Assembly: GCA_029260345.1 (NCBI GenBank)
Contig: JAJDDK010000005.1
Coordinates: forward strand, 124,001-188,000
Length of the DNA stretch: 64,000 bases
Source of the DNA: Phycisphaerales bacterium
GTDB taxonomy: Bacteria > Planctomycetota > Phycisphaerae > Phycisphaerales > UBA1924
Direction of reading: 5' to 3'
In this document: positions 1-64,000 of the stretch, piece by piece
Position numbering within the stretch: position 1 is the stretch's first letter
Layout of the letters: every line of letters starts with the position of its first letter
Program-made: the position numbers and the translations under genes
The notes under the pieces: generated by a model
The model's input: only the letters and a program-made list of their open reading frames with translations
What the model was told of the DNA's origin: nothing
Databases searched by the model: none

Positions 1-1020
1 ATCCCGGCATGTGATCTTTGGACTATTTCGTTCCCGTGCACAGACGTAAGCCTTGCTGGGAACCGAGGCGGCATCCGAGCAAATCAAAGTGCGGCCGTTT
101 GGAAAGTCCTTAGCCTTTTGAAGGAGATTCCGAGGAATCGGACTCCACGAGTCCTGCTTCTTGAGAACGTTGTCGGATTGCTCTCAAGCAACGATGGTCG
201 AGATTTCGGATTCTTGATAAAGGCGCTCAATGAACACGGATATGGCGTGGATCCGTTGAGAATTGATGCAAGACATTTTGTCCCTCAATCTCGACAGAGG
301 CTATTCCTAATTGCGACTAAGTTGGATGCGAATTCGCCAGAAGAAATTGATCCGCATGACATTGCACCGTCTGAAGTTCGACCTCAAATACTACTTAATG
401 CAATGAGAATGCATCAGAAGTATATTTGGCATGCGCGGCCATTGCCTTCGATTCGGTCACGCGCCGTCAAAGTCGATTCTGTCTTAGAGCCCTTGCCGCT
501 TGATGACGAAAGATGGTGGGATAGTGGGCGAACAAAGCATTTTTACAACCAAATTCACCCGCGACATTTACCGGCTGTGAAAGAGGCGCTTAGCAGCAAA
601 GATATTTCATATTTTACTGCATTTCGTCGCGTCAGAGTCATCGATGGAACAAAGCGATGTGTTGCCGAGATACGACGCGACGGGATCGCCGGATGCCTGA
701 GGACACCAAAGGGCGGAAGCGCAAAACAGATTGTCGTACGTGCAAGCAGTGAAGGGCTATCTGTTCGCCACTTAACTCCGTTTGAGTGCATGCAACTACA
801 AGGATGGAAGAAAAGACCAGATCCTTCAATCGACACTGATGATATGTTGTTCGCTTTAGGAGATGCGGTTTGCGTGCCAGCAGTGCGTTGGGTGCTGGAG
901 AATGCGGTAGGGCATCCGAACAGCAATGCTCCAAGACCAAGTAAGTCTTCACGGAGTTCCAAGAATGACAATGGAAGAAGTTCTTCAAGGACTCGACGCG
1001 TCGCTGTCAAATTGGCTTGA
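1..1020 (+). CDS. DNA (cytosine-5)-methyltransferase, 5'-truncated by window edge
   Basis: The reading frame is open from base 1, so the N-terminus with the SAM-binding motif I lies outside the window. The visible 339 residues carry the order typical of C5 methyltransferases. Motif IV is FPCTDVSLAG with the catalytic cysteine at fragment residue 13. Motif VI is LLLENVVGLL (ENV at 55-57). Motif VIII is PQSRQRLFLIA (95-105). A target-recognition region follows, and motif X is GDAVCVPAVRWVLENA (287 onward). Such enzymes methylate cytosine C5 in a short DNA site. The next gene overlaps its 3' end by 56 bases and encodes a DUF4928-like protein, the pairing expected of a type II restriction-modification locus. 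The region is visibly more AT-rich than what follows, which suggests horizontal acquisition. The recognition site cannot be read from the sequence. Confidence 0.93.
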   Translation: MPACDLWTISFPCTDVSLAGNRGGIRANQSAAVWKVLSLLKEIPRNRTPRVLLLENVVGLLSSNDGRDFGFLIKALNEHGYGVDPLRIDARHFVPQSRQRLFLIATKLDANSPEEIDPHDIAPSEVRPQILLNAMRMHQKYIWHARPLPSIRSRAVKVDSVLEPLPLDDERWWDSGRTKHFYNQIHPRHLPAVKEALSSKDISYFTAFRRVRVIDGTKRCVAEIRRDGIAGCLRTPKGGSAKQIVVRASSEGLSVRHLTPFECMQLQGWKKRPDPSIDTDDMLFALGDAVCVPAVRWVLENAVGHPNSNAPRPSKSSRSSKNDNGRSSSRTRRVAVKLA

Positions 1021-1969
1021 TGAAAACCGTGTCGGAACTCGCCCAGTCGCGAGAGGGACGATTGCAGGCGCCCTCTTAATTCTTGAAGGCGTTGCAGATG
1101 ACTGGCCCAGGGATTGGGAATCATTCCTGTCAGACAAAGTTAGAGGCCAACTGAAACGATGCTCTGGCGAAAGAGTTCAAGAAATTATCGCGCGTTTTGG
1201 CAAACACAATCGCCTCTACAGCCAGGAAGGGGGGCGGACAAATAGAGCGCAAAGGCCAGCGGGAGAGTTATTATTCGAGCTGATTCAGGCTTCAAAGCTT
1301 GATAAATTGTCTGAGAATGATCGACGTTGGGTTTGCGAGCAATTGCAGCGAAGACTTTATGACGACTTTGTCAAGCCGTGGTATGAGAATGCCGGGGTCC
1401 AAATTAAGTGGAACCGATCGATAACTACGCAAACCGCTTGTCAAAGGCTCTTAGAGAGCGCCAAAGAGATCGGTGCGACAGGGGTTGCGGCACAACACAT
1501 TGTTGGAGCGGCACTCGCCTTAGCGAATAGCTCTCGCGAGATTTCCAACCATCCTGTACCTGCATCAGATTCCTCAACTGACAGAAGCGCGGATTTTGAA
1601 GTAGGGAATGCTGCAATTCACGTGACTGTCGCGCCCGCAAACAAGCTCCTGCGTCGATGCGACGGCAACCTCGATGAAGGACTTGATCCAATAATTCTCA
1701 CGACGGCCGAAGGCTCTCGATATGTCGAAGACCTACTCACGCAGAATGGATTACAAGGTCTAGTTGCGGTCTTGGAGATTACTCAATTTGTTCATACGCT
1801 TATTGAACAAATTGCAGGCTTCGAACCTCCTGCTCGAACCAAGTACTTATACGACTTATTGGTCGAATACAATCGAAGAATTCGCGAATCTGAATCGGAT
1901 CGAAGCGCTTGCGTAAGAATTCCAAAAACTCTTGAGCAAGCTGCAAAGAAATCAGGAACACTGTTCTAG
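965..1969 (+). CDS. DUF4928-like protein, probable type II restriction endonuclease
   Basis: A protein of 334 residues. I chose the ATG at 965 because GGAG lies 8 bases upstream; an in-frame ATG at 926 would add 13 residues but lacks a ribosome site. It overlaps the methyltransferase by 56 bases. It resembles the DUF4928 family, which is found beside C5 methyltransferases. Visible conserved blocks are AAQHIVGAALALAN in the middle, SADFEVGNAAIHVTVAP about two thirds along, and a C-terminal LLVEYNRRIRESESD. Restriction activity is inferred from gene pairing. The D..E.. pattern in the SADFEVGN block could be part of a nuclease site, but I cannot show that. The stop codon overlaps the stop of the convergent deoC in a shared CTAG. 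Codon use is AT-richer than in downstream genes. Confidence 0.75.
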   Translation: MTMEEVLQGLDASLSNWLDENRVGTRPVARGTIAGALLILEGVADDWPRDWESFLSDKVRGQLKRCSGERVQEIIARFGKHNRLYSQEGGRTNRAQRPAGELLFELIQASKLDKLSENDRRWVCEQLQRRLYDDFVKPWYENAGVQIKWNRSITTQTACQRLLESAKEIGATGVAAQHIVGAALALANSSREISNHPVPASDSSTDRSADFEVGNAAIHVTVAPANKLLRRCDGNLDEGLDPIILTTAEGSRYVEDLLTQNGLQGLVAVLEITQFVHTLIEQIAGFEPPARTKYLYDLLVEYNRRIRESESDRSACVRIPKTLEQAAKKSGTLF

Positions 1970-2679
1970 CAATTGCCTTTGACAATCTTCACACTCGCCG
2001 ACGCCCCGATCCGGTCCGCGCCCGCCTCAAACATCGCCATCGCGACGTCGTAATCGCGCACGCCGCCGGACGCTTTCACTTTCAAGCCTTCCGCATGTTT
2101 CTTCATGAGACGCACGGCTTCAATCGTCGCGCCGCCCGCGCTGTGAAACCCCGTTGACGTCTTGACGAAATCGCACCCCGCCCCGCGAGCCGCCGCGCAG
2201 GCGCAGGCGATCATTGCTTCGAATTCATCATCGCTTGACGCCGCCGCCCGCAGCGCCGCTGACTCAATGATCACCTTCACCACGCACGAAGCGCGGCTCG
2301 CACGCACCGCTCGCGTCGTCTCCAGCAGATCGCTCCGCAACATCGCTTCATCTTTGTGAATGATGCGCGGCAGCCACGCCACCAGATCAACTTCCTCCGC
2401 GCCCGCCTTCACCGACTGCGTCGCTTCAACCGCGCGCTGCATCGGCGTGCATGCCCCCATCGGAAATGACACGACCGTGCACAGCTTCACGTCGTGCGGC
2501 GTTTCCTTGGCAATTTCGTCCAGCAATTCCCGCACCGCCGGCACGTACACCGGATTCACACACACCGAAGCAAATCCATGCTCCACCGCCTCATGCACCA
2601 GCGTCACCACCGCCCCCGGTGATGCGACCGGGTCCAGAAGCGTGTGATCAATGCGCGACGCGAGTTCCGACTTCTTCAT
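1966..2679 (-). CDS. deoC: Deoxyribose-phosphate aldolase
   Basis: Class I aldolase that splits 2-deoxyribose-5-phosphate into glyceraldehyde-3-phosphate and acetaldehyde in deoxynucleoside catabolism. The start chosen gives 237 residues beginning MKKSELASRIDHTLL; an ATG 24 bases upstream (2703) is also possible. Family signatures are visible: IDHTLL near the N-terminus, EEVDLVAWL with the catalytic aspartate (D98), VVKVIIES (K135) and FVKTSTGF with the Schiff-base lysine (K173), then ASGGVRD and a phosphate-binding GADRIGAS near the end. Length matches the family. The gene converges on the restriction-modification locus and shares its final four bases with it, so it marks the likely boundary between transferred and resident DNA. 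Confidence 0.94.
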   Translation of the reverse strand: MKKSELASRIDHTLLDPVASPGAVVTLVHEAVEHGFASVCVNPVYVPAVRELLDEIAKETPHDVKLCTVVSFPMGACTPMQRAVEATQSVKAGAEEVDLVAWLPRIIHKDEAMLRSDLLETTRAVRASRASCVVKVIIESAALRAAASSDDEFEAMIACACAAARGAGCDFVKTSTGFHSAGGATIEAVRLMKKHAEGLKVKASGGVRDYDVAMAMFEAGADRIGASASVKIVKGNC

Positions 2680-2703
2680 GCGCGCGATCGTAACAACTCC
2701 CAT

Positions 2704-2770
2704 CCCTCTCCCTCTGGGAGAGGCCAGGTGAGGGCTCTAAGCCTACCCCTCCTCCAAGCCTCAACCGTTC
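2704..2770. repeat. Truncated copy of intergenic palindromic repeat
   Basis: Upstream of deoC lies CCCTCTCCCTCTGGGAGAGG followed by CCAGGTGAGGGCTCTAAGCC and a pyrimidine-rich tract. The hairpin resembles the A-type end of the composite repeats at 16050 and 21205. The tract after GAGGGCT resembles the interior of the 153 bp repeat at 28065. It reads as a decayed or partial copy of the same repeat superfamily. Confidence 0.6.
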
Positions 2771-2837
2771 AAGTGCGCACGCAAAAGGTAACCCCGCGAT
2801 CCCTTCACGAATTCTTTGCGCACTTCACTCGCCACCC

Positions 2838-4343
2838 TCAATCCTCAACATACGAAGCCTCCTCAATAAACGCCTCCGCATGCTCGCGCAGCGAGATCAG
2901 CGAAGGCACATGGATGTACATCATGTGCCCCGATTCGTAGTAGCTCGTCGAGATATTCTCGCGCAACTGCGGCTCAAGCCCTAAATGACTCACCGTGTAC
3001 TCCGTCGCAAAGTACGGCGTCGCCAGATCGTAATACCCGCTCGCGATATGCACGCGCAGGTACGGATTCTCATTCATCGCGCGGCGGAGATCCTCCGCCA
3101 CATTCGCATACCCCTGATTCGACTCCGATCCCCAGCGCCACGGATGCACGCGCCCGGTCAGAATCTCATACGGCAAGTCAGACTCAAAACCCAAACTTCG
3201 GCGCACGTAATCATTCAGCGCCGCCGCATACGGCCCGCTGATCGCCGCCATGCTCGGGTCGTACTGATACCGCTCACCCGCGGCGTCTGAATCGATCCCC
3301 GTGAAACGTGAATCCAAACGCCCCACGGTCAGCCGCTCATCCCGGCGCAGTTCCTTGCAGAAACGACCGATCTCGATGCGCAGGTTTGCCTGCTGCACGT
3401 AATCCTCGCTCAGGCCCGTCAGTCTCGACACACGGCGCGCAATCTCATCGCGTTCCGCCGCGCTCAGACCGTCGCCCTTGGCCAGCGCCGTCCAGTAGTC
3501 ACCCAGCGCAAATGATTCGCTCTCGCGCAGCGCCTGTTGCAGATCCCCCTGCAAATCGCGCGGCAACTTGCCGTGATGCCACGCCGTCGCCGTATACGTC
3601 GGAAGGAACAGCGCATACGGAAGGTCGTTGCCCACATCGAATCGCGCCGTCTGGAAATTCAAAATCGACGAGATCAGCACAATGCCGTTCACATACATGT
3701 CATGGCGCGATTGCAGATGCCGCGCCAGCGCCGCGGCTCGCGTCGTGCCGTAGCTCTCACCCGCGAGAAACTTCGGCGACAACCATCGTTCGTTCTGCGT
3801 CGTCCACAACCGGATGAACTCACCGACCGATTGCGCATCTTCATTGAGGCCGGAGAACTCGCGCTGCTCTCGACCTTCCGCCGGGCGGCTGTACCCAGTG
3901 CCGACGGGATCAATGAACACGAGATCCGTCGCACCGAGCCACGTGCCTTCGTTGGGCGCCAGCCGCGCCGGGGGCGGCAGCGCTTCGCCATCATCCGTCA
4001 TCAGGACGCGCATCGGCCCGATTGCGCCCATGTGCAGCCACACCGAGGACGACCCCGGCCCGCCGTTGAAGACGAACGTCACCGGCCGCGATGCGGGGTC
4101 ATCGGCGCCATCCAGCGTGTACGCGATGTGGAAAACGGTCGCGCGCATTTCGCCCGACTCATCCCGCATGGGCAAGAAGCCAGCCGTCGCCGTGTAGGAC
4201 AATTGCTGCCCGTCGAGCGAGATCGTGTGATGGGTCACACTCGGCGCGCCGGGGTTCTTCGCCTCATTTTCTGGCTCTTCAGCGAGACAGATGGTCGCAC
4301 ACATCACAGCGCACAGGCCCGCCATCCAGTTCCGCATTCGCAT
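2838..4343 (-). CDS. Exported serine carboxypeptidase, peptidase S10 family
   Basis: A protein of 501 residues with an N-terminal signal peptide (hydrophobic stretch about 6-21 ending in LAEE). It has the alpha/beta-hydrolase layout of S10 carboxypeptidases. The oxyanion region is FNGGPGSSS (92-100), the nucleophile is in AGESYGT (Ser197), the acid is in SGYYDLATP (Asp439) and the histidine is in YESGHMMYIH (His473). It should remove C-terminal residues from peptides outside the cytoplasm. It stands alone on the minus strand, divergent from the propeller lipoprotein at 4566 across about 220 bases that hold the promoters. An alternative start two codons later is possible. Confidence 0.93.
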   Translation of the reverse strand: MRMRNWMAGLCAVMCATICLAEEPENEAKNPGAPSVTHHTISLDGQQLSYTATAGFLPMRDESGEMRATVFHIAYTLDGADDPASRPVTFVFNGGPGSSSVWLHMGAIGPMRVLMTDDGEALPPPARLAPNEGTWLGATDLVFIDPVGTGYSRPAEGREQREFSGLNEDAQSVGEFIRLWTTQNERWLSPKFLAGESYGTTRAAALARHLQSRHDMYVNGIVLISSILNFQTARFDVGNDLPYALFLPTYTATAWHHGKLPRDLQGDLQQALRESESFALGDYWTALAKGDGLSAAERDEIARRVSRLTGLSEDYVQQANLRIEIGRFCKELRRDERLTVGRLDSRFTGIDSDAAGERYQYDPSMAAISGPYAAALNDYVRRSLGFESDLPYEILTGRVHPWRWGSESNQGYANVAEDLRRAMNENPYLRVHIASGYYDLATPYFATEYTVSHLGLEPQLRENISTSYYESGHMMYIHVPSLISLREHAEAFIEEASYVED

Positions 4344-4565
4344 CAGTCGGTCCTCCTCAGGGGTCGCAATGCACCCAGTGTCACGCCTCCACGCGATTCA
4401 GGCCAATCACGCACACAAACCGCACCCAAAGGCGTCGAAGCGGATACCATCCGCGGTTTCCCACGCCGCAGGAAATCTCTTGGGGAAATCCAAGTGGCGT
4501 GCCCTGTTTTCGACCTACCACTGATCCCGGCGCCTGTCGCCACGATCACCCCGCTGGAGTGAACG

Positions 4566-5786
4566 ATGCGGAACTCGATTGTTGTTGCTGTGACTTTGAC
4601 CAGCGCTCTTGGACTCGGCGCCGGATGCGCGACCGCGCAACCCGCCCCAGGCGCGGACTGGCGTGAAGCCGAGGCAGGCGTCCTCCGCAATCATGTGCAG
4701 CTCACGTTCCCGACTCAGTTTGTGAAAGCGGGCGAAGCGTACTTCAGCCCCGACGCGCGCTGGATTATTTTCCAGGCCGTCCCGCAGCCGCCCAAGGGCG
4801 AAACGCCCGCGACGTTCTATTCCATGTACGTCGCACCGCTCACATTCGGTGCGCAAGGCGAAATCATCGGGCTCGGCGAAGTAACCGAAGTCTCCAACCC
4901 CGGCTCAGCCAACACCTGCGGCTTCTTCCATCCGACCGAACCGGGACGCATCATTTTCGGCTCCACCATCGTGCCACCCGTCGAAGGGCCGGACGCGGGC
5001 TACCAGCGCGGCAGCAATGACTACCGCTGGGCCTTCCCGGAGCAGATGGAAGTCGTCTCCATGATCGTTCCCGAAATCGCCCGCGACGCGGCGATGCATC
5101 AGCCCGTCGCCTCCACACCGGCGCTGCTCGTTGATGAAACTGAATCTGAAGCAACGCCGCTCTGGACGCACCACGGCTACGACGCCGAATGCGCGTACTC
5201 ACCCGATGGCCGGTTCATCATTCACACACGTGTGAATCCCGAAACTCAGGATCCTGATCTCTTCCTCTACGACGCGCAGTCCGGCGACGTCATCCCCGTC
5301 ATGGAAAAGAAGGGGTACGACGGCGGGCCGTTTTTCTCCGCGGATGGCCGGCGCATCACGTACCGCTCCGACCGTCGCGGCGACGACCTCCTGCAACTTT
5401 TCGTGCTGGATTTCCTCGTCGTGGATGGCCCCGATGGCGAGCCGACCGTTGAACTCTTCGAGCATCAGGTCACCAACAACGAGCACGTGAACTGGGCGCC
5501 GTACTGGCACCCGTCCGGCCGATACCTCGTGTACACGACCAGCGAAGTGAGCCACCGCAATTACGAAGTGTTCGCGATTGATGCGCCGCGCTACGGCAAA
5601 ATTCAGAACCGCATGATGCCGCGCAAGCGCCGCCTCACTTTTGCGGAAGGTTTCGACGGCATGCCCGTCTTCTCAACCGATGCGCGCCTCATGATGTGGA
5701 CAAGTCAGCGCGGCGCCCCGGCGCCCGGCGACGACCGCCCCTCCAGCCAGGTCTGGATCGCTGAAGTCGTTGACACGACGCCGTAA
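4566..5786 (+). CDS. TolB-like beta-propeller lipoprotein (PD40 repeats)
   Basis: A protein of 406 residues. GGAG at 4556-4559 supports the ATG at 4566. The N-terminus is a lipoprotein signal with lipobox LGAGC at about residues 17-21. The body contains PD40/WD40-like blades of the TolB type: YFSPDARWIIFQA, CAYSPDGRFIIHTR, FFSADGRRITYRSDR, YWHPSGRYLVYTT and VFSTDARLMMWTSQR. Such proteins are usually periplasmic or surface scaffolds that bind partner proteins, and no catalytic residues are evident. A second unrelated-looking propeller lipoprotein lies at 12243. The partner of this one is unknown, and neighbours do not form an obvious Tol-Pal operon. Confidence 0.85.
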   Translation: MRNSIVVAVTLTSALGLGAGCATAQPAPGADWREAEAGVLRNHVQLTFPTQFVKAGEAYFSPDARWIIFQAVPQPPKGETPATFYSMYVAPLTFGAQGEIIGLGEVTEVSNPGSANTCGFFHPTEPGRIIFGSTIVPPVEGPDAGYQRGSNDYRWAFPEQMEVVSMIVPEIARDAAMHQPVASTPALLVDETESEATPLWTHHGYDAECAYSPDGRFIIHTRVNPETQDPDLFLYDAQSGDVIPVMEKKGYDGGPFFSADGRRITYRSDRRGDDLLQLFVLDFLVVDGPDGEPTVELFEHQVTNNEHVNWAPYWHPSGRYLVYTTSEVSHRNYEVFAIDAPRYGKIQNRMMPRKRRLTFAEGFDGMPVFSTDARLMMWTSQRGAPAPGDDRPSSQVWIAEVVDTTP

Positions 5787-5818
5787 TTGAGACGTTGAAA
5801 GCAGAACAACCGGTGGCA

Positions 5819-5834
5819 TCCCGGCGCGCCGGGA
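5819..5834. terminator. Palindrome between convergent genes, possible bidirectional terminator
   Basis: A perfect 16 bp palindrome TCCCGGCGCGCCGGGA lies in the 77-base gap between the convergent propeller gene and the thioredoxin gene. It could fold into a GC hairpin on either transcript. There is no T-tract, so intrinsic termination is uncertain. Confidence 0.4.
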
Positions 5835-5863
5835 CCTCGCCCGTGTGCGCGCAGCAAGCGCCA

Positions 5864-6325
5864 TTACTTCGAGCGTTCGCTCTCAACGGCGCTGCCCATC
5901 CACGCCAGCAGCGCAGGCGCCGTTTTCACGCCCACGACGCGATCGACAACCTGACCATCGCGAACAATCATCATCGCAGGAATGCCCTGCACACCGAATT
6001 GCTGCGCAAGTTCGCCGTCTACATCCACATCGAGATACACCGGCTCGGTGTTCTCTGTTGCGAACGCAATGACGGATTTGTCCTTGAGCGCGCCGCGCTT
6101 GAATGTCTGACACGGTCCGCACCAATCGGCTGTCGCGAACACCAGCACCGGCTTGCCGGATTGCGCTGCTCGAGCGGCGGCGTCTTCATACGACACTTCA
6201 AGATCAAACATCTCAGGCGCCGGCGCCACGCCGCCGCCCGCGATCGCACGAATGGCGAGGACCGCCACGATCATCAATAGAACAAACCCAAGCGGGCCTC
6301 TCATCGAACTCGACGCGTTCTTCAT
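5864..6325 (-). CDS. Membrane-anchored thioredoxin-fold protein
   Basis: A protein of 153 residues. The ATG at 6325 is preceded by AGGAG at good spacing; a longer frame reaches 6367 without such support. One membrane segment (about 11-29) is followed by a thioredoxin domain with the redox motif WCGPC (Cys69, Cys72), the cis-proline block VQGIPAMMIV and VDGELAQQF upstream of it. It probably acts as a dithiol-disulfide reductant or oxidant on the outer face of the cytoplasmic membrane. There is no DsbD or cytochrome-c maturation gene nearby to define its partner. Confidence 0.9.
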   Translation of the reverse strand: MKNASSSMRGPLGFVLLMIVAVLAIRAIAGGGVAPAPEMFDLEVSYEDAAARAAQSGKPVLVFATADWCGPCQTFKRGALKDKSVIAFATENTEPVYLDVDVDGELAQQFGVQGIPAMMIVRDGQVVDRVVGVKTAPALLAWMGSAVESERSK

Positions 6326-6506
6326 ACGTTCAACTCCTGGGGCGGCAAACTCAGCGCTGCTTGTCATCGTATGACAACTGTCGTCAGGACGGATTTATTC
6401 GTGTGCTCCCGATCAATCCGCTCTGTGAGCATTCTTCGGCATTCTGAGATCGGCGTTGAGAGCGGCGTCAGGCCCGTATAATCGGGCCTATCCAGTTGAG
6501 GCCTGC

Positions 6507-7196
6507 ATGCGCATCGTGTCCGCCAACATTTTCTGCTTGAACATCAAGCCGGCCCAGGCCATCGAGGCCGTGGCGGAACAGAATGCGGACGTCACGCTGC
6601 TGATCGAATCCACGCCGCGCTTTGAGCGCTATGCGTCGTCGAGCCTGCCCCCGCAGCGGGCCAGTGGTCTCACACGCCAGCGCGGCATGCCGATCTCCGT
6701 TCACGCGCGCCCGGAAGTTCCTATTTCTGATGTCGACGAACACGGCCTTGGATGGTTTGAATGCCGCGCCAATGGCGTGCTGCTGCTCGCGGTTCATGCG
6801 ATTGCGCCGTACCTGCCGTGGCGACTCAAACACCGGCGGGCGCAGCTCAATGCACTGGCGCGTCGATTCGCCGCGATCGAACCGAACGACCACGCCCTTG
6901 CCCTCGGCGATTTCAATACGTCACACGGCGCCCGCGCCTGGACGCATCTCGTGGATCACACGACCGAGTGGCGCCGCCTCGATCCTTCGACCGATCGCTG
7001 GAGCGGCACCTGGCCCCTCGGCGGCATGTGGGCGCCCATTGCGCTGGATCATGCGCTGGCGCCGCCTCATCTGGCCGGAGGCAAGGAAGAGCCCCTCACC
7101 AAAGTCCGCACATTCCGCATACCCGGCAGCGACCACATGGGCCTCGTCGTGGATCTGCCCGGCGACGTTGTGCAGCGCAACGGCACGACCGAATAA
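6507..7196 (+). CDS. Endonuclease/exonuclease/phosphatase (EEP) family protein
   Basis: A protein of 229 residues starting MRIVSANIF at 6507, with GAGG just upstream; the frame is open further 5' but that part looks non-coding. EEP metal-dependent phosphodiesterase motifs are present: the N-terminal VSANIFCLN strand with its metal-binding asparagine, an early acidic residue in TLLIEST, the LALGDFNTS block (D and N of the active site), ALDHALA, and the terminal GSDHMGLVVDL with the catalytic aspartate-histidine pair. No membrane segments are seen, unlike many planctomycete EEP proteins. The substrate (DNA, phospholipid or phosphoinositide) cannot be told from sequence. Confidence 0.85.
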   Translation: MRIVSANIFCLNIKPAQAIEAVAEQNADVTLLIESTPRFERYASSSLPPQRASGLTRQRGMPISVHARPEVPISDVDEHGLGWFECRANGVLLLAVHAIAPYLPWRLKHRRAQLNALARRFAAIEPNDHALALGDFNTSHGARAWTHLVDHTTEWRRLDPSTDRWSGTWPLGGMWAPIALDHALAPPHLAGGKEEPLTKVRTFRIPGSDHMGLVVDLPGDVVQRNGTTE

Positions 7197-7265
7197 CTGA
7201 ATTTCATCCACTATCTCAACGCCATTCATAGGCGGTTCGACTCATGCTGAGGCCGAATCCGCTCG

Positions 7266-7649
7266 ATGAACATCACTATGCGCGACCACACCAACCAACG
7301 GGGGCCGACGCTGGTCAATCACGACGATCGTCGTGCGGCCGGCCGACTCGAAACCGAATCGCTCTCGTGCGATCGTGGCGAAATCCTCGATCTCTCGAAG
7401 ACCGGCGCCCGGTTGCGCACCCGCTGGCCCTGGAAGGAAGGGCGCATTCGCACCGTCACCGTCGTCGCGCATGAGTATGTCGTGACGGTCGAAGCGCGCT
7501 GCGTCTGGGCCGTGAAAGACGGCCTCTTCAAGCACACCATCGGTCTTCACTTTGTGAACGTGCCCGTGGAGAAGCAGACGCGCCTCGAAGACGTCGCCCG
7601 CATGTTCGCGTCGCGCGAACTGACCGACGGCTACCGCGAAGCCGCCTGA
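7266..7649 (+). CDS. PilZ domain protein
   Basis: A short single-domain protein of 127 residues. The PilZ signature is split in the usual way: DDRRAAGRLE near the N-terminus (RxxxR) and DLSKTGARLRT about 20 residues later (DxSxxG), followed by a beta-barrel pattern ending in GLHFVNV. PilZ domains bind cyclic di-GMP and pass the signal to a partner, so a role as a small cyclic-di-GMP receptor is likely. ATG codons at 7266 and 7278 are both plausible starts and neither has a strong ribosome site. It converges on the dioxygenase gene 19 bases away. Confidence 0.85.
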   Translation: MNITMRDHTNQRGPTLVNHDDRRAAGRLETESLSCDRGEILDLSKTGARLRTRWPWKEGRIRTVTVVAHEYVVTVEARCVWAVKDGLFKHTIGLHFVNVPVEKQTRLEDVARMFASRELTDGYREAA

Positions 7650-7668
7650 ATCTTCAGCACCGAAAAAC

Positions 7669-8202
7669 TCAAAGCCCCGCAGCGCCCGCGCAATCCGACA
7701 TGTGCGGCGTCCACAGTTCACCCACGCCTGTGTCGCGTGAGTAGATGTGCAATTGCGATAGCGCCGGCGAATAAATGTGCAAGGTGATCATGTCTTCGTC
7801 AGTGTCATTCACGATCTCGTGAATGTCCGCGTCCCACGAAGCGCAGATGTACCCCTTCTCGCGCCGGAAGGGTTCACTCTCAAAGTTCAACGTGCCGTCT
7901 TCGTTCGTCTCAAAGAGCACTTCCGTCGCCGCGCCCTCCACCACAAGGAACGCGCAACTCGAAGCGCGATGGTCGTGAATCGGCGTGCGCTGCCCCGGCT
8001 GCCAGCACACGCACACCAGTTCGTACCACGGTGAAGTGGCCACTTTGTTCCGCGCGTAGTGGTCGCATTCGAAATGCACATGATGACCAAGGCATTCGCG
8101 ATCGACTTCAAGATCGCTGAGCAAGCCGCGCAACGTGTCCAGATCCGCCGGGGCTTGCAGCGAGTTCAGGTAGTCAATGAGTGCATCGAGCTTCTTGGTC
8201 AC
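7669..8202 (-). CDS. Cysteine dioxygenase-like cupin enzyme
   Basis: I place the start at a GTG (8202) because GGAG sits 9 bases before it; this gives 177 residues beginning VTKKLDALIDYLNSL. The cupin iron site is visible as PIHDHRASSCAFLVVEG (two histidines of the HxH motif) and ASWDADIHEIVND (third histidine), then LHIYSPAL, as in cysteine dioxygenases of the CDO_I type. The expected reaction is oxidation of L-cysteine to cysteine sulfinate with O2 and non-heme Fe(II). Related thiol dioxygenases acting on 3-mercaptopropionate cannot be excluded. It lies alone between a convergent PilZ gene and the FKBP gene. Confidence 0.87.
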   Translation of the reverse strand: MTKKLDALIDYLNSLQAPADLDTLRGLLSDLEVDRECLGHHVHFECDHYARNKVATSPWYELVCVCWQPGQRTPIHDHRASSCAFLVVEGAATEVLFETNEDGTLNFESEPFRREKGYICASWDADIHEIVNDTDEDMITLHIYSPALSQLHIYSRDTGVGELWTPHMSDCAGAAGL

Positions 8203-8273
8203 AGTGTTCTCCGGCAATCCAGTCAGTGTCGCTCGCCAACGCGGGCGAATCAAGCCTCAAAGCGCCGTGCGGC

Positions 8274-9236
8274 TCAGCGCGTGTTGTCCTTAAAGGTGTG
8301 CAGTTCGAGATCCACGATGAGTGTTTCGTCCGGCCCGATCAGGGGCGGCGCCCCGCGCGAACCAAACGCCAGTGAGGGCGGCACCACCAATCGGCGCACG
8401 TGACGTTCGCCATCGGCGCCCGGCGTCATCCCGCCGCGCATCCCAAGAACGCCGCGGCTGAATCCCTCAAATTTGTTGCCCGGCGCCGGCTGGAGAAACT
8501 CCGCCGTGCGCCCGGGAAGCGACGTTGAATCCACCAGTTTGCCGTCGGCGCCAAAGAAGCTGTACCCAACAATGGCGGTGTCGCCGGCTTCCAGTTCGCC
8601 GCCACGCCCAACGTACATGTCAATCGTGACCAGCCCGTCCGGGGCGATGGTGACGGGCGTGAACTCGTCAACGAGCGGCAGCGAATAGTTCACCGAGTTA
8701 ATCACGTCGCCGCCGGCGCCGCGAATCTCCTGCGACCACGTCACCGAATCACCGCCCTGCACCGTCAGATTGACGGTGCGCGCTTCGCCGCGATGAAACA
8801 CCAGCGGCTGCGGCGTCGACAGCATGAACGAGCCGTCCGACCCCGATCGAAACTCCGCCACTCCCATTGGGATCATGCGATCGAGATCAATCCGCGGAAA
8901 TCGCTCCGGCGCCGCCCACAAGCCCACGGACGCGTCAGCTGGCGTCGGCCAGCCGCGCTCAAGCCGGTGGGGAGGGAAGGTAAAGACCGTCGCCTTGTCA
9001 TCAGCGCCTTCTGCGAAGGTCCACACCTGCTGCACCAGCGGCTTCAATTCCTTGCCGCGCTCAACGATTTCGACGTACACGCACGTTTCCGGACCATCAC
9101 ATGGCGCCGGCGCAAATCGAATCGCGTGAGTGCCATCAGAAAAAGTCGTTCGTGGAAGTGGGGCGGCGGTCGCCCAAGAACCAAAAGAGGCGGCGCCGAA
9201 CAATGCCACGCTTGCTACAAAGACTCGAGTCCTCAT
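8274..9236 (-). CDS. Exported FKBP-type peptidyl-prolyl isomerase
   Basis: A protein of 320 residues with a signal peptide (about 1-25, cleavage near TAAPLPR). The C-terminal 110 residues match FKBP isomerases: VGYSFFGADGKLVDST, the active-site region FEGFSRGVLGMRGG, RRLVVPPSLAFGSRG and the closing TLIVDLELHTF strand. The N-terminal 200 residues are of unrecognised type. It should catalyse proline cis-trans isomerisation during folding in the periplasm. It is transcribed divergently from the membrane zinc-ribbon gene at 9416 and sits 72 bases downstream of the dioxygenase start. Confidence 0.9.
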   Translation of the reverse strand: MRTRVFVASVALFGAASFGSWATAAPLPRTTFSDGTHAIRFAPAPCDGPETCVYVEIVERGKELKPLVQQVWTFAEGADDKATVFTFPPHRLERGWPTPADASVGLWAAPERFPRIDLDRMIPMGVAEFRSGSDGSFMLSTPQPLVFHRGEARTVNLTVQGGDSVTWSQEIRGAGGDVINSVNYSLPLVDEFTPVTIAPDGLVTIDMYVGRGGELEAGDTAIVGYSFFGADGKLVDSTSLPGRTAEFLQPAPGNKFEGFSRGVLGMRGGMTPGADGERHVRRLVVPPSLAFGSRGAPPLIGPDETLIVDLELHTFKDNTR

Positions 9237-9415
9237 GCCCGGAGTTTAGACGACGCACCCGCACTGGAGGCCGCCGAAGGGCGTATCACCATTCAAATCT
9301 CGCCAGATCAAGGGGAAACATCCCATGGAACCGAATGACGCGGTAGTATCGGAGCATCCGGCATGTGCCGTTTCCCTCCACCGGCCATGTAATCCGCCGT
9401 TTCGGGGCCGCATCG

Positions 9416-9973
9416 ATGAGTGATGAACATCCACCGGGTCAGTCCGGGACAACCGACACGTTTCAGTGTTACCACTGCGGCCGGCAGTTTCGGTGGCGGC
9501 CTGAAATCTCCGGAAAGTCGCTCCGCTGTAAGTGCGGCAACAAAGTCCGCTGCCCGGAACTTCAGGACGACACGGTGACGGCACACGCCTCCCTCGAAGA
9601 CACCGTCGCCGACGTCGATCTGAGCCAGGTGCTCGACGCCGTCGAAGTGGACGCCGAACAGGCTGACGAACTCGACCCTGATTTGAAAGAGGTCTTCGAA
9701 GTCCACCGCCGCTACCGCGGCATGTTCGGGCTTTCCCTCGGCGGCGAAGTGCTGCTGTATTTCATTCTTTCCATGCTTGGTGTCGCGTGCGTCATCCTCG
9801 CGATCCTTCTCGGCAAGCACTTCTGGTGGTGGATCGCCGCGGCGGTCTTTGTCGGCCCACTTTCATGGTGGCGTTTCTGGCAGCGCTGGAAGCGCTGGAG
9901 CGCCGGCCGCACCGTCATGGAAGCGCTCGCCGATTCTTTCGGCCTGCGCGACGAAGACGGCGCGCCGAGCTAG
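9416..9973 (+). CDS. Membrane protein with N-terminal zinc ribbon
   Basis: A protein of 185 residues starting MSDEHPPGQ at 9416. The N-terminal ribbon has the pattern CYHCGRQFRW...CKCG, with two cysteine pairs about 20 residues apart. An acidic linker follows, then two membrane segments around residues 110-150 (LLYFILSMLGVACVILAIL and WWWIAAAVFVGPLSWW). It ends with a basic and then acidic tail. I do not recognise a named family. The ribbon differs from the CGYxLxGL ribbons at 17516-20782, so it is not clearly part of that group. It converges on xerC across a hairpin. Confidence 0.7.
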   Translation: MSDEHPPGQSGTTDTFQCYHCGRQFRWRPEISGKSLRCKCGNKVRCPELQDDTVTAHASLEDTVADVDLSQVLDAVEVDAEQADELDPDLKEVFEVHRRYRGMFGLSLGGEVLLYFILSMLGVACVILAILLGKHFWWWIAAAVFVGPLSWWRFWQRWKRWSAGRTVMEALADSFGLRDEDGAPS

Positions 9974-10008
9974 TCACGAAATCCAAGCGCATTCAAAATG
10001 ACAGAACA

Positions 10009-10030
10009 CCCATGGAGTGTCGTCCATGGG
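10009..10030. terminator. Hairpin between convergent genes
   Basis: CCCATGGA at 10009-10016 pairs with TCCATGGG at 10023-10030 around a 6-base loop. It lies between two converging genes, so it may end transcription from both sides. There is no strong T-run on either strand. Confidence 0.45.
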
Positions 10031-10076
10031 CGTCCGGTCGAATCTTCAAGAGTCGTTTGTGGAGGAAGCCGGCTTC

Positions 10077-11102
10077 TTAGCCCGCTTCGGCCCGCGGATG
10101 CGCGTTGTCGTACCCTTCGCGCATGCGACGCGCCGTCAGGTGCGTGTAAATCTGCGTCGTCGAAAGCGACTGGTGGCCCAGGAGTTCCTGCACGCTGCGC
10201 AGGTCGGCGCCATTCTCGAGCAGGTGCGTCGCAAAGCTGTGACGCAGCGTGTGCGGGCTGATCGAAGGATCAAGCCCGACCTGTCGCAGGTACTTGTCCA
10301 GCTTGCGGCGGACCGAACGCGAACTGATGCGCCCGCCGTGCTTGTTCACGAACAGCGGCATGTCCGCCTGGTTCGCCTGGATCGGACCGGCGAAGCGCGG
10401 GTCCTGTTTGGCCATGCGCAGGTAGTGGCGAATCGCCGCCAGCGCGTGTGAACCCAGCGGCACCATGCGCTCCTTCTTGCCCTTGCCGCGAACGAGCAGC
10501 GCTTCGCCGTTCTCGTCCAGATCGCCAAGGTTCAGATCCACCAGCTCCGACACGCGGATGCCGGTGGAGAAGAGCGTTTCAAAGAGCGCGCGGTCACGAG
10601 CGCCGAGCGTGTCCGAGTTATCCGGCGCGGAGAGCAGCTTTTCGATCTGCTCGAGGCTGATCGCCTTCGGCAGACGCTTGCTCTGGCGCGGCGTGCGGAT
10701 CAGCGTCATCGGATTCGCATCCGCGAAGTTGTGCTTCGCCGCCCACTTGTAGAACGAACGCAGCGTCGCGATCTTCCGCGCCATGGTGGCGGGGGAGTAG
10801 CGATGATCCGCGAGGTGATTCAGGAAGCCGCGCACCACATCCGTGGACGCAGATGAAATCAGGGTGGTGATCGCTCCCGGCGCGATCTTCGCAAGCACGT
10901 CGGACGACTGCCCGTTCGTGTTCTTGCGTGCGTCAAAGGCGCGGCGCTCGTTGGCGTCGTCGACCTCGACGTTGTGCTCGTCTGCGAGGAACTCAACGTA
11001 CTGCCGCAGATCGGCGCCATAGCACTTCGCCGTATACGGGCTGAAGTGACGCTCATCGGTCAGGTACGACTGGAATGCTTCGACGATGGGAAGCGTGCTC
11101 AT
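10077..11102 (-). CDS. xerC: XerC/XerD-type tyrosine recombinase
   Basis: A protein of 341 residues with AGGA 8 bases before the ATG. The catalytic set of the tyrosine recombinases is complete: Arg183 in GIRVSEL, Lys207 in RGKGKK, His284 and Arg287 in HTLRH, His310 in GHQS and the nucleophile Tyr319 in QIYTHL. The N-terminal SAM-like DNA-binding domain begins with VEAFQSYL and RHFSPYT. It is about 40 residues longer than usual Xer proteins because of an insertion around residues 47-82. The expected role is chromosome-dimer resolution at dif. No phage or integron genes are near, which fits a housekeeping Xer protein, but XerC and XerD cannot be separated by eye. Confidence 0.9.
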   Translation of the reverse strand: MSTLPIVEAFQSYLTDERHFSPYTAKCYGADLRQYVEFLADEHNVEVDDANERRAFDARKNTNGQSSDVLAKIAPGAITTLISSASTDVVRGFLNHLADHRYSPATMARKIATLRSFYKWAAKHNFADANPMTLIRTPRQSKRLPKAISLEQIEKLLSAPDNSDTLGARDRALFETLFSTGIRVSELVDLNLGDLDENGEALLVRGKGKKERMVPLGSHALAAIRHYLRMAKQDPRFAGPIQANQADMPLFVNKHGGRISSRSVRRKLDKYLRQVGLDPSISPHTLRHSFATHLLENGADLRSVQELLGHQSLSTTQIYTHLTARRMREGYDNAHPRAEAG

Positions 11103-11269
11103 GGCGATCCTTCACTCCGGCGGCGTGGGGCGGATACGTATGCCCGCACGCGGCGAATAAGCCGACTCAGTTGAGGCGGCGGTCCACTTGTTGCCCGGCC
11201 ATCCGTGGCCGACGGTGTCCTCCGTGCGCCGTTGGGCGCCCCCGTCGGTGAACCGGCCGAGCGGGGACG

Positions 11270-12073
11270 TCAGCGGGCCAGAGCCTGCGCTGTGGCGTAT
11301 TCCCGCGCGAGCCGGAGCCGCTCCTCATTGAGCAACCGACCGGTCAGTTGGTAACACGCGAACTTCGTGAACAACTGCATGCTTGCCAGATACCCGCGCC
11401 ATCCAAGCGCAGTTTGTGGATCGCTCCGACCTTCCGCATACGCGCGAACGGCCATGAGCACTTCGTGATTCGCCGCATCAAGATGTTCCGCCGCGACCGA
11501 GAGAGCCTGGTCTCCCGCGCCGGCGTTCGGAAGCCTTCGTTCCGAGGTGGACGAGGTGAGCCGCCGCGGATCTACATCCGCCGCACGTTCGACGAGCCGA
11601 TCCGATCCTGGTCTTCCGTATAGCGCCAGACTCAAGCCAAGTCGAGGCGGCTTATACGGATTCCACGCCGTGATCGAACTGACCACGACGCCATCCACGC
11701 CCAGTTCCAGAGCAAGTCGCCTTGCATCCGCCGCCGACGACACTTCGCTGATGCCCATGGCCTGCATGGCGCCGATCGTTCGATTGACCGGAACCACGCT
11801 GATTCCGCGCACTTCCTGAAACGTCGCCGCCAGCGCATCCGCCACGATCAGCGGATCAAGCAGCCCGACCCCCGACTCATTGCGGGGCGGCGCCACGGCC
11901 CAGAGCACGTCGCCCTGAATCGTTTCGTACGGCGCCACCAGCGAGGCGGGAAACTGAAGCTCAGCCTTCGGCGCACACCCAATGGGCGCGAACAGAAAGA
12001 GAGGAATGAGCAGGGAAAGCATCGCCTTTGCGCGCGATTGAATCCTGACAAGCATGTGCTGTTCAATTGTCAT
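11270..12073 (-). CDS. Putative lipoprotein of unknown function
   Basis: A protein of 267 residues when started at 12073, where AGGA lies 8 bases upstream. The signal is long and ends in a lipobox (FAPIGCAP, cysteine near residue 34). The mature part has repeated alpha/beta elements: IQGDVLWAVAPPRNESG, ADALAATFQEVRGISVVPVNRT, ALELGVDGVVVSSITAWNPY. This arrangement recalls the FlgO/TolB-N-type fold of envelope lipoproteins, but that is only a fold-level impression. It follows the start of xerC on the same strand with about 170 bases between. No partner is evident. Confidence 0.65.
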   Translation of the reverse strand: MTIEQHMLVRIQSRAKAMLSLLIPLFLFAPIGCAPKAELQFPASLVAPYETIQGDVLWAVAPPRNESGVGLLDPLIVADALAATFQEVRGISVVPVNRTIGAMQAMGISEVSSAADARRLALELGVDGVVVSSITAWNPYKPPRLGLSLALYGRPGSDRLVERAADVDPRRLTSSTSERRLPNAGAGDQALSVAAEHLDAANHEVLMAVRAYAEGRSDPQTALGWRGYLASMQLFTKFACYQLTGRLLNEERLRLAREYATAQALAR

Positions 12074-12242
12074 GGCGTCCTGCCAAGTGCTGAAAAGAGC
12101 GAAGTCTCCGCTTCGCCCGGGTGATGTCCTCGGCCGCCGCACGCCTCAGCCATCCATGCTGAATCGGTCGGCCGGCGCTCCGTCCGTGGAGCGGTGTCGA
12201 AAATCGACCCGGTGAGCTTTCACCCGCCGGATCGGGAAAGAC

Positions 12243-13619
12243 TTAGTCGTTGTCGTCGGGAACTTCGACGAGGTTGCCGTTGTTCATGGAGTCGCGCACC
12301 TTGGCGACATCATCCTTCATCGTGTTAGGGCCGGTCGCAGCGAGAATTGCGCGCTCCGGACGCAACGCCCAGATGTTGTCCGTGCCCGAACGATTCGAGA
12401 TGAAATAGATCCGGTGATCGTGGCCCCACGTCGGCATCAGGTTCGTGAAGAGCCCGCCCGTCAGGTTCGCGCGGCCGGTGCCGTCAACATTCGTGATCCA
12501 AAGGTCCGCCGTCTCCGGAGTGCCGCCCGACTGGTGATCGGGATTGGGAACCACTGCAAACGCGATGCGCTGGCCGTCCGGCGAGAACGACGGGTTCACA
12601 CACGCCGCCACCGGGCTGGAAACGATTTCCGTCGGATTCGCGCCTTCGCCATTGACGAAGTCGATCGTCCAGATGCTGAAGAAGCGGTCGCCGCGCTGGC
12701 GCGAGCGCTGGAACACAATCTTGTCGCCTGACGGGCTCCACTCAGGGAGCAGGCCGTATCCAATGAAGTGGCGCACCGCGGGGTTCTGCACTTCCATCAC
12801 CCACAGTTCCCAGCGTCCGCTCGTGTCGCCCAAGCGGCAGTACGTGATGTACCGGCCATCAGACGACCACGACGGATGAAGCTGCGGCGCCGGATCATTC
12901 GTGAGCTGCACCGCCTGGCCGCCCGTCGTGTTCATCAGATAGATGTTCCACGTGCCGTTGCGGTCCGACGCAAACGTGATGCGCGAGCCATCCGGGCTGA
13001 CTGCCGGCATCACGTCATTGGCCGGGTCGTTCGTGAGCTGCGTGATAGTGTGCCCATCAACGCCCTTGCGGTAAATGTCCGCCGTCGGCGCGTGCTGCGT
13101 GCTCGCAAAGATGATGGAATCGCCCGTGGGCGTGATTTCAGGGTCAAAGTCCGCGCCATCGTGGGCGAACGAGATCTGATCGAGGTTGTCAGCGCCCGTG
13201 TGCTGAAGGCCGAACGCCGTCGGGCCCATGTACTTGTCGCTGACTTCACCGAAGACGCTCGCGCCGGGCGTGCTCGCCCACGGCGTGATGATGGTGGCGT
13301 TGCGAACAATCGGCTGACCGTTCGTTCCGACCGCCTCCTGATTGCCGACGGGCGTGAACGGATCGATGTATTGCCCGTCGTTCGGCGTGTTCGCGTTGGC
13401 TTGTTTCGTGTTGGTGGTATCGGTCGCAGTGTTGGCCGCGGTCTTGGTCGGGGTGGTCTCGGCGAGTTTGGCGTCTTTGCCGCCGAAGCCGAGGAAAGAG
13501 CCCACTGATTTACCCATGCCCTTGATCGTCGAGCAGCCAGGCAAAATGGCGAGCGCGGCGACACAGGTCAGGACGGGGGCGGTGCGTCGAATGGTGGTCC
13601 AGGCGGATTCGCGGCTCAT
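12243..13619 (-). CDS. TolB-like beta-propeller lipoprotein
   Basis: A protein of 458 residues beginning MSRESAWTT. A lipoprotein signal ends in ILPGCST (cysteine about 29). After a threonine/asparagine-rich linker (about 55-95) come several PD40 blades: AVSPDGSRITFASDRNG, SWSSDGRYITYCRLG, EWSPSGDKIVFQRSR, SFSPDGQRIAFAVVP and a final IYFISNRSGTDNIWAL. This is the layout of the TolB C-terminal propeller, though the TolB N-terminal domain is replaced by a low-complexity linker. A scaffolding role at the outer membrane or periplasm is likely. It is divergent from queC. Confidence 0.85.
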   Translation of the reverse strand: MSRESAWTTIRRTAPVLTCVAALAILPGCSTIKGMGKSVGSFLGFGGKDAKLAETTPTKTAANTATDTTNTKQANANTPNDGQYIDPFTPVGNQEAVGTNGQPIVRNATIITPWASTPGASVFGEVSDKYMGPTAFGLQHTGADNLDQISFAHDGADFDPEITPTGDSIIFASTQHAPTADIYRKGVDGHTITQLTNDPANDVMPAVSPDGSRITFASDRNGTWNIYLMNTTGGQAVQLTNDPAPQLHPSWSSDGRYITYCRLGDTSGRWELWVMEVQNPAVRHFIGYGLLPEWSPSGDKIVFQRSRQRGDRFFSIWTIDFVNGEGANPTEIVSSPVAACVNPSFSPDGQRIAFAVVPNPDHQSGGTPETADLWITNVDGTGRANLTGGLFTNLMPTWGHDHRIYFISNRSGTDNIWALRPERAILAATGPNTMKDDVAKVRDSMNNGNLVEVPDDND

Positions 13620-14031
13620 GACGTGGTCAACTCCGTGCTCGACTGCTCGCCGCTCGCGCATGACAGCGTGAGGAATGGCGAGGCCACGCTGTTTTCAGCG
13701 GGCGTCTCTTGAGTCGGCTCGGTCTCCGCCGCAACCCGACCCCAAGGCGTCTGTCTACCGGCCACAGGCTCCGCGCCTTCGGGCTGTCGCTCCGCGACGT
13801 CGCCCTTATCGGACCGGCCCCGACCGAGGCTTCAACATTCGCCCCAACTCGGAGACCCACAAGATCGGACGCTCAAGGCGACCAAATAAGTCCCGCCAGC
13901 GTTTTCGGTCATAGTTTTTTCAGACCCCAGTCCACCCCCGACCCTTCCAGAAACCGCGCTGATCGCGCGTAAACGCCGCCGGCGCAGGGCTTCCCGCCCG
14001 TCCGCAGAATCGCGCCGTACCATCGCTTCCA
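13620..14031. other. Divergent intergenic region of 412 bases, nothing recognised
   Basis: It separates the minus-strand propeller lipoprotein from plus-strand queC and must hold both promoters. It has short GC-rich stretches and one T-run at 13915-13920, but no convincing paired -35/-10 boxes, tRNA, repeat copy or protein frame. I looked for a preQ1-type riboswitch ahead of queC and could not support one. Confidence 0.5.
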
Positions 14032-14739
14032 ATGTCCGCGTTCACATCAGACACGCCACGCGCCGTCGTCCTTTTATCCGGCGGCCTCGATTCCGCCGTC
14101 ACGCTCGCCATCGCGCGCCGCGACGGCGCCCAGTGCGTCGCCCTCTCCTTTGACTACGGCCAGCGCCACCGGACGGAGCTTCACGCCGCCGCCCGCGTCG
14201 CCGCCCAGCTCGGCGCCGCGCGGCACATCGTCCTGCCGCTGGACCTCCGCGCCATCGGCGGCTCCGCCCTCACCGCCGACATCGACGTGCCGAAGGACCG
14301 CGACGTCGCGACTGACGAAATCCCCATCACCTACGTCCCCGCCCGCAACCTCGTCTTCCTCTCTATCGCGGCCGGCCTCGCCGAAACCGAAAACGCCGAA
14401 GCCATCTACCTCGGCGTCAACGCCATCGACTACTCCGGCTACCCCGACTGCCGCCCCGACTTCATCAACGCCTTCGCACAATGCGCGGCTCTCGCCACCA
14501 AAGTTGGCGTCGAGGGCCGACCGCTCGCGATCACGACGCCCCTTCTGAAGATGACCAAGGCCGACATCATCCGCACCGGCGCGGACCTCGGCGTGGATTT
14601 TGCACTGACGCACTCCTGCTATGACCCAGACGAGCAAAGCCGCGCCTGCGGGCATTGCGATTCCTGCGTCCTTCGAATGCAGGGATTCGCGGACGCCAAT
14701 ATCCCTGACCCAACGCCCTACGCCGCTGCCCACCGCTGA
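14032..14739 (+). CDS. queC: 7-cyano-7-deazaguanine synthase
   Basis: A protein of 235 residues. The N-terminal PP-loop ATP pyrophosphatase motif is VVLLSGGLDSAV (about 12-23). The C-terminal zinc site has four cysteines: Cys196, Cys206, Cys209 and Cys212 in SCYDPDEQ and ACGHCDSCVLR. YVPARNLVFLSIA and YLGVNAIDYSGYPDCRP are also typical QueC blocks. The enzyme makes preQ0 from 7-carboxy-7-deazaguanine with ATP and ammonia, in the queuosine tRNA-modification pathway. QueD, QueE and QueF are not in the window, so the gene stands alone. Confidence 0.95.
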   Translation: MSAFTSDTPRAVVLLSGGLDSAVTLAIARRDGAQCVALSFDYGQRHRTELHAAARVAAQLGAARHIVLPLDLRAIGGSALTADIDVPKDRDVATDEIPITYVPARNLVFLSIAAGLAETENAEAIYLGVNAIDYSGYPDCRPDFINAFAQCAALATKVGVEGRPLAITTPLLKMTKADIIRTGADLGVDFALTHSCYDPDEQSRACGHCDSCVLRMQGFADANIPDPTPYAAAHR

Positions 14740-14853
14740 GCATCGACAGTTGCACACTTTCGATCACGCTCTGCAAACGCAACAATGACCACGAGCGTCG
14801 CGTACAACCAACCTGACGCCACTTGAGAGACCGCATTCGTTGGAGATTCACAC

Positions 14854-15864
14854 ATGAAATCGCTCGCCCTGCTTGTTTCAATTGCAATGACGTTCACCGC
14901 GGCGGCTCTGGCCCAGACCCCCGCCGCACCGAGCCACGAACACCTCAAAGTCTTTGAGCCGCTGATCGATGCAACCTGGCGCAGCACCGCCGAGACCGCG
15001 TCTGGCACGGCCATCGAGGAGTACACCTTTGAATGGGACGCGGGCGGCGCCTTCATTCTCTTCACGCACTCCCTTTCGCTCGGCGGCAATGAGCGCGTGC
15101 AGCACGGCATGATCGGCTGGGACCCTGACGCAAAGAAGCTGCGCTTCTGGGGATTCCTCGCCGACGGTTCGTTCTTCGACGGGCACGCCATCGAAGGCGA
15201 AGACGACGACATCGCGACGTTTGAGGTGATGTTCACCGGCAGTCAGATGGAGCGAGCGCGAATCAGCATCGGCATGCCGGGCGCCAACGTGCTGATGTAT
15301 GGCCTCACCATGATGCGCGACGACAGCTGGTCGCAGAAATTTGAGCGCCCGTACCAGCGCGTCGTGCAGGAGAGGCGCGACATCGCGATGGTCAACGGTT
15401 TCAACATCTACCGAAAGACTGTTGAGCCGCGCGCGATTGTGGGCATCCGCACCCAGTGCAAGCCGGACGAGATCAGCGCCACGCTCGGCGGTCTCTATGC
15501 CGAGATCAGCGGCTACATGGCCCGCACCGGCGCGGAGTCCGCCGGTCAGCCTCTGGCGATTTATTACGACTACAACAATGAGAACGTGGACTTTCAAGCC
15601 GCGCTTCCGGTGGATCGAGGCGTCAAGAGTGAAGGCCGCATTCAGTTCGGCCAGACCCCCGGCGGCGAAGTCGCGCTCATCGAATACAGCGGACCGTATG
15701 AAGGCATCCCGAAAGCGCACGCCGCGATGGATATTTACTTCGAAGGCAAAGGCCTCGAAGCCAGCGGCCCGCCGTGGGAGGTCTACATCACCGACCCCAC
15801 CACCGAGCCGGACCCAAGCAAATGGCGCACGGACATTTTCTATCCCGTGAAGCCGAAGCAGTGA
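14854..15864 (+). CDS. Exported protein with GyrI-like effector-binding domain
   Basis: A protein of 336 residues with a clear signal peptide (cleavage near ALAQTP, about residue 21). Residues about 30-180 form a beta-rich unit (DATWRSTAETASGTAIEEYTF onward) like the DUF1579/lipocalin-type domains of exported proteins. Residues about 190-335 match the GyrI-like small-molecule-binding fold: VEPRAIVGIRTQCK, ALPVDRGVKSEG, VALIEYSGPYEGIPKAHAAM and a terminal EVYITDPTTEPDPSKWRTDIFYPVK. Such domains usually bind hydrophobic ligands in regulators; here it is secreted and lacks a DNA-binding part. The ligand is unknown. Confidence 0.75.
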   Translation: MKSLALLVSIAMTFTAAALAQTPAAPSHEHLKVFEPLIDATWRSTAETASGTAIEEYTFEWDAGGAFILFTHSLSLGGNERVQHGMIGWDPDAKKLRFWGFLADGSFFDGHAIEGEDDDIATFEVMFTGSQMERARISIGMPGANVLMYGLTMMRDDSWSQKFERPYQRVVQERRDIAMVNGFNIYRKTVEPRAIVGIRTQCKPDEISATLGGLYAEISGYMARTGAESAGQPLAIYYDYNNENVDFQAALPVDRGVKSEGRIQFGQTPGGEVALIEYSGPYEGIPKAHAAMDIYFEGKGLEASGPPWEVYITDPTTEPDPSKWRTDIFYPVKPKQ

Positions 15865-16457
15865 TGGGCGGCGTCGAGCCGTCGCCCCGCAAACCCCTCT
15901 CCCCCTGGGAGAGGGTGGCCGAGCGCAGCGAGGTCGGGTGAGGGCCAAATCTACTTCCTTCGTTGGCGCCATCGTTTTCAAAAGGAACCCGGCCCTCATC
16001 CGTCAACGCTGCGCGTTGCCACCTTCTCCCAAAGGGAGAAGGGTTTTCTCCCTCTCCCCCTGGGAGAGGGTGGCCGAGCAAAGCGAAGCCGGGTGAGGGG
16101 AGTTGTGCGAACAAAGCAACAGCGCCGCGGTTTCAGCAATTGCGCGAACGAATCGACGGCGCCGTGGTCTTGACTGTCTTCAGGCAAGGCCACGCGTTCT
16201 GTGGATTTCAAACGAGAATCGTGGCCTTCTCCGAGAACGGACAAGAGCGCGGCGCCATTGAATCAAACGCCGTTGCACCGGTTCCTCCTCATCCGTCAAC
16301 GCTGCCGCGTTGCCACCTTCTCCCGGCGGGAGAAGGGTTCTGACTCCCTCTCCCCACGGGAGAGGGCCGGGGTGAGGGGCGTTGTGCAAACAAAGTCTCA
16401 TTGGCGCAGAAGTTCTTGAAGCTACGCGTCGTCCAAATCAAAGCCACATCATCTCAG
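15865..16457. repeat. Intergenic repeat block of 593 bases
   Basis: This gap between a plus-strand exported protein and the convergent dinB-like gene holds no gene. It is filled by three pieces of one repeat superfamily: 15894-16043 (A hairpin, spacer, B hairpin), 16050-16337 (full composite with a double-hairpin core) and 16346-16379 (a further A end). The A unit is a CCCTCTCCC/GGGAGAGGG hairpin plus a GTCGGGTGAGGG tail. The B unit is a CCTTCTCCC/GGGAGAAGG hairpin with a CCTCATCCGTCAACGCTGC lead. Confidence 0.85.
16050..16337 (+). repeat. Composite repeat, copy 1 (A unit, double-hairpin core, B unit)
   Basis: The order is A hairpin, joint containing GTTGTGCGAACAAAG, a 99 bp core at 16158-16256, then the B hairpin. 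The core begins GGCGCCGTGGTCTTGAC, turns back with CAAGGCCACG, and after about 25 bases repeats the design in reverse (CGTGGCCTT ... GCGGCGCC). The second arm is somewhat decayed in this copy. The same order occurs at 21205 and, inverted, at 49808. Confidence 0.8.
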
Positions 16458-16928
16458 TCAAACACCCACCCCGAGCCGCGCGCGTTTCTCCACCGCAAAC
16501 TTCCGGTGATGTTCAATGTGCTCGACATACGTCTCCACCAGCGTGCCCAGCGTCTTCAAACCAACCTCATTATGCACGCCGTCGCGCGTGAAGTCTTCTT
16601 CAGAAATCGCACGCAGAATGGACGCCATCAATCGTCGGTTCCCTGCAAACACATCGCACACCAGTTGAATATCCATCGCCCCGTGCGGCAGCCGCTCCAC
16701 AAACGCATTCTCGTCATACCCCAGCAGCAGCGGGCGATTCATCGCAATCACCCGCTTCATGCGCTCACCACCAACCAAATCACTGTCGAGCAAATGACAA
16801 ATCAACTCACGCATCGACCACGCCCCCGGCCCCGGCCGCGCATCAAGATCATCGGCGCTCAATCCCTGAATCAATTCCCGAGGCAAGTCCGCCTGCGCTT
16901 CAAACTTCTCGATCCAAGCACGATCCAT
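16458..16928 (-). CDS. DinB-family protein
   Basis: A protein of 156 residues; AAAGGGG lies about 7 bases before the ATG. It shows the DinB four-helix pattern with three metal-ligand histidines: the first in WSMRELICHLLDSDLVG, the others in the late YVEHIEHHRKF helix. A GPGAWSMRE block precedes the first, as in the DinB_2/DUF664 group. Members include thiol-dependent transferases such as mycothiol or bacillithiol S-transferases, but many have no known reaction. It is on the minus strand just downstream of the peroxiredoxin gene and could share its transcript, with about 100 bases between. Confidence 0.85.
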   Translation of the reverse strand: MDRAWIEKFEAQADLPRELIQGLSADDLDARPGPGAWSMRELICHLLDSDLVGGERMKRVIAMNRPLLLGYDENAFVERLPHGAMDIQLVCDVFAGNRRLMASILRAISEEDFTRDGVHNEVGLKTLGTLVETYVEHIEHHRKFAVEKRARLGVGV

Positions 16929-17026
16929 CGACGACCCCTTTCTTCATTTCCTTTCGTTCCCTGAACTCCTTCCAACTCCTCCTCTGAGCCCTCTGCGCCT
17001 CTGCGGTGAAAAAACGAATCGCCCAA

Positions 17027-17494
17027 TTACAGCGCCTTCACCGCCGCCAGCACTTCCTCCGCATGCCCCGGCGCCTTCACTTTGTCCCACCGCTTTTTCA
17101 CTTTTCCATCAGCCCCAATCAAATACGTCGTGCGCACCACGCCCATGTACTTTCGTCCGTACATGGACTTCTCCTGCCACACCCCGTACTTCTCGCAAAC
17201 CTTCGAACCAACATCGGCCAGCAGCGTGAAGTTCAGATCGTGCTTCGCGACAAACTTCGCGTGCGATGTCTCATCGTCCGGGCTCACACCCAGCACGACC
17301 GCGTCCACCTTGCCAAACTGCGGCTGCTGATCACGAAACTCACACGCCTCGACCGTGCAGCCCGATGTGTCGTCTTTGGGATAGAAGTAAAGAACAACGG
17401 GTGAACCGGCGTAGTCGCTGAGTTTGTGCGCTTCACCGCTCTGGTCTTTGAGCGTGAACGCCGGTGCTTTCTTTCCGACTTCAATGAGCGGCAT
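17027..17494 (-). CDS. bcp: Thioredoxin-dependent thiol peroxidase (Bcp/PrxQ type)
   Basis: A protein of 155 residues, preceded by GGAAGGAG at ideal spacing. The peroxidatic centre is YFYPKDDTSGCTVEACEF: Thr43, peroxidatic Cys46 and the resolving Cys51 five residues on, the arrangement of atypical 2-Cys PrxQ enzymes. LLADVGSKVCEKYGVW and VRTTYLIGADGKV are further family blocks. It reduces hydrogen and organic peroxides with electrons from thioredoxin in the cytoplasm. Length fits the family exactly. Confidence 0.95.
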   Translation of the reverse strand: MPLIEVGKKAPAFTLKDQSGEAHKLSDYAGSPVVLYFYPKDDTSGCTVEACEFRDQQPQFGKVDAVVLGVSPDDETSHAKFVAKHDLNFTLLADVGSKVCEKYGVWQEKSMYGRKYMGVVRTTYLIGADGKVKKRWDKVKAPGHAEEVLAAVKAL

Positions 17495-17515
17495 GACGGC
17501 TCCTTCCTGGATTTA

Positions 17516-18607
17516 CTAAACCGGTTTCGTTGGCGGAGTCTGCGGCCCGCATTCCGGGCACGCGCCGCCGGGAATCGCCCCGACATCGTAGCCGCAGCGC
17601 GGGCAGCAGCGACCAAAGGGCATCGTGGGCGGCGTCTCCGGTTCGGACTCATCCGGCAGCACTGGACGCGCCGGCAAGTTCGCTTGCGCACGGACATCAT
17701 CAATAGCAGAGCGTGCCTGTTTGACAAAGTCTCTGAAGGCGCTCGTGGTCTCAAACGCAGAACGAGGCGCGAGTATGCCTCCGCCCTCACTCGTCGTCAG
17801 CACCGCGCCCTCCTCAAGGACAAGCACGTTGTGAATCTGAATCCACGACATTTCCAACCGATCGACCGAACTCTCATACAGCACGCTATGCCGCGTTGCG
17901 CGCAAGCGCATCACATATGTCTTCCCTCGCTCGGGATCGTTTGCTCGCACAAACGCTCGATATTGCGCCAAGCTGTCCCGCACCCCTTTGTCGATGCCGC
18001 GCGTGCCGTTCCAAAAGCTCAAGAGTCCAAGTGCGAAAAGCACAAACGGCAACCAACCTGCAGAGCCGCCGACGTCGAACGCATACACCAAGGCGCCGAG
18101 GAAAATCCCAAGCGCCATGAATGATGATCCCGCAACATAGGCGTCGCGGCGGCGTTTCTTCAATAGAGCCTGCATCGCCGGCATCGCATCTGTTGCAGCG
18201 CGATTTACCAGGTCCACCTCTATCGGACCAACATCAAATTGGATATCGACTTCGTTAAATCCTGAGTCGCTTGGCGTGAGCCACGTCAACGTCGATTGTT
18301 GACTGACGCCCGTTTCGTCATACAACACGTCGCGTCCGCATTCCGGACACTTGGCGGCTTTGATGCCCGCAAGATTGTATCCGCACCCGACGCATGCGCC
18401 ACCAATCGGGGGCGGCGTTTTGGCCGCCTGTTTGCTGAGATAGGCGCGAACCGGCACGAACACCAGTCCAATGAATGCGAGAATTCCGGCTGACACCATC
18501 GCATTCATAACGGGGTCAGCGCCATCAAGAGCGCGCAGCACAAACACAACGAGCGCACCCAACGCGAAGAAGCCGATGAGATCCCAAATGCCCCTCAGCC
18601 GTTTCAT
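17516..18607 (-). CDS. Membrane protein with two CGYxL-type zinc ribbons
   Basis: A protein of 363 residues starting MKRLRGIWD; its ATG overlaps the stop of the upstream gene (ATGA), so the two are translationally coupled. Two N-terminal membrane segments are followed by a ribbon CVGCGYNLAGIKAAKCPECG (about 73-92). A central domain with two more membrane segments (about 165-205) follows, then a soluble domain with LEMSWIQIHNVLVLEEGAVL. A second ribbon, CCPRCGYDVGAIPGGACPECG, sits at the extreme C-terminus. I recognise no family function. It is the last gene of a five-gene minus-strand operon whose members share this ribbon. Confidence 0.75.
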   Translation of the reverse strand: MKRLRGIWDLIGFFALGALVVFVLRALDGADPVMNAMVSAGILAFIGLVFVPVRAYLSKQAAKTPPPIGGACVGCGYNLAGIKAAKCPECGRDVLYDETGVSQQSTLTWLTPSDSGFNEVDIQFDVGPIEVDLVNRAATDAMPAMQALLKKRRRDAYVAGSSFMALGIFLGALVYAFDVGGSAGWLPFVLFALGLLSFWNGTRGIDKGVRDSLAQYRAFVRANDPERGKTYVMRLRATRHSVLYESSVDRLEMSWIQIHNVLVLEEGAVLTTSEGGGILAPRSAFETTSAFRDFVKQARSAIDDVRAQANLPARPVLPDESEPETPPTMPFGRCCPRCGYDVGAIPGGACPECGPQTPPTKPV

Positions 18608-19515
18608 CTTTGAGGCAGCGTATCGTCCGCGGGCGCCGCGAGGCGCTCGCCGCACTCCGGGCACACATCGCTCGGCAACCCGGCGAGGTCGTAGTCGCAA
18701 GTGCGGCAGAATCCGACACGTTCTCGCACCATCATGGCCTGCGCGGCGCCAAGAAACTCCCGCACAATGGTGGACAGGACACAATGCGCCGCCCCCACCC
18801 CTCCGACTACGGCGAGTAAAACGCCAAAGACTTCCGCAGAGACCACTCCTGAAGGCCAGTACCGCACATCGTAGCTGTTCGGCTTCACAATTTGGAGCAG
18901 CAAGCCGGCGCACATCAAGCCGAAGCACACCCCGAAGGCGCGGCTCACTCGCCAGAAAGTGGCGATGCACGCCACAAGGGTGAGAAGAGCGCCCGGCGCA
19001 GCAAGCATCAGTCGCTTCGTCGCATAACGGTGGTCCTTCGCGAACCACAACGTCCAATCTGGATCCGTCACGACCAGCATGGGTGATCTGTCATTCATGA
19101 GCGTGAACGACCAGTCGTCAAGCGCCCCACCGTCATCAACGCCGTTTGGCCCGATCGATCGCAATGTCAGTGGCGGAACAAACACAATTTCATAACCAAA
19201 TCGATCGAACGGCGTGTGAGCGGTTTCATCGACACTCCACCAGCGCGGCTCAACCAAATTGTGATCCACGAGCTGACGCCACCACGTCACGCCATCCGGC
19301 GAAACGACGGCGAGAGGTCCATAGTTCACTTGATGCTGTTCAATGATGTCTAAACCCTGCCGCATGGTTGCTGCGAATCGAAGGTGAAACGATCCGCACC
19401 GTGGACGTCCGCCATGTGATGCGAGAATCATGAACGACGCTGACAAGACGATGATCAGAGATATCGCATGAGAAAATCCGGTCTCCCTTGATTTTGATTC
19501 AAGTTCGTCAGACAT
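18604..19515 (-). CDS. Membrane protein with GspG-like module and C-terminal zinc ribbon
   Basis: A protein of 303 residues. After an N-terminal membrane segment (about 16-33), residues about 45-140 look like the soluble part of a GspG major pseudopilin: a helix with a short turn (LDIIEQHQVNYGPLAV), a FDRFGYEIVFVP strand pair and RSIGPNGVDDGGALDDW (119-135), close to the calcium-site loop SxGPDGxxGTxDD of GspG. It has no prepilin leader. Three membrane segments follow (about 168-245), then the ribbon CRTCDYDLAGLPSDVCPECG. Its paralogue is the gene at 19567. Role unknown. Stop and next start overlap as ATGA. Confidence 0.72.
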   Translation of the reverse strand: MSDELESKSRETGFSHAISLIIVLSASFMILASHGGRPRCGSFHLRFAATMRQGLDIIEQHQVNYGPLAVVSPDGVTWWRQLVDHNLVEPRWWSVDETAHTPFDRFGYEIVFVPPLTLRSIGPNGVDDGGALDDWSFTLMNDRSPMLVVTDPDWTLWFAKDHRYATKRLMLAAPGALLTLVACIATFWRVSRAFGVCFGLMCAGLLLQIVKPNSYDVRYWPSGVVSAEVFGVLLAVVGGVGAAHCVLSTIVREFLGAAQAMMVRERVGFCRTCDYDLAGLPSDVCPECGERLAAPADDTLPQR

Positions 19516-19566
19516 AGCGAGAGTGAGTGCGCCGAAACCTCAGGTGCGGTTCCCATACATCCCGGT

Positions 19567-20412
19567 TTATGCCTGCACGTCTCGCATCTCGTTTGATCGA
19601 ATCAATTCCCCGCATTCCGGGCACACATCGTTTGAAAGACCTTCGAGGCAGTACCCGCAGTTCGCACACCCTTTCCCACCAGCCGCGTTCACCGTGCGCT
19701 CACCGGCCCGCGCCATGAGGACCAGCCCCCAAATGAGAAACGTTCCCACAGACACCACAACCGCAATCGTCGCTGTGCCCTGTGTCAGTTCCACCCAATA
19801 CGGCCAGCGAAACACCGCGGTTTCCGTCGCACTGATATTCACAAACAGGGCGCCGTAGCACATCGTCGCCGCCACCGCCGCGAGGAACCAGCGATGCAGC
19901 GTCAGCCCGATCACGATGCCGAGCACCGCGACGAGTAAGCCGCGCAACGCGCCGCGCGAGCGGGCGGCGTCGTACTCATCCGCATACCACACGTTCCACT
20001 TCGGATGCGCAAGATCCACCGTTGCGTACTCTGGCGAATAACGAACCTCCCAATCATCGACCTTGCCGCCGTCGTCGACGCCGTTCGGACCAACGCAGCG
20101 CACCGCGCCGCTTGGGTCGTACACAACCTCCATGTTGAAGACACTCACCGGCCGCCGCATCAAGAGCTGCGGCAGGAAGTAATAATCGCCCACCTCGGCG
20201 GCCAATAAGGCGTCAAACCAAACCGTCCCGTCTTCACTGACGTGTTTGAGCGGCCCAATCTCGCGTTCATACCGCTGAATCGCTTCACACAGCGCATCAA
20301 GTTCGTAACGCGCTTGCCGATACGGATCAATGCGGCACGCCGCGGCGTCGACCGGCATCATGAGTTGTGTAAACAGTGAGACCGCAAGCGCAAGAACAAT
20401 AGTGGCACGCAT
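19567..20412 (-). CDS. Membrane protein with GspG-like module and C-terminal zinc ribbon (paralogue)
   Basis: A protein of 281 residues starting MRATIVLALA at 20412, with GGAG upstream. A signal peptide ends near VDAAA. The next 100 residues again resemble GspG without its leader: YELDALCEAIQRYEREIGPL (helix and turn), VVYDPSGAVRCVGPN and GVDDGGKVDDW (111-121). Three membrane segments follow (about 145-240), and the ribbon CANCGYCLEGLSNDVCPECG lies near the C-terminus. Layout and the loop motif match the gene at 18604, with clearly lower identity elsewhere, so these are old paralogues. It lies 51 bases upstream of that gene's start on the same strand. Confidence 0.72.
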   Translation of the reverse strand: MRATIVLALAVSLFTQLMMPVDAAACRIDPYRQARYELDALCEAIQRYEREIGPLKHVSEDGTVWFDALLAAEVGDYYFLPQLLMRRPVSVFNMEVVYDPSGAVRCVGPNGVDDGGKVDDWEVRYSPEYATVDLAHPKWNVWYADEYDAARSRGALRGLLVAVLGIVIGLTLHRWFLAAVAATMCYGALFVNISATETAVFRWPYWVELTQGTATIAVVVSVGTFLIWGLVLMARAGERTVNAAGGKGCANCGYCLEGLSNDVCPECGELIRSNEMRDVQA

Positions 20413-20449
20413 GGCGAACACTCCTTCGCCCCGCCGCTCATTTGTTCGA

Positions 20450-20782
20450 CTAGATCGTTCGACCGGTTCCCGCTGTGACTGCGTCTTGCGTCGATCGAAT
20501 CGCACCGCCGCACTCAGGGCAGACGTCGCCGCGCAGGCCCTTCAGGTCGTAGCCGCACTCGATGCACGTGCCTGCCTTCGGGCGTTCAATCGGTCGAAAC
20601 CGCAGCGGCAGAACGACAACAAAGACGGCCGCTCCCGCGATCGCCGTGTACATCGCAAGGTCAAGTTGCGCCGACCAACCAAGCCCCTTTGACGCGATCA
20701 TCACAACACCGATGACATAAAACGGAAACACCAAAACGCCCGCGATGAGCGCCGCCATGCGCACGCGCAGCGACTCAAACAC
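20450..20782 (-). CDS. Small membrane protein with C-terminal zinc ribbon
   Basis: A protein of 110 residues with a GTG start at 20782. It has two membrane segments (about 8-30 and 42-60), then the ribbon CIECGYDLKGLRGDVCPECG (about 73-92) and a short tail. The start lies inside the end of the upstream gene; GTGTTTGA holds both start and stop, an 8-base overlap that implies coupling. It is the smallest member of the ribbon group. Ribbons of this type are frequent in planctomycete membrane proteins, and a nucleic-acid or protein contact is possible but unproven. Confidence 0.75.
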   Translation of the reverse strand: MFESLRVRMAALIAGVLVFPFYVIGVVMIASKGLGWSAQLDLAMYTAIAGAAVFVVVLPLRFRPIERPKAGTCIECGYDLKGLRGDVCPECGGAIRSTQDAVTAGTGRTI

Positions 20783-21122
20783 GGCGGCGCCGCTCTTGCG
20801 AATTCAGTCCATTCGCGCTCTCGATGCGCGGCTCGCAATGCGGACCAAGCTGCGGACCAAACTGCACACTCTCTGCGATCGTCGCCAGAAACACCGACAA
20901 CAACATGAACACAAACAAGAACACCGGCGACCAGAAAATGGCGAGGATGAACGCTTTCTGCCCGGCGCCAAACGCCAGCAGCACGCCGATCATGATCAGC
21001 GTGATCACCAGCGGCGGCAGCGCCGTCCACCACACCCACGAACGAAAGAAAAACTCATCCCGCTCGCGCTCGTGCGCGTGCTCATGCTCCGCCATCGACG
21101 AAATGTGATGCAGCGTCGCCAT
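20775..21122 (-). CDS. Small membrane protein, histidine- and charge-rich N-terminus
   Basis: A protein of 115 residues. I chose the ATG at 21122 because GGAGG lies 8 bases before it; the frame stays open to 21143. An N-terminal stretch HHISSMAEHEHAHERERDEF is rich in histidine and charged residues. Two membrane segments follow (about 33-55 and 60-82), then a basic C-terminus. It lacks the zinc ribbon of its operon partners but is the first gene of the group, overlapping the next by 8 bases. No family recognised. Confidence 0.7.
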   Translation of the reverse strand: MATLHHISSMAEHEHAHERERDEFFFRSWVWWTALPPLVITLIMIGVLLAFGAGQKAFILAIFWSPVFLFVFMLLSVFLATIAESVQFGPQLGPHCEPRIESANGLNSQERRRRV

Positions 21123-21160
21123 CGCGCCGGCCTCCAAATGCATCGATGCGAAATCCTAGG

Positions 21161-21480
21161 CCTCCCCTCCTGCCCAGCGGGAGGGGCCGGGGAGGGTTCC
21201 GAATCCCTCTCCCCCTGGGAGAGGGTGACCGAGCAAAGCGAGGTCGGGTGAGGGGCATTGTGCGAACATGACAACGGTGCCGTGGTCTTGTCCGTCCTCG
21301 GACAAGGCCACGATTAGTGTTGCTTACTCGCGTAACGCGTGGCCTTGACTGAGGAACAGTCAAGACCACGGCGCCTTTAAAAAAACGATAAAGCACCGGC
21401 TTCCCCTCATCCGTCAACGCTGCGCGTTGCCACCTTCTCCCAAAGGGAGAAGGGTTTACTCCCTCTCCAGGGGGAGAGGG
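21161..21480. repeat. Intergenic repeat block with composite repeat copy 2
   Basis: Most of the 363-base gap between the small membrane protein and the methyltransferase is repeats. A CCTCCCCTCC hairpin lies at 21161-21196. The composite lies at 21205-21454: A hairpin, CATTGTGCGAACATG joint, a 100 bp core at 21276-21375, then B hairpin. In this copy the core is almost perfect: GGTGCCGTGGTCTTGTCC at one end and GACCACGGCGCC at the other. A further short CCCTCTCC/GGAGAGGG hairpin lies at 21461-21480. Confidence 0.82.
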
Positions 21481-21485
21481 AGCAT

Positions 21486-22532
21486 TTACGCCGTCGCTTC
21501 CAGCACCATATTGAACGGTGTCTCCGCGGCTCGGCGCACGCTCTTGAAGCCGCCGCTCGTAATCACTTCCGTGAGCTTCTTCTGCCCCGCCTGAGCGCCC
21601 AGCGCGGCGCCGACTTCCTGCGCCTTCGACGTCGGCACACACACCATCGTCGAAGCGGAGTAATACAGCCGCCCAACCGGGTTGAGGTTGTCTTGCACGG
21701 TGTCGCCAGCCATCGGTTCAACAATCACGCACGTGCCTTGCGGCTTGAGCCGCGACTTGATGTGCTTCATCGCGCCGGCGGGGTCGCCCATGTCGTGCAG
21801 GCAATCGAACAGGCACACGAGGTCGTATTCACCCGTGAAATCCTTCGCGACAGCGGTCTTGAACGAAACGTTCTTCAGGCCGTGCTCCTTCGCGTGCGCA
21901 TTGGCCGCGTCCACTGACCCTTGATGGAAATCGAACCCGTTGAACGTCGAATTCGGAAACGCCTTGGCCATGAATATGGTGGAAAGGCCGTGCCCGCAGC
22001 CGACGTCCGCGACGGCGCCGCCCTGCTTGAGTTTGTCCACCACGCCGTCGAGCGACGGCAGCCATTCCTGCACAAGGTGATTCTGGTAACCGGGGCGGAA
22101 GAAGTTCGCCGTGGCGCAGAAGCAGCAGCCGCCCATGTTGCTCCAGCCGAGTCCTTCGCCGGTCTTGAAGCCTTCCTCGATGGTGTCCTTGTTGGCGCCG
22201 AAGGCGGACGCCGCCTCGAACGCGGGCGCCAGATACACCGGGCTGTCGGTGTTGGCGAAGACCATCACCTGCTCGGGGTTCATGGAATACGCCCCCGTCG
22301 TGGCGTCAAAATCCACGTAGCCCGACGCCGCCTGAGCCGCGAGCCATTCGCGCAGGTACCGCTCGTCGAGGTCCGTCAGCGCGGCGAAACTTTCCGGGGT
22401 CGCCGGCCCCGCTTCAGCCAGCTTCTGGTACAGCCCCAGCGATTCACCAATCCGCACCAGCGGCACACTGAAGGCGCCGCCCAGGTCTTGCAGAAGGCGG
22501 CCGACCAGTTCGTGCAGTTTTGCTTCGTTCAT
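21486..22532 (-). CDS. SAM-dependent methyltransferase with N-terminal winged helix (Rv2258c-like)
   Basis: A protein of 348 residues; GGAG lies 10 bases before the ATG. Residues about 1-90 form a small winged-helix-like unit (GESLGLYQKLAEAGPATPESFA ... YLREWLAAQAASGYVDFD). The Rossmann methyltransferase follows: motif I VADVGCGHGLSTIFMA, FNGFDFHQGSVDAANAHA, and YDLVCLFDCLHDMGDP. This layout fits the Rv2258c-type class whose substrate is not settled and which resembles small-molecule O-methyltransferases. It is monocistronic, flanked downstream by repeats. Confidence 0.85.
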   Translation of the reverse strand: MNEAKLHELVGRLLQDLGGAFSVPLVRIGESLGLYQKLAEAGPATPESFAALTDLDERYLREWLAAQAASGYVDFDATTGAYSMNPEQVMVFANTDSPVYLAPAFEAASAFGANKDTIEEGFKTGEGLGWSNMGGCCFCATANFFRPGYQNHLVQEWLPSLDGVVDKLKQGGAVADVGCGHGLSTIFMAKAFPNSTFNGFDFHQGSVDAANAHAKEHGLKNVSFKTAVAKDFTGEYDLVCLFDCLHDMGDPAGAMKHIKSRLKPQGTCVIVEPMAGDTVQDNLNPVGRLYYSASTMVCVPTSKAQEVGAALGAQAGQKKLTEVITSGGFKSVRRAAETPFNMVLEATA

Positions 22533-22920
22533 GATCTTTACTCCAACAAACCTGATTGACTCATTGGATGTCCACTTGATTCTGTTCTGGAATTGTTCGC
22601 CAAAGGTGTGGAGTCAAGTCTGCGTGTCGTGAACTTCCAAACGATCTAGCAGTTGTTCAATTTGTGCTAATTCTAACTCCGTAGGGCCTTAGTTGTAATC
22701 CACTAGGCTTTGCTTGTCTCAAAATAAAGATTGAATGTTGGAACACATCACTGATTGTCTCTAATCTGAAGATGAATCGCCTGATCTGCTAGGTGTTGAA
22801 TCAGTGGAATAAGTTCCAAAGACTACTCTTCATGCGTTGACGAAGCCCGACATGGAGACCCACTTGTTCTCGGCATCGTTCCGTAGTAAGGATCGAACAT
22901 CCCTATACAACAGGAGACTC
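22533..22920. other. AT-rich intergenic leader of 388 bases
   Basis: This gap divides the divergent methyltransferase and calcium-loop protein genes and is markedly more AT-rich than the surrounding coding DNA. It must hold two promoters. I see AGGAG at 22912-22916 before the plus-strand start, but no reliable -35/-10 pair, terminator or RNA gene. A frame open from 22837 has no ribosome site and is not credible as coding. Confidence 0.5.
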
Positions 22921-24126
22921 ATGATGACCACGAAGTTCATTGTAATACCCATGTGTGCCCTTGGGCTGGTTCTGCCGGCGACGGCGCTTGCACAAGGCTT
23001 GTGTAATGCCGACTTTAGCGTGACAATTCGTTGGGTTGGCGAATGTGCCGCCGAAGCAACGTCCTCTTCGTCATTTGCCGCGGCCATATGTTACGGGCCA
23101 GGACCGACACCGCCGTGCTTACCTAGCGAGGTGCGAATTGATGCAAATTTCACGGGGGGTAATTCATCCGCATCTGCCAGTTGTTGTGCCGACATAAATG
23201 GTGATGGGTTTGTTAATGGCACGGACTTCGCCATTTGTGGAGGCGCCGCATTTGCACGAGCTCAGACGTTCTGGCCGCCTACTGCCGGCGACATTGTTGC
23301 GCGAGCCGGATTCAATTCGGTCGGTTTTGCCTATGCCAGGGCTGTGGCAATGATCACAATTGAGCCGCTTCAATGCTCGGATATGGAAATTGAAGGAGTT
23401 ATTCCAGGGGAGGTCTTGGGCAATTTCGGAAGTGGAATAATTCGGCAGGTAGTCTTGTGCGGGAACATGGCCGTCGGAGCTTTCTACGATGATTGTGGTT
23501 CGACCGGCCAAGGTGTTATTTTCAATGAAATGACAGGAGATTGGGAGTTTTCAAAGGAAATTTCCGAGGTTGGTGAGATTGGAGGGCTCTCGTTTGCGGA
23601 CGAAGACCTCGATGTCAACGGCGATGGCAGATTCACACAATCCGATGTTGATGAGCTCGAGGATAACCTTAACTCGATGGCGCCATCACTGGTTTCTCGA
23701 TGGGACTTCAATGATGACGGCGAAATCGACCAAAGTGATGTCGATCTCATGCAGACATTGATTGATTCTGGATTTGGGTCAGGCGTATTCGGTGACGTTG
23801 ACGATGACGGCGACATCGACTGCGATGATCGCGACGCGATGGTTGCGGCGCAAGGAGACGAGCTGTGTGATGAGGGGTACAACATCGCACTTGATGCGGA
23901 CCTCGACGGCGATATCGATTCAGATGATCTCGATGAACTTGATGCATTGATTTCTCGAGAAGCCGGCGATTTTGACATGGATGGCGATGTCGACGGGGCC
24001 GATCAGGCGTATCTCCTCAGCAATTGGGGGACGGACGATGAGGCCGCCGACCTCAATGGAGACGGGGTCGTGAATGGGGCAGACCTGTCCCACCTGCTCG
24101 CAAACTGGGGAGTGCTTTGCCCCTAA
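22921..24126 (+). CDS. Exported protein with dockerin-like calcium-loop repeats
   Basis: A protein of 401 residues starting MMTTKF, with AGGAG 4-5 bases upstream. The signal peptide ends near ATALAQG. Residues about 30-220 are a secreted domain I do not recognise, with an early loop DINGDGFVNGTD. From about 225 there is a chain of calcium-loop motifs: DVNGDGRFTQSD, DFNDDGEIDQSD, DVDDDGDIDCDD, DADLDGDIDSDD, DMDGDVDGAD and DLNGDGVVNGAD. The end, LSHLLANWGVLCP, is the planctomycete dockerin-like tail. No cohesin partner is seen, so a calcium-stabilised extracellular role is more likely than a cellulosome. It is followed by a strong terminator. Confidence 0.85.
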   Translation: MMTTKFIVIPMCALGLVLPATALAQGLCNADFSVTIRWVGECAAEATSSSSFAAAICYGPGPTPPCLPSEVRIDANFTGGNSSASASCCADINGDGFVNGTDFAICGGAAFARAQTFWPPTAGDIVARAGFNSVGFAYARAVAMITIEPLQCSDMEIEGVIPGEVLGNFGSGIIRQVVLCGNMAVGAFYDDCGSTGQGVIFNEMTGDWEFSKEISEVGEIGGLSFADEDLDVNGDGRFTQSDVDELEDNLNSMAPSLVSRWDFNDDGEIDQSDVDLMQTLIDSGFGSGVFGDVDDDGDIDCDDRDAMVAAQGDELCDEGYNIALDADLDGDIDSDDLDELDALISREAGDFDMDGDVDGADQAYLLSNWGTDDEAADLNGDGVVNGADLSHLLANWGVLCP

Positions 24127-24158
24127 TCGTGGCAAGTGTCACCTAGAATGAATACTGG

Positions 24159-24193
24159 CCCGGAGCGAGCTTGTCCGCTCCGGGTCTTTTTTT
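24159..24193 (+). terminator. Rho-independent terminator
   Basis: CCCGGAGCG (24159-24167) pairs with CGCTCCGGG (24176-24184) around an 8-base loop and is followed by TCTTTTTTT. It lies 33 bases after the stop of the calcium-loop protein gene and should end that transcript. Confidence 0.92.
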
Positions 24194-24218
24194 GAATCGT
24201 GGGACTTGACATTGGCTA

Positions 24219-24224
24219 TATAAT
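24219..24224 (+). promoter_or_regulatory. Perfect TATAAT -10 box just before a start codon
   Basis: TATAAT ends only 8 bases before the ATG at 24233, so a transcript starting at the usual distance would begin at or next to the start codon. No good -35 box lies at 17-base spacing. A TTGACA at 24206 is too close to pair with it. Confidence 0.4.
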
Positions 24225-24232
24225 GGACGGTT

Positions 24233-25231
24233 ATGCCAAGACGTCGTTTCGATAGTGCGATCGGCGCGCGCGTTGCAGGATTCACGATGATCGAGCTGAT
24301 GATCTCGATCGGGATCATCGCTGTCCTCCTCGGCCTGCTGGCGCCGGCGCTCAAGAAGGCGCGCGATGAAGCTCGGAATTCGGCGTGTTTGAGCAACCAG
24401 CGCCAATTGGTGCTTGGTTGGATCCTCTACACAAACGATCACAAAGTTTTTCCGAGCCGGTTTAGTGAGTTGATTTACGAAGACATCAATGAGGATGGAC
24501 TGACATCACCAAACGAGTTGACCACGACACCATCCATGTGGTGGGATTGGGGCGGTGTCGATTGGCGCAATCAGGAAGATGATTTCCTACTGTCGTCGAG
24601 CCGGCCGATCAATGACTACGTTGGAAGTGAAGCAAATGAGCAAGGGCGCGCCGAATTGTTTCAGTGCCCAAGCGATGACTTCCTTCATTTTCTTCAGCCA
24701 AATCATCCGCTGACGCTCCAATATGCGGAGCCAATCTTCCAAAGTCAGGTTGACGCGTCTAATTCGCCGTACGCCGGTCAGACTCTGTTTGACACACTGG
24801 GCACCAGCTACCGCGCCAACGATTGGATTTGGACAGAGGTTGGTGATCGAGACGGGTGGTTAGGAACATCGGGCCCGACAATCAGCAATCGAGTGGACTT
24901 CGTTGAGGAGCCCAGTCGTTTTCCAATCATTGGTGATTACGGGACATTCCTTTACACACGATTCCCGCAAGCCTATCTCGCTTCACAGATCACGTTGCAA
25001 GTCGGCTTCTGGCATGGCAAACATCGCTGCAATCTTGGATTCTTTGATGGATCAGCGCGCAGCGTGCCAATGGGATTCAATCCTGTAAGCCCTGACTACA
25101 GCTTTTACCTTTCCACGAGATTGCACGCACCGACCAGCATGGCGTATGCCCACAATCTGATTAACTACCAAGTTCCGCTCCACGGCTTCGAGCACTTGAT
25201 CGTTGAGGACGAGGACGAGTCTGAAGACTAA
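24233..25231 (+). CDS. Prepilin-like exported protein (type IV pilin N-terminus, H-x9-DG type C-terminus)
   Basis: A protein of 332 residues. The N-terminus has a prepilin leader ending in RVAG, then FTMIELMISIGIIAVLLGLLAPAL with the conserved Glu at position +5, so it should be cut and methylated by a prepilin peptidase. The helix continues as KKARDEARNSACLSNQRQL. The C-terminal region has WHGKHRCNLGFFDGSARSVPMGF, the H..N..F.DGS pattern of the large planctomycete prepilin-like groups. Such proteins are probably minor pseudopilins or surface-associated. A short region SPNELTTTPSMWWDWGG is typical of relatives. There is only a weak ribosome site (GGACGG). Confidence 0.85.
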   Translation: MPRRRFDSAIGARVAGFTMIELMISIGIIAVLLGLLAPALKKARDEARNSACLSNQRQLVLGWILYTNDHKVFPSRFSELIYEDINEDGLTSPNELTTTPSMWWDWGGVDWRNQEDDFLLSSSRPINDYVGSEANEQGRAELFQCPSDDFLHFLQPNHPLTLQYAEPIFQSQVDASNSPYAGQTLFDTLGTSYRANDWIWTEVGDRDGWLGTSGPTISNRVDFVEEPSRFPIIGDYGTFLYTRFPQAYLASQITLQVGFWHGKHRCNLGFFDGSARSVPMGFNPVSPDYSFYLSTRLHAPTSMAYAHNLINYQVPLHGFEHLIVEDEDESED

Positions 25232-25390
25232 TTCGGTCTCCGCCTCTGCTTGCACCCCCATCCTCCCTCGCTAGCATCGCGCTCCCAAAGTCGCGGCCGC
25301 CATGGTTCGCCCGTGGCGGGTGATCGCGCTGCGTTTGTTTCGGTTGAGGCAGCGATTTTCAGGACATGCAAACGAGGAGAGGATGATCCG

Positions 25391-26407
25391 ATGACCCGTT
25401 CTATTCGATTCCTGGCCGCGGCCTGCGCCGCGTGTGCCTTCACCGTCGGCGCTTTCGCCAGCGAGAACACCGTTCCCGATCGCGTGGTGCTCGTCAATGG
25501 CGATGTGCTGCTCGGGCACGTGGTCACCCAAACGGATGAGTCCGTGACGCTGCTGCACGATGTGCTTGGTGAAGTTTCGCTGCCGCGCAAAAACGTGCTG
25601 GAAGTGAGCCTGGCGCCGGCGTTGTCAACGATCCTTGCGCAGTCATCGCAAGCCCAGCAAGCCGCAGCCCTCGCGGCGGCCAGCGCGATCTCGTTGAAGC
25701 AGCCCGCGTCGCCCGACGTGGACGCTCCCGCGGAGCCGGAAGAGCCAAAGGTGAAATGGGAATCCAAGATCGAACTCGGCGCCAACGGTCAGCAGGGCAA
25801 TTCGGATTCGACGGCGCTCTACGCCGCATTCAGCACGAAGCGCACGGACGACATCTCGACGTTCCTCGTCGAAGCGAACTACCGACTCGCCAATGAAGAC
25901 GGCGACAACACGTCCAACCGCTTCTTCGCTCGCGAGCGATTTGAACGGCGCCTGCTCAAGCACGAGTCGCGCTGGAGCGCCTTCGTGCAGGCGACGCAGG
26001 AATACGACCAGTTCAAGGATTACGACTTCCGCTGGACGCTGACCGTCGGCCCGCAGTACGACATCGTGCGCAACGACACAACGCTCTGGAATGCATACCT
26101 CGGCTTCGGTGTGGCGCAGGAAATCGGCGGCGTGGACGACGACATCAATCCAATTCTGCTGCTGGGCACATACGTGGAGCACAAGTTCAATGAGCGCGTG
26201 TCCATCTCAGCCCGCGGCGAGTACGAACCCGTCATCGACGACTTCAGCAATTACGTGCTGCGCGGCAACGCGGCGCTGACGGTCGCGCTGAATGAGGCCA
26301 AGAGTCTCAACCTCAGCATCGGCGTGGCAGATGAGTATCAGTCTGAGCCAGGCTCCGCGAAGAACAACGACTTCTATTACTACGCGGCTCTCGTGTACGC
26401 CTTCTGA
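25391..26407 (+). CDS. DUF481-type outer-membrane beta-barrel protein
   Basis: A protein of 338 residues. GAGGAGAGGATG precedes the ATG at 25391. A signal peptide ends near AFAS. Residues about 25-60 form a small beta domain (DRVVLVNGDVLLGHVVTQTD ... EVSLPRKNVLEV). Residues about 105-338 are a predicted beta barrel with alternating strands and the DUF481/YdiY blocks IELGANGQQGNSD, RWSAFVQATQEYDQFKDY and a terminal YYYAALVYAF ending in phenylalanine as expected of outer-membrane proteins. Its function in planctomycetes is unknown. A strong terminator follows. Confidence 0.87.
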   Translation: MTRSIRFLAAACAACAFTVGAFASENTVPDRVVLVNGDVLLGHVVTQTDESVTLLHDVLGEVSLPRKNVLEVSLAPALSTILAQSSQAQQAAALAAASAISLKQPASPDVDAPAEPEEPKVKWESKIELGANGQQGNSDSTALYAAFSTKRTDDISTFLVEANYRLANEDGDNTSNRFFARERFERRLLKHESRWSAFVQATQEYDQFKDYDFRWTLTVGPQYDIVRNDTTLWNAYLGFGVAQEIGGVDDDINPILLLGTYVEHKFNERVSISARGEYEPVIDDFSNYVLRGNAALTVALNEAKSLNLSIGVADEYQSEPGSAKNNDFYYYAALVYAF

Positions 26408-26436
26408 TCGCACGAATCACGAGACAACCAAAAATC

Positions 26437-26479
26437 GAAAACGCGGCGGGCCTCCTCAGGCGCTCGCCGCGTTTTCTTT
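26437..26479 (+). terminator. Rho-independent terminator
   Basis: GAAAACGCGGCG (26437-26448) pairs with CGCCGCGTTTTC (26465-26476), with an inner GC-rich loop, and runs into TTT. It follows the DUF481 gene stop by 30 bases and precedes radA. Confidence 0.88.
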
Positions 26480-26580
26480 GATCATCGGCGAGGTTTCGCC
26501 AGCCGCTGAACGCCGGCCGCGCCGGCCGTATTGCACGCGACCTGACGAAAAAAAATTGGTCCGTCGGTATCGTGCGTTTT

Positions 26581-28047
26581 ATGGCCAAGACGCGCATCAA
26601 TTTCATCTGCCGGTCGTGCGGCTCTGTGCAGCATCGCTGGAGCGGCAAGTGCCCCGATTGCGGCGGATGGTCCACGCTTGAGGAACGCCGCATTGATGCA
26701 TCGAGCGGGCGCGACCCGCATCGTGGGCTGGCGTCGGAGTGGAGTGGCGCCGACGAAAACGCCGATCCGCTGGCGGCGCCCGTCGCCGTGCCGCTGTCGC
26801 GAGCGGAAGGCGCCGATGTCGCGCCTGAGCGATTCGGAACCGGAGTCGGCGAACTGGATCGCGTGCTGGGCGGCGGACTGGTGCCGGGCAGCGCTGTTTT
26901 GATTGGTGGCGATCCAGGAATTGGAAAATCGACACTGCTCTTGCAGGCGGCGCGAAAGCTGGCGTCGCGCCACGCGCGCACGTTGTATGTGACGAGTGAA
27001 GAGTCGGTGGAGCAGGTGCGCCTGCGCGCGGTGAGGCTTGGCGGCGATGCGCGCACGAAGGGGAAGGAAGCGCAGGATGAGTTGTTTGTCCTCGCAGACA
27101 CGAACCTCGCGCGCATCATCGAGCAGGCGCGGCAGGTGCGCCCGGCGGTGCTGGTGATTGATTCGATTCAAATGATTTACAAGTCGGATCTCGATGCCTC
27201 GCCCGGCACGGTCACGCAATTGCGCCGCTGCTGTACGGAGCTGGTGTATCTCGCCAAAGCGAGCGGCATGACGGTGATCCTCGTCGGCCATGTCACGAAG
27301 GAAGGCGCGCTGGCTGGGCCGCGACTGCTGGAGCATCTGGTTGATGCGGTGTTGTATTTCGAGGGGGATCGGTATCACGCACTGCGCATTCTGCGCGGCG
27401 TGAAGAACCGCTTCGGCGCGACACTTGAGATTGGTCTGTTCGAGATGACCGGCGCGGGGTTGATTGAGTCAACGGGTGTCGGCGCGATCAGTGAAGCGGT
27501 GAGTGGTGAGCCGCGACCGGGCGCGGTGATTTGTCCGGTGATGGCGGGCGCGCGGTGTGTGCTCGTGGAAATGCAGGCGCTGACGGCGGAAGGGTTTCCA
27601 GGTTCGGTGAAGCGAAAAGCATCGGGTGTGGATTCAAGCCGCCTGGCGATGCTGATTGCGGTGCTGGAGCAGCACGGCGGGTTGCGGCTGGCGGATCGCG
27701 ATGTGTTCGCGTCCGCGGTGGGCGGGATACGTGTGGCGGAGCCGGGGGCGGATTTGGCGCTGTCGCTGGCGATCGCGGGCGCCGCGCTGAAGCGATCACT
27801 GCCGGTGGCGACGGCGGTGGTGGGTGAAGTAGGTCTGGGCGGGGAAGTGCGGTCCGTCTCGCAGATCGAAGCGCGGCTGCGCGAAGCGCGGCGTCTGGGC
27901 TGCAAACGCGCGCTGACGCCGGTGAATGTTGAGTGTGCGATTGAAGGATTGGAAATTGTGCGCGTGAAGTCAATCAGCCGCGCGATGGAGGAGTTGTCGC
28001 CGGTGGTGACAGTGAAGACGAAGAGCGCGGTGGTTCAGAAGAACTGA
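26581..28047 (+). CDS. radA: DNA repair protein RadA
   Basis: A protein of 488 residues starting MAKTRINFICR; a GTG three codons earlier is possible. The N-terminal C4 zinc finger is CRSCGSVQHRWSGKCPDCGGW. The RecA-like ATPase has Walker A GGDPGIGKSTLL and Walker B VLVIDSIQ. The RadA-specific KNRFG motif is present (VKNRFGATLEIGL). The C-terminal Lon-protease-like domain includes FASAVGGIRVAEPGADLALSLA and lacks a Lon active site, as normal. It drives branch migration of recombination intermediates. Length matches the family (about 450-460) with a slightly longer linker after the zinc finger. Confidence 0.95.
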   Translation: MAKTRINFICRSCGSVQHRWSGKCPDCGGWSTLEERRIDASSGRDPHRGLASEWSGADENADPLAAPVAVPLSRAEGADVAPERFGTGVGELDRVLGGGLVPGSAVLIGGDPGIGKSTLLLQAARKLASRHARTLYVTSEESVEQVRLRAVRLGGDARTKGKEAQDELFVLADTNLARIIEQARQVRPAVLVIDSIQMIYKSDLDASPGTVTQLRRCCTELVYLAKASGMTVILVGHVTKEGALAGPRLLEHLVDAVLYFEGDRYHALRILRGVKNRFGATLEIGLFEMTGAGLIESTGVGAISEAVSGEPRPGAVICPVMAGARCVLVEMQALTAEGFPGSVKRKASGVDSSRLAMLIAVLEQHGGLRLADRDVFASAVGGIRVAEPGADLALSLAIAGAALKRSLPVATAVVGEVGLGGEVRSVSQIEARLREARRLGCKRALTPVNVECAIEGLEIVRVKSISRAMEELSPVVTVKTKSAVVQKN

Positions 28048-28064
28048 GAAAGAACAATGATCGG

Positions 28065-28377
28065 CCTCCCCTCCCGCCCTGCGGGAGGGGGTAGGGGGAG
28101 GGCTATTAAGCTACTCACTTCTCCAAGCCTCCTCGCGCAGTTCGCGAACGAGATTCAATCTAATAGCAGCCGGAGGAACCCCCTCCTCGGTCCTCCCCCG
28201 CAAGGCGGGGGAGGAGGCGGATTGCCTCCCCTCCCGCATTGCGGGAGGGGGTAGGGGGAGGGCTCGTGAACTACTTCCTTCTACTTGCCTCGTTCCGCTG
28301 TTCACGTTCGAGACTTGGAGAAGCGGTAGCCGAAGGAGCCCCCTCCTGTGTCCTCCCCCGCGAGGCGGGGGAGGAGG
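28065..28377. repeat. Two adjacent 153 bp intergenic repeats with conserved ends
   Basis: Unit 1 is 28065-28217 and unit 2 is 28225-28377, each 153 bases. Both start with the hairpin CCTCCCCTCCCGC..TGCGGGAGGGG followed by GTAGGGGGAGGGCT. Both end with a CCTCCCCCGC..GGCGGGGGAGGAGG hairpin. The 70-80 bases between the ends have diverged strongly. A lone copy of the left end lies at 49762-49801. Confidence 0.8.
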
Positions 28378-28402
28378 GAAAGTGTTCCATTGCTCTTGAA
28401 CT

Positions 28403-28476
28403 GTGTGCCACTGCTCTTGAGCAGTGGGATTGGAGATCTGCTGAGAAATCGCACTGCTCGTAGAGCAGTGGCACAC
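28403..28476. repeat. 74 bp inverted repeat made of two hairpins
   Basis: GTGTGCCACTGCTC (28403-28416) is exactly complementary to GAGCAGTGGCACAC (28463-28476). Inside, CCACTGCTCTTGAGCAGTGG and CACTGCTCGTAGAGCAGTG each form their own short hairpin. The design (two hairpins within one long palindrome) matches the composite-repeat cores in architecture but not in sequence. Confidence 0.8.
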
Positions 28477-28502
28477 GTCAATTGACTCATTGAACCGGGC
28501 GC

Positions 28503-28590
28503 CGTGGTACGCCGGCCAAGGGCCGGAGTGCCACGATTCCGTGCAAATACGACCAAACGTGGCACTGCCGCCTGTGGCGGCCGTGTCACG
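28503..28590. repeat. 88 bp paired-hairpin repeat
   Basis: One hairpin at 28503-28535 (CGTGG..CCGGCC aag GGCCGG..CCACG) and another at 28558-28590 (CGTGGCACTGCCGCC tgt GGCGGC..CACG) face each other. Outer arms CGTGG and CCACG recur in both, so the pair could also fold as one long stem. It lies just beyond the terminator of the PAPG-CTERM gene. Confidence 0.7.
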
Positions 28591-28615
28591 CCACCCGCAC
28601 CAGTTTGTTCATTCC

Positions 28616-28659
28616 AAAAAAAGTGACGCCGCGGCAGGTTTGGGGCGCGCCGCGGCGTC
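28616..28659 (-). terminator. Rho-independent terminator, minus strand
   Basis: On the minus strand GACGCCGCGG (28659-28650) pairs with CCGCGGCGTC (28634-28625) and is followed by ACTTTTTTT. It lies 46 bases after the stop of the PAPG-CTERM protein gene and ends its transcript. Confidence 0.9.
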
Positions 28660-28704
28660 GGGGCTAGGACAGCCAGGTGTAAAGCGTGTGTGTGTGCTTC
28701 GATG

Positions 28705-29310
28705 TCAGCGTTTTCGACGCCTCATCATCGTTACCAATCCGGCGGTCCCAATCAGTCCAAGGCTTCCCGGAGCGGGAATGCTGTGAAACGTGACCGACAC
28801 ATCAGACCAGTCATGACGCGTCTGCGTGCCGAAGGTGTTGCTGAGAATGAACGTCCATTCGCCGCCGATGGATTCGCCGGGCGCGAACATCAGTCCGCCG
28901 GCGCCGGTCTGCCAGTGTGTGCTGGAATAGAACCCGGCCGAGGCGCTCATGCCGCCCTGGAATTCCCACGAGTTCGGTGCGCCTTCCGCGCCAAAGCCGC
29001 CGACGCTGAACGAAGCGCCGCTGGGCGCGAGCACATCCAGCCGCATGTCTGACGCATACGCATCGGTGTTCGCGAAGATCTCATCGAAGAAACCACTGAA
29101 CGTCATGCCGATGACGGGCTGACCGCCACTGAGATTGACGGTGAACGACGTTGATTCTGTCGCGCTGTCGTCGGGCCCAAGCTGGAACGAAGGAAGTGAA
29201 ACGACCACATCGAAGGCGGAGTTGTATCCCTCCGGCGCCGCGCCGATGTCTGCAGACGCGAGCCCGGGAAGGGCGGCGGTCGTCAGGATGATCAGGCTCA
29301 AACGCGACAT
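28705..29310 (-). CDS. Exported protein with PAPG-CTERM-type sorting tail
   Basis: A protein of 201 residues starting MSRLSLIILTTAALPGLASAD, with GGAG upstream and a signal peptide cut near ASA. The mature part is a beta-rich domain; the late block GGEWTFILSNTFGTQTRHDWSDVSVTFHSI resembles the P-domain jelly roll of proprotein convertases. The C-terminus IPAPGSLGLIGTAGLVTMMRRRKR has the PEP-CTERM-like design of a Pro-rich motif, a hydrophobic stretch and an arginine cluster, recognised by exosortase-type enzymes. A second such protein is at 62106. No exosortase gene lies in the window. Confidence 0.8.
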   Translation of the reverse strand: MSRLSLIILTTAALPGLASADIGAAPEGYNSAFDVVVSLPSFQLGPDDSATESTSFTVNLSGGQPVIGMTFSGFFDEIFANTDAYASDMRLDVLAPSGASFSVGGFGAEGAPNSWEFQGGMSASAGFYSSTHWQTGAGGLMFAPGESIGGEWTFILSNTFGTQTRHDWSDVSVTFHSIPAPGSLGLIGTAGLVTMMRRRKR

Positions 29311-29601
29311 GAGGACTCCTCTTCTCCTGCAAGCGGTCGTGTCTGCGCCGACCGGGGCGGTCTCGACGTCCGCTGTCGCGGACGTTTCCCTCTTACTCAG
29401 GTGCGGCGGACTCCACGGAGTTCCTCCCGCCGCACGATCCGCACAGCCGGCACAGACCGACCACTGCACTGGAAGACTGCCTCAAATTTGGCGGCATGCC
29501 ATTGTTTCTCGCGGAATCGTGGTTGTTTTTGTTGATTTCGCGTGGGTCCGAGAACGCCCGGTTCCTGTCCGGCGGCGCTGGAGCCGCTACGCTTGCAGGT
29601 C

Positions 29602-31104
29602 ATGGCGCATTCACTTTTGGAACGGCTCGGACTGACGCAGGACCCGCGATTGAAAAGCGCGGGCCCCGGCGGATCTGTTGAAACATTGAACCCGGCGACG
29701 AACGACGTCCTCGCGACCGTTGGTCTCGACGACGCGAAGACGTATGACGCCGCGATCGAGCGCGCGAAAGAAGCGTTTCTCGAATGGCGCGTGACGCCGG
29801 CGCCGCAGCGCGGCCTCGTGGTGCGCGCCGTCGGCGAAGCGTTTCGCGAATACAAAGACGACCTCGGCAGCCTCGTCTCACTTGAGATGGGCAAGATCAA
29901 ACCCGAAGGCGACGGCGAAGTGCAGGAAGCGATCGACATCGCGGATTTCGCGGTCGGTCTGTCGCGTCAGTTGTATGGATTGACGATGCCCAGCGAACGT
30001 CCGAATCATCGGATGTACGAGCAGTGGCATCCGCTTGGGCCGATCGGCGTGATCACGGCGTTCAACTTCCCCGTCGCGGTGTGGGCGTGGAATGCGATGG
30101 TCGCGGCGGCGTGCGGCGACACGGTCGTCTGGAAGCCGTCGCTGATTACGCCGCTGGTTTCGATTGCGACGCATCGCATCGCAAGCGAAGTCGCCAAGGC
30201 GGAAGGTTTCCCGGACATCTTCCAGCTTGTCATCGGCAAGGATGATGTGGTCGGCGAGACCATGATTCGCGACAAGCGCTTGCCGCTGATCAGCGCGACC
30301 GGCTCGTGCCGCATGGGTAGGCATGTTGGTGAAGTGGTGGCTGGTCGGATGGGCCGCACGCTGCTGGAGCTTGGCGGCAACAACGCGGCGATCGTGCTTG
30401 ATGACGCGGACCTCGACCTTGCGACGCGGGGCGTGCTCTTTGGCGCCGTCGGCACGTGCGGCCAGCGCTGCACGTCAACTCGCCGCCTGCTCGCCCACAG
30501 CTCGGTGGTGGACGACATGGTCGATCGCCTGAGCCGCGCGTACGGATCCATCACGATTGGCGATCCGCTGGATTCCAAGACCCTCGTCGGCCCGCTGATT
30601 TCCGGCGACTCGGCCGACGCCATGATGAACGCCGTCGCCAAGGCCAAAGAACAGGGCGGCACAGTGGTGTGTGGCGGTGAGCGTCTGGATCGTGCGGGCA
30701 ATTTCGTCACCCCGTGCATCGTCCGCGTGCCGAAAGGGAAGGCGCTGCCGATTGCTCTGGAAGAGACCTTTGCGCCGATCCTGTATGTGTTCGAGATCGA
30801 AAATCTGGATGAAGCGCTGGCACTGCACAATCAGGTCGATCAGGGCCTGTCGTCGTGCATTTTCACGCAGAACTCCCGCATGGCGGAACAGTTCCTTTGT
30901 GCCGCCGGAAGCGATTGCGGCATCGCCAACGTCAATCTCGGCACCAGCGGGGCTGAAATCGGCGGGGCATTCGGCGGTGAGAAAGACACGGGTGGCGGTC
31001 GTGAATCCGGCTCGGATTCGTGGAAGGCCTACATGCGACGTCAAACCAACACGATCAATTACGGTGCGGAGCTTCCCCTGGCCCAGGGCATTGTGTTTGG
31101 CTGA
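29602..31104 (+). CDS. Aldehyde dehydrogenase, ALDH7/antiquitin type (alpha-aminoadipic semialdehyde dehydrogenase-like)
   Basis: A protein of 500 residues starting MAHSLLERLG at 29602. ALDH active-site residues are visible: Asn155 in AFNFPVAVW, Glu256 in LELGGNN and the nucleophile Cys290 in GTCGQRCTSTRR. The C-terminal block NVNLGTSGAEIGGAFGGEK, then TGGGRESGSDSWKAYMRR, is characteristic of the ALDH7 (antiquitin) subgroup, which oxidises alpha-aminoadipate semialdehyde in lysine breakdown and related aldehydes. It uses NAD(P)+ and is cytoplasmic. No lysine-catabolism partner gene is adjacent. Downstream is an unrelated lipid-transport ATPase 47 bases away. Confidence 0.92.
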   Translation: MAHSLLERLGLTQDPRLKSAGPGGSVETLNPATNDVLATVGLDDAKTYDAAIERAKEAFLEWRVTPAPQRGLVVRAVGEAFREYKDDLGSLVSLEMGKIKPEGDGEVQEAIDIADFAVGLSRQLYGLTMPSERPNHRMYEQWHPLGPIGVITAFNFPVAVWAWNAMVAAACGDTVVWKPSLITPLVSIATHRIASEVAKAEGFPDIFQLVIGKDDVVGETMIRDKRLPLISATGSCRMGRHVGEVVAGRMGRTLLELGGNNAAIVLDDADLDLATRGVLFGAVGTCGQRCTSTRRLLAHSSVVDDMVDRLSRAYGSITIGDPLDSKTLVGPLISGDSADAMMNAVAKAKEQGGTVVCGGERLDRAGNFVTPCIVRVPKGKALPIALEETFAPILYVFEIENLDEALALHNQVDQGLSSCIFTQNSRMAEQFLCAAGSDCGIANVNLGTSGAEIGGAFGGEKDTGGGRESGSDSWKAYMRRQTNTINYGAELPLAQGIVFG

Positions 31105-31151
31105 TCGTTCGGCGATGATCGTGCGGCAATGCCGCCGCGAGGGACTCGGGC

Positions 31152-32015
31152 ATGGCTGTTGAATCTGTCATCAGCGTCAAAGGGCTGACCAAGACCTTTC
31201 AAGGTCAGCCCATCCTGCGCGGTGTAGACCTCGAGGTGTACGAAGGCGAAGTCCTCGTCATTCTCGGCGGCTCCGGTTCAGGGAAGTCCACTCTCCTGCG
31301 GCACATGATCGGCTCGGTCAAGCCGGACGAAGGCAGCATCTCGCTGCTCGGAGCAGATATCTGCGGGATGTGCGAGTCTGATCTTGATGAAGCGCGCAAG
31401 CAGATCGGCGTGCTGTTTCAGTCTGGCGCGCTCTTCTCGTCAAAAACGATTCGCGAGAACGTCGAGCTTCCGCTCCGTGAGCACACCCAGCTTCGCCGCG
31501 ATGTCATTGACGCCATTGTCAAGGTGAAGCTCGAGATGGTCGGCCTCCGCGAGCATGCGGATAAGTACCCGGCGGAGATTTCCGGCGGCATGCGCAAGCG
31601 GGCCGGCTTTGCCCGCGCCATCGCGATGGATCCGAAAATCTTGTTCTGCGATGAACCAAGCGCCGGGCTCGATCCGGTGCGCAGCGCTGAGCTGGACCGC
31701 TTGATCCGCACCGTCTCGAAAAATCTGGGCGCGACGTGCGTCGTCGTCACCCATGAGATGGATTCCGCGTTCGCCATTGCGGATCGCATGGCCATGCTGG
31801 ATCAGGGTCGCATCGTCGCTGTCGAAAATCGCGCCTGGTTCGAACGTCTTCAGCAATTGAAGGAAGACGAGACCGTGGACATGACGGAGCGCGAGTTGTT
31901 GGTTCGGCAGTTCCTGCGCGGCGACCTCGAAGGGCCGCTCTCCAAACGCGAGGATGCGGAAGGTTACGAGCGCGATCTCTTTGGCGTAAAGCCATTGGGT
32001 GAGGCCGCGGACTGA
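31152..32015 (+). CDS. mlaF: ABC transporter ATPase, MlaF type
   Basis: A protein of 287 residues. Walker A GGSGSGKST (39-47), the Q-loop region LFQSGALFSSKTIRENVELPL, the signature ISGGMRKRAGFARAIA and Walker B ILFCDEPSAGLDP are all present. The QSGALFSSxTVxENV and signature forms are those of MCE-system ATPases (MlaF/MkL), which power phospholipid or lipid transport across the envelope. The MCE protein that follows 66 bases later supports this. The permease gene (mlaE) expected between or beside them is not in the window. Confidence 0.9.
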   Translation: MAVESVISVKGLTKTFQGQPILRGVDLEVYEGEVLVILGGSGSGKSTLLRHMIGSVKPDEGSISLLGADICGMCESDLDEARKQIGVLFQSGALFSSKTIRENVELPLREHTQLRRDVIDAIVKVKLEMVGLREHADKYPAEISGGMRKRAGFARAIAMDPKILFCDEPSAGLDPVRSAELDRLIRTVSKNLGATCVVVTHEMDSAFAIADRMAMLDQGRIVAVENRAWFERLQQLKEDETVDMTERELLVRQFLRGDLEGPLSKREDAEGYERDLFGVKPLGEAAD

Positions 32016-32081
32016 GCGTGCCTTGTATGATGCCATTGAATCACCTGAAAGACGTTCCGATGCTTGCAAGGAGCCGGCGGC

Positions 32082-33380
32082 ATGGCCCCGATTGATCAAC
32101 AGCGCAGTGGCCACATCAAAGCGGGAGTATTCGTGCTGGTCGCGATTGCGATCTTCGTCGCCGCGCTGATAACGCTGGGTGGTGGAAGCAATTTGTTGCG
32201 CCGCACCACGCCGTATGTGATTCAGTTTCCAGTTGAAATCGGTGCGCCGGGCTTGGCCGAAGGCTCTGATGTGCGCGTCGGCGGGCGCAGCGTTGGCGAG
32301 GTGTCGCGCATCGCGCTGCATTCGGATGATCCATCGCGGCCGCCGACGGGGGTGGACGTCTACATTCAGATTGAGCGATCGCTGCCGATGTTCAGTGACG
32401 CCGTCGCCTACCTTGAAAAGCCAATATTCGGATCAAACTCAACGATCAATTTCCCGTCACTGGGCGGTGGCGAGGGCGCCACGCAGCTCGAAAAAGACAG
32501 CCTGATTCCGGGATTCGTGGCGCCGCCCGACATTCTGCGCAGCGCCGGCTACGGCCCGGAGCAGGCTGAGCAGTTGCGCGGCATCATGCAGCGCCTGGAC
32601 GATATGTCGCAACGGGCGATGGCCATGGTGCAGACCGTTGAGACCGACATCATTCCCAGTTTCCGCAGTGCTACGGAAGACGCGCGGGCAATTTCTGCGG
32701 ATGCGCGCGAACGATCGGCGCAGTGGTTCGATCGCACGGACGAAATCACGGCGAATCTCGCAACGCTCTCGAGCGAAGCCAACGCCGCCGTCGCCGATGC
32801 GCGCCAATTCATTGACAACATGAACGGCGTCCTTGAAGAAAACCGAGAGAGTTTCAACCGGACGGTGGCGAACATCGAATCCGCCACGGAGCGCGCGGAT
32901 GAGTTGGTCGCCAAGCTGAACGACGAGTCCGTGACGCTCCTGAACGACATGCTCGTTGAAGGCCGCGCGCAGTTGAATGAAGCGGGCGAAGTGGTCGAGC
33001 GTGTGTCATCGCTGATGGCGGAGCAGGAGCCGGAGATTCGCAAGACGTTCGCCAATCTGCGCCTCGCGTCGGATCAGATGAAGCTCACCATGGGTGAAGT
33101 GCGCCGCTCACCCTGGCGTTTGCTGTATCGACCCAAGACGCGCGAGCTTGAGTATGAACTGCTCTATGACTCTGCTCGCACGTACGCGAACGCCGTCAGT
33201 GATTTGCGCGCTGCGTCCGAATCGCTTGAATCCCTCATGGGCGCGGGACCAAGCGGCGCCGCAAAGCAGTCCGAGACCATCGACGGCTATTTGCTTGAGA
33301 TCTCCGAGGCGTTTGCGCGGTACCGCGACGCCGAAGATCGATTCCTGACCACACTGATGGCGCAACAGGATCAGCAATAA
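32082..33380 (+). CDS. MCE-domain (MlaD-like) membrane-anchored lipid-binding protein
   Basis: A protein of 432 residues starting MAPIDQQRSG, with AGGAG at good spacing. One N-terminal membrane segment (about 15-37) is followed by the MCE domain (about 40-125): VIQFPVEIGAPGLAEGSDVRVGGRSVGEVSRI. Then comes a long helical region (about 170-340) with heptad-like patterns such as QRLDDMSQRAMAMVQTVE and LNDMLVEGRAQLNEAGEVVE, typical of MCE proteins whose helices form a tunnel across the periplasm. With the MlaF-like ATPase it should form part of a lipid importer or exporter. The permease is missing nearby. Confidence 0.9.
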   Translation: MAPIDQQRSGHIKAGVFVLVAIAIFVAALITLGGGSNLLRRTTPYVIQFPVEIGAPGLAEGSDVRVGGRSVGEVSRIALHSDDPSRPPTGVDVYIQIERSLPMFSDAVAYLEKPIFGSNSTINFPSLGGGEGATQLEKDSLIPGFVAPPDILRSAGYGPEQAEQLRGIMQRLDDMSQRAMAMVQTVETDIIPSFRSATEDARAISADARERSAQWFDRTDEITANLATLSSEANAAVADARQFIDNMNGVLEENRESFNRTVANIESATERADELVAKLNDESVTLLNDMLVEGRAQLNEAGEVVERVSSLMAEQEPEIRKTFANLRLASDQMKLTMGEVRRSPWRLLYRPKTRELEYELLYDSARTYANAVSDLRAASESLESLMGAGPSGAAKQSETIDGYLLEISEAFARYRDAEDRFLTTLMAQQDQQ

Positions 33381-33383
33381 GCG

Positions 33384-33608
33384 CTATCGACGGCTCATGC
33401 GTCGCATGCGATGCATCCATCGCGCGTATTCCAGCAGTCGATGCAGCGTTTCGCGGCGGGATGATGGATAGCCGCGACCAAACGCGGTTTCAATGCGCCA
33501 TTGCCAGTACGGTCCGCGAAATCGAAATTTCGTCAGAACAGCGAGGCGCCCAAGCTCATAAACCGCGCCGATGGTGTCGCGCAACCAGCCCCAGGCATGG
33601 CCGATCAC
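33384..33608 (-). CDS. Small basic protein translationally coupled to the guanylyltransferase gene
   Basis: A protein of 74 residues with a GTG start whose bases overlap the stop codon of the upstream gene (GTGA), which supports that it is translated. The sequence is rich in Arg and Trp (WGWLRDTIGAVYELGRL, then FRFRGPYWQWRIETAFGRGY) and has no membrane segment or signal. I do not recognise a domain. It lies at the end of a minus-strand operon with the mannose-1-phosphate guanylyltransferase and converges on the MCE gene three bases away. Confidence 0.6.
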   Translation of the reverse strand: MIGHAWGWLRDTIGAVYELGRLAVLTKFRFRGPYWQWRIETAFGRGYPSSRRETLHRLLEYARWMHRMRRMSRR

Positions 33609-34702
33609 TTCAAACGCTCCGGCAAGAGCGCGTGCAGGTCTTTGAGGCGCTGGGCTTCACTGGCGGGCATCACGAGTGTCGCCGTCGGCGTGTGCACGAT
33701 GACGACATCGCGCATGCCCAATGCCGCAATGTGGTGGTCGGGATCATCACTGACAATCAATGTGTTGGCGCAATCAAGCACAGTGTGGGCGGCGCCGCTG
33801 TCGTTGCTGCGCACGCCGTGATCATCGGCGTCCAGCGTTTCCGCATAGCTGGGCCAGCTTCCGACGTCGCGCCAGGACAGGTCCATTTCGACGGCGCACA
33901 CCTTGAAGCCGCTGGACGAATCGCCGGCGGGCTCCATGATGGCGAAGTCCACACTGATCTTGGGCAGCGTCGGGTAAACGCGCGCAAGCGTTGCGTCTTG
34001 CTGGGCGCCGCCCCAGTCGTCAGCGATCTTCATGAGTCCCGCGTGTGCTTCAGACTGAAACTTTTCGACCGCGCGCAGAAATGTCGCCGCTTTCCACACA
34101 AACATGCCCGAGTTCCACCCGAAGGCGCCGGAGTCCACATACTCACGGGCCTTTTCCGCATTCGGTTTCTCGACGAATCGCTCAACTTCAAAAGCCGGGG
34201 CCCCGCCGCTGTGCTTGATCGCCTCGCCCTTTTGTACGTAACCGAACCCAGTCGCGGCGTACGTCGGCGTGATCGCAAACGTCACCAGCCGGTCGGGATC
34301 ACTTTCGACGAGTTCAAATCCGGTGTGGATGCACGTCACGAACGCGTCCAGCGGTTCAATGAGGTGATCGGCGGTGAGCACGCAGAACGCCGCATCGGGA
34401 TCGCGCTTGGCGAGGATGGCGGCGGCAAAACCGATCGCATTCACGGTGTCGCGCCCGACAGGTTCGCCGAGGAGCAGATCATTCGGAAGATCCGGCGCCG
34501 CGGCCTTGATGGCGTCAAGGTAATTCGCCGAAGCGCACACCGAAATGTGCTCGGGCGGCGCCACAGCGCGGGCCCGCTCGATCGCAATGTCGAGGAGTGA
34601 GCGCCCGTTGATGATTGGCGCGAGCTGCTTGGGCCGGTCCTTGCGGCTGACGGGCCACAAACGCGTGCCCGAACCCCCGGCCATGATCATGGCGTATCGC
34701 AT
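33605..34702 (-). CDS. Mannose-1-phosphate guanylyltransferase
   Basis: A protein of 365 residues starting MRYAMIMAGGSGTRLWP. The nucleotidyltransferase signature GGSGTRLWPVSRKDRPKQL is at the N-terminus; VLTADHLIEP and the later FVEKPNAEKAREYVDSGAFGWNSGMFVW block are typical of GMP-type enzymes, as is the VDFAIMEPAGD segment. It makes GDP-mannose from mannose-1-phosphate and GTP for glycans or exopolysaccharide. It lacks the C-terminal isomerase domain of bifunctional ManC proteins, so it is the short, single-activity form. It shares its stop with the start of the 74-residue gene. Confidence 0.93.
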   Translation of the reverse strand: MRYAMIMAGGSGTRLWPVSRKDRPKQLAPIINGRSLLDIAIERARAVAPPEHISVCASANYLDAIKAAAPDLPNDLLLGEPVGRDTVNAIGFAAAILAKRDPDAAFCVLTADHLIEPLDAFVTCIHTGFELVESDPDRLVTFAITPTYAATGFGYVQKGEAIKHSGGAPAFEVERFVEKPNAEKAREYVDSGAFGWNSGMFVWKAATFLRAVEKFQSEAHAGLMKIADDWGGAQQDATLARVYPTLPKISVDFAIMEPAGDSSSGFKVCAVEMDLSWRDVGSWPSYAETLDADDHGVRSNDSGAAHTVLDCANTLIVSDDPDHHIAALGMRDVVIVHTPTATLVMPASEAQRLKDLHALLPERLK

Positions 34703-34750
34703 TGGAGTCACTGTATCGGGATTGGAAGGGCGGGAGAATTTTTCATTTCT

Positions 34751-34801
34751 GATCTCAAATTTGAAATCTCAAATCAGATTTGAAATCTCAAATTTGAGAT
34801 C
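34751..34801. repeat. AT-rich 51 bp inverted repeat
   Basis: GATCTCAAATTTGA at 34751-34764 is the exact reverse complement of TCAAATTTGAGATC at 34788-34801. The interior repeats TTTGAAATCTCAAAT twice (34760-34774 and 34779-34793). It stands out as AT-rich in a GC-rich genome and sits between ruvA and the guanylyltransferase start. Confidence 0.85.
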
Positions 34802-34820
34802 GGTATTCCCTGATCCGCAT

Positions 34821-35429
34821 CTATTCCGAAAACGCCGCCGCCAAAATCGCATCAGGAGAGTCGAGTGCCGGTTCGCGTTCGATGGCTTTCGTCACGAGCC
34901 GCTCCGCTTCATTCCGTGACTGGCCGAGGCGTTCCAGCGCGGCGATGGCCTGCTCCGCCGCGCCGGGGCGAGTGACGACCTTGCCACTCGCTGCGACATC
35001 AGAGAACGCATCCACCTTGCCGTGCAGCTCCGCGATGATCGTTTCCGCGAGACGTTTTCCGATCTCCGGAAGGCGCTGAAGAAAAACAGCGTCGCGACGC
35101 GTGATGGCCGCAGCGATTTCACCCGCAGGCTCCGCCATGGCGCGCAGCGCACGTTTGGCGCCAAGGCCCTTGACGCGCGTCAGTCGTTCGAAAAACGCAC
35201 GCTCCTGCCGCGTTTCAAATCCAAGCAAGCGCGGCCGAAACGAAGACCCCTGCGACACGGCCTCCAAATATTCCATGGTGTGCAGCGTCACGTCTTCGCC
35301 GAGGCGCGCCGCGAGTCGATCCGCGAGATGCAGCGGCAGCAACACTTCGTAGGCAAGGCCGGGCTCAGGCGCGATCAGCGCGGTCGTTGTGTCCACAAAT
35401 TCAATTCGGCCAATGATCCGCGCAAGCAT
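34821..35429 (-). CDS. ruvA: Holliday junction branch-migration protein RuvA
   Basis: A protein of 202 residues starting MLARIIGRIEFVD, matching the usual RuvA start; an ATG 9 bases earlier is also possible. The N-terminal OB-fold is followed by the two helix-hairpin-helix units FFERLTRVKGLGAKRALRAM and FLQRLPEIGKRLAETIIAEL, and a small C-terminal RuvB-contact domain (AAEQAIAALERLGQSRNEAE). RuvA binds four-way DNA junctions as a tetramer and loads RuvB. RuvB and RuvC are not adjacent. Its start lies 23 bases after the plsC stop on the same strand. Confidence 0.92.
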   Translation of the reverse strand: MLARIIGRIEFVDTTTALIAPEPGLAYEVLLPLHLADRLAARLGEDVTLHTMEYLEAVSQGSSFRPRLLGFETRQERAFFERLTRVKGLGAKRALRAMAEPAGEIAAAITRRDAVFLQRLPEIGKRLAETIIAELHGKVDAFSDVAASGKVVTRPGAAEQAIAALERLGQSRNEAERLVTKAIEREPALDSPDAILAAAFSE

Positions 35430-35451
35430 GTCCTGCATCCTATCGACGGAT

Positions 35452-36171
35452 TCACCCGGGCAGCGGCGGCTGCGTGCTCTCGGGCCACTGGGTCCATTCC
35501 AGAAAGCGGGAATGAAGGTCGGCTGTGATCTCCGCCGCGGAAAGTTTGGCGTCGGTGTAGTTGATGGGCGGCATGAAACGAAGCCGCGCCCGGCTCGGCG
35601 TCCACAAACTGGTTCTGGCCGTCGAGACTTGCGGCGTCCCGTCAATCACCACCGGCAGCACGATCGCTTTCGACCTTCGTATGAGCACCCCGACTCCTTC
35701 GCGAAACGGAAGAATGGTTTGCGGCGGAACTTCAATGCCGCCCTCCGGGAAAATGCCGACGACGTCGCCTTGGCGCAACGCGCCCATCGCTTCGCGCAGC
35801 CCGACGGCGCCTCCTGCGTGCCGATCAACGAAAATGATTCGTCCAAACTCCCAGAGGCGGCTCAGGGCAGGCCACCGCATGTCTTCCGCCATCATCCAGC
35901 GGACGAAGAAGGGACACGCGGATTGGATGAGCAGCGGATCCACACCCGCGGTGTGGTTCGCGACCAAAACGAGAGGCCCGGAATGCCCATGCATCGACAG
36001 CGCACCCTCGATGCGCAGCCCATGAACGAGCCTGGCGTACATCTTTAGCCCGAGCATGGCGAGGCCCGTTCGCGGATCGTCCGGCTCAGGCGCCAATCGG
36101 CGGACGACGAGCCCCAGCGCGATCGCCGCCGCCCAACCTGCCGCCAGAATGCCCCAGAATCCGATGCTCAC
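35452..36171 (-). CDS. 1-acyl-sn-glycerol-3-phosphate acyltransferase (PlsC family)
   Basis: A protein of 239 residues with an N-terminal membrane segment (about 2-24). The acyltransferase motif I is VANHTAGVDPLL (NHxxxxD), motif III FPEGGIEVP, and motif IV near IVLPVVIDGT. Such enzymes transfer an acyl group to lysophosphatidate at the inner face of the cytoplasmic membrane to make phosphatidate. The family also contains acyltransferases for other acceptors, so the exact substrate is inferred. It is upstream of ruvA on the same strand. Confidence 0.9.
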   Translation of the reverse strand: MSIGFWGILAAGWAAAIALGLVVRRLAPEPDDPRTGLAMLGLKMYARLVHGLRIEGALSMHGHSGPLVLVANHTAGVDPLLIQSACPFFVRWMMAEDMRWPALSRLWEFGRIIFVDRHAGGAVGLREAMGALRQGDVVGIFPEGGIEVPPQTILPFREGVGVLIRRSKAIVLPVVIDGTPQVSTARTSLWTPSRARLRFMPPINYTDAKLSAAEITADLHSRFLEWTQWPESTQPPLPG

Positions 36172-36351
36172 GCCCCGATGTTAGCGTTCGCCAGCCTTGG
36201 AGCTTTGGGGGCATGGAGGACGGTCCTCCGTGGCTGACGATCTCCAATCTCGACTTCTGTGTCTCCGAATTGCCGCGAGCGCGGGGTTGTCGTAAGCTCC
36301 GTCGGTTTGCGCGCAGCAAGGCGGAGTGCGGGCTGGCGGGCCGCAGATTCA

Positions 36352-39300
36352 ATGCCACGACGGGACGATCTTCACACCATCTTGATCCTCGGCTCCGGGC
36401 CGATCGTCATCGGTCAAGCCTGTGAGTTCGACTATTCGGGCGTCCAAGCGTGCAAAGCGCTTCGGGACGAGGGCTACCGCGTGGTCCTCGTGAACTCGAA
36501 CCCGGCGACGATCATGACCGATCCGTCGATGTCGGACAGGACCTACATCGAGCCGATCACGCCCTTGGCGGTCCGCCGCATCATTGAGAAGGAACGCTCC
36601 CTCGGATCGCCGATCGATGCGATCCTGCCGACGCTTGGCGGGCAGACCGCGCTGAACTGCGCCTGCGCCCTCTGGGACGATGGCGTTCTCGATGAACTCG
36701 ACGTCGAGATGATCGGCGCGACCCGCGATGTGATTCACCGTGCCGAGGACCGCGAGGTCTTTCGTGAGGTGTGCGACTCCATCGGCTTGCGGACGCCCGA
36801 ATCGCACATGGTCAAGACCGTGGACCAGGCGCTCAGCGTGCTGGACGACGTCGGCCTGCCCGCGATTATTCGCCCCGCCTTCACCCTCGGCGGCGCCGGC
36901 GGGGGCATCGCCTACAACCGCGATGAATACGAAGACATCGTCAGGCGCGGGCTCGCGGCGTCCATGATCTCGCAGGTCGAGATCGACCGGTCCCTGCTTG
37001 GCTGGAAAGAATTCGAACTCGAAGTCGTCCGCGATAAGAACGACAACTGCATCGTCGTCTGTGGCATCGAAAACATCGACCCCATGGGCGTGCACACGGG
37101 CGACTCCATCACCGTCGCGCCGATTCTGACCCTCACCGATCGTGAATACCAGCGGTTGCGCGATGCATCCATCGCCGTGATGCGCGCCGTCGGCGTCGAG
37201 ACCGGCGGCTCGAACGTGCAGTTCGCGACGAACCCTGAAACCGGTGAGATGGTCGTCATCGAGATGAATCCGCGCGTGTCGCGCTCCAGCGCTCTGGCGA
37301 GTAAAGCCACCGGCTTCCCGATCGCCAAGATCGCCGCGAAGCTGGCGGTTGGGTATTCGCTCGACGAATTGCGCAACGACATCACTGGCACAACCAGCGC
37401 ATGCTTTGAGCCGTCGATTGATTACGTCGTCACAAAGATGCCGCGCTGGACGTTTGAGAAATTCCCCGAGGCGGACGAAACGCTGACGACGCAGATGAAG
37501 AGCGTCGGCGAAGCGATGGCGATCGGACGCACGTTCAAGGAAAGCCTGCAAAAAGTCATCCGGTCCATGGAGGTCAAACGCTTCGGCTACGGCCTCGACA
37601 AGCAGGATCAATGGCTGAGCGCGCAGCGCGGCAAGCCCATGCGCGAAGGCGACTCCTGGCCGATCGCCGAAGAAAAACTCGTCCGCAAGCTTGCCGTGCC
37701 GTCACAGGGGCGCCTGTACTACGTGCGCTACGCGATGAAGATGGGCTGGACGAACGATCGCATCTACGAACTGACGAAGATCGATCACTTCTTCCTCGAT
37801 CAGTTGCGCCAGCTTGTGGATTTCGAAGACGAGTTGTGCGCGAAATCTTCGCTTGAGGACGTGCCGCGTGAACTTCTGTTCCGCGCCAAACAGATGGGCT
37901 ACTCGGACGCGCAGCTCGCCAATGTGCTCCTCGGCGATATTTCAACCGAACACATCCTGAAAGTGCGCCGCTGGCGGCAATCTCACGGCGTCGAGCCGGT
38001 CTACAAATTGGTGGACACGTGCGCGGCTGAGTTTGAAGCCGTCACGCCGTACTTCTATTCCACGTACGAATCGCCGTACTTCGTCAATGGCGAACCGGTC
38101 GTGGACGATGAGATTCGCATCACGAACACACCCAAGATCATCATCCTCGGCGGCGGGCCCAATCGCATTGGGCAAGGCATTGAGTTTGATTATTGCTGCT
38201 GCCATGCCGCGTTCGCCGCGAGCGAGCTTGGTTTCGAATCCGTGATGATCAATTCGAACCCGGAAACGGTATCAACGGATTACGACACTTCGGATCTGCT
38301 TTTCTTCGAACCGCTGACGCTCGAGGACGTGCTCAATGTCGCGGAACGCCTCAACGCGCCCGGGCGCGCTGTCGAAGGCATCATCGTGCAGTTCGGCGGT
38401 CAGACGCCGCTGAATCTTGCCGATGGCCTTGTGAAAGCCGGCCCGCCCATCATCGGCACGCCGCTTGATTCCATTGACCTTGCCGAAGATCGCCGCCGCT
38501 TCAGCGAACTCCTTGCGCGGCTCAATCTCAAGCAGCCCGCCGCAGGCACGGCGCACACGGTCGAAGAAGCCACGGCTATCGCTCAGCGCATCGGCTATCC
38601 AGTGCTGGTTCGCCCCAGCTACGTCCTCGGCGGGCGCGGCATGGAAATCTGCCCCGACGAAAAAGCCATGCTGCGTTTCATGACCAACGCGGTCGACGCT
38701 TCGGACCTCGGCAATGCGCCGATCCTCATCGATAAATTCCTCGATGAAGCGACCGAAGTCGATGTGGACGTCGTTGGGGATTACGACGCCGAGGGCAACG
38801 GTCGCGCCCTCGTGTGCGGCGTGATGGAGCACATCGAGCACGCCGGTGTTCACTCAGGCGATTCCACCTGCACCATCCCGCCGTGGTCGCTGCCCAAGCG
38901 CGTCACCGAACAGATTCGCGAAATCTGCCGCACGCTGGCTCGTGAACTCCGCGTGTGCGGCCTCATGAATGTGCAACTCGCCGTGAAGGACGATGAGATC
39001 TACATCATCGAAGTGAACCCGCGAGCCTCGCGTACGGCGCCGTTCGTCGCGAAAGCCAAGGGCGTGCCGTGGCCGCGCATCGCTGCCCGCGCCATGATGG
39101 GCCGCACGCTCGATGAGCAGGATGTCGAAGAACGCCCGGACACGGGTCTGCACGCCGTAAAGCAGCCGGTCTTCCCGTTCCGCAAGTTCCCGAAGGTGGA
39201 CTTTGTCCTTGGCCCCGAGATGCGTTCGACGGGCGAAGTGATGGGAATCGACGCATCGCTTCCCACGGCGCTGGCCAAAGCCGCGATGGGCGCGGGTGTG

Positions 39301-39750
39301 GAGCTTCCGACCGAAGGCAACGTCTTCCTGAGCGTGCGCGACGCCGACAAGCCGCGCATGATGGATGTCGCTCGCACGCTCAAGTCCATGGGCTTCGGTC
39401 TCTTTGCGACCGGCGGCACGGCCGATGCGCTCCAGCGGTATTCCATCGACGCGACGCGGCTCAAGAAAATCGCCGAAGGCGCCCGGCCCAACGTGCTGGA
39501 CATGATCCGCAACGGCGAGATTCATCTCGTCATCAATACGCCCACACGTACCGGCTATGACACCGATGAGGGCAAAATTCGCGCCACGGCGGTGCGGCTC
39601 GGCATCCCCATGGTGACCACGGCGACGGGCGCGCATGCCGTGGTGCAGGCAATTCAAGCGCTGCGTGCTGGTCAGTGGACGCCGGTGGCTCTGCAGGACG
39701 CCTTTGCGCCATTTGAGGCGCCGCTGCCGGAGCCCGCCTCGGCCCGGTAG
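36352..39750 (+). CDS. carB: Carbamoyl-phosphate synthase, large subunit
   Basis: A protein of 1132 residues starting [22 protein letters not shown]. Both ATP-grasp halves are visible: the first with [17 protein letters not shown] and [22 protein letters not shown], the second with [35 protein letters not shown] and [22 protein letters not shown]-terminal MGS-like regulatory domain begins near [15 protein letters not shown] and includes the [19 protein letters not shown] block. It makes carbamoyl phosphate from bicarbonate, ammonia and two ATP for pyrimidine and arginine synthesis. It is about 60 residues longer than the E. coli enzyme. CarA is not in the window. Confidence 0.96.
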
Positions 39751-39751
39751 C

Positions 39752-40273
39752 ATGCCCTCAATGACTACGCCCCAAGCTCGTCTATCTCAATTGAATTGGC
39801 GCCGCGTTGTGTTGATGGCGCTTGCGCTCACCTTCACGTCATCGCTTGGCGGTTGTTTCAGGATCGTCAAGCCGGAGATCGACGTGGTGTCGATGAGAGT
39901 GGCGGAGCAAACGCCGGAAGGCGTGGTGGTTGATGTGGAGCTCGCCGCCGCCAACCGCACCAAGAAAGATTTGAAGCCGCACACGATGCGCTACTGGCTC
40001 ACGCTGGATGGAAAGCGTGTGTTCGAAGGCCGACGCTCGCCACAGGCGACGTTCTCCGCGCTTGGCGTGCAGAATTTCACGGCGCCGATTGCAATCGCGG
40101 CGGAGGACATTCCCGAAACAGGGACGGCGCAGTACGAGTTCCGCGCTGTCATCACATTCTTGTCGCCGGGACCGCTGGCCAAGGTGTTCTTTGATCTCAA
40201 TCTGCGCAACCCGCGCGTCGTGACACAAGAACGTGGCGAAATTCACTTCCCGACGTCGGAGCGCGATTCATGA
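39752..40273 (+). CDS. LEA14-like (WHy-domain) lipoprotein
   Basis: A protein of 173 residues if started at 39752, one base after the carB stop; an ATG at 39761 is equally possible. The signal ends in a lipobox SSLGGC (about residues 31-36). The mature part shows the immunoglobulin-like WHy/LEA14 pattern: VVVDVELAAANRTKKDL, then LDGKRVFEGRRSP and TGTAQYEFRAVITF. These domains bind or shield proteins at membranes, and no enzyme activity is expected. Its last bases overlap the next start (ATGA), suggesting joint expression with the dehydrogenase-like gene. Confidence 0.72.
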   Translation: MPSMTTPQARLSQLNWRRVVLMALALTFTSSLGGCFRIVKPEIDVVSMRVAEQTPEGVVVDVELAAANRTKKDLKPHTMRYWLTLDGKRVFEGRRSPQATFSALGVQNFTAPIAIAAEDIPETGTAQYEFRAVITFLSPGPLAKVFFDLNLRNPRVVTQERGEIHFPTSERDS

Positions 40274-41268
40274 CGGCGCGGCGATTCACAGTCGCGGTGT
40301 TCAACGAAGCGCAACGATGGTCGCTTGAAGATGAAGAAATCGAACGGCTGCGCGCCGGTGTCCCCGAGGGCGTCGAGGTGCAGGCCGTGCGCACGCGCGC
40401 CGATCTGGTCGAACTGCTGCCAGAGACGGAATATCTCATGGGGCTGCCGCTCGCGGGATCGCAGTTCACCGGACGCGCCACCCGATTGAAGTTTGTGCAA
40501 TTGGTGACGGCGTGGGCGGAATCACTCGCGCCGTATCGCGCCGCAATTCTTGCCGGCGCGCGCGTCAGCGGAACCGGCGCCATTCGTGCCGATCCAGTGG
40601 CGGAACATGCGATGGCGCTCCTGCTGGCGCTGTTGCGACGGCTCGACATCGCGGCGACCGCACAATCCAACCGCCGCTGGGCGTCCAGCCGTATCGCGCA
40701 ATCCACCCGTGATCTTTCCGGCGCCACGGTCGGCATCATCAGCATGGGCAGCGTCGGGCGCGCCATTGCCAAGAGGCTACGACCATTTGGGTGCGAACTG
40801 CTCGCGACGGGGGCAACGTCCTCGGACGCTGAACTGGTCGATCGATTCCTTTCGCCATCGCATATTGACGAACTCATCAGCCGATCCGAGATCTTGATTC
40901 TCGCCGACGACACTCCAGATCGTCGTCGTCCGTTGATTGACCGGCCTCTCTTTGAGCAAATGGGGTCGCGCACACTGCTGATCAATGTCGCCGGGGGCGG
41001 TGTGTTTGATGAATCAGAATTGCTGCGCGCGATTCGCCGCGGGCACGTCGCCGGCGCCGGGCTGGACTGCTTCGAGCACCGCCCATTGTCGCCAAATTCG
41101 CCCATCTGGAATGCCGCCAACGTGATCGTGACGCCATCGACCGCGACCGCAAGCCCGACGTACTGGCGCCGCGCTGTCGATGTGACACTGGAGAATCTGC
41201 GTCGGCTGGATGCGGGTGAATCATTGCTGGATGAACTCCGTGCTGAAACGGCGGTCGCTTCCGCTTGA
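40270..41268 (+). CDS. D-2-hydroxyacid dehydrogenase-like protein lacking catalytic residues
   Basis: A protein of 332 residues. The NAD-binding fold is clear (GATVGIISMGSVGRAIAKRL, about 151-170) and the family end block follows (GHVAGAGLDCFEHRPLSPNSP ... NVIVTPSTATAS). Key sites differ from active family members: the Arg of the NxxRG motif is Gly242 (INVAGGGVFDE), and the catalytic His of the TPH motif is Ser290 (VTPSTA). The acidic Glu269 remains. It is therefore likely a non-catalytic or altered member that may still bind NAD(H). It is coupled to the LEA14-like lipoprotein gene by a 4-base overlap. Whether it is degenerate or repurposed is not clear. Confidence 0.78.
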   Translation: MTARRFTVAVFNEAQRWSLEDEEIERLRAGVPEGVEVQAVRTRADLVELLPETEYLMGLPLAGSQFTGRATRLKFVQLVTAWAESLAPYRAAILAGARVSGTGAIRADPVAEHAMALLLALLRRLDIAATAQSNRRWASSRIAQSTRDLSGATVGIISMGSVGRAIAKRLRPFGCELLATGATSSDAELVDRFLSPSHIDELISRSEILILADDTPDRRRPLIDRPLFEQMGSRTLLINVAGGGVFDESELLRAIRRGHVAGAGLDCFEHRPLSPNSPIWNAANVIVTPSTATASPTYWRRAVDVTLENLRRLDAGESLLDELRAETAVASA

Positions 41269-41301
41269 CGTCGGCCGCTGCGCTGACGAATCTCGTTTCT
41301 T

Positions 41302-43848
41302 ATGGACGAACGGCCGCGCCCTGACCGCGCACCGCTGCTTCCGGCTGCCCCCGCATTGGGCGCGTGGCTTTGTCTCGCGGCTGGATATGTCATTGCGGAT
41401 CAATTCGGCGGCGTTTTTGAAGAATTGTGGTTTGCCGGCGCTGTGGCCGCGGGCGTATTCGCGCTTGCGTTTCGCCGTCGCATGGCGTTGATTGCGCTTG
41501 CAATCGGCATGACGCTCGGCGGCGCCGGGTATTTCGATTGGCGCATCCAAGGCGATTTCAAGGAGCGCGCTGAATCCATCACCACAGATCGCGTGATCGT
41601 GCACATCGAGGGTGTCCTGCGCGAAGACCCGAAGCACGGGCCTCCAATCCCCGGTGCCTTTGCGCCGTTCGTGAATCTGCCGCCGGTGGCGCGTTTCACC
41701 GTGCGCGCGGATCGACTCATTGATGGGCGCGGCGAGCGACGCGTCAATGCGAATGTGCTCGTGCGCGTGAACGAGACGACGCCGCACGTGCGAGCAGGGG
41801 ATCGCGTGCGCCTGAGTGGATTTCTCACACCTATCCGTCCGCCGATGAATCCCGGCGAGCCGGATGCGCGGCGCTGGGCGCAACAGGAGAACATTCTTGG
41901 CCGCATGAGTGTTTCGGCGCGCGACAATGTCGAACAAGTGCCGGCCCTGCCCGGGTTAGCCAATCGCGTTCGTGCGGCTCGTTATCGCCTGGTGGCGCGC
42001 CTGCGCGCCGGCGCCGCGGGATGGCTCGACGACGCCACCGGAGCGGTGGATGAGAACGACCGCGGCCGCGCGGCGCTTGTTGCGCTGTTGCTGGGCGATC
42101 GTGACGATGCGTCGATGCGCGACGTTTCGCAGGCCATGCGCCGGACCGGTGTCGCGCATTTGCTGTCCATCAGCGGATTGCATCTGGGCGTCCTGGTGTG
42201 GCTGCTGGTGATGGCGCTGCGCGGGCTTGGTGTGCGAGTGGGGATCGAAGCGATCATCGTCGCGGCAGTGGTCATTCTCTATATGACGCTCATTCCGGTG
42301 CGCACGCCCATTGTGCGCGCCGGAATCATGGCGCTGGCGTACCTCAGTGCGGAAGCTGCGGGACGGCGCTATCACCCGCTTGCGGTGCTGGCGTGGACGG
42401 GCGTCGCGGTGTTGCTTTGGAGGCCGCTTGAGCTGTGGTCGCCGGGATTCCAACTGAGCTTTGGCGTGGTCGCGGCGATCATCGTGTTTCCTCCGCGCGT
42501 TGTGCAGCGATTACATCCCATTCAAATTGAACCGGATGTGCTCACGGCGAAGCGATGGTTCATGCGAAAGATCGAGCAGGCGCTGATCGTTGCGGCGTGT
42601 GCGTGGCTCATCGCATCTCCAATCATTGCGTTTCACTTTGGCATGTTCAGCGTGATCGGCATGATTGCTTCGATCGTGCTGTTTCCACTGGTCGTGGTTG
42701 TGCTTGGCGTAGGCGCTGGGGCCATTCTGCTGGCGGCGCTGTTGCCGAGCGTAGCGCAGGCGCTGGGCATCGTGCTGGATGCAATCGCTTCGCTCCTCGC
42801 CGAGTGCGCCGTGTGGCTGGATGCGTTGCCGTTCAGCGTGGTGTTTCTGCCGCCGCTGAGTGTGTGGTGGACTCTTGCCGCGACTGGCGCCATTGCCTTT
42901 GTCCTTTCCAGCGCGGCATGGCGACCGAGACGCGACATCGGGGTGCTTGCATTGGTGGCGCTGTCCGCCGCACTCCACGCGGCGCCATTCATGCGCCCGA
43001 CGATCCGCGGCTTGCGCATCGACACACTGAGCGTGGACGATGGCGCTTGCCACCTCATTCGTTCCGGAAAAGAGGCGATGTTGTGGGACGCCGGTTCGCG
43101 GCTCTTGTGGTTTGGTGAACGAGATCTGCCGCGAGCGTTGCGGGCGCTCAATGCATGGCCCATTCGAACTATCATTCTGAGTCACCCAAACTTGGATCAC
43201 TATTCCGCGATTCCGGATCTGGTCGAGCCGTTTGGCGTACGCGAGATTGTGGTCACGCAAGGATGCCTGGACTTCGCGGCGTCCGATCCGCTTGGGCCGA
43301 CAGCGCATCTCATTCATCAGCTCGAGGAATTAGATGTAAATCTTCGCATCGTTGCGGCAGGTGATGTTGTTCCACTCGGACCGATCGCACTCGACGTGCT
43401 CCATCCGGAACTTGGCGATGAATGGACGGACCTGAATGAAGGCTCGCTCGTCGCGCTGGCGCGCGTGCCCACAGATGAAGGCGAGCGCACCGCGCTCTTC
43501 TGCGGCGACATCGAGCGCAGCGCTATGGCGGCGATCATGCAGCACCATCCGAATCTGCATCCGGATGTGATGGAGGCGCCGCACCACGGCAGCGCCCGGC
43601 CATTTGCAATTCGCTTTGTAGAAACGCTTGATCCGCTCATCGTTGTTCAATCCACGGGATTGCAGCGTGCCGGCGACGACCGATGGGATCACGTGCGCGC
43701 CGAGCGCGTGTGGCGAACAACCGCGCTGGATGGCGCCATCACAGTGGACATTGCGCGCAGCGGCGCCATCGACGTTTCAACGATTCGTCATGGGAAGGAA
43801 ACGCTCCTCAGCGGAGCATCAGAAAAATCCACAAGCACACCGCAATAA
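41302..43848 (+). CDS. comEC: ComEC/Rec2-type DNA-internalisation protein
   Basis: A protein of 848 residues with the three-part ComEC layout: two N-terminal membrane segments and an OB-like DUF4131 domain (VRFTVRADRLIDGRG ... RVRLSGFLTP), a central Competence domain with many membrane segments (AHLLSISGLHLGVLVWLL; RTPIVRAGIMALAYLSAEAAGRR), and a C-terminal metallo-beta-lactamase-like domain. The latter has LSHPNLDHYSAIPDL and MEAPHHGSARP. The first metal motif reads HPNLDH, with Asn at the position usually Asp or His. It should form the inner-membrane channel for single-stranded DNA uptake. Its 3' end overlaps the convergent acidic-protein gene by 41 bases. Confidence 0.93.
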   Translation: MDERPRPDRAPLLPAAPALGAWLCLAAGYVIADQFGGVFEELWFAGAVAAGVFALAFRRRMALIALAIGMTLGGAGYFDWRIQGDFKERAESITTDRVIVHIEGVLREDPKHGPPIPGAFAPFVNLPPVARFTVRADRLIDGRGERRVNANVLVRVNETTPHVRAGDRVRLSGFLTPIRPPMNPGEPDARRWAQQENILGRMSVSARDNVEQVPALPGLANRVRAARYRLVARLRAGAAGWLDDATGAVDENDRGRAALVALLLGDRDDASMRDVSQAMRRTGVAHLLSISGLHLGVLVWLLVMALRGLGVRVGIEAIIVAAVVILYMTLIPVRTPIVRAGIMALAYLSAEAAGRRYHPLAVLAWTGVAVLLWRPLELWSPGFQLSFGVVAAIIVFPPRVVQRLHPIQIEPDVLTAKRWFMRKIEQALIVAACAWLIASPIIAFHFGMFSVIGMIASIVLFPLVVVVLGVGAGAILLAALLPSVAQALGIVLDAIASLLAECAVWLDALPFSVVFLPPLSVWWTLAATGAIAFVLSSAAWRPRRDIGVLALVALSAALHAAPFMRPTIRGLRIDTLSVDDGACHLIRSGKEAMLWDAGSRLLWFGERDLPRALRALNAWPIRTIILSHPNLDHYSAIPDLVEPFGVREIVVTQGCLDFAASDPLGPTAHLIHQLEELDVNLRIVAAGDVVPLGPIALDVLHPELGDEWTDLNEGSLVALARVPTDEGERTALFCGDIERSAMAAIMQHHPNLHPDVMEAPHHGSARPFAIRFVETLDPLIVVQSTGLQRAGDDRWDHVRAERVWRTTALDGAITVDIARSGAIDVSTIRHGKETLLSGASEKSTSTPQ

Positions 43849-44926
43849 ACAGTGTATTCAGTCCAACCCAGCCGACCGAGTCGCGCACGACCGGGTCGAG
43901 TTTGGAGAGCGGCCGCGCCAGCGGCTTGAGGATGAACCGATGCGTCACCGGCCAGACCGAAGCCAGCGCCGCGGTCTTGCTCTTCTTCACTTTCGTTTTG
44001 GGCGGCGCCGTTTTCGTCGCGGCTTTCGCGGGTTGCGGCTTCGGCTTCGGCGGTCGGGATGGAGCGGGCGGCGCATCGTCGTCGGCAAACGGCGAATCCA
44101 CGACCGCGGGTTTCACGTTCGCTGACGTCTTCGCGACGACCTCATCTTCGTCATCGTCGTCAAGGCTGATCTCGGCGACGCAATCGCGCATATCAATCGC
44201 CGGCGCCTCGTCGGTTTCGGTGATGGACGGCGGCAGGGCATCATCGAGCGCTTCGATCTCATCAGCGGAATGAAAGTCACCCTCGAGCTCATCGAGTTCT
44301 TCTTCGAACGCCGCGGCTTCTGCTTCGATGCGCGCATCCAGTGCCTCAATCGATTGCGGCGCCTCTTCAACCGTTGCTTGCGCCGAATACGTCACTTCAG
44401 GTGTGCTCTTCGCCGGCGATTCGACCGAGGCTGAGGCCTCAATCGAATCATCGTCATCGAAGTCGTCGTCATCGAACTCGACGACGGCGACGGTTTCGCG
44501 CGCATCGCTCGGGCGTGCGGCACGGGCCGCTTCTTCGACCAGTTCATCAACGTCGTCGGCCATCGTCGCAACGGCGGCTTCATCCTCAGCCGTCGGTTCG
44601 TCGTCTGAGTCGATGGAGTCATTCAGGGCTTCGACCGCGCCCACCGCGTCGTCGATCAATTCGTCGACCGGGGCCGCGAGGTCGTCTTCAGCGCTGTTCG
44701 TCTCGGCGTCGGATTCGCGCGTGTGTCCGTTGGCGGCGCCATTGGTCGCGCCATTGGCTGGCGCTTCGTTCTGGTCCTCTGATTCATCCGACTGAATGCC
44801 GCGATCAGCGCGGTCGGCGTCCGAGAGCAGCTCGTCCACGTCGTGCTGCACGTCGTCGGTCTCAACCGAATTGGTGGGTGAATCGTCTTTGGTCATGGAG
44901 AACGCCGGAACCTTCTGCTGGATCAT
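43808..44926 (-). CDS. Acidic, disordered protein with C-terminal membrane anchor
   Basis: A protein of 372 residues starting MIQQKVPAFSM (44926, with GAGG just upstream). About residues 10-285 are dominated by Asp, Glu, Ala, Ser and Thr with runs such as DDDDFDDDD and EEELDELEGD, predicting disorder. A short basic Pro/Lys region follows (PSRPPKPKPQPAKAATKT, then KTKVKKSKTAA). The end contains a single membrane segment (GLNTLFIAVCLWIFLMLR), so the chain would be tail-anchored with its acidic part in the cytoplasm, unless exported. No family is recognised. It is divergent from rsmE and its tail overlaps comEC on the other strand. Confidence 0.7.
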   Translation of the reverse strand: MIQQKVPAFSMTKDDSPTNSVETDDVQHDVDELLSDADRADRGIQSDESEDQNEAPANGATNGAANGHTRESDAETNSAEDDLAAPVDELIDDAVGAVEALNDSIDSDDEPTAEDEAAVATMADDVDELVEEAARAARPSDARETVAVVEFDDDDFDDDDSIEASASVESPAKSTPEVTYSAQATVEEAPQSIEALDARIEAEAAAFEEELDELEGDFHSADEIEALDDALPPSITETDEAPAIDMRDCVAEISLDDDDEDEVVAKTSANVKPAVVDSPFADDDAPPAPSRPPKPKPQPAKAATKTAPPKTKVKKSKTAALASVWPVTHRFILKPLARPLSKLDPVVRDSVGWVGLNTLFIAVCLWIFLMLR

Positions 44927-45015
44927 CGACGCCTCAGCGACCATACTCAACCCGAAGCTGCCGCGTTTTCGGTCGTCTGGCTGTCCGGGTTGGGCTTCTG
45001 CGACTCCAAACCACT

Positions 45016-45720
45016 ATGGCTCGCCATGTTCTCCATATTCCGGACGTTGGGGCGCCGGGGACGCGAATCTCCGTCTCCGGGGATGAAGCCACCCATGCCC
45101 TGCGGGTGAAGCGTCTCCGCGAGGGGGAGGAACTGCTCATCCTCAACGGCGCCGGCGCCTGCGCGACCGCACAGGTCGTGGAAGCGAAGCGCGATCTCGT
45201 ACTCGAGATTCTCGCTGTCGAGCAGGCGCCTCCGCTCGCCCCAGCAATCGATGTGTGGTCCGCCGCCCCGAAGGGACCTCGCCTCGGGGAACTGATTGAC
45301 GGCCTTTCACAGGCCGGCGCCGCGAGCTGGACTCCCTTGCGAAGCAAGCGCGCCAACGTGGACCCGACCGCCGCCAAGCACAAACGCTTGTCCCGCATCG
45401 CCACCGAATCCATGAAGCAAAGCCGGCGCCCGTGGATTCTCCAAATTCACACCCCGGCGGCGTTCGAAGCCGCGCTCGAATCCGAGGCCGACACTCAAAT
45501 AATTCTCGCTGATATGTCCGGCGATGCGTACGCCCCCAGCGCCGCCGCGCGTATTCGCATTCTCATTGGTCCCGAAGGGGGCTGGACGGATGAAGAACGA
45601 ACGGCGGCGAAATCCGCCGGCGCCGCGATTCACCGTTTCGGCCCGCACATCATGCGCGTCGAGCTTGCCGCCGCTGCGGCGTGCGCCATTGCGCTGGATC
45701 ACGAATTGCGATGCCGCTGA
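45016..45720 (+). CDS. rsmE: 16S rRNA (uracil-1498-N3)-methyltransferase
   Basis: A protein of 234 residues starting MARHVLHIPDV at 45016. The N-terminal PUA-like domain holds DEATHALRVKRLREGEEL. The SPOUT methyltransferase has the trefoil-knot end typical of RsmE: ILIGPEGGWTDEE, HRFGPHIMRVELAAAAACAIAL, with IATESMKQSRRPW upstream. It methylates U1498 of 16S rRNA in the small subunit. Length and motif order match the family. No coupling to neighbours is evident; the intergenic region upstream is shared with the divergent acidic-protein gene. Confidence 0.95.
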   Translation: MARHVLHIPDVGAPGTRISVSGDEATHALRVKRLREGEELLILNGAGACATAQVVEAKRDLVLEILAVEQAPPLAPAIDVWSAAPKGPRLGELIDGLSQAGAASWTPLRSKRANVDPTAAKHKRLSRIATESMKQSRRPWILQIHTPAAFEAALESEADTQIILADMSGDAYAPSAAARIRILIGPEGGWTDEERTAAKSAGAAIHRFGPHIMRVELAAAAACAIALDHELRCR

Positions 45721-45811
45721 CTCTCAGTGTGAACTCACCGGTAAACTTTCGGAAGAGATACGGGTGGCGCCGCGCCGGTCATCGGCGTCTCATCAATCGG
45801 AGATTTTTTCT

Positions 45812-46990
45812 ATGCGACGACTCCTTTCCATGACGGCAGCACTCCTCTCGATCGGGTTCATCACGAGCGGCGCGCAAGCGCTGGATGAAGCGCACTACCG
45901 CGAAGCGCGCGAAATGATCGAACAGGCGATCCGGTACCTCCGCACGCAGCAGGACCTCGCCACCGGCGGCTGGGCCGTGCGCGATGAGGGGCCGCAGCTT
46001 CCAGCGATTACAGGGCTTGTGCTCAGCGGCATGTTGATGGAGCCGCAGATTGACGCGCGCGATCCTGACGTCGCGCAGGGACTTGATTTCATCCTGTCGT
46101 TCCGTCAGCCCGACGGCGGCATTTATGACCGCATTCTCGCGTCGTACAACACCTCGATGTGCTTGTCTGCGCTTGCCCGCGCCAATACGGCAGAGAGTGG
46201 CGCCGCGATCACACCCGCGCAGGATTTTCTGCGTTCGTTGCAGTGGAGCGAAGATTCCGCAGACCATGAAGAAACGGGCGACGTCACGCGCGATCATCCC
46301 TTCTACGGCGGCATCGGGTACGGCAGTCATGGCCGGCCGGACAATTCCAACCTGAACATGATGCTTCAGGCGATGCACGATTCGGGGCTGTCATGCGATG
46401 ACCCTGCGTTTCAGCGGGCGCTGGTGTTCCTTCAGCGCACACAGATGCACGAGAGCGTGAACGACATGGATTACGCCAAGGGATCCACGCAAGGCGGGTT
46501 TATTTATGCGACCGGGCCCGAGGCGGATCAGCTTGGCGTTGGCGAGTCCAAAGCGGGCGAGATTGAGGAAGAAACACCGAGCGGCGCGCAGAACTCGCGG
46601 CTTCGCTGCTACGGTTCAATGACCTATGCCGGTTTCAAGAGCTACGTCTACGCGAACCTTGACCGTGAAGATGAGCGCGTGCAGCTTGCGTACGACTGGA
46701 TTCGCAACAACTACACGCTGGAAGAGAATCCCGGCGTCGGCACGCAAGGGTTGTACTACTACTTCGTGACGTTCAGCCGCGCACTGGATGCGTGGGGGTT
46801 GCCGTACATCGAAACGATTTCCGAAGACGGCGGCGAAGCCCGCGACTGGGCGAACGATCTCATCGATCGACTCAGCGAATTGCAGAACGAGGACGGCTCC
46901 TTCAAGAGCGTGAACGACCGCTGGATGGAGAACGATCCCGTGCTGATCACGGCGTATTCGCTGCTCGCGATGCAGCATGCGATTAACTGA
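45812..46990 (+). CDS. Exported prenyltransferase/squalene-cyclase-like repeat protein
   Basis: A protein of 392 residues; the ATG at 45812 begins a signal peptide that ends near GAQALDEA. The body has alpha/alpha-toroid repeats of the squalene-cyclase/prenyltransferase type, with QQDLATGGWAV, FRQPDGGIYD and LQNEDGSFKS each carrying the QxxDGG/DGS-like turn, spaced across the chain. The catalytic DxDD of squalene cyclases is not seen, so a terpene cyclisation role is not supported. Exported proteins of this repeat class are common in planctomycetes and their function is not known. It converges on moxR. Confidence 0.8.
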   Translation: MRRLLSMTAALLSIGFITSGAQALDEAHYREAREMIEQAIRYLRTQQDLATGGWAVRDEGPQLPAITGLVLSGMLMEPQIDARDPDVAQGLDFILSFRQPDGGIYDRILASYNTSMCLSALARANTAESGAAITPAQDFLRSLQWSEDSADHEETGDVTRDHPFYGGIGYGSHGRPDNSNLNMMLQAMHDSGLSCDDPAFQRALVFLQRTQMHESVNDMDYAKGSTQGGFIYATGPEADQLGVGESKAGEIEEETPSGAQNSRLRCYGSMTYAGFKSYVYANLDREDERVQLAYDWIRNNYTLEENPGVGTQGLYYYFVTFSRALDAWGLPYIETISEDGGEARDWANDLIDRLSELQNEDGSFKSVNDRWMENDPVLITAYSLLAMQHAIN

Positions 46991-46999
46991 GAAGTGCGA

Positions 47000-47021
47000 G
47001 CCGTCTCGTCCCCGAGACGGC
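47000..47021. terminator. Hairpin between convergent genes (first of two)
   Basis: GCCGTCTCG (47000-47008) pairs with CGAGACGGC (47013-47021) around a 4-base loop. It lies just after the plus-strand exported protein and could also serve the convergent moxR transcript. There is no clean T-tract. Confidence 0.5.
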
Positions 47022-47046
47022 CGACGTCGAAACAATTTTACGTTGA

Positions 47047-47066
47047 CCGGGCCGGGGACGGCCCGG
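47047..47066. terminator. Hairpin between convergent genes (second of two)
   Basis: CCGGGCC (47047-47053) pairs with GGCCCGG (47060-47066) around a 6-base loop, six bases before the moxR stop codon on the opposite strand. Together with the preceding hairpin it fills the short convergent gap. Confidence 0.45.
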
Positions 47067-47071
47067 CTCGC

Positions 47072-48084
<1,013 letters not shown>

Positions 48085-48088
<4 letters not shown>

Positions 48089-49719
48089 GGGGAGAGTTTA
48101 GTCAACGCGGGGTGAGTCGAATCCGACCACTTGATCCACTGAGCCGGATCGAGCTGTTGATCGATGTAGTGCGTTTCGTATGGAAGGAGCCCCCAAGGCC
48201 ACCCATACGGGCCTGGCATTTGGTCGTCCGGCGTGTTGAGGAAGAACGGCATCTCCAGTTTCATCTCCGCGAAGACGTCGTCGTAAGCGCCGGGGAAATC
48301 GAGATCGGAAAGGTCGGTTCGTTTGTAAATGTAGGTTGAATTGTCGCGTTCATTGATCAGCAGTCCTGGCGCGAGTTCAAGCTCATCGAGTGAAACGGGC
48401 CATGAACCGGTCTTGGCGTGATGCAGCTCAAGTGCGATCATGATTCGAAGCAGGTCAAGCGCTTCATCCGTTCGAAAAGTATGGTCGAGCAAGTAGTCCA
48501 GCGTTGTTTCTTGGTAACGCATTCCTGTCGAATCGTCGCGGTCTTCACCTTGCGCGGCGCGGATTAGGTGCACACTGAACTCCGGGAATACGGAGCGATC
48601 AAACTGACGGCGATCCTCAGAGCTGAGAGCCGCGAATTTGGTGAAGTGGTCAAAGAATTCGTTGACGCGGCGGATTGCTTCCTCCTGGTGTGCGATATCG
48701 AATCCAATGAAAACATTGCGAAGCCTGTCAAGGGTGGATGGGTTCCATGAGATGCTGAGCCCCGACCGGTTCATGACACCCCGGTCCTCGGCCCAGATGA
48801 CAGGCACGCCGTCACTGGAATAGTGCCACTGCGTGAGAGCGACGTGTTGGACACGCATGCCCTCGATCCAGCGTGCGTAGGGCGCATTTGGAAATGGATA
48901 CTGGTCAAGAAGCAATTCGAGCCGCAGGCACACCTCCGGCGGGACATCAAAGGTGTGCAGGACACCCGCCCAATCAAAGACCAGAGCATCGATTTCACTT
49001 GTGCCGAGAGTCCAATCATTGGGCAGTGGGCTTTGCGTGTGCTGCCGCGCCTTGAGAAGCATCGCTTCGGTGAGTTGAAGGGAACGATCCCAGTCTCCCG
49101 CATTCGCGGCGGCGATGATCGCCGTGCTCATCGCGTGCCCGCGCATCAGCGAAGTCCAACGAAATCGCGGCACGCTCCTCAATGGGTGAAGCAGTTGCGG
49201 GTCGGCTTGAAAGCCTGCTCCTTCAATGAATTCACGATCGAACGGCACAACCAGCGCCGGCATATGGGCCGCTTCAATCATGAGATCAATGGATGGGCGC
49301 AAAGCCTCGACGACCTGCACAGAGCGCGCCAAGCGCGGTTCATTCCAGTTCGCCGCGTTCACGAATGCGAGACCCTCCATACCGAAATTCAGATACGAGG
49401 AGACGTGGCCATCGCGATATCCGGCAAATCCCAAAGTGGTGACAATCTCTTTGTGTCGCTCGAAGGCCGCGAGATAGAGCGGCAGCGCGTCTTCACCCTC
49501 GGCGCGGTATTGCTGAAGCAGTTCGTTGAGTTCGAGAATGTACGACTCATCCGGCGCTGGCACAGCCCAGAAGAGCGACCACATTCGACGTCCCGGCCAA
49601 ATGGTCAGTGCGATCGCGAGGACCACGACAATCTTCCAACGATGCCGCCACCAGCGCGGCGTGCGAATCTGCGGCGAAATCGGTGTGCTCTCGTGTTTGC
49701 CTGAAGACGCATCGGGCAT
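48085..49719 (-). CDS. Membrane-anchored protein of unknown function
   Basis: A protein of 544 residues. One membrane segment lies near the N-terminus (about 29-46, WKIVVVLAIALTIW), and the rest is a long, mostly helical soluble domain without recognised motifs. The C-terminal part, LRIMIALELHHAKTGSWPVSLDELE then YIYKRTD, is a pattern common in uncharacterised planctomycete proteins (helix, GxWPxSLxEL, short beta unit). It is coupled to moxR by a 4-base overlap, so it may be a client or partner of that ATPase. Downstream of its start region lies a repeat block. Confidence 0.65.
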
Positions 49720-50052
49720 TGATGCATTCTTAGCGGGTCAGGCGTAGTCGGGGCAAGGACGCCTCCCCTCCCGCCTTGCGGGAGGGGGTAGGGGGAGGGC
49801 TCTCAAACCCTTCTCCCCTCCGGGAGAAGGTGGCATCGCGCAGCGATGACGGATGAGGGGTTCCGCGCATTTTCGAAGGCGCCGTGGTCTTGACTCTCCT
49901 CAGTCAAGGCCACGCGTGCAGTGAAATTGGAGCGGTCATCGTGGCCTTGTCCGAGGACGGACAAGACCACGGCACCATAGTTTTCTACGCACAACGCCCT
50001 CACCCGACCTCGCTGCGCTCAGCCATTCTCTCCCAAGGAGAGAGGGACTCAA
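49720..50052. repeat. Intergenic repeat block with inverted composite repeat, copy 3
   Basis: This 333-base gap is nearly all repeat. A left end of the 153 bp repeat lies at 49762-49801. The composite follows at 49808-50046, reading B, core, A, which is the opposite orientation to copies 1 and 2. The core at 49878-49976 (99 bases) begins GGCGCCGTGGTCTTGAC and ends CAAGACCACGGCACC, with matching inner arms CAAGGCCACG and CGTGGCCTTG. The joint TACGCACAACG corresponds to the GTTGTGCGAAC joint of the other copies. No gene is seen. Confidence 0.85.
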
Positions 50053-51447
50053 TCAATCCAAACCCAGCGCATCCACCATCACGCGATGCAGATCCGTGTG
50101 ATGCCCGTGCGCCGGAAGTTGTTCGCTGCCCGGGCCGATGGCGGTGGCGATGACGAGATCCGTTGTGTGATCCGGTCCGGCGAAGGCGACGCCGAGGTGA
50201 TTCGCCATCACACTTCCCATGACACTGGTGAGGCCGCTGGCCATGCGGAATGGGTCCGCTTGATCACCAAACAGCGCGCCTCGCAGGAATCGCACATCAC
50301 TCTCAGTGAGTTCAACGCCGCTGGCTTCCTGCATGAGCCAAGCAAGTTGCTCCGCCGTGCGGTCGGATTCCGGCATGGCGCGAAACTCGTTGCGAATCCA
50401 TTTGAATGAATGTTGTGAGCCCAGAAGGAGGTGCAACTGCTCCGTGCCTTTGGGGCCGTTGGTGAGAATGCCGGGATTGGCGCCGGCGTGATCGGTGGTG
50501 ACGATCAGCAAGGTGTCATCGCGCGACTGCGCAAACTCGATGAGAACACCGAGACCTTCTTCGAAGTCGAGGAGATCGTGAACAAGGCTCGCGGCATCGT
50601 TGGCGTGTGAAGCCTCGTCGGTGTTTTCGTTTTCAAAGACCAGACAAAAACCGTTCGGCGAATCGGCGAGGCGTTCCAGCGCCAACCGCGCGGCTTCGCG
50701 CTGAGTCAAATCATCAGGCGTTCGGTCCAGCGCATGCGGGAGGTAACCATCATCCAGCAGCGCCACCATCGGGCGGTCCAGGCTTGTCGTTGCGGCTTTG
50801 CGCGCTTCGCTTGCGGCGCTCACACACATCACGCCGCGCCGCTGCCATTCCGGGAGGTCGACATACTTGGCGCCGCCACCGATGCCGAGATCAAGCCCGC
50901 GGTCCAGCAGTTGCGTCGCCATGAGCGGCTGCTCACCGCGGCTCAATGCGTTGCACATGAACGCCGCCGGCGTCGCGTCAGTCAGGGATGCAGTCGTGAC
51001 AAGGCCAACGCGCCGTCCTGATGCCTTGGCGCGCACAAAGAGCGGCGTCGGCGTGCGCCCGTCGGGCGTCGTGCAGATCGCGCTATTGTTCACGCGTTCA
51101 CCGATGGACCATGCCGTCGCCGCTGCGGCTGAATCGGTGCGCACACCAACGGCGGGCACTGTCGAAACCAGCGCCGTGCGGGTGCCGGGCTCATTCATGA
51201 GCGCAAGCCAGCGGCTGCCAACGCCGTCGCGCTCACGCCGCGCCAGGTCCATGATGGAAATCGCGCCGGTGCTGACGCCATCGGGTACGGCGATGATGAG
51301 ATTCTTGGCGCGCCCGCGTTGTGGCGACCGTTTCACGTGCTGGGCTGCCGCGACCGGAGGAATCAGCGCGGCGCCGACCGCAACACTGGCGACTCCAAGA
51401 AAACTTCGCCGGTCCATCGCATTCGGTTGTCTGCTCTCCGGATGCAT
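50053..51447 (-). CDS. Tat-exported alkaline phosphatase
   Basis: A protein of 464 residues when started at 51447, where GAGG lies 9 bases upstream; an internal MDRRSF start is also possible. The leader has a twin-arginine motif (MDRRSFLGVASVAVGAALIP). Alkaline-phosphatase residues are visible: VRTDSAAAATAW with the nucleophilic serine, ENTDEASHANDA with metal ligands, TTDHAGANPG, and HHTDL near the end. It would hydrolyse phosphomonoesters in the periplasm or outside using zinc and magnesium. The next gene upstream is an outer-membrane barrel protein 27 bases away. Confidence 0.9.
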   Translation of the reverse strand: MHPESRQPNAMDRRSFLGVASVAVGAALIPPVAAAQHVKRSPQRGRAKNLIIAVPDGVSTGAISIMDLARRERDGVGSRWLALMNEPGTRTALVSTVPAVGVRTDSAAAATAWSIGERVNNSAICTTPDGRTPTPLFVRAKASGRRVGLVTTASLTDATPAAFMCNALSRGEQPLMATQLLDRGLDLGIGGGAKYVDLPEWQRRGVMCVSAASEARKAATTSLDRPMVALLDDGYLPHALDRTPDDLTQREAARLALERLADSPNGFCLVFENENTDEASHANDAASLVHDLLDFEEGLGVLIEFAQSRDDTLLIVTTDHAGANPGILTNGPKGTEQLHLLLGSQHSFKWIRNEFRAMPESDRTAEQLAWLMQEASGVELTESDVRFLRGALFGDQADPFRMASGLTSVMGSVMANHLGVAFAGPDHTTDLVIATAIGPGSEQLPAHGHHTDLHRVMVDALGLD

Positions 51448-51474
51448 CCCCATCAACCTCGTCCATTCGACCCG

Positions 51475-52413
51475 TCAGAACGTGAATCTCAATCGCGCCG
51501 CGATGTACGGCGCCGGATCCGCGTTGTCATCGAACTGCGTGTCTCCGCTCGAGTCCAGCAGTTCGTATTTTTGATACACGGCGCCGCCGACTTCCAGCAG
51601 CGCTTCGAAATTCGGGCGCGGCCGCCACGCCAGTTCGACGCCAAGCAGCACGCTGTCGTCGCGCAACACGCCGCCGGGAAGGACGGATGTCGCATCATCG
51701 GTTAGGCGATACTCGCGCGGCTCCCACCGCGCCTTGAACGTCAGGAACCAATCTTCCGTAATTGTGCCCTGCACGTTCACGCCAACACGTTCGGAATAGA
51801 TGAGGATTGTGTCGCTGACCTTCCACGTGATGGCGGGAAGAGGGATGATCCAGAAACTGTCGTCGAATCGGGCGAACACCGCCGCGCCAAAGCCCCAACT
51901 GAACGTCGGCGTCTCCTGCCTGCGGAACGATGCGAACACACCGCCGATGAATGACTCGCCGACGTCAGCGCCGGCTTCCGCGGCGTATTCAATGCGGCCG
52001 CCAATGCGCCATGCCCATTTCCCCGGACCTTTCCATGTGAACGCGGGTAGGAGCTGAGCTCCGATCAGTGTGTTGAACGGATCGCCGCCGCCAAGCGCGC
52101 CGGCTGACGAGATATCCGGGAAGGAGTATTCATTGATGAACTCGAGATTGAACTCCCAACGTTCACTGATGGGCGTGGAGAGACCGAGCTTCCACCCGGC
52201 GCGCCTCATGCCGACTTCGCCGCCACCGTCGAGGTCGGACTTGGCGCCGAAGTACACGTATGGCTCAAGATTGAGGTTGAGCGACGACGCGGTGGGAGAT
52301 GAAATGATGTCCGCTTCAGCTTCGAAGATGGGATCAGTTTCGGGCTCAGTCGTTTGAGCCACGCACAACGTGGGCAGCATCACGAGCGTCGCGGCGGGCA
52401 GCAGGTGTCTCAT
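51475..52413 (-). CDS. Putative outer-membrane beta-barrel protein
   Basis: A protein of 312 residues with a signal peptide (cleavage near CVAQTT). Alternating hydrophobic/polar strands run through it, with aromatic girdles (YVYFGAKSD, RWEFNLEFINEYSF, WGFGAAVFARFDDSFWI, YQKYELL) and the terminal APYIAARLRFTF ending in phenylalanine as expected for BAM-assembled barrels. It resembles the DUF6268-type barrels seen in planctomycetes, a cautious match. The gene overlaps no neighbour but lies in the same direction as alkaline phosphatase and the vWA protein, so a shared transcript is plausible. Confidence 0.75.
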   Translation of the reverse strand: MRHLLPAATLVMLPTLCVAQTTEPETDPIFEAEADIISSPTASSLNLNLEPYVYFGAKSDLDGGGEVGMRRAGWKLGLSTPISERWEFNLEFINEYSFPDISSAGALGGGDPFNTLIGAQLLPAFTWKGPGKWAWRIGGRIEYAAEAGADVGESFIGGVFASFRRQETPTFSWGFGAAVFARFDDSFWIIPLPAITWKVSDTILIYSERVGVNVQGTITEDWFLTFKARWEPREYRLTDDATSVLPGGVLRDDSVLLGVELAWRPRPNFEALLEVGGAVYQKYELLDSSGDTQFDDNADPAPYIAARLRFTF

Positions 52414-52431
52414 GCTGCGGACGGTAGAGCA

Positions 52432-54426
52432 TCACACGCGCATTCGCCATGCGTAGAGCAGCCATTCAATCGTCAGGATGCCGAGGCCCGCAAGGACAAA
52501 CCACCGCCAAACCTCCAGCGGCGCCCCGGCGCCGAGCGAGTCCGATGAAAGCGTCTCCCCGGCGACACGCACCGTGTCCCGCGTTGCGATTTGGCTTTCC
52601 CCTTCATTCAAGAGGTTGACAGGCGTCACACGGTCTTCCGACACCACGCCCGTCAGCCGGTACACGCCCGCTCGGTCAAAGGCGCCGAGATTCACCGTGG
52701 TCGCGCCCGGCGGGGCGTCGTGTGAGAACGCGCGCGGCCCAGTCACGTTGATCGTGGAAGCGCCGGGCGCCGGGCGCACTGTGATGGGCTCATTGGTCGT
52801 AAAGAGTTGTCCGGTTGTTTCACCGATGAGCCGCGTGAGTTGCTCGATCGCGTTGGTGAGAAACACAACGAAGCTGACCTGCACGGGCCAATTGCTTTGG
52901 GAGAGTTCGAACGCGACGACCAGGCGATCCACGCCGCGATCGCGGATGAGCGCGATGAGCGCGCCATCGGCGCCGGCGGCGAGTTCAGTGGGGACGATGC
53001 TTCCGGTTGGATCATCGGGCAATGCGAGCCGCGCGGCTTGTGCGACGGCGACGGCGTCCAGATTGACTTGGCGCAGGATCGGGTGCGATCGCCGCCATGA
53101 GGCGAAGCCGGCGCCGCTTTGTGCATCGCGCGGCACGAAGCGCAGTCCCGGAATTGGTGCGGCGCCACCAAATTGAATCGACGGAATCCGCGGCAGCCAC
53201 GCGACACTGGCGCCGTCGATGATGATGAGATCGAAGAGATCGAGCGCGCTCGGTGTAGATTCCAGCCGGTTGAAGGCGCCGGTGTCGAGCGTCTCGATGA
53301 CCGTCGACCCAATGGCGCCAACGGCGCCGACGAGCAAATCGCGGGTCAGCCGCTGCGCATCATTCATGACCGGTGGCGACACGATCAGTACGCGCGGCGG
53401 GATCGCCGGGTCGAGCCGCACGGCCGCGGTGTTGTCGCTGGCCAGCGCATCGCGCTGCGCGATGGAAACTGTCGCGAGTTGCATCTCGCCGGTGGGCGCT
53501 TCGCGCAATTCAAACGTGACTGCGGCGACGCCCGGCCCGGTTTCAGTCGCGCCCGGTGCGAAGACTTCGCGGCTTTCCACCGGCGCATCGTCGAGGCGCA
53601 ATGTGAGGGCGGTGTCGATGGGCGACGTTGAGGCATTGATCACGCGCGCGAAAATGCGGACAAGCGAGTTGTCGTCAAGATCACGGCGGGCGGCGAGAGC
53701 GGTGACGCCGAGGTTGAACTTGTCGGCGCCCGGCGCCGGACCGACGCGCACAAATCTGAGTCCTGCACTGCCAAGGGAGACGGCGCTGACGTCGCCGTAC
53801 GCGCCATCGCCAACGAGCGTGACGCGCGTCGAGACATCTTCGGCTCGCCCCTGCATCACAAGGGCTTGCGCCAGTTTGAGCGCGCTTGCGAGATCGGAGG
53901 GTTGATCGGTCGGCTGTACCTGATCGATGGCGCGTCGAAGTTCGGCGCGTGAGGAGGTGAAACCGGTCAACGTACGAGGCGCCGCGCTGAAGGTGATGAT
54001 CGCCGCTTCCGTGCGCCGGCCAGACGCGGTGACGCCATCATCGAGACGGTCGATGAATTCCAGAGCGATAGCTTTGGCTTCGTCAAGACGGGAACGGTTA
54101 TCGGCGCTATCACGTGCGCTCATGGATGCGGAGGCATCAATGAGAATGATTTGTCGTGCCGCGGCGGGGCCCTGCGCATCGACGGCGGGCCTTGCCAAAG
54201 CCAGACAGAACGCCGCGAGCGCGAGCAATTGCAGCAGCAGCAAGAACGACCAGCGCAACCAGCGAAACGGTGCATTGACTTGAAGGTCGCGCACCGCGCG
54301 CTCCCACAAGAGTGTGGAGCTGACGCGCACCGGCCGCCGGCGCAACTTCAGAAAGTACAGCAGCAAAAGCAGCGGCGTCGCAATCGACGCGGCGACAATG
54401 CCCGCGATGGGGGTCAGGAACGTCAC
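52432..54426 (-). CDS. BatA-like membrane protein with von Willebrand A domain
   Basis: A protein of 664 residues with a GTG start. The N-terminal aerotolerance/BatA region has two membrane segments (about 8-26 and 58-78) around the basic linker LKLRRRPVRVSSTLLWERA. The vWA domain starts with QIILIDASASMS, a complete DxSxS metal site, followed by later threonine and aspartate residues (TDQPSDLASAL). A long beta-rich region and a final membrane segment (about 640-658, FVLAGLGILTIEWLLYAW) follow. Such proteins normally work with MoxR ATPases, and one is at 47072. The partner DUF58 gene was not found in the window. Confidence 0.88.
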   Translation of the reverse strand: MTFLTPIAGIVAASIATPLLLLLYFLKLRRRPVRVSSTLLWERAVRDLQVNAPFRWLRWSFLLLLQLLALAAFCLALARPAVDAQGPAAARQIILIDASASMSARDSADNRSRLDEAKAIALEFIDRLDDGVTASGRRTEAAIITFSAAPRTLTGFTSSRAELRRAIDQVQPTDQPSDLASALKLAQALVMQGRAEDVSTRVTLVGDGAYGDVSAVSLGSAGLRFVRVGPAPGADKFNLGVTALAARRDLDDNSLVRIFARVINASTSPIDTALTLRLDDAPVESREVFAPGATETGPGVAAVTFELREAPTGEMQLATVSIAQRDALASDNTAAVRLDPAIPPRVLIVSPPVMNDAQRLTRDLLVGAVGAIGSTVIETLDTGAFNRLESTPSALDLFDLIIIDGASVAWLPRIPSIQFGGAAPIPGLRFVPRDAQSGAGFASWRRSHPILRQVNLDAVAVAQAARLALPDDPTGSIVPTELAAGADGALIALIRDRGVDRLVVAFELSQSNWPVQVSFVVFLTNAIEQLTRLIGETTGQLFTTNEPITVRPAPGASTINVTGPRAFSHDAPPGATTVNLGAFDRAGVYRLTGVVSEDRVTPVNLLNEGESQIATRDTVRVAGETLSSDSLGAGAPLEVWRWFVLAGLGILTIEWLLYAWRMRV

Positions 54427-54490
54427 GCGTGCATTCTGATCGCTTTCGGGCGGGCGTGCGCGATGCTGGGCTCACCCTTCGTCGGGCGAT

Positions 54491-55285
54491 TCATCGTGCC
54501 CGGGCCACGACGTAGACGACGAAGTTTTCGTCCAGGTCATCGGCGGATTCGATGGGCCGCAGAAAGAGCTTGCCGTCGTCATCAACTGCATCACCGAACC
54601 GATCGTGAATCTCGATGCGCGTGAATCCCGCTTCGGTCATTGCGTCCCGCAGTTCGGGAACAGACCACAGGCGCCAGTGATAGACAAACGCATCCATCAA
54701 CGCCGGGCCGTGCTCAGGATGAAAATGCATGGCGTTGACGACCTGCGCCGTCATGGGGTCAGCCTCACGCTGCTCCCAGACGTAGCGTACGCCGTTGCGC
54801 AGCTCGATTTCGGATTCCCCGAGCGCGAAGGCGTCCACGCCGCCGTAGATATCGAGAGCGAGAATGCCTGCGGAGTCCGGCGTCGCCGTGAGGCGAGCAC
54901 GGGCATGGCGCAGATAGGCCAAGAGCGTCTCGCGCGATTGCAGTTCGCAGATCGAGAAATTGAGGACGGCGATCAGATCCGCGGGATCGCAGACGTCTTG
55001 CACATCGGCGCGGTGCGCCGTGAGGCGCGGCTCCGGCCCGGCCAGCTTTGCAAGTCTTTGCAAGGGCTCATCATCGTGGTCGACGCACACGGCGCGATGC
55101 TGCGGATCGAGCGCCAGCCAGGCGCGAGAGACGGCGCCGGCGCCGCAGAAATCTTCACCGAGTGTCAATTCGCGTGGCGACTCATCTTCGATGAGGGCGC
55201 GCAGAAACTTCGCCTGAAGTTCAGGCGTTTGCGCCGCTTGTTCGTAGAGTTCGAAGCGGTCAGGCGAATGCTGAACTTTCGTCAT
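54491..55285 (-). CDS. Class I SAM-dependent methyltransferase
   Basis: A protein of 264 residues starting MTKVQHSPDRFELYEQAAQ. Motif I is LTLGEDFCGAGAVSRAWLA, an unusual glycine-loop form, with the acidic residue AVCVDHDDEPL at the end of strand 2 and ADLIAVLNFSICEL at strand 4. The substrate is not evident. Its ATG overlaps the stop of the upstream lipoprotein gene (ATGA), linking their expression. It ends about 65 bases upstream of the vWA gene's start. Confidence 0.82.
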   Translation of the reverse strand: MTKVQHSPDRFELYEQAAQTPELQAKFLRALIEDESPRELTLGEDFCGAGAVSRAWLALDPQHRAVCVDHDDEPLQRLAKLAGPEPRLTAHRADVQDVCDPADLIAVLNFSICELQSRETLLAYLRHARARLTATPDSAGILALDIYGGVDAFALGESEIELRNGVRYVWEQREADPMTAQVVNAMHFHPEHGPALMDAFVYHWRLWSVPELRDAMTEAGFTRIEIHDRFGDAVDDDGKLFLRPIESADDLDENFVVYVVARAR

Positions 55286-55905
55286 GGTTTTGCGGGCGCC
55301 GCGCTGCGCAGGAATCGTTCAAAGGCGTCGTGCTCAGCAATAACGATTTCATTAGGACCGACCATGCGCGGGAAGACGGAGCCTTCGGGTCCGCCTTCGA
55401 CAATCGCCGCGTACAGCGTCCAGTCCTTCATCTCGGTCTTTTCGCCACCGGGAGGGCCGGCGAGATACGTTCCATGGAACACGGCGCTCGTAATGTGCAG
55501 CCCGTGTGAATCAAACTCGGTGATCTCGGGAAGGGTGGGCTCGCCCTTTTCATCGAGGACGAGGCGTGCCCATCGCAGCAGGTTGTCTTCGACGGAGCCA
55601 CCTTGGCCGGGGCCGAAGTGGAAGACGACAACTTCGGCGCCGCGCTCGCGCGGGCCGACTTCGAATTGCGCGAGGCGCATGCTCGAATCCGGGGTGACGC
55701 GCCGCCAGTCTGCGTCGGGATGCCATGTAAGGCCGGCGAAGGTCGCGTCCGAGGTTTCCGGCGCCGCGACAGGAGCCGCCTCCGCTGGCGCCGCTGTCTC
55801 CGGGGGATTGTCAGTGACGTACTTCCCTTCAGGAGGTGACTCGCCGCAAGCGACGAGAACAGCGCAGAGCGGGATGAGCGACGTCAATGTGAGTGCGTGT
55901 CTCAT
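55282..55905 (-). CDS. Putative lipoprotein
   Basis: A protein of 207 residues starting MRHALTLTSL at 55905. The signal ends in the lipobox AVLVACGE (cysteine about 20). A Pro/Ala/Glu-rich linker follows, then a compact beta-rich domain (TFAGLTWHPDADWRRVTPDSSM ... VVVFHFGPGQGG ... SAVFHGTYL). This GLTWxxPxxW, F.FG.GQGG pattern is seen in small planctomycete lipoproteins with unknown roles. Expression appears coupled to the methyltransferase that follows. It is divergent from the SpoU gene, with only 23 bases between the two starts. Confidence 0.75.
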   Translation of the reverse strand: MRHALTLTSLIPLCAVLVACGESPPEGKYVTDNPPETAAPAEAAPVAAPETSDATFAGLTWHPDADWRRVTPDSSMRLAQFEVGPRERGAEVVVFHFGPGQGGSVEDNLLRWARLVLDEKGEPTLPEITEFDSHGLHITSAVFHGTYLAGPPGGEKTEMKDWTLYAAIVEGGPEGSVFPRMVGPNEIVIAEHDAFERFLRSAAPAKP

Positions 55906-55928
55906 ATATGGGATAGTAGAACACAGAC

Positions 55929-56765
55929 GTGCCGCTGGATCACCCATTCATCCCGGTTTCCCGCTTTGACGACCCCCGCATCGCGGATTTTCGCAACGTG
56001 AAGGACCGCGACCTCGCCGGGCGGCGGGGTGTGTTCATCGCGGAGGGGGATCTGGTCGTGCGGCGGCTCCTGACCGAATCGCCCCTGAAGACGCGCGCTG
56101 TGCTCGTGAACCCGAAGCGGGCGGAGACCATGAGCGAGGTGCTGGCAGCGAGCGCCGAACACACGGCGGTCTATGTCGCAGAGCAAAACGTCTTTGATGA
56201 CATCGCGGGCTTCCATTTGCATCGCGGCGTGCTTGCGGTTGGCGAGCGGCCGCCCGAACGCGCGCCCGCTGAGTTGCTCGAATCATTCAGCGGACCTTCG
56301 ATGGTCATCGTGCTGGAGGATCTGACGAATCACGACAACGTGGGTGGGATCTTCCGATGCGCCGCCGCCTTTGGTGTGGATGGATTGATGCTGACGGAAC
56401 GCTGCGCTGATCCGTTCTATCGAAAGGCGACGCGAGTTTCGATTGGCTCGACTTTGACTGTTCCTCACGCGCGCGCACCGCGAGCGAAGGATGCGATCAC
56501 TGCACTCCATGATGCGGGTTATGAGACGATCGCGCTGACGCCTTCTTCCGATGCGGTCGAAGTATGTCAGTGGCGGCGGGAGCGCCGCAAGGCTTCGCGC
56601 CTCGCAATTCTTCTTGGCGCTGAGGGCGATGGTTTGAGCAGATCAGCGCTGAAGCTCGCGGGGCATCAGGTGCGTCTGGGTCAGATGGTGGGGGCGGACA
56701 GCTTGAACGTGGTTGTCGCGGCGGGCGTGGCATTGCACGCGTTGCGGGAAACCCCGCGTGAATAA
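55929..56765 (+). CDS. SpoU/TrmH-family RNA 2'-O-methyltransferase
   Basis: A protein of 278 residues with a GTG start at 55929. The N-terminal part is a substrate-binding domain (FIAEGDLVVRRLLTESPLKTRAVLVNP). The SPOUT core has the three TrmH motifs: VIVLEDLTNHDNVGGIFRCAAAFGVDG, LLGAEGDGLSRSAL and MVGADSLNVVVAAGVALHAL. It methylates a ribose 2'-OH in rRNA or tRNA using SAM; which RNA cannot be read. The closest well-known members act on tRNA G18 or 23S rRNA G2251. Confidence 0.92.
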   Translation: MPLDHPFIPVSRFDDPRIADFRNVKDRDLAGRRGVFIAEGDLVVRRLLTESPLKTRAVLVNPKRAETMSEVLAASAEHTAVYVAEQNVFDDIAGFHLHRGVLAVGERPPERAPAELLESFSGPSMVIVLEDLTNHDNVGGIFRCAAAFGVDGLMLTERCADPFYRKATRVSIGSTLTVPHARAPRAKDAITALHDAGYETIALTPSSDAVEVCQWRRERRKASRLAILLGAEGDGLSRSALKLAGHQVRLGQMVGADSLNVVVAAGVALHALRETPRE

Positions 56766-56855
56766 GGACATTCAATCATTGCGACGGTGCGCGGCGGCTC
56801 TTAGACTCGTCGCTCGATCGATGCGGGGACATGAGGGTCGCCGACGGGGGATGAG

Positions 56856-58346
56856 ATGACGCCGAACGAGCGGACAGCGCTGCTTCAGGAAATCAACGGC
56901 CACATGCGGCGCGGCGACATGGCGTCGGCGCGCCAGCCGGTGCAGTCGCTGCTCGACGCGAATCCCGACGATATCGATGGTCTCTCGATCGACGGAATCA
57001 TTAAGTATTCCACCGGGTTTCTCGACGAAGCAGAAGTAAACTTTCGGCGGTTGATTGAGTTGTATCCCGGTCGTCCGGAGGATCATTTCAATCTGGCGCG
57101 GCTTCTCACTCGAAGCGATCGCATCGAAGAAGCAATTGCGGAGTACGACGAGGCGCTGCGCTTGCGACCCGAGAATTTGAAACCGCTCGAAGGAAAGGCC
57201 CAATTGCTTGTGCTTGCGGATCGCAAGGACGAAGCGCGGGCGCTGCTTGAAGAGCAGATCAACAAAGGCGGCGATCTGCCGGGTTTTGGTCTGATTCTGG
57301 GAACCATTGAGGAACAAGCAGGTGATTACGAAGCGGCGGTGCGGATTGCGGAGAAATTTGCTGGGAGTTCCTCTGGTGATGCGCCGACGAATCGACAGTT
57401 GTTTCTGCTGCTTGGCCGCGCACTGGAGAAGCTGGAGCGCTACGACGATGCGTTTCGCGCCTTTCGGCGTGGCAAGGCGTACGGCGCCATGCCGTACGAC
57501 CAGGCGGGGTTTCGCGATCGCGTCGACCGGACGATCAAGATTTTCTCGAAGAAGAATCTGAAGTCGATGCCGAAGTCATCGCAGGACTCCGAATTGCCGG
57601 TGTTCGTGACGAGCATGCCGCGCTCGGGCAGCACGCTGGTGGAGCGCATCATTGGCGCCCACTCGCGCGCCAAGAGCGTCGGCGAGATCATCGTGATGCA
57701 TCGCGTCGCCATGGGTTCTGCAGAAACGCTGAAGACGCAGCGGCCCTATCCGGATTGCATCGAAACGACCACGCGCAAGGGGCTGGACACACTGGCGCGG
57801 CAGTATCTCGACGAGGCGGAAAAGCTGGCTGATGGCCACGATCGCATTGTTGATAAAACGCTTGAAACGTGGCAGCACGTAGGCCTCGTGCAGATGATGC
57901 TCCCCAACGCGCGGGTGATCAATGTGCGCCGGCACCCGATGGATACATGTTTGTCGTGCTATATGGCGGCGCTCAATCCAACGGTGCACACGTTCGCGTC
58001 GTCGCTTGAGGATCTCGCGGCGCACTATCGTGAATACGACCGGCTGTGCAAACACTGGGCGCAATCGGCGGGGATTGATTACATGGAGATCCGCTACGAG
58101 GATCTTGTGGATGATCAGGAAAAATGGAGCCGCGACATCATTGATTTCTGCGGCTTGGAATGGGAAGACGCGTGCCTCCAGTTCCACAAGAAATCATCCG
58201 GTTTGGTGCTCACGTTGAGCTACGACCAGGTGCGCCGACCGATTTACAAGTCAGCGCTGGATCGCTGGAAGCGATACGAGAAACAGCTTGATCCGCTACG
58301 CCGGTTGATCGGTGATCTCGTGGACGAGTATGACGCGGGCCGATGA
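56856..58346 (+). CDS. TPR-containing sulfotransferase
   Basis: A protein of 496 residues. The N-terminal half (about 1-230) has tetratricopeptide repeats with the W/L-x-x-L-x-x-x-y pattern (AIAEYDEALRLRPENLKPL; GDYEAAVRIAEKF). The C-terminal half is a sulfotransferase: the 5'-phosphosulfate loop PRSGSTLVERII (255-266), KTLETWQHVGLVQMMLP, and VINVRRHPMDTCLSCYMA with the 3'-phosphate motif. It would transfer sulfate from PAPS to a carbohydrate or protein, guided by the TPR domain. It ends 14 bases from the convergent halogenase-like gene. Confidence 0.9.
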   Translation: MTPNERTALLQEINGHMRRGDMASARQPVQSLLDANPDDIDGLSIDGIIKYSTGFLDEAEVNFRRLIELYPGRPEDHFNLARLLTRSDRIEEAIAEYDEALRLRPENLKPLEGKAQLLVLADRKDEARALLEEQINKGGDLPGFGLILGTIEEQAGDYEAAVRIAEKFAGSSSGDAPTNRQLFLLLGRALEKLERYDDAFRAFRRGKAYGAMPYDQAGFRDRVDRTIKIFSKKNLKSMPKSSQDSELPVFVTSMPRSGSTLVERIIGAHSRAKSVGEIIVMHRVAMGSAETLKTQRPYPDCIETTTRKGLDTLARQYLDEAEKLADGHDRIVDKTLETWQHVGLVQMMLPNARVINVRRHPMDTCLSCYMAALNPTVHTFASSLEDLAAHYREYDRLCKHWAQSAGIDYMEIRYEDLVDDQEKWSRDIIDFCGLEWEDACLQFHKKSSGLVLTLSYDQVRRPIYKSALDRWKRYEKQLDPLRRLIGDLVDEYDAGR

Positions 58347-58360
58347 CCGGCGCCGCGAAT

Positions 58361-60136
58361 TCACGTGTTCATCTTGATCGTGCCTGCGGCGCCGTGTTCT
58401 TCAAGCGTGCGCTGTGTGTCTGACGATTTGCGCACGAACTTGGAATCTTTGATGCTGATGTTCAGCACCGGGCGCTTTTTGTTCTTGCTGCGGATGACCC
58501 AGCCTTCCTGAATCAGAACTTCCAATGCCTGCATGCAGAAGACCAGCGCAAATTTCTGTTCGAACTGAGATGAATTCGACTGAAGCGTCTGGCGAAGCAG
58601 CTTGATGATCTCTTCTCCATCGCTGGTCGCTTGCAAAACGTCAATCACGATTTTGTACATGCCATGAAGAGGCAACTGCTTGCTTCCTTTTCTCCAGCAG
58701 TCGATCTGTATGATGCGCCCTTCACGGAGCATGCCCATGTACGCTTGTTCGGCGCCATGGAAATTGAGTTTGAAGACGTTGTAGCCATTGCAGAGAAGCT
58801 CGCATTCGCGTTCACGATCGTCGAAGAGCTCCAGCACTTGTTTGGCGCTGGCGATGTCAAACGATCCGAACGTCGGTAGTCCGAGCGATTCGGTCGTAAA
58901 GCCGCCCTGACTCAGCCAGCGCCACGCCTGATTGGGCGTCAGATTGACGCCGGCTTCCTTTGCGATGGCGCTGCAATGATCTTTCAGATCAGTGAAACAG
59001 CCGTTGGCGCTGTACCAATACTGGGCGAAGCGAATGTGCTGTTCGATGTTGGTGCGATTGCGATCGTTGTAGCGTCGGCGCAACCAATCGGCGTCCAGCT
59101 CGCCGCGTTCAAGTTCGAGAATGGTGTATGCCGCCTCACGGCCGGAGCCGTGCGCCAAGCTCATGCCCGCGGCGAGAATTGGATCGGCGAACCCGGCCGC
59201 CTCGCCACACAAGAACCAGTTCTCGCCAATGATTGTGTCTGCGAGGTGCGACCAGTCTTTGCAGGATTGAATGGGGCCTTCACGTTTGGCGTTGGCCGTG
59301 AGTTTTTTGATGGTTCCCTGGTCGTCGAGCGCCTGGAGGTAAAGCTCCTCCGGTGTCTTGCCGGATTCCTTGTAATACTCGCTCGGGCAGATCAGGCCGA
59401 TGCTGGTGCGCGTCGGCCCAAGTGGAATGAACCAGATCCAGCCGTACGGAAGGCTGCGCACCTGCACGCGCGTCGCGCCGACGCCGATTTCAACCGCCCA
59501 CTCCGCATTCTGCCAGTAGTCCCACACCGCGATATTGCGCAGCGTCTTGGGCGCCTGTGAACCAATGCCAAGCGCGCGGCGCAGCAGGCCAACGGTTCCG
59601 GAGCCGTCGATGTAATAGCGCGCCGTGATCACCTCGCCGGTGTGCAATCTGAAACCTTCAATGCGATCACCGTCGACGAGCACTTCTTCAACGCGCGTCT
59701 CCTCGCGCACTTCAACGCCCATTGACCGTGCTTTGTTCAGCAGGATTTCATCGTAGATCGCGCGATCGACCTGAAAGGCCGTGTGCTTGCGCTGCCCGTC
59801 GTACATCGCCGGGCGCGGCTCATCCTGCCACTTCTCCACGGGATAAAAATCAAAATCCCATTGGTCGGCGTCTCGCCCCCAGGTGTACGACGCGCCGATC
59901 TTGATCGGAAAGCCTGCGGCTTCCACATCATTCCACACGCCCATCTCATTGAGAATGGGGCTGATCGACGGCAGTTGACTCTCGCCAACGTGATCGCGAG
60001 GAAACTTTTCCTTTTCGAGGATGATGACGCTGAGGTCGGGATTGTATTTTTTCAAAAGGGTGGAGACGGTCGAACCGACCGGCCCGCCTCCGACAATCGC
60101 GACGTCATACATAAATGATTCCGTATTGGGCGTCAT
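58361..60136 (-). CDS. Flavin-dependent halogenase-like protein (copy 1)
   Basis: A protein of 591 residues. FAD-binding GGGPVGS opens the chain (VAIVGGGPVG, 12-20), DHVGESQLPSISPIL follows, then GFPIKIG with Lys79, the position of the essential lysine of tryptophan halogenases. YGWIWFIPLG (231-240) is a full WxWxIP halogenase motif. GEAAGFADPILAAGMSLAHG closes the FAD domain. A C-terminal extension of about 160 residues (after FGSFDIASAK) lacks a recognised fold. It thus fits flavin-dependent halogenases, probably of the variant-B type, or a related flavin enzyme that keeps these motifs. The tandem copy lies 41 bases upstream. No reductase partner is near. Confidence 0.78.
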   Translation of the reverse strand: MTPNTESFMYDVAIVGGGPVGSTVSTLLKKYNPDLSVIILEKEKFPRDHVGESQLPSISPILNEMGVWNDVEAAGFPIKIGASYTWGRDADQWDFDFYPVEKWQDEPRPAMYDGQRKHTAFQVDRAIYDEILLNKARSMGVEVREETRVEEVLVDGDRIEGFRLHTGEVITARYYIDGSGTVGLLRRALGIGSQAPKTLRNIAVWDYWQNAEWAVEIGVGATRVQVRSLPYGWIWFIPLGPTRTSIGLICPSEYYKESGKTPEELYLQALDDQGTIKKLTANAKREGPIQSCKDWSHLADTIIGENWFLCGEAAGFADPILAAGMSLAHGSGREAAYTILELERGELDADWLRRRYNDRNRTNIEQHIRFAQYWYSANGCFTDLKDHCSAIAKEAGVNLTPNQAWRWLSQGGFTTESLGLPTFGSFDIASAKQVLELFDDRERECELLCNGYNVFKLNFHGAEQAYMGMLREGRIIQIDCWRKGSKQLPLHGMYKIVIDVLQATSDGEEIIKLLRQTLQSNSSQFEQKFALVFCMQALEVLIQEGWVIRSKNKKRPVLNISIKDSKFVRKSSDTQRTLEEHGAAGTIKMNT

Positions 60137-60176
60137 TGGGCGTGCACTCGCGAGCGATGGTCCGCACGGGTCCGGA

Positions 60177-61952
60177 TCATGTATTGACCTTGATCGTGCC
60201 GGCGGCGCCGTGTTCTTCGATGGCGCGCTGAGTGTCCGCCGTCTTGCGCACGAACTTGGAGTCCTTGATGCTGATGTTCAGCATGGGACGCTTCTTGTTC
60301 TTGCCACGAATGACCCAGCCTTCCTGAATCATCACTTCCAGCGCCTGAACGCAGCGCACCAGTGCAAACTCCTGCTCAAATTCAGAGGAGTGTGACCGGA
60401 GCGCCTGCCGCAGGAGTTTGATCATCTCATCGCCGTCGCTCGTTGCATTCAGCACTTCAAGCACAATCTTGTAGATGCCGAAATTCGGGAGACGATTGGC
60501 GCCTTTTTTCCAGCATTCGATGCGCTCGACGCGACCATCGCGCATGAGTCCCATGTGGTCTTTTTCGGCGCCGTGCAAATTGAGTTTGAAGACGTTGTGC
60601 CCGTTGCACAGCAATTCGCACTCACGATTGCGATCGTCAAAGAGCTCAAGCAACTGCTTGGCGCTGGCGATGTCAAACGATCCGAAGGTCGGGAGGCCGA
60701 GCGATTCGGTCGTGAACCCGCCTTGACTGAGCCAGCGCCAAGCCTGGTTTGGCGTCAGGGAGAGGCCGGCCTCCTTGGCGATTTCCTGACAGTGTTCGCG
60801 CAGGTCGGTGAAGCAGCCGTTGGCGCTGTACCAGTACTGCGCGAAGCGGATGTGCTGCGCGATGTTGTTGCGATTGCGATCGTCATAACGAAGGCGCAGC
60901 CAGTCGGGGTCGATCTCGCCGCGTTCGAGCTCGAGAATGGTGTACGCCGCTTCGCGGGCGGAGCCGTGCGCCAGGCTCATGCCCGCCGCGAGGATCGGGT
61001 CGGCAAAACCGGCGGCCTCGCCGCACAGGAACCAGTTCTCGCCGACGATTTTGTCCGCGAGATGAGACCAGTCCTTGCAGGACTGGATCGGGCCTTCCTG
61101 CACCGCGTTCGCAGTGAGTTTCTGAACAGTCTCCTGCTCGCTGATGGCTTTGAGGTACAGCTCTTCAGGCGTCATGCCCGAGTTCTTGTAGTACTCACTC
61201 GGGCAAATGAGACCAATGCTGGTGCGCGTCGGACCGAGCGGAATGAACCAGATCCAGCCGTAGGGAAGACTGCGCACTTGCACGCGCGTGGCGCCGACGC
61301 CGATCTCAACGGCCCACTCCGCGTTTTGCCAGTAATCCCAAATGGCGATGTTGCGCAGTGCTTTGGGCGCGACGGATTCGATGCCCAGCGCGCGGCGCAT
61401 CAATCCGACGGTTCCGGAGCCATCCACGTAGTGCTTGGCCGTGATGACGTCGCCGGTGTGCAGTTTGAAGCCATCGACGCGATCGTCGGTGATCATGATC
61501 TGTTCGACGCGCGTTTCTTCGCGCACCTCAACACCCATCGCCTTGGCTTTGTTGAGAAGAAGCTCGTCGTAGATGGCGCGATCGACCTGAAAGGCCGTGT
61601 GCGTACGCTGCCCTTCGTACTTCGCGGGGCGCGGCTCATCCTGCCATTTTTCAACCGGATAGAAATCAAAATCCCACTGGTCCGCGTCTTTGCCCCACGT
61701 CAGCGACAGGCCGATCTTGATCGGAAAGCCCGCGGCTTCCACATCGTCCCAAACGCCCATTTCCTGAAGAATGGGCATGATCGACGGGAGCTGGCTCTCG
61801 CCGACGTGGTCGCGCGGGAACTTCTCCTTTTCGATGATCACGATGCTGAGATCGGGGTTGTATTTCTTGAGCAGGATGGCGACGGTCGTGCCCGAGGGCC
61901 CGCCGCCGACAATCGCTACGTCGTACGAATTCGCCTGACCGTTCTGGATCAT
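60177..61952 (-). CDS. Flavin-dependent halogenase-like protein (copy 2)
   Basis: A protein of 591 residues starting MIQNGQANSYDVAIVG at 61952, with GGAGGA upstream; a GTG six codons earlier is possible. It is roughly four fifths identical to copy 1 by eye and shares every motif at the same position: GGGPSGT, ESQLPSIMPIL, Lys79, WIWFIPLG and GEAAGFADP. The C-terminal 160 residues are also conserved. Equal length and tight spacing point to a tandem duplication followed by divergence. The two genes are probably co-transcribed (gap 40 bases). Substrate specificity is unknown, as neighbouring genes offer no natural-product cluster. Confidence 0.78.
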   Translation of the reverse strand: MIQNGQANSYDVAIVGGGPSGTTVAILLKKYNPDLSIVIIEKEKFPRDHVGESQLPSIMPILQEMGVWDDVEAAGFPIKIGLSLTWGKDADQWDFDFYPVEKWQDEPRPAKYEGQRTHTAFQVDRAIYDELLLNKAKAMGVEVREETRVEQIMITDDRVDGFKLHTGDVITAKHYVDGSGTVGLMRRALGIESVAPKALRNIAIWDYWQNAEWAVEIGVGATRVQVRSLPYGWIWFIPLGPTRTSIGLICPSEYYKNSGMTPEELYLKAISEQETVQKLTANAVQEGPIQSCKDWSHLADKIVGENWFLCGEAAGFADPILAAGMSLAHGSAREAAYTILELERGEIDPDWLRLRYDDRNRNNIAQHIRFAQYWYSANGCFTDLREHCQEIAKEAGLSLTPNQAWRWLSQGGFTTESLGLPTFGSFDIASAKQLLELFDDRNRECELLCNGHNVFKLNLHGAEKDHMGLMRDGRVERIECWKKGANRLPNFGIYKIVLEVLNATSDGDEMIKLLRQALRSHSSEFEQEFALVRCVQALEVMIQEGWVIRGKNKKRPMLNISIKDSKFVRKTADTQRAIEEHGAAGTIKVNT

Positions 61953-62105
61953 GGGGCTCTCTTCCTCCACCCGGGCGCGTCAACCACCGCCGCGACGCCG
62001 GGAGGACAAGTCTACCCCACGCGGCGACGGGTTCCAGCGTCGAAGTGATTGCCGCGGGAGCGGTTGCCCGCACAACCGGAACGGGTTTTCGGACGGGTGT
62101 TGGCC

Positions 62106-62648
62106 TTAGAAGCGGCGGCGGCGGGCGCTGAAGGCGCCAAGGGCGAGAAACGCCGTGGCGCCGGTTCCGGGCGCTGGTGTATAGCCCTTCCCCGGCCCTT
62201 GGATGTTCATTTCGAAATTTGAAAAGACGCTGGGGATTTCGTCTGCGGAAAAATCATTTGTGACGGTGACCGTCCAAAACCCGGCGCCGCTCAGGCCATC
62301 GACAGCGATGTTGTCTCCATACGTCCCGGTTGGTCCTGAGCCAGGGCCGTCATATGAAACTGGCAATCCCTGATTATCGTGACCGGCAATTGAAACGGAA
62401 TTGGAATTCGGGTCAGTGATCGTGATTTGCAGATCGGACGCCCACGAACTGTCGCCGGGGTTGAACCAATCAAAATTCCAATTGCATCCCGACATCGAGC
62501 CGGAAACACCAACTGAAAACGAAACGCTTTCACCGCCGGCGAGTTCAAAGGGCCCAATCTGGGAAAAGTAGACGTCGGCCTGAGCCGCGGTGGTGAAACC
62601 AGCGGCAAATCCGGCGAGGGTGATGGCATTCATGGATCGCTGGCGCAT
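62106..62648 (-). CDS. Exported protein with PAPG-CTERM-type sorting tail
   Basis: A protein of 180 residues. The ribosome site AAAGGAGG, at ideal distance from the ATG, is one of the best in the window. A signal peptide ends near TAAQAD. The mature part is a beta-rich domain (ASDLQITITDPNSNSVSIAG; FWTVTVTNDFSADEIPSVFS) similar in outline to the P-domain-like part of the protein at 28705. The C-terminus TPAPGTGATAFLALGAFSARRRRF has the Pro-rich motif, hydrophobic helix and arginine cluster of PEP-CTERM-type signals. The sorting enzyme is not in the window. Confidence 0.8.
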   Translation of the reverse strand: MRQRSMNAITLAGFAAGFTTAAQADVYFSQIGPFELAGGESVSFSVGVSGSMSGCNWNFDWFNPGDSSWASDLQITITDPNSNSVSIAGHDNQGLPVSYDGPGSGPTGTYGDNIAVDGLSGAGFWTVTVTNDFSADEIPSVFSNFEMNIQGPGKGYTPAPGTGATAFLALGAFSARRRRF

Positions 62649-62758
62649 GAAAAGCCTCCTTTGCGTATCACCAAACGTAACACGCGCGGGAGGCTCATGA
62701 AAGCACTGAATGATGATTTCACGCCGCCGGTGAAGCGGTGTGGGTCAATCGCGGCTTC

Positions 62759-64000
62759 TTAGCCCCAATTGGCCAGCAGGGCCGCGAGGTCCCCGCCGTT
62801 CACGATTCCGTCACGGTTGAGATCCGCTGGTCCTCCGGGTGCGTTCCACTGCGAAAGGAGCGAGGCAAGGTCGGCGCCATCAACGATCCCGTCGCCGTTG
62901 AGGTCGCCTGGCGTCGCTCCTACGCACGAATCGATCATTCCATCGTTGTCCAAATCGAGTCCTGGGTTCACAAGGATCTGTTCAAGATCGATCTGGTCGT
63001 TGTGGTCGCAATCCAGCAGCGGGCCGGAGTACTTCTCGAGGAACATTTGAAAGTCAACGATGTCAAGGACGGAGTTCCCGTCAAAGTCCATGATTTCGCA
63101 TCCCGGCTCGTATGTGCCGCGGAAGAAGTGCGTGAGGTAGACAAAGTCATCGAGGTCGACCACGTCGTCATCGTTCGGGTCACCGAGGCGTTTTGCGGGA
63201 ATCACGTTCCATGTCTTGCCGGCGCTGACGCCTGCGACCGTTCGCGTGATGGCGCCGGGCCAGATGGTGGTGATCTCATCAATCGCTTCATCATCGTCGC
63301 CGAGGCCGATGTGCAGGACGAGTTCATCCTGTGATTTCCAGCTCGTGCCGGAGTACACCTCGCGGTAGTAGTGCTTCGTCCCGACGCGCACATCCAAGAT
63401 GGCGCCGATGGCGTTCTTGTTCGCCTTCATTCCAAGCACTCTCAGCTTGATCCAGTTTCGCTTTTCACCCTCGTGATTGACGTAGAGCCGAATGGGCGCT
63501 GAACTGCCAAATTGTTGACTCGACGTCAGAATGTCGAGGTCGCCGTCGTTGTCGATATCTGCGACGGCTGAGCAGAACGACTGATTTGTGGATTCGTCCA
63601 CGCCGAGCTGTCCGCCCATATTGACCATTGGCCACGAGCCAGTGCCGACGTAGAGTGGGCTCGGCCCGATCATATCCTGCACGAAGAGGTCAGAGATGCC
63701 GTCGTTGTTGTAATCGAAAAAGTTCGCGCCCCAGCCGACGCCGTACATCCCCACACCAGCGGCGACCGTTTGGTCACTGAAGGTCTTGTCGCCGTTGTTC
63801 ATGAGGAGGAAATTGCCCGGCTGCGTGTTCGTGGCGTACAGATCCGGATAGCCGTTGCCATCGAGGTCTCCGACGGCGACGCCCATTGAATTGGCGCAAA
63901 TGCCGGCGCCGGATGCATCCGTCACGAGAACAAACTGCCCATTCACATTCTCATGCAGCTCATTGCGCCACCCGCCGCCGGGGGCGCAATTCAAGCCCAT
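62759..64000 (-). CDS. Large exported FG-GAP/UnbV protein with dockerin-like tail, truncated by window edge
   Basis: Only the C-terminal 413 residues are in the window; the reading frame continues past the right edge, so the ATG at 64000 need not be the start. The visible part has FG-GAP/VCBS repeats (VGDLDGNGYPDLYATN; FFDYNNDGISDLFVQD; ADIDNDGDLDILTSS), a complete ASPIC/UnbV domain (NWIKLRVLGMKANKNAIGA ... LHIGLGDDDEAIDEITTIWPG), then several calcium loops (DPNDDDVVDLDD, DFDGNSVLDIVD, DLNGDGIVDGAD, DLNRDGIVNGGD). It ends LAALLANWG, the planctomycete dockerin-like tail. It is a secreted or surface calcium-binding protein of unknown role. Confidence 0.85.
   Translation of the reverse strand: MGLNCAPGGGWRNELHENVNGQFVLVTDASGAGICANSMGVAVGDLDGNGYPDLYATNTQPGNFLLMNNGDKTFSDQTVAAGVGMYGVGWGANFFDYNNDGISDLFVQDMIGPSPLYVGTGSWPMVNMGGQLGVDESTNQSFCSAVADIDNDGDLDILTSSQQFGSSAPIRLYVNHEGEKRNWIKLRVLGMKANKNAIGAILDVRVGTKHYYREVYSGTSWKSQDELVLHIGLGDDDEAIDEITTIWPGAITRTVAGVSAGKTWNVIPAKRLGDPNDDDVVDLDDFVYLTHFFRGTYEPGCEIMDFDGNSVLDIVDFQMFLEKYSGPLLDCDHNDQIDLEQILVNPGLDLDNDGMIDSCVGATPGDLNGDGIVDGADLASLLSQWNAPGGPADLNRDGIVNGGDLAALLANWG

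Follow-up and report, generated by a model that had tools for sequence, protein, structure and literature searches.

The locus described here raises the question of what a pair of halogenase-like flavoenzymes might act on in a bacterium of the order Phycisphaerales. Most of what is known of halogenases comes from small-molecule pathways and a handful of peptide antibiotics. The window, which denotes the whole stretch of 64,000 nucleotides that was analysed, encodes two such enzymes, A and B, in tandem. Their genes, motifs and modelled fold, together with a recurrent gene neighbourhood, are directly seen. We give a probability of about 0.5 to the reading in which A and B are peptidyl-tryptophan halogenases, that is, FADH2-dependent enzymes that would take a Trp of a ribosomal protein as target and hold the polypeptide with their C-terminal domain.

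Identity of the tandem pair

The genes and the residues discussed in this section are:

60177..61952, minus strand: halogenase B, an ORF of 591 residues from ATG; PF04820 at 119.5 bits (cut-off 21)
58361..60136, minus strand: halogenase A, an ORF of 591 residues and tandem sister of B; PF04820 at 127.3 bits (cut-off 21)
61716..61718, minus strand: codon of Lys79 of B, the proposed catalytic lysine, K in 95/95 (coordinates by arithmetic)
59900..59902, minus strand: codon of Lys79 of A, same column as in B with offset 0 (coordinates by arithmetic)
61239..61256, minus strand: WIWFIP (WxWxIP) of B, residues 233-238; W233, W235, I237 and P238 in 95/95

A preliminary description had reported two 591-residue frames, roughly four fifths identical and 40 bases apart, each with GGGPxG, Lys79 in GFPIKIG and WIWFIP. 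All of this was confirmed: 479 of 588 positions are identical (81%), without gaps, 40 nt lie between the ORFs, and the three motifs are present in both proteins. B would be 597 residues long if it started instead at an in-frame GTG at 61970. The dN/dS ratio between A and B is 0.11, indicating purifying selection on both. In a single FastTree run the two are sisters with a local support of 100, and two or more halogenase copies occur within about 1.3 kb in 13 of 80 loci, these being the best 80 of at least 238 confirmed loci. Tandem copies thus look like local duplication, repeated, and do not by themselves speak for the two substrates or heterodimer proposed earlier. A shift of substrate between the copies is possible, given two residues on the modelled strand that carries Lys79, which are L82 and L84 in B and A82 and Y84 in A (model of B: pLDDT 88.2, pTM 0.91). 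Relatives are not rare: matches at E<=1e-60 were found in 8 of 199 sampled genomes of the phylum, and within the family 41 of 100 genomes had a match at E<=1e-100, the genome of the window being included in both counts. Searches with the halogenase gave no match in phages and, among 88 plasmid records, none that covered 80% of the query.

From the best 80 loci, 94 relatives were read, 93 of them full-length, and the 95-row alignment leaves out one partial member. Lys79 is invariant in all 95 aligned members. WxWxIP is equally invariant, a count that is in part pattern-selected because one of the two patterns used in the locus search covers WxWxI; three members of another planctomycete family have WxWYIA, with P238 replaced by Ala. 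Columns 16-21 mostly read G-G-G-P-x-G and are gapped in three rows. The Lys79 column also holds K in three halogenase references, namely a CmlS, an enediyne-cluster enzyme and a Nostoc relative. In three QhpG controls Q replaces Lys79 and WAWMAR replaces WxWxIP, and two LodB-like controls, which score below the LodB family cut-off, have WWYxxA and neither the Lys nor WxWxIP. Residue 322, in the DPxxxxG loop, is Ala in 65 and Ser in 30 of the 95 members and Ser in the halogenase references.

The solved structures nearest to A and B are those of FasV, PltA, ChlB4, CmlS and CndH. Because these are halogenases, and because Lys79 and WxWxIP are kept throughout the family and missing from the QhpG and LodB-like controls, the pair is, as judged from sequence, halogenase-like as opposed to hydroxylase- or reductase-like, in agreement with the preliminary description. 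The pair scores below the cut-offs of three NCBIfam profiles. The best NCBIfam match is the CmlS profile NF033113 (179.3 and 173.2 bits; equivalog cut-off 900, not reached), and geranylgeranyl reductase TIGR02032 gives 94.2 and 96.4 bits (cut-off 158.8, not reached); the case that geranylgeranyl reductases might be the closest homologues, raised earlier as a refutation, was looked at, and the closest solved relatives are halogenases. The second NCBIfam match is QhpG (NF049967; 121.4 and 123.4 bits), which bears on the idea that A and B modify a protein by hydroxylating or otherwise oxidising its Trp, not by halogenating it. QhpG itself is described as having a C-terminal winged helix and as acting on peptidyl Trp (PMC7876137). 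The scores of the pair, however, are about half of the QhpG cut-off of 240, and the Lys and WxWxIP kept in 95 of 95 members are missing in all three QhpG sequences, so that we regard oxidation of this kind as improbable. A and B are probably enzymes that add chlorine or bromine to a substrate. Two flavin reductases (PF01613) are encoded in the same genome.

Neighbouring genes and a shared tryptophan motif

Immediately upstream of B lies a gene of a different kind:

62106..62648, minus strand: ORF of a 180-residue secreted PEP-CTERM-like protein, candidate substrate; 153 nt upstream of B, same strand
62424..62450, minus strand: SSWASDLQI motif with Trp69, candidate halogenation site (motif scan; coordinates by arithmetic)

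Homologues of this protein are encoded upstream of halogenases, on the same strand, in L016 (E 2.4e-15), L014 and L013, that is, in three of the nine other loci of the clade, and the W-A-S-D of SSWASDLQI recurs in all three. In L011, L012, L015, L018, L019 and L020, six of the ten clade loci, no homologue was found at E<1. The window protein has no match to the Pfam P-domain (PF01483) and a weak one to our own P-domain HMM (E 6e-4, 19.5 bits; best of 2000 shuffles 11.6). No precursor or repeat-peptide gene was found in the window, the neighbour being this secreted protein. By eye, no export signal is seen on the halogenase; modification would therefore have to come before export of the surface protein. 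The preliminary description had listed a protein among several conceivable substrates, and because of the upstream gene a protein is now the best-supported guess.

The motif was sought more widely as [HSN][TS][WY]..[DNE]L.[IVLM], a pattern first spotted in part of the same data. Across 81 loci, which give 2.97 million residues in six frames, it occurs in 13 ORFs, and 10 of the 13 lie at most 273 nt from a halogenase on the same strand. In a second set of 45 loci, partly overlapping the first, eight of nine matches adjoin a halogenase, and two of these eight repeat earlier loci. The locus sets overlap in general (L107 and L125 repeat L013, L168 repeats L040, and there are others), and in the later sets the gap between halogenase and neighbour was measured up to the open frame instead of the start codon. 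At other loci a P-domain protein carrying HTWxGDL is the neighbour. PF01483 is matched above its cut-off by the neighbours in L046, L013 and L008 and is not matched by the neighbour in L009. Most neighbours stand upstream on the same strand; those of L008, L009 and L049 are downstream, and in L158 and L161 they lie on the opposite strand. With an HMM made from P-domains that were chosen regardless of halogenases, 12 ORFs were found in 151 loci, all of which adjoin a halogenase or stand in a run of P-domain genes adjoining one.

Once two repeats of L013 are left out, all 10 of these ORFs have Trp at the P-domain site (7 of 7 when counted by locus, L046 and L050 being taken as one). The background, 40 domains at 30 loci in genomes that gave no halogenase match, shows 6 Trp, 17 Tyr, 7 Phe and 10 others. 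Fisher's test gives p 8e-7 against these 40 domains and 3e-5 by loci, relatedness being ignored in both. In related genomes without a halogenase, none of eight readable P-domains has Trp at the site. P-domain proteins encoded away from the halogenase were rejected as targets: of 13 PF01483 matches in seven halogenase-bearing genomes 10 were read, and Trp was found in none of these 10.

To survey the family as a whole, loci were merged into 92 groups wherever their halogenases share any identical 40-residue stretch. A Trp-motif neighbour lies within 950 nt in 16 of the 92 groups, by patterns that were set after the data had been seen; the count is 9 of 61 for planctomycete and other groups, 5 of 6 for cyanobacterial, 2 of 2 for proteobacterial and 0 of 23 for armatimonad groups. 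Since some relatives in three bacterial groups adjoin surface-protein or repeat-peptide genes that share one Trp motif, the target may be a protein and not a small molecule.

The motif neighbour is thus missing from 52 of 61 planctomycete and other groups and from 23 of 23 armatimonad groups, as would be expected if the surface-protein neighbour were incidental and A and B were halogenases of the variant-B type, with a small molecule, carrier-bound or free, as substrate and the genes for its synthesis dispersed. The closest characterised relatives also speak for this view, since FasV, ChlB4 and CmlS belong to small-molecule pathways. The same holds for PltA and CndH (PMC5945002), and CmlS likewise has a C-terminal domain, which is the first Foldseek match of the extension in A and B. 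Against it stand the upstream partner common to three relatives, the excess of Trp at the P-domain site, and a window near which neither a PP-binding nor a ketosynthase match was found. The three PP-binding and six ketosynthase matches of the genome all lie on other contigs, so a carrier-protein or polyketide context was rejected; the Pfam-scanned neighbours of the pair include no assembly-line genes, which fits the earlier remark that no biosynthetic gene cluster is nearby. A small-molecule substrate is, in our view, unlikely, although less so than the oxidation of Trp considered above.

Other neighbours were set aside as partners. A TPR-sulfotransferase gene (56856-58346) is convergent to the pair, and the same type of gene lies near relatives in L053, L080, L089 and L090; it was treated as background, since at E<=1e-20 there are 14 such genes in the genome of L053 and 22 in that of L080. 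Armatimonad relatives have a same-strand prepilin gene at most 450 nt upstream in 7 of 24 loci, and the prepilin-like and LacI genes beside them show no common Trp motif by eye.

The cyanobacterial branch is distinct in its neighbours. Of its 12 loci, 11 have an AetD-like gene (10 of 11 if L168, a repeat of L040, is set aside), and each of the 11 also has a Trp-repeat peptide. Compared with AetD, the L040 protein matches at E 2e-49 and keeps all six iron ligands. In the non-cyanobacterial loci examined no AetD homologue was found, and outside cyanobacteria no repeat peptides with Trp in the repeat were found within 4 kb of halogenases. The 47 repeat units were picked by HTWTEN, so that those letters are constant by construction, and five are counted twice (L168); in several peptides the incomplete repeats at the two ends are without Trp.

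AetD is a tryptophan nitrile synthase: it turns free Trp, and bromo-Trp as well, into the nitrile, and in binding Trp it contacts the free amino and carboxyl groups (PMC10654658). Thus the Trp of the cyanobacterial peptides would need to be set free first, unless the two enzymes do not share the peptide as substrate. Given that an AetD homologue sits beside the halogenase in 11 of the 12 cyanobacterial loci, one could suppose that the halogenase acts on free tryptophan or on a simple indole and that the product passes to the AetD-like enzyme, with the repeat peptide as a regulator or scaffold. This proposal leaves unexplained both the recurrent Trp of the repeats and the fact that in other phyla the neighbours are P-domain and PEP-CTERM proteins, and we think there is little chance that it is right.

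The C-terminal domain and a proposed mechanism

Halogenation of a peptidyl Trp would call for a means of holding the polypeptide, a role for which the C-terminal extension is the candidate:

60177..60695, minus strand: C-terminal domain of B, winged-helix-like; residues 420-591 plus stop (model of the domain alone, pLDDT 88.8)
58361..58879, minus strand: C-terminal domain of A, 76% identical to that of B

The extension of about 160 residues, noted earlier as conserved in both proteins, is indeed so between A and B and weakly so across the family, where mean column identity is 26% with one invariant Gly (82 rows). With the domain alone, the first Foldseek match is CmlS (E 0.016), and VIA matches are mostly RRE/PqqD-like (Z up to 7.3), with QhpG at Z 3.3, a point in favour of a QhpG-like oxidation; all these fold matches have Z<8, a range where the tool warns of chance. 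No sequence match to the CmlS C-terminus was found, and sequence kinship with CmlS was accordingly rejected. Searches against Pfam and NCBIfam gave no PqqD match above noise, with one of 82 members at E 0.22 to a PqqD-related NCBIfam model. In the model, the extension weakly resembles a winged helix, nearest to RiPP leader-binding domains and to the C-terminus of CmlS.

For A and B we infer halogenation, Trp as the target and binding by the C-terminal domain. The chemistry from flavin through hypohalous acid to Lys is established for the halogenase family. By analogy, a separate reductase would supply reduced flavin, which would react with O2; the flavin hydroperoxide would oxidise the halide (chloride or bromide), and the hypohalous acid so formed would reach Lys79, which would hand the halogen to the indole ring. 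A ribosomally made protein, as opposed to a free metabolite, would provide the Trp that serves as substrate; in the window it would be the Trp of SSWASDLQI in the PEP-CTERM-like protein just upstream. The winged-helix-like domain would hold the polypeptide in the manner of the leader-binding domains of peptide-modifying enzymes.

A broader proposal is more tentative, and we hold it at odds clearly below even: that a widespread, undescribed halogenase clade modifies Trp of P-domain-like PEP-CTERM surface proteins as a dedicated post-translational modification, and that in its cyanobacterial branch a similar sequence signature has become a peptide with multiple cores, from which halogenated Trp is supplied to an AetD-like nitrile synthase. 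If true, Trp halogenation would be a surface-protein modification in common environmental bacteria, and it would be directly testable, as the genes for enzyme and substrate lie side by side. The Trp-repeat peptide and the AetD homologue suggest a ribosomal route to halogenated indole nitriles.

Comparison with known systems

Among the open-licence papers listed for halogenases in connection with Planctomycetes, Phycisphaerae, RiPP recognition elements, Trp-halogenated RiPPs or PEP-CTERM and proprotein convertase, no title or abstract dealt with the family of A and B. FasV, PltA, ChlB4 and CndH share the catalytic domain (Z 37-45, 27-31% identity, 362-383 residues), and the alignments of the first three show the Lys and the WxWxIP region as in A and B; the match to all four stops at model residues 426-476, ahead of most of the C-terminal domain. 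PltA and CndH are described as acting on carrier-bound substrates (PMC5945002). CmlS resembles A and B further, with a structural match over model residues 10-563, but the pair lies far below its 900-bit cut-off, showed no C-terminal sequence similarity to it and has no chloramphenicol-type cluster among its scanned neighbours. QhpG, a peptidyl-tryptophan dihydroxylase, shares the arrangement of an FAD domain followed by a C-terminal winged helix (PMC7876137), and differs in the residues and the profile score given above. AetD, of the aetokthonotoxin pathway, is a point of contact for the cyanobacterial relatives, which its homologue adjoins. A difference is that in a passage of PMC11611611 the AetD substrate is made with a single-component halogenase, AetF; the main text of that paper does not use the word peptide.

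Flavin-dependent Trp halogenation in ribosomal peptides is described for MibH, SrpI, MppI and ChlH, of which SrpI and MppI are leader-dependent (PMC12615548). The targets there are lanthipeptides, nitrile-hydratase-like leader peptides and lasso peptides (PMC12615548). The family of A and B instead neighbours PEP-CTERM or P-domain proteins, or Trp-repeat peptides, and by these descriptions it is set apart from MibH, SrpI, MppI and ChlH.

The tandem pair and its predicted chemistry

The preliminary description placed two 591-residue reading frames 40 nt apart in the window, and ORF reading found both as claimed:

58361-60136, minus strand: halogenase A, ORF of 591 aa
60177-61952, minus strand: halogenase B, ORF of 591 aa

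A and B share 479 of 588 residues in a gap-free comparison and are the sole two matches in the 3.4-Mb genome. They were recovered as sisters with 100 local support (FastTree, 103 rows), and their synonymous divergence is about 1.08 with a dN/dS of 0.11 (Nei-Gojobori script). At the sequence level, the sister placement and this ratio indicate a lineage-specific duplication kept under selection. Two or more copies lie within about 1.3 kb of each other at 13 of the 80 named loci (the best 80 of at least 238).

The pair scores 127 and 119 bits with PF04820 (Pfam), and the solved relatives heading the list by sequence are FasV (8zop), PltA, ChlB4, CmlS, Mpy16, and CndH. A structure model built from 82 aligned rows (pLDDT 88.2, pTM 0.91) had CmlS, FasV, and CndH as its best Foldseek matches and CndH as its best VIA-align match (Z 44.7 over 383 residues). 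Lys79, the proposed catalytic lysine, and the fixed letters of the WxWxIP signature, both with a functional role in halogenases according to the portion of PMC5945002 available, showed no exception in 95 aligned members from the best 80 of at least 238 loci; WxWxI served as a search pattern and Lys79 did not, so that the WxWxIP invariance is partly selected. Three members from another planctomycete family carry WxWYIA and retain the lysine.

The controls were three QhpG proteins (peptidyl-tryptophan dihydroxylases) and three LodB-like proteins, the latter scoring under their own family's cut-off. Lys and WxWxIP were both missing from the three QhpG and the two usable LodB-like rows, and both were retained in a CmlS, an enediyne-cluster halogenase, and a Nostoc relative. 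In the DPxxxxG loop these three references carry Ser, in contrast to the Ala of A and B; the aligned members from the best 80 of at least 238 loci have Ala in 65 of 95 and Ser in 30 of 95. The invariance of Lys79 and WxWxIP, together with their absence from the controls, supports halogenation rather than hydroxylation or reduction. With halogenases as the structural relatives, the earlier reading of a halogenase-like flavoenzyme with an intact signature holds, and we predict, with a probability of about 0.85, that A and B are flavin-dependent halogenases. Two flavin reductases (PF01613) are encoded on other contigs of the genome.

The C-terminal domain

The C-terminal extension, which the preliminary description did not recognise, models as an independent fold, a sheet and then three helices (modelled alone, pLDDT 88.8); a family link was sought by profile and none was found. 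Foldseek ranked CmlS first (E 0.016). Among the Foldseek candidates, mainly RiPP leader-binding domains led in VIA-align (TbiB1, Z 7.3; NisB, TbtB, and MibB, 6.8; PqqD, 5.7), followed by methyltransferase and carbamoyltransferase domains, with CmlS at Z 3.6 and QhpG at Z 3.3. No profile match backs the leader-binding resemblance of the modelled domain, and because every Z is under 8 it is suggestive only.

Tryptophan motifs beside the halogenases

We propose, at roughly even odds, that the substrate of A and B is protein-bound Trp. The candidate in the window is the product of one gene:

62106-62648, minus strand: upstream protein, secreted, with SSWASDLQI and a PEP-CTERM-like end; ends 153 nt before B

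Its position upstream of the pair gives the gene order surface protein, B, A. Homologues at L016 (E 2.4e-15), L014, and L013, loci with relatives of A and B from other genomes, share the strand of the halogenase, precede the halogenase start used here by some 200-240 nt, and retain W-A-S-D; the PEP-CTERM match of the L016 homologue exceeds Pfam's cut-off. No homologue was found at the remaining six loci of the window's halogenase clade. Similarity of the upstream protein to the proprotein convertase P-domain (PF01483) is remote, at 19.5 bits with our own HMM against 11.6 for the best shuffle. A second PEP-CTERM-like protein (window 28708-29481), far from the halogenases, joins the upstream-protein family in the second search round (E 1.5e-31).

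In Alteromonadaceae, the gene upstream of the halogenase encodes a P-domain protein with EHTWIGDL. A motif scan of 81 loci (2.97 million six-frame residues) returned 13 ORFs, 10 of them immediately adjoining a halogenase; further locus sets added L008, L009, L156, L158, and L161, and our own HMM added L049. The motif genes are mostly upstream and on the same strand; L008, L009, and L049 have the gene downstream, and L158 and L161 have it on the opposite strand. At L156:1070-3823, three P-domain genes in a row, each with HTW[AV]GDL, immediately precede the halogenase.

A second HMM, built from planctomycete P-domains fetched irrespective of halogenases, matched 12 ORFs in 151 loci, 12/12 in a halogenase neighbourhood. 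The site residue, the position of Trp in HTWxGDL-type motifs, is Trp in 10 of 10 halogenase-side P-domains (two repeats of L013 left out); 40 background domains have 6 Trp, 17 Tyr, 7 Phe, and 10 others. Trp occupies the site in 0 of 10 other P-domains of halogenase-bearing genomes and, of 10 domains sampled in related genomes that lack a match, in 0 of the 8 readable ones. The Trp excess gives a Fisher p of 8e-7 against the 40 background domains and 3e-5 by loci, with relatedness ignored in both.

Small ORFs near halogenases were also clustered in search of a peptide substrate. At six cyanobacterial loci the halogenase is preceded, at a distance of 69-270 nt and in the same orientation, by a repeat peptide, HTWTENL[DEN]I[ASC]. 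Four further loci, of which one duplicates L040, show the same arrangement, and an eleventh carries the variant HTWTETLDIS. The 47 repeat units were selected by HTWTEN, which makes those letters constant by choice, and some end repeats lack Trp. The repeat-unit DNA varies at silent positions while the amino acids stay constant, as would be expected of a translated, selected sequence. A homologue of AetD, the indole nitrile synthase of the aetokthonotoxin pathway, is encoded upstream of the repeat peptide at these 11 cyanobacterial loci (E 2e-49 for the L040 protein); none was found at the Okeania locus L034. The portion of PMC10654658 available describes AetD as converting bromo-Trp and Trp to indole nitrile and gives its iron ligands as D76, H79, E140, H172, E176, and H179; all six are retained in the aligned homologue by our own position count. 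The three-gene set of AetD-like diiron enzyme, Trp-repeat peptide, and halogenase was seen at L040:8679-9823, L045, L048, L051, L056, L060, L166, L167, L169, and L170. At L167:1501-3204 the halogenase match has one in-frame TAA, and the reading frames of the AetD-like enzyme and the repeat peptide at this locus are uninterrupted.

When loci were merged on the basis of an identical stretch of 40 residues in their halogenases, a Trp-motif neighbour lay within 950 nt in 16 of 92 groups, a count made with some patterns chosen after part of the data was known; near-relative homology and the Trp excess depend less on that choice. By group, the figures are 9 of 61 for Planctomycetota plus unassigned and 0 of 23 for Armatimonadota. 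Past 950 nt the same patterns matched four ORFs, three of them extra copies within the same runs. For most halogenase members the target may lie elsewhere or be a different one.

Distribution, other neighbourhoods, and known enzymes

Matches occur in 8 of 199 planctomycete genomes (E<=1e-60), 41 of 100 same-family genomes (E<=1e-100), and 5 of 244 cyanobacterial genomes (cyanobacterial query, E<=1e-90). The named loci, the best 80 of at least 238, include Phycisphaerales, Armatimonadota, Cyanobacteria (Okeania, Microcoleus, Trichormus), Alteromonadaceae, and Pelagimonas.

Other genes also adjoin the halogenases. A TPR protein with a Sulfotransfer_3 domain (window 56856-58346) is convergent with the pair, and such genes flank several armatimonad relatives, in genomes with many of them. 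Three proteins are encoded upstream in the same orientation, in window 62759-64000 and onward (L123:1760-8042, the stretch running past the window end); two of them are FG-GAP/UnbV-ASPIC proteins, and a dockerin match occurs in 3/3. Armatimonad relatives L044, L058, L073, L077, L080, L082, and L090 have a prepilin-like gene upstream, with a small lipoprotein-like gene between in several. In Phycisphaerales relatives L017, L022, L023, L024, L026, L032, and L036, common polysaccharide-type genes adjoin in conserved order, and triosephosphate isomerase lies on the opposite side in most.

Peptidyl Trp halogenases, namely MibH, SrpI, MppI, and ChlH in the portion of PMC12615548 available, exist, and the kind of enzyme proposed here is therefore already known. 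The clade, the C-terminal domain of its members, and the neighbouring genes seem to be new relative to the literature searched.
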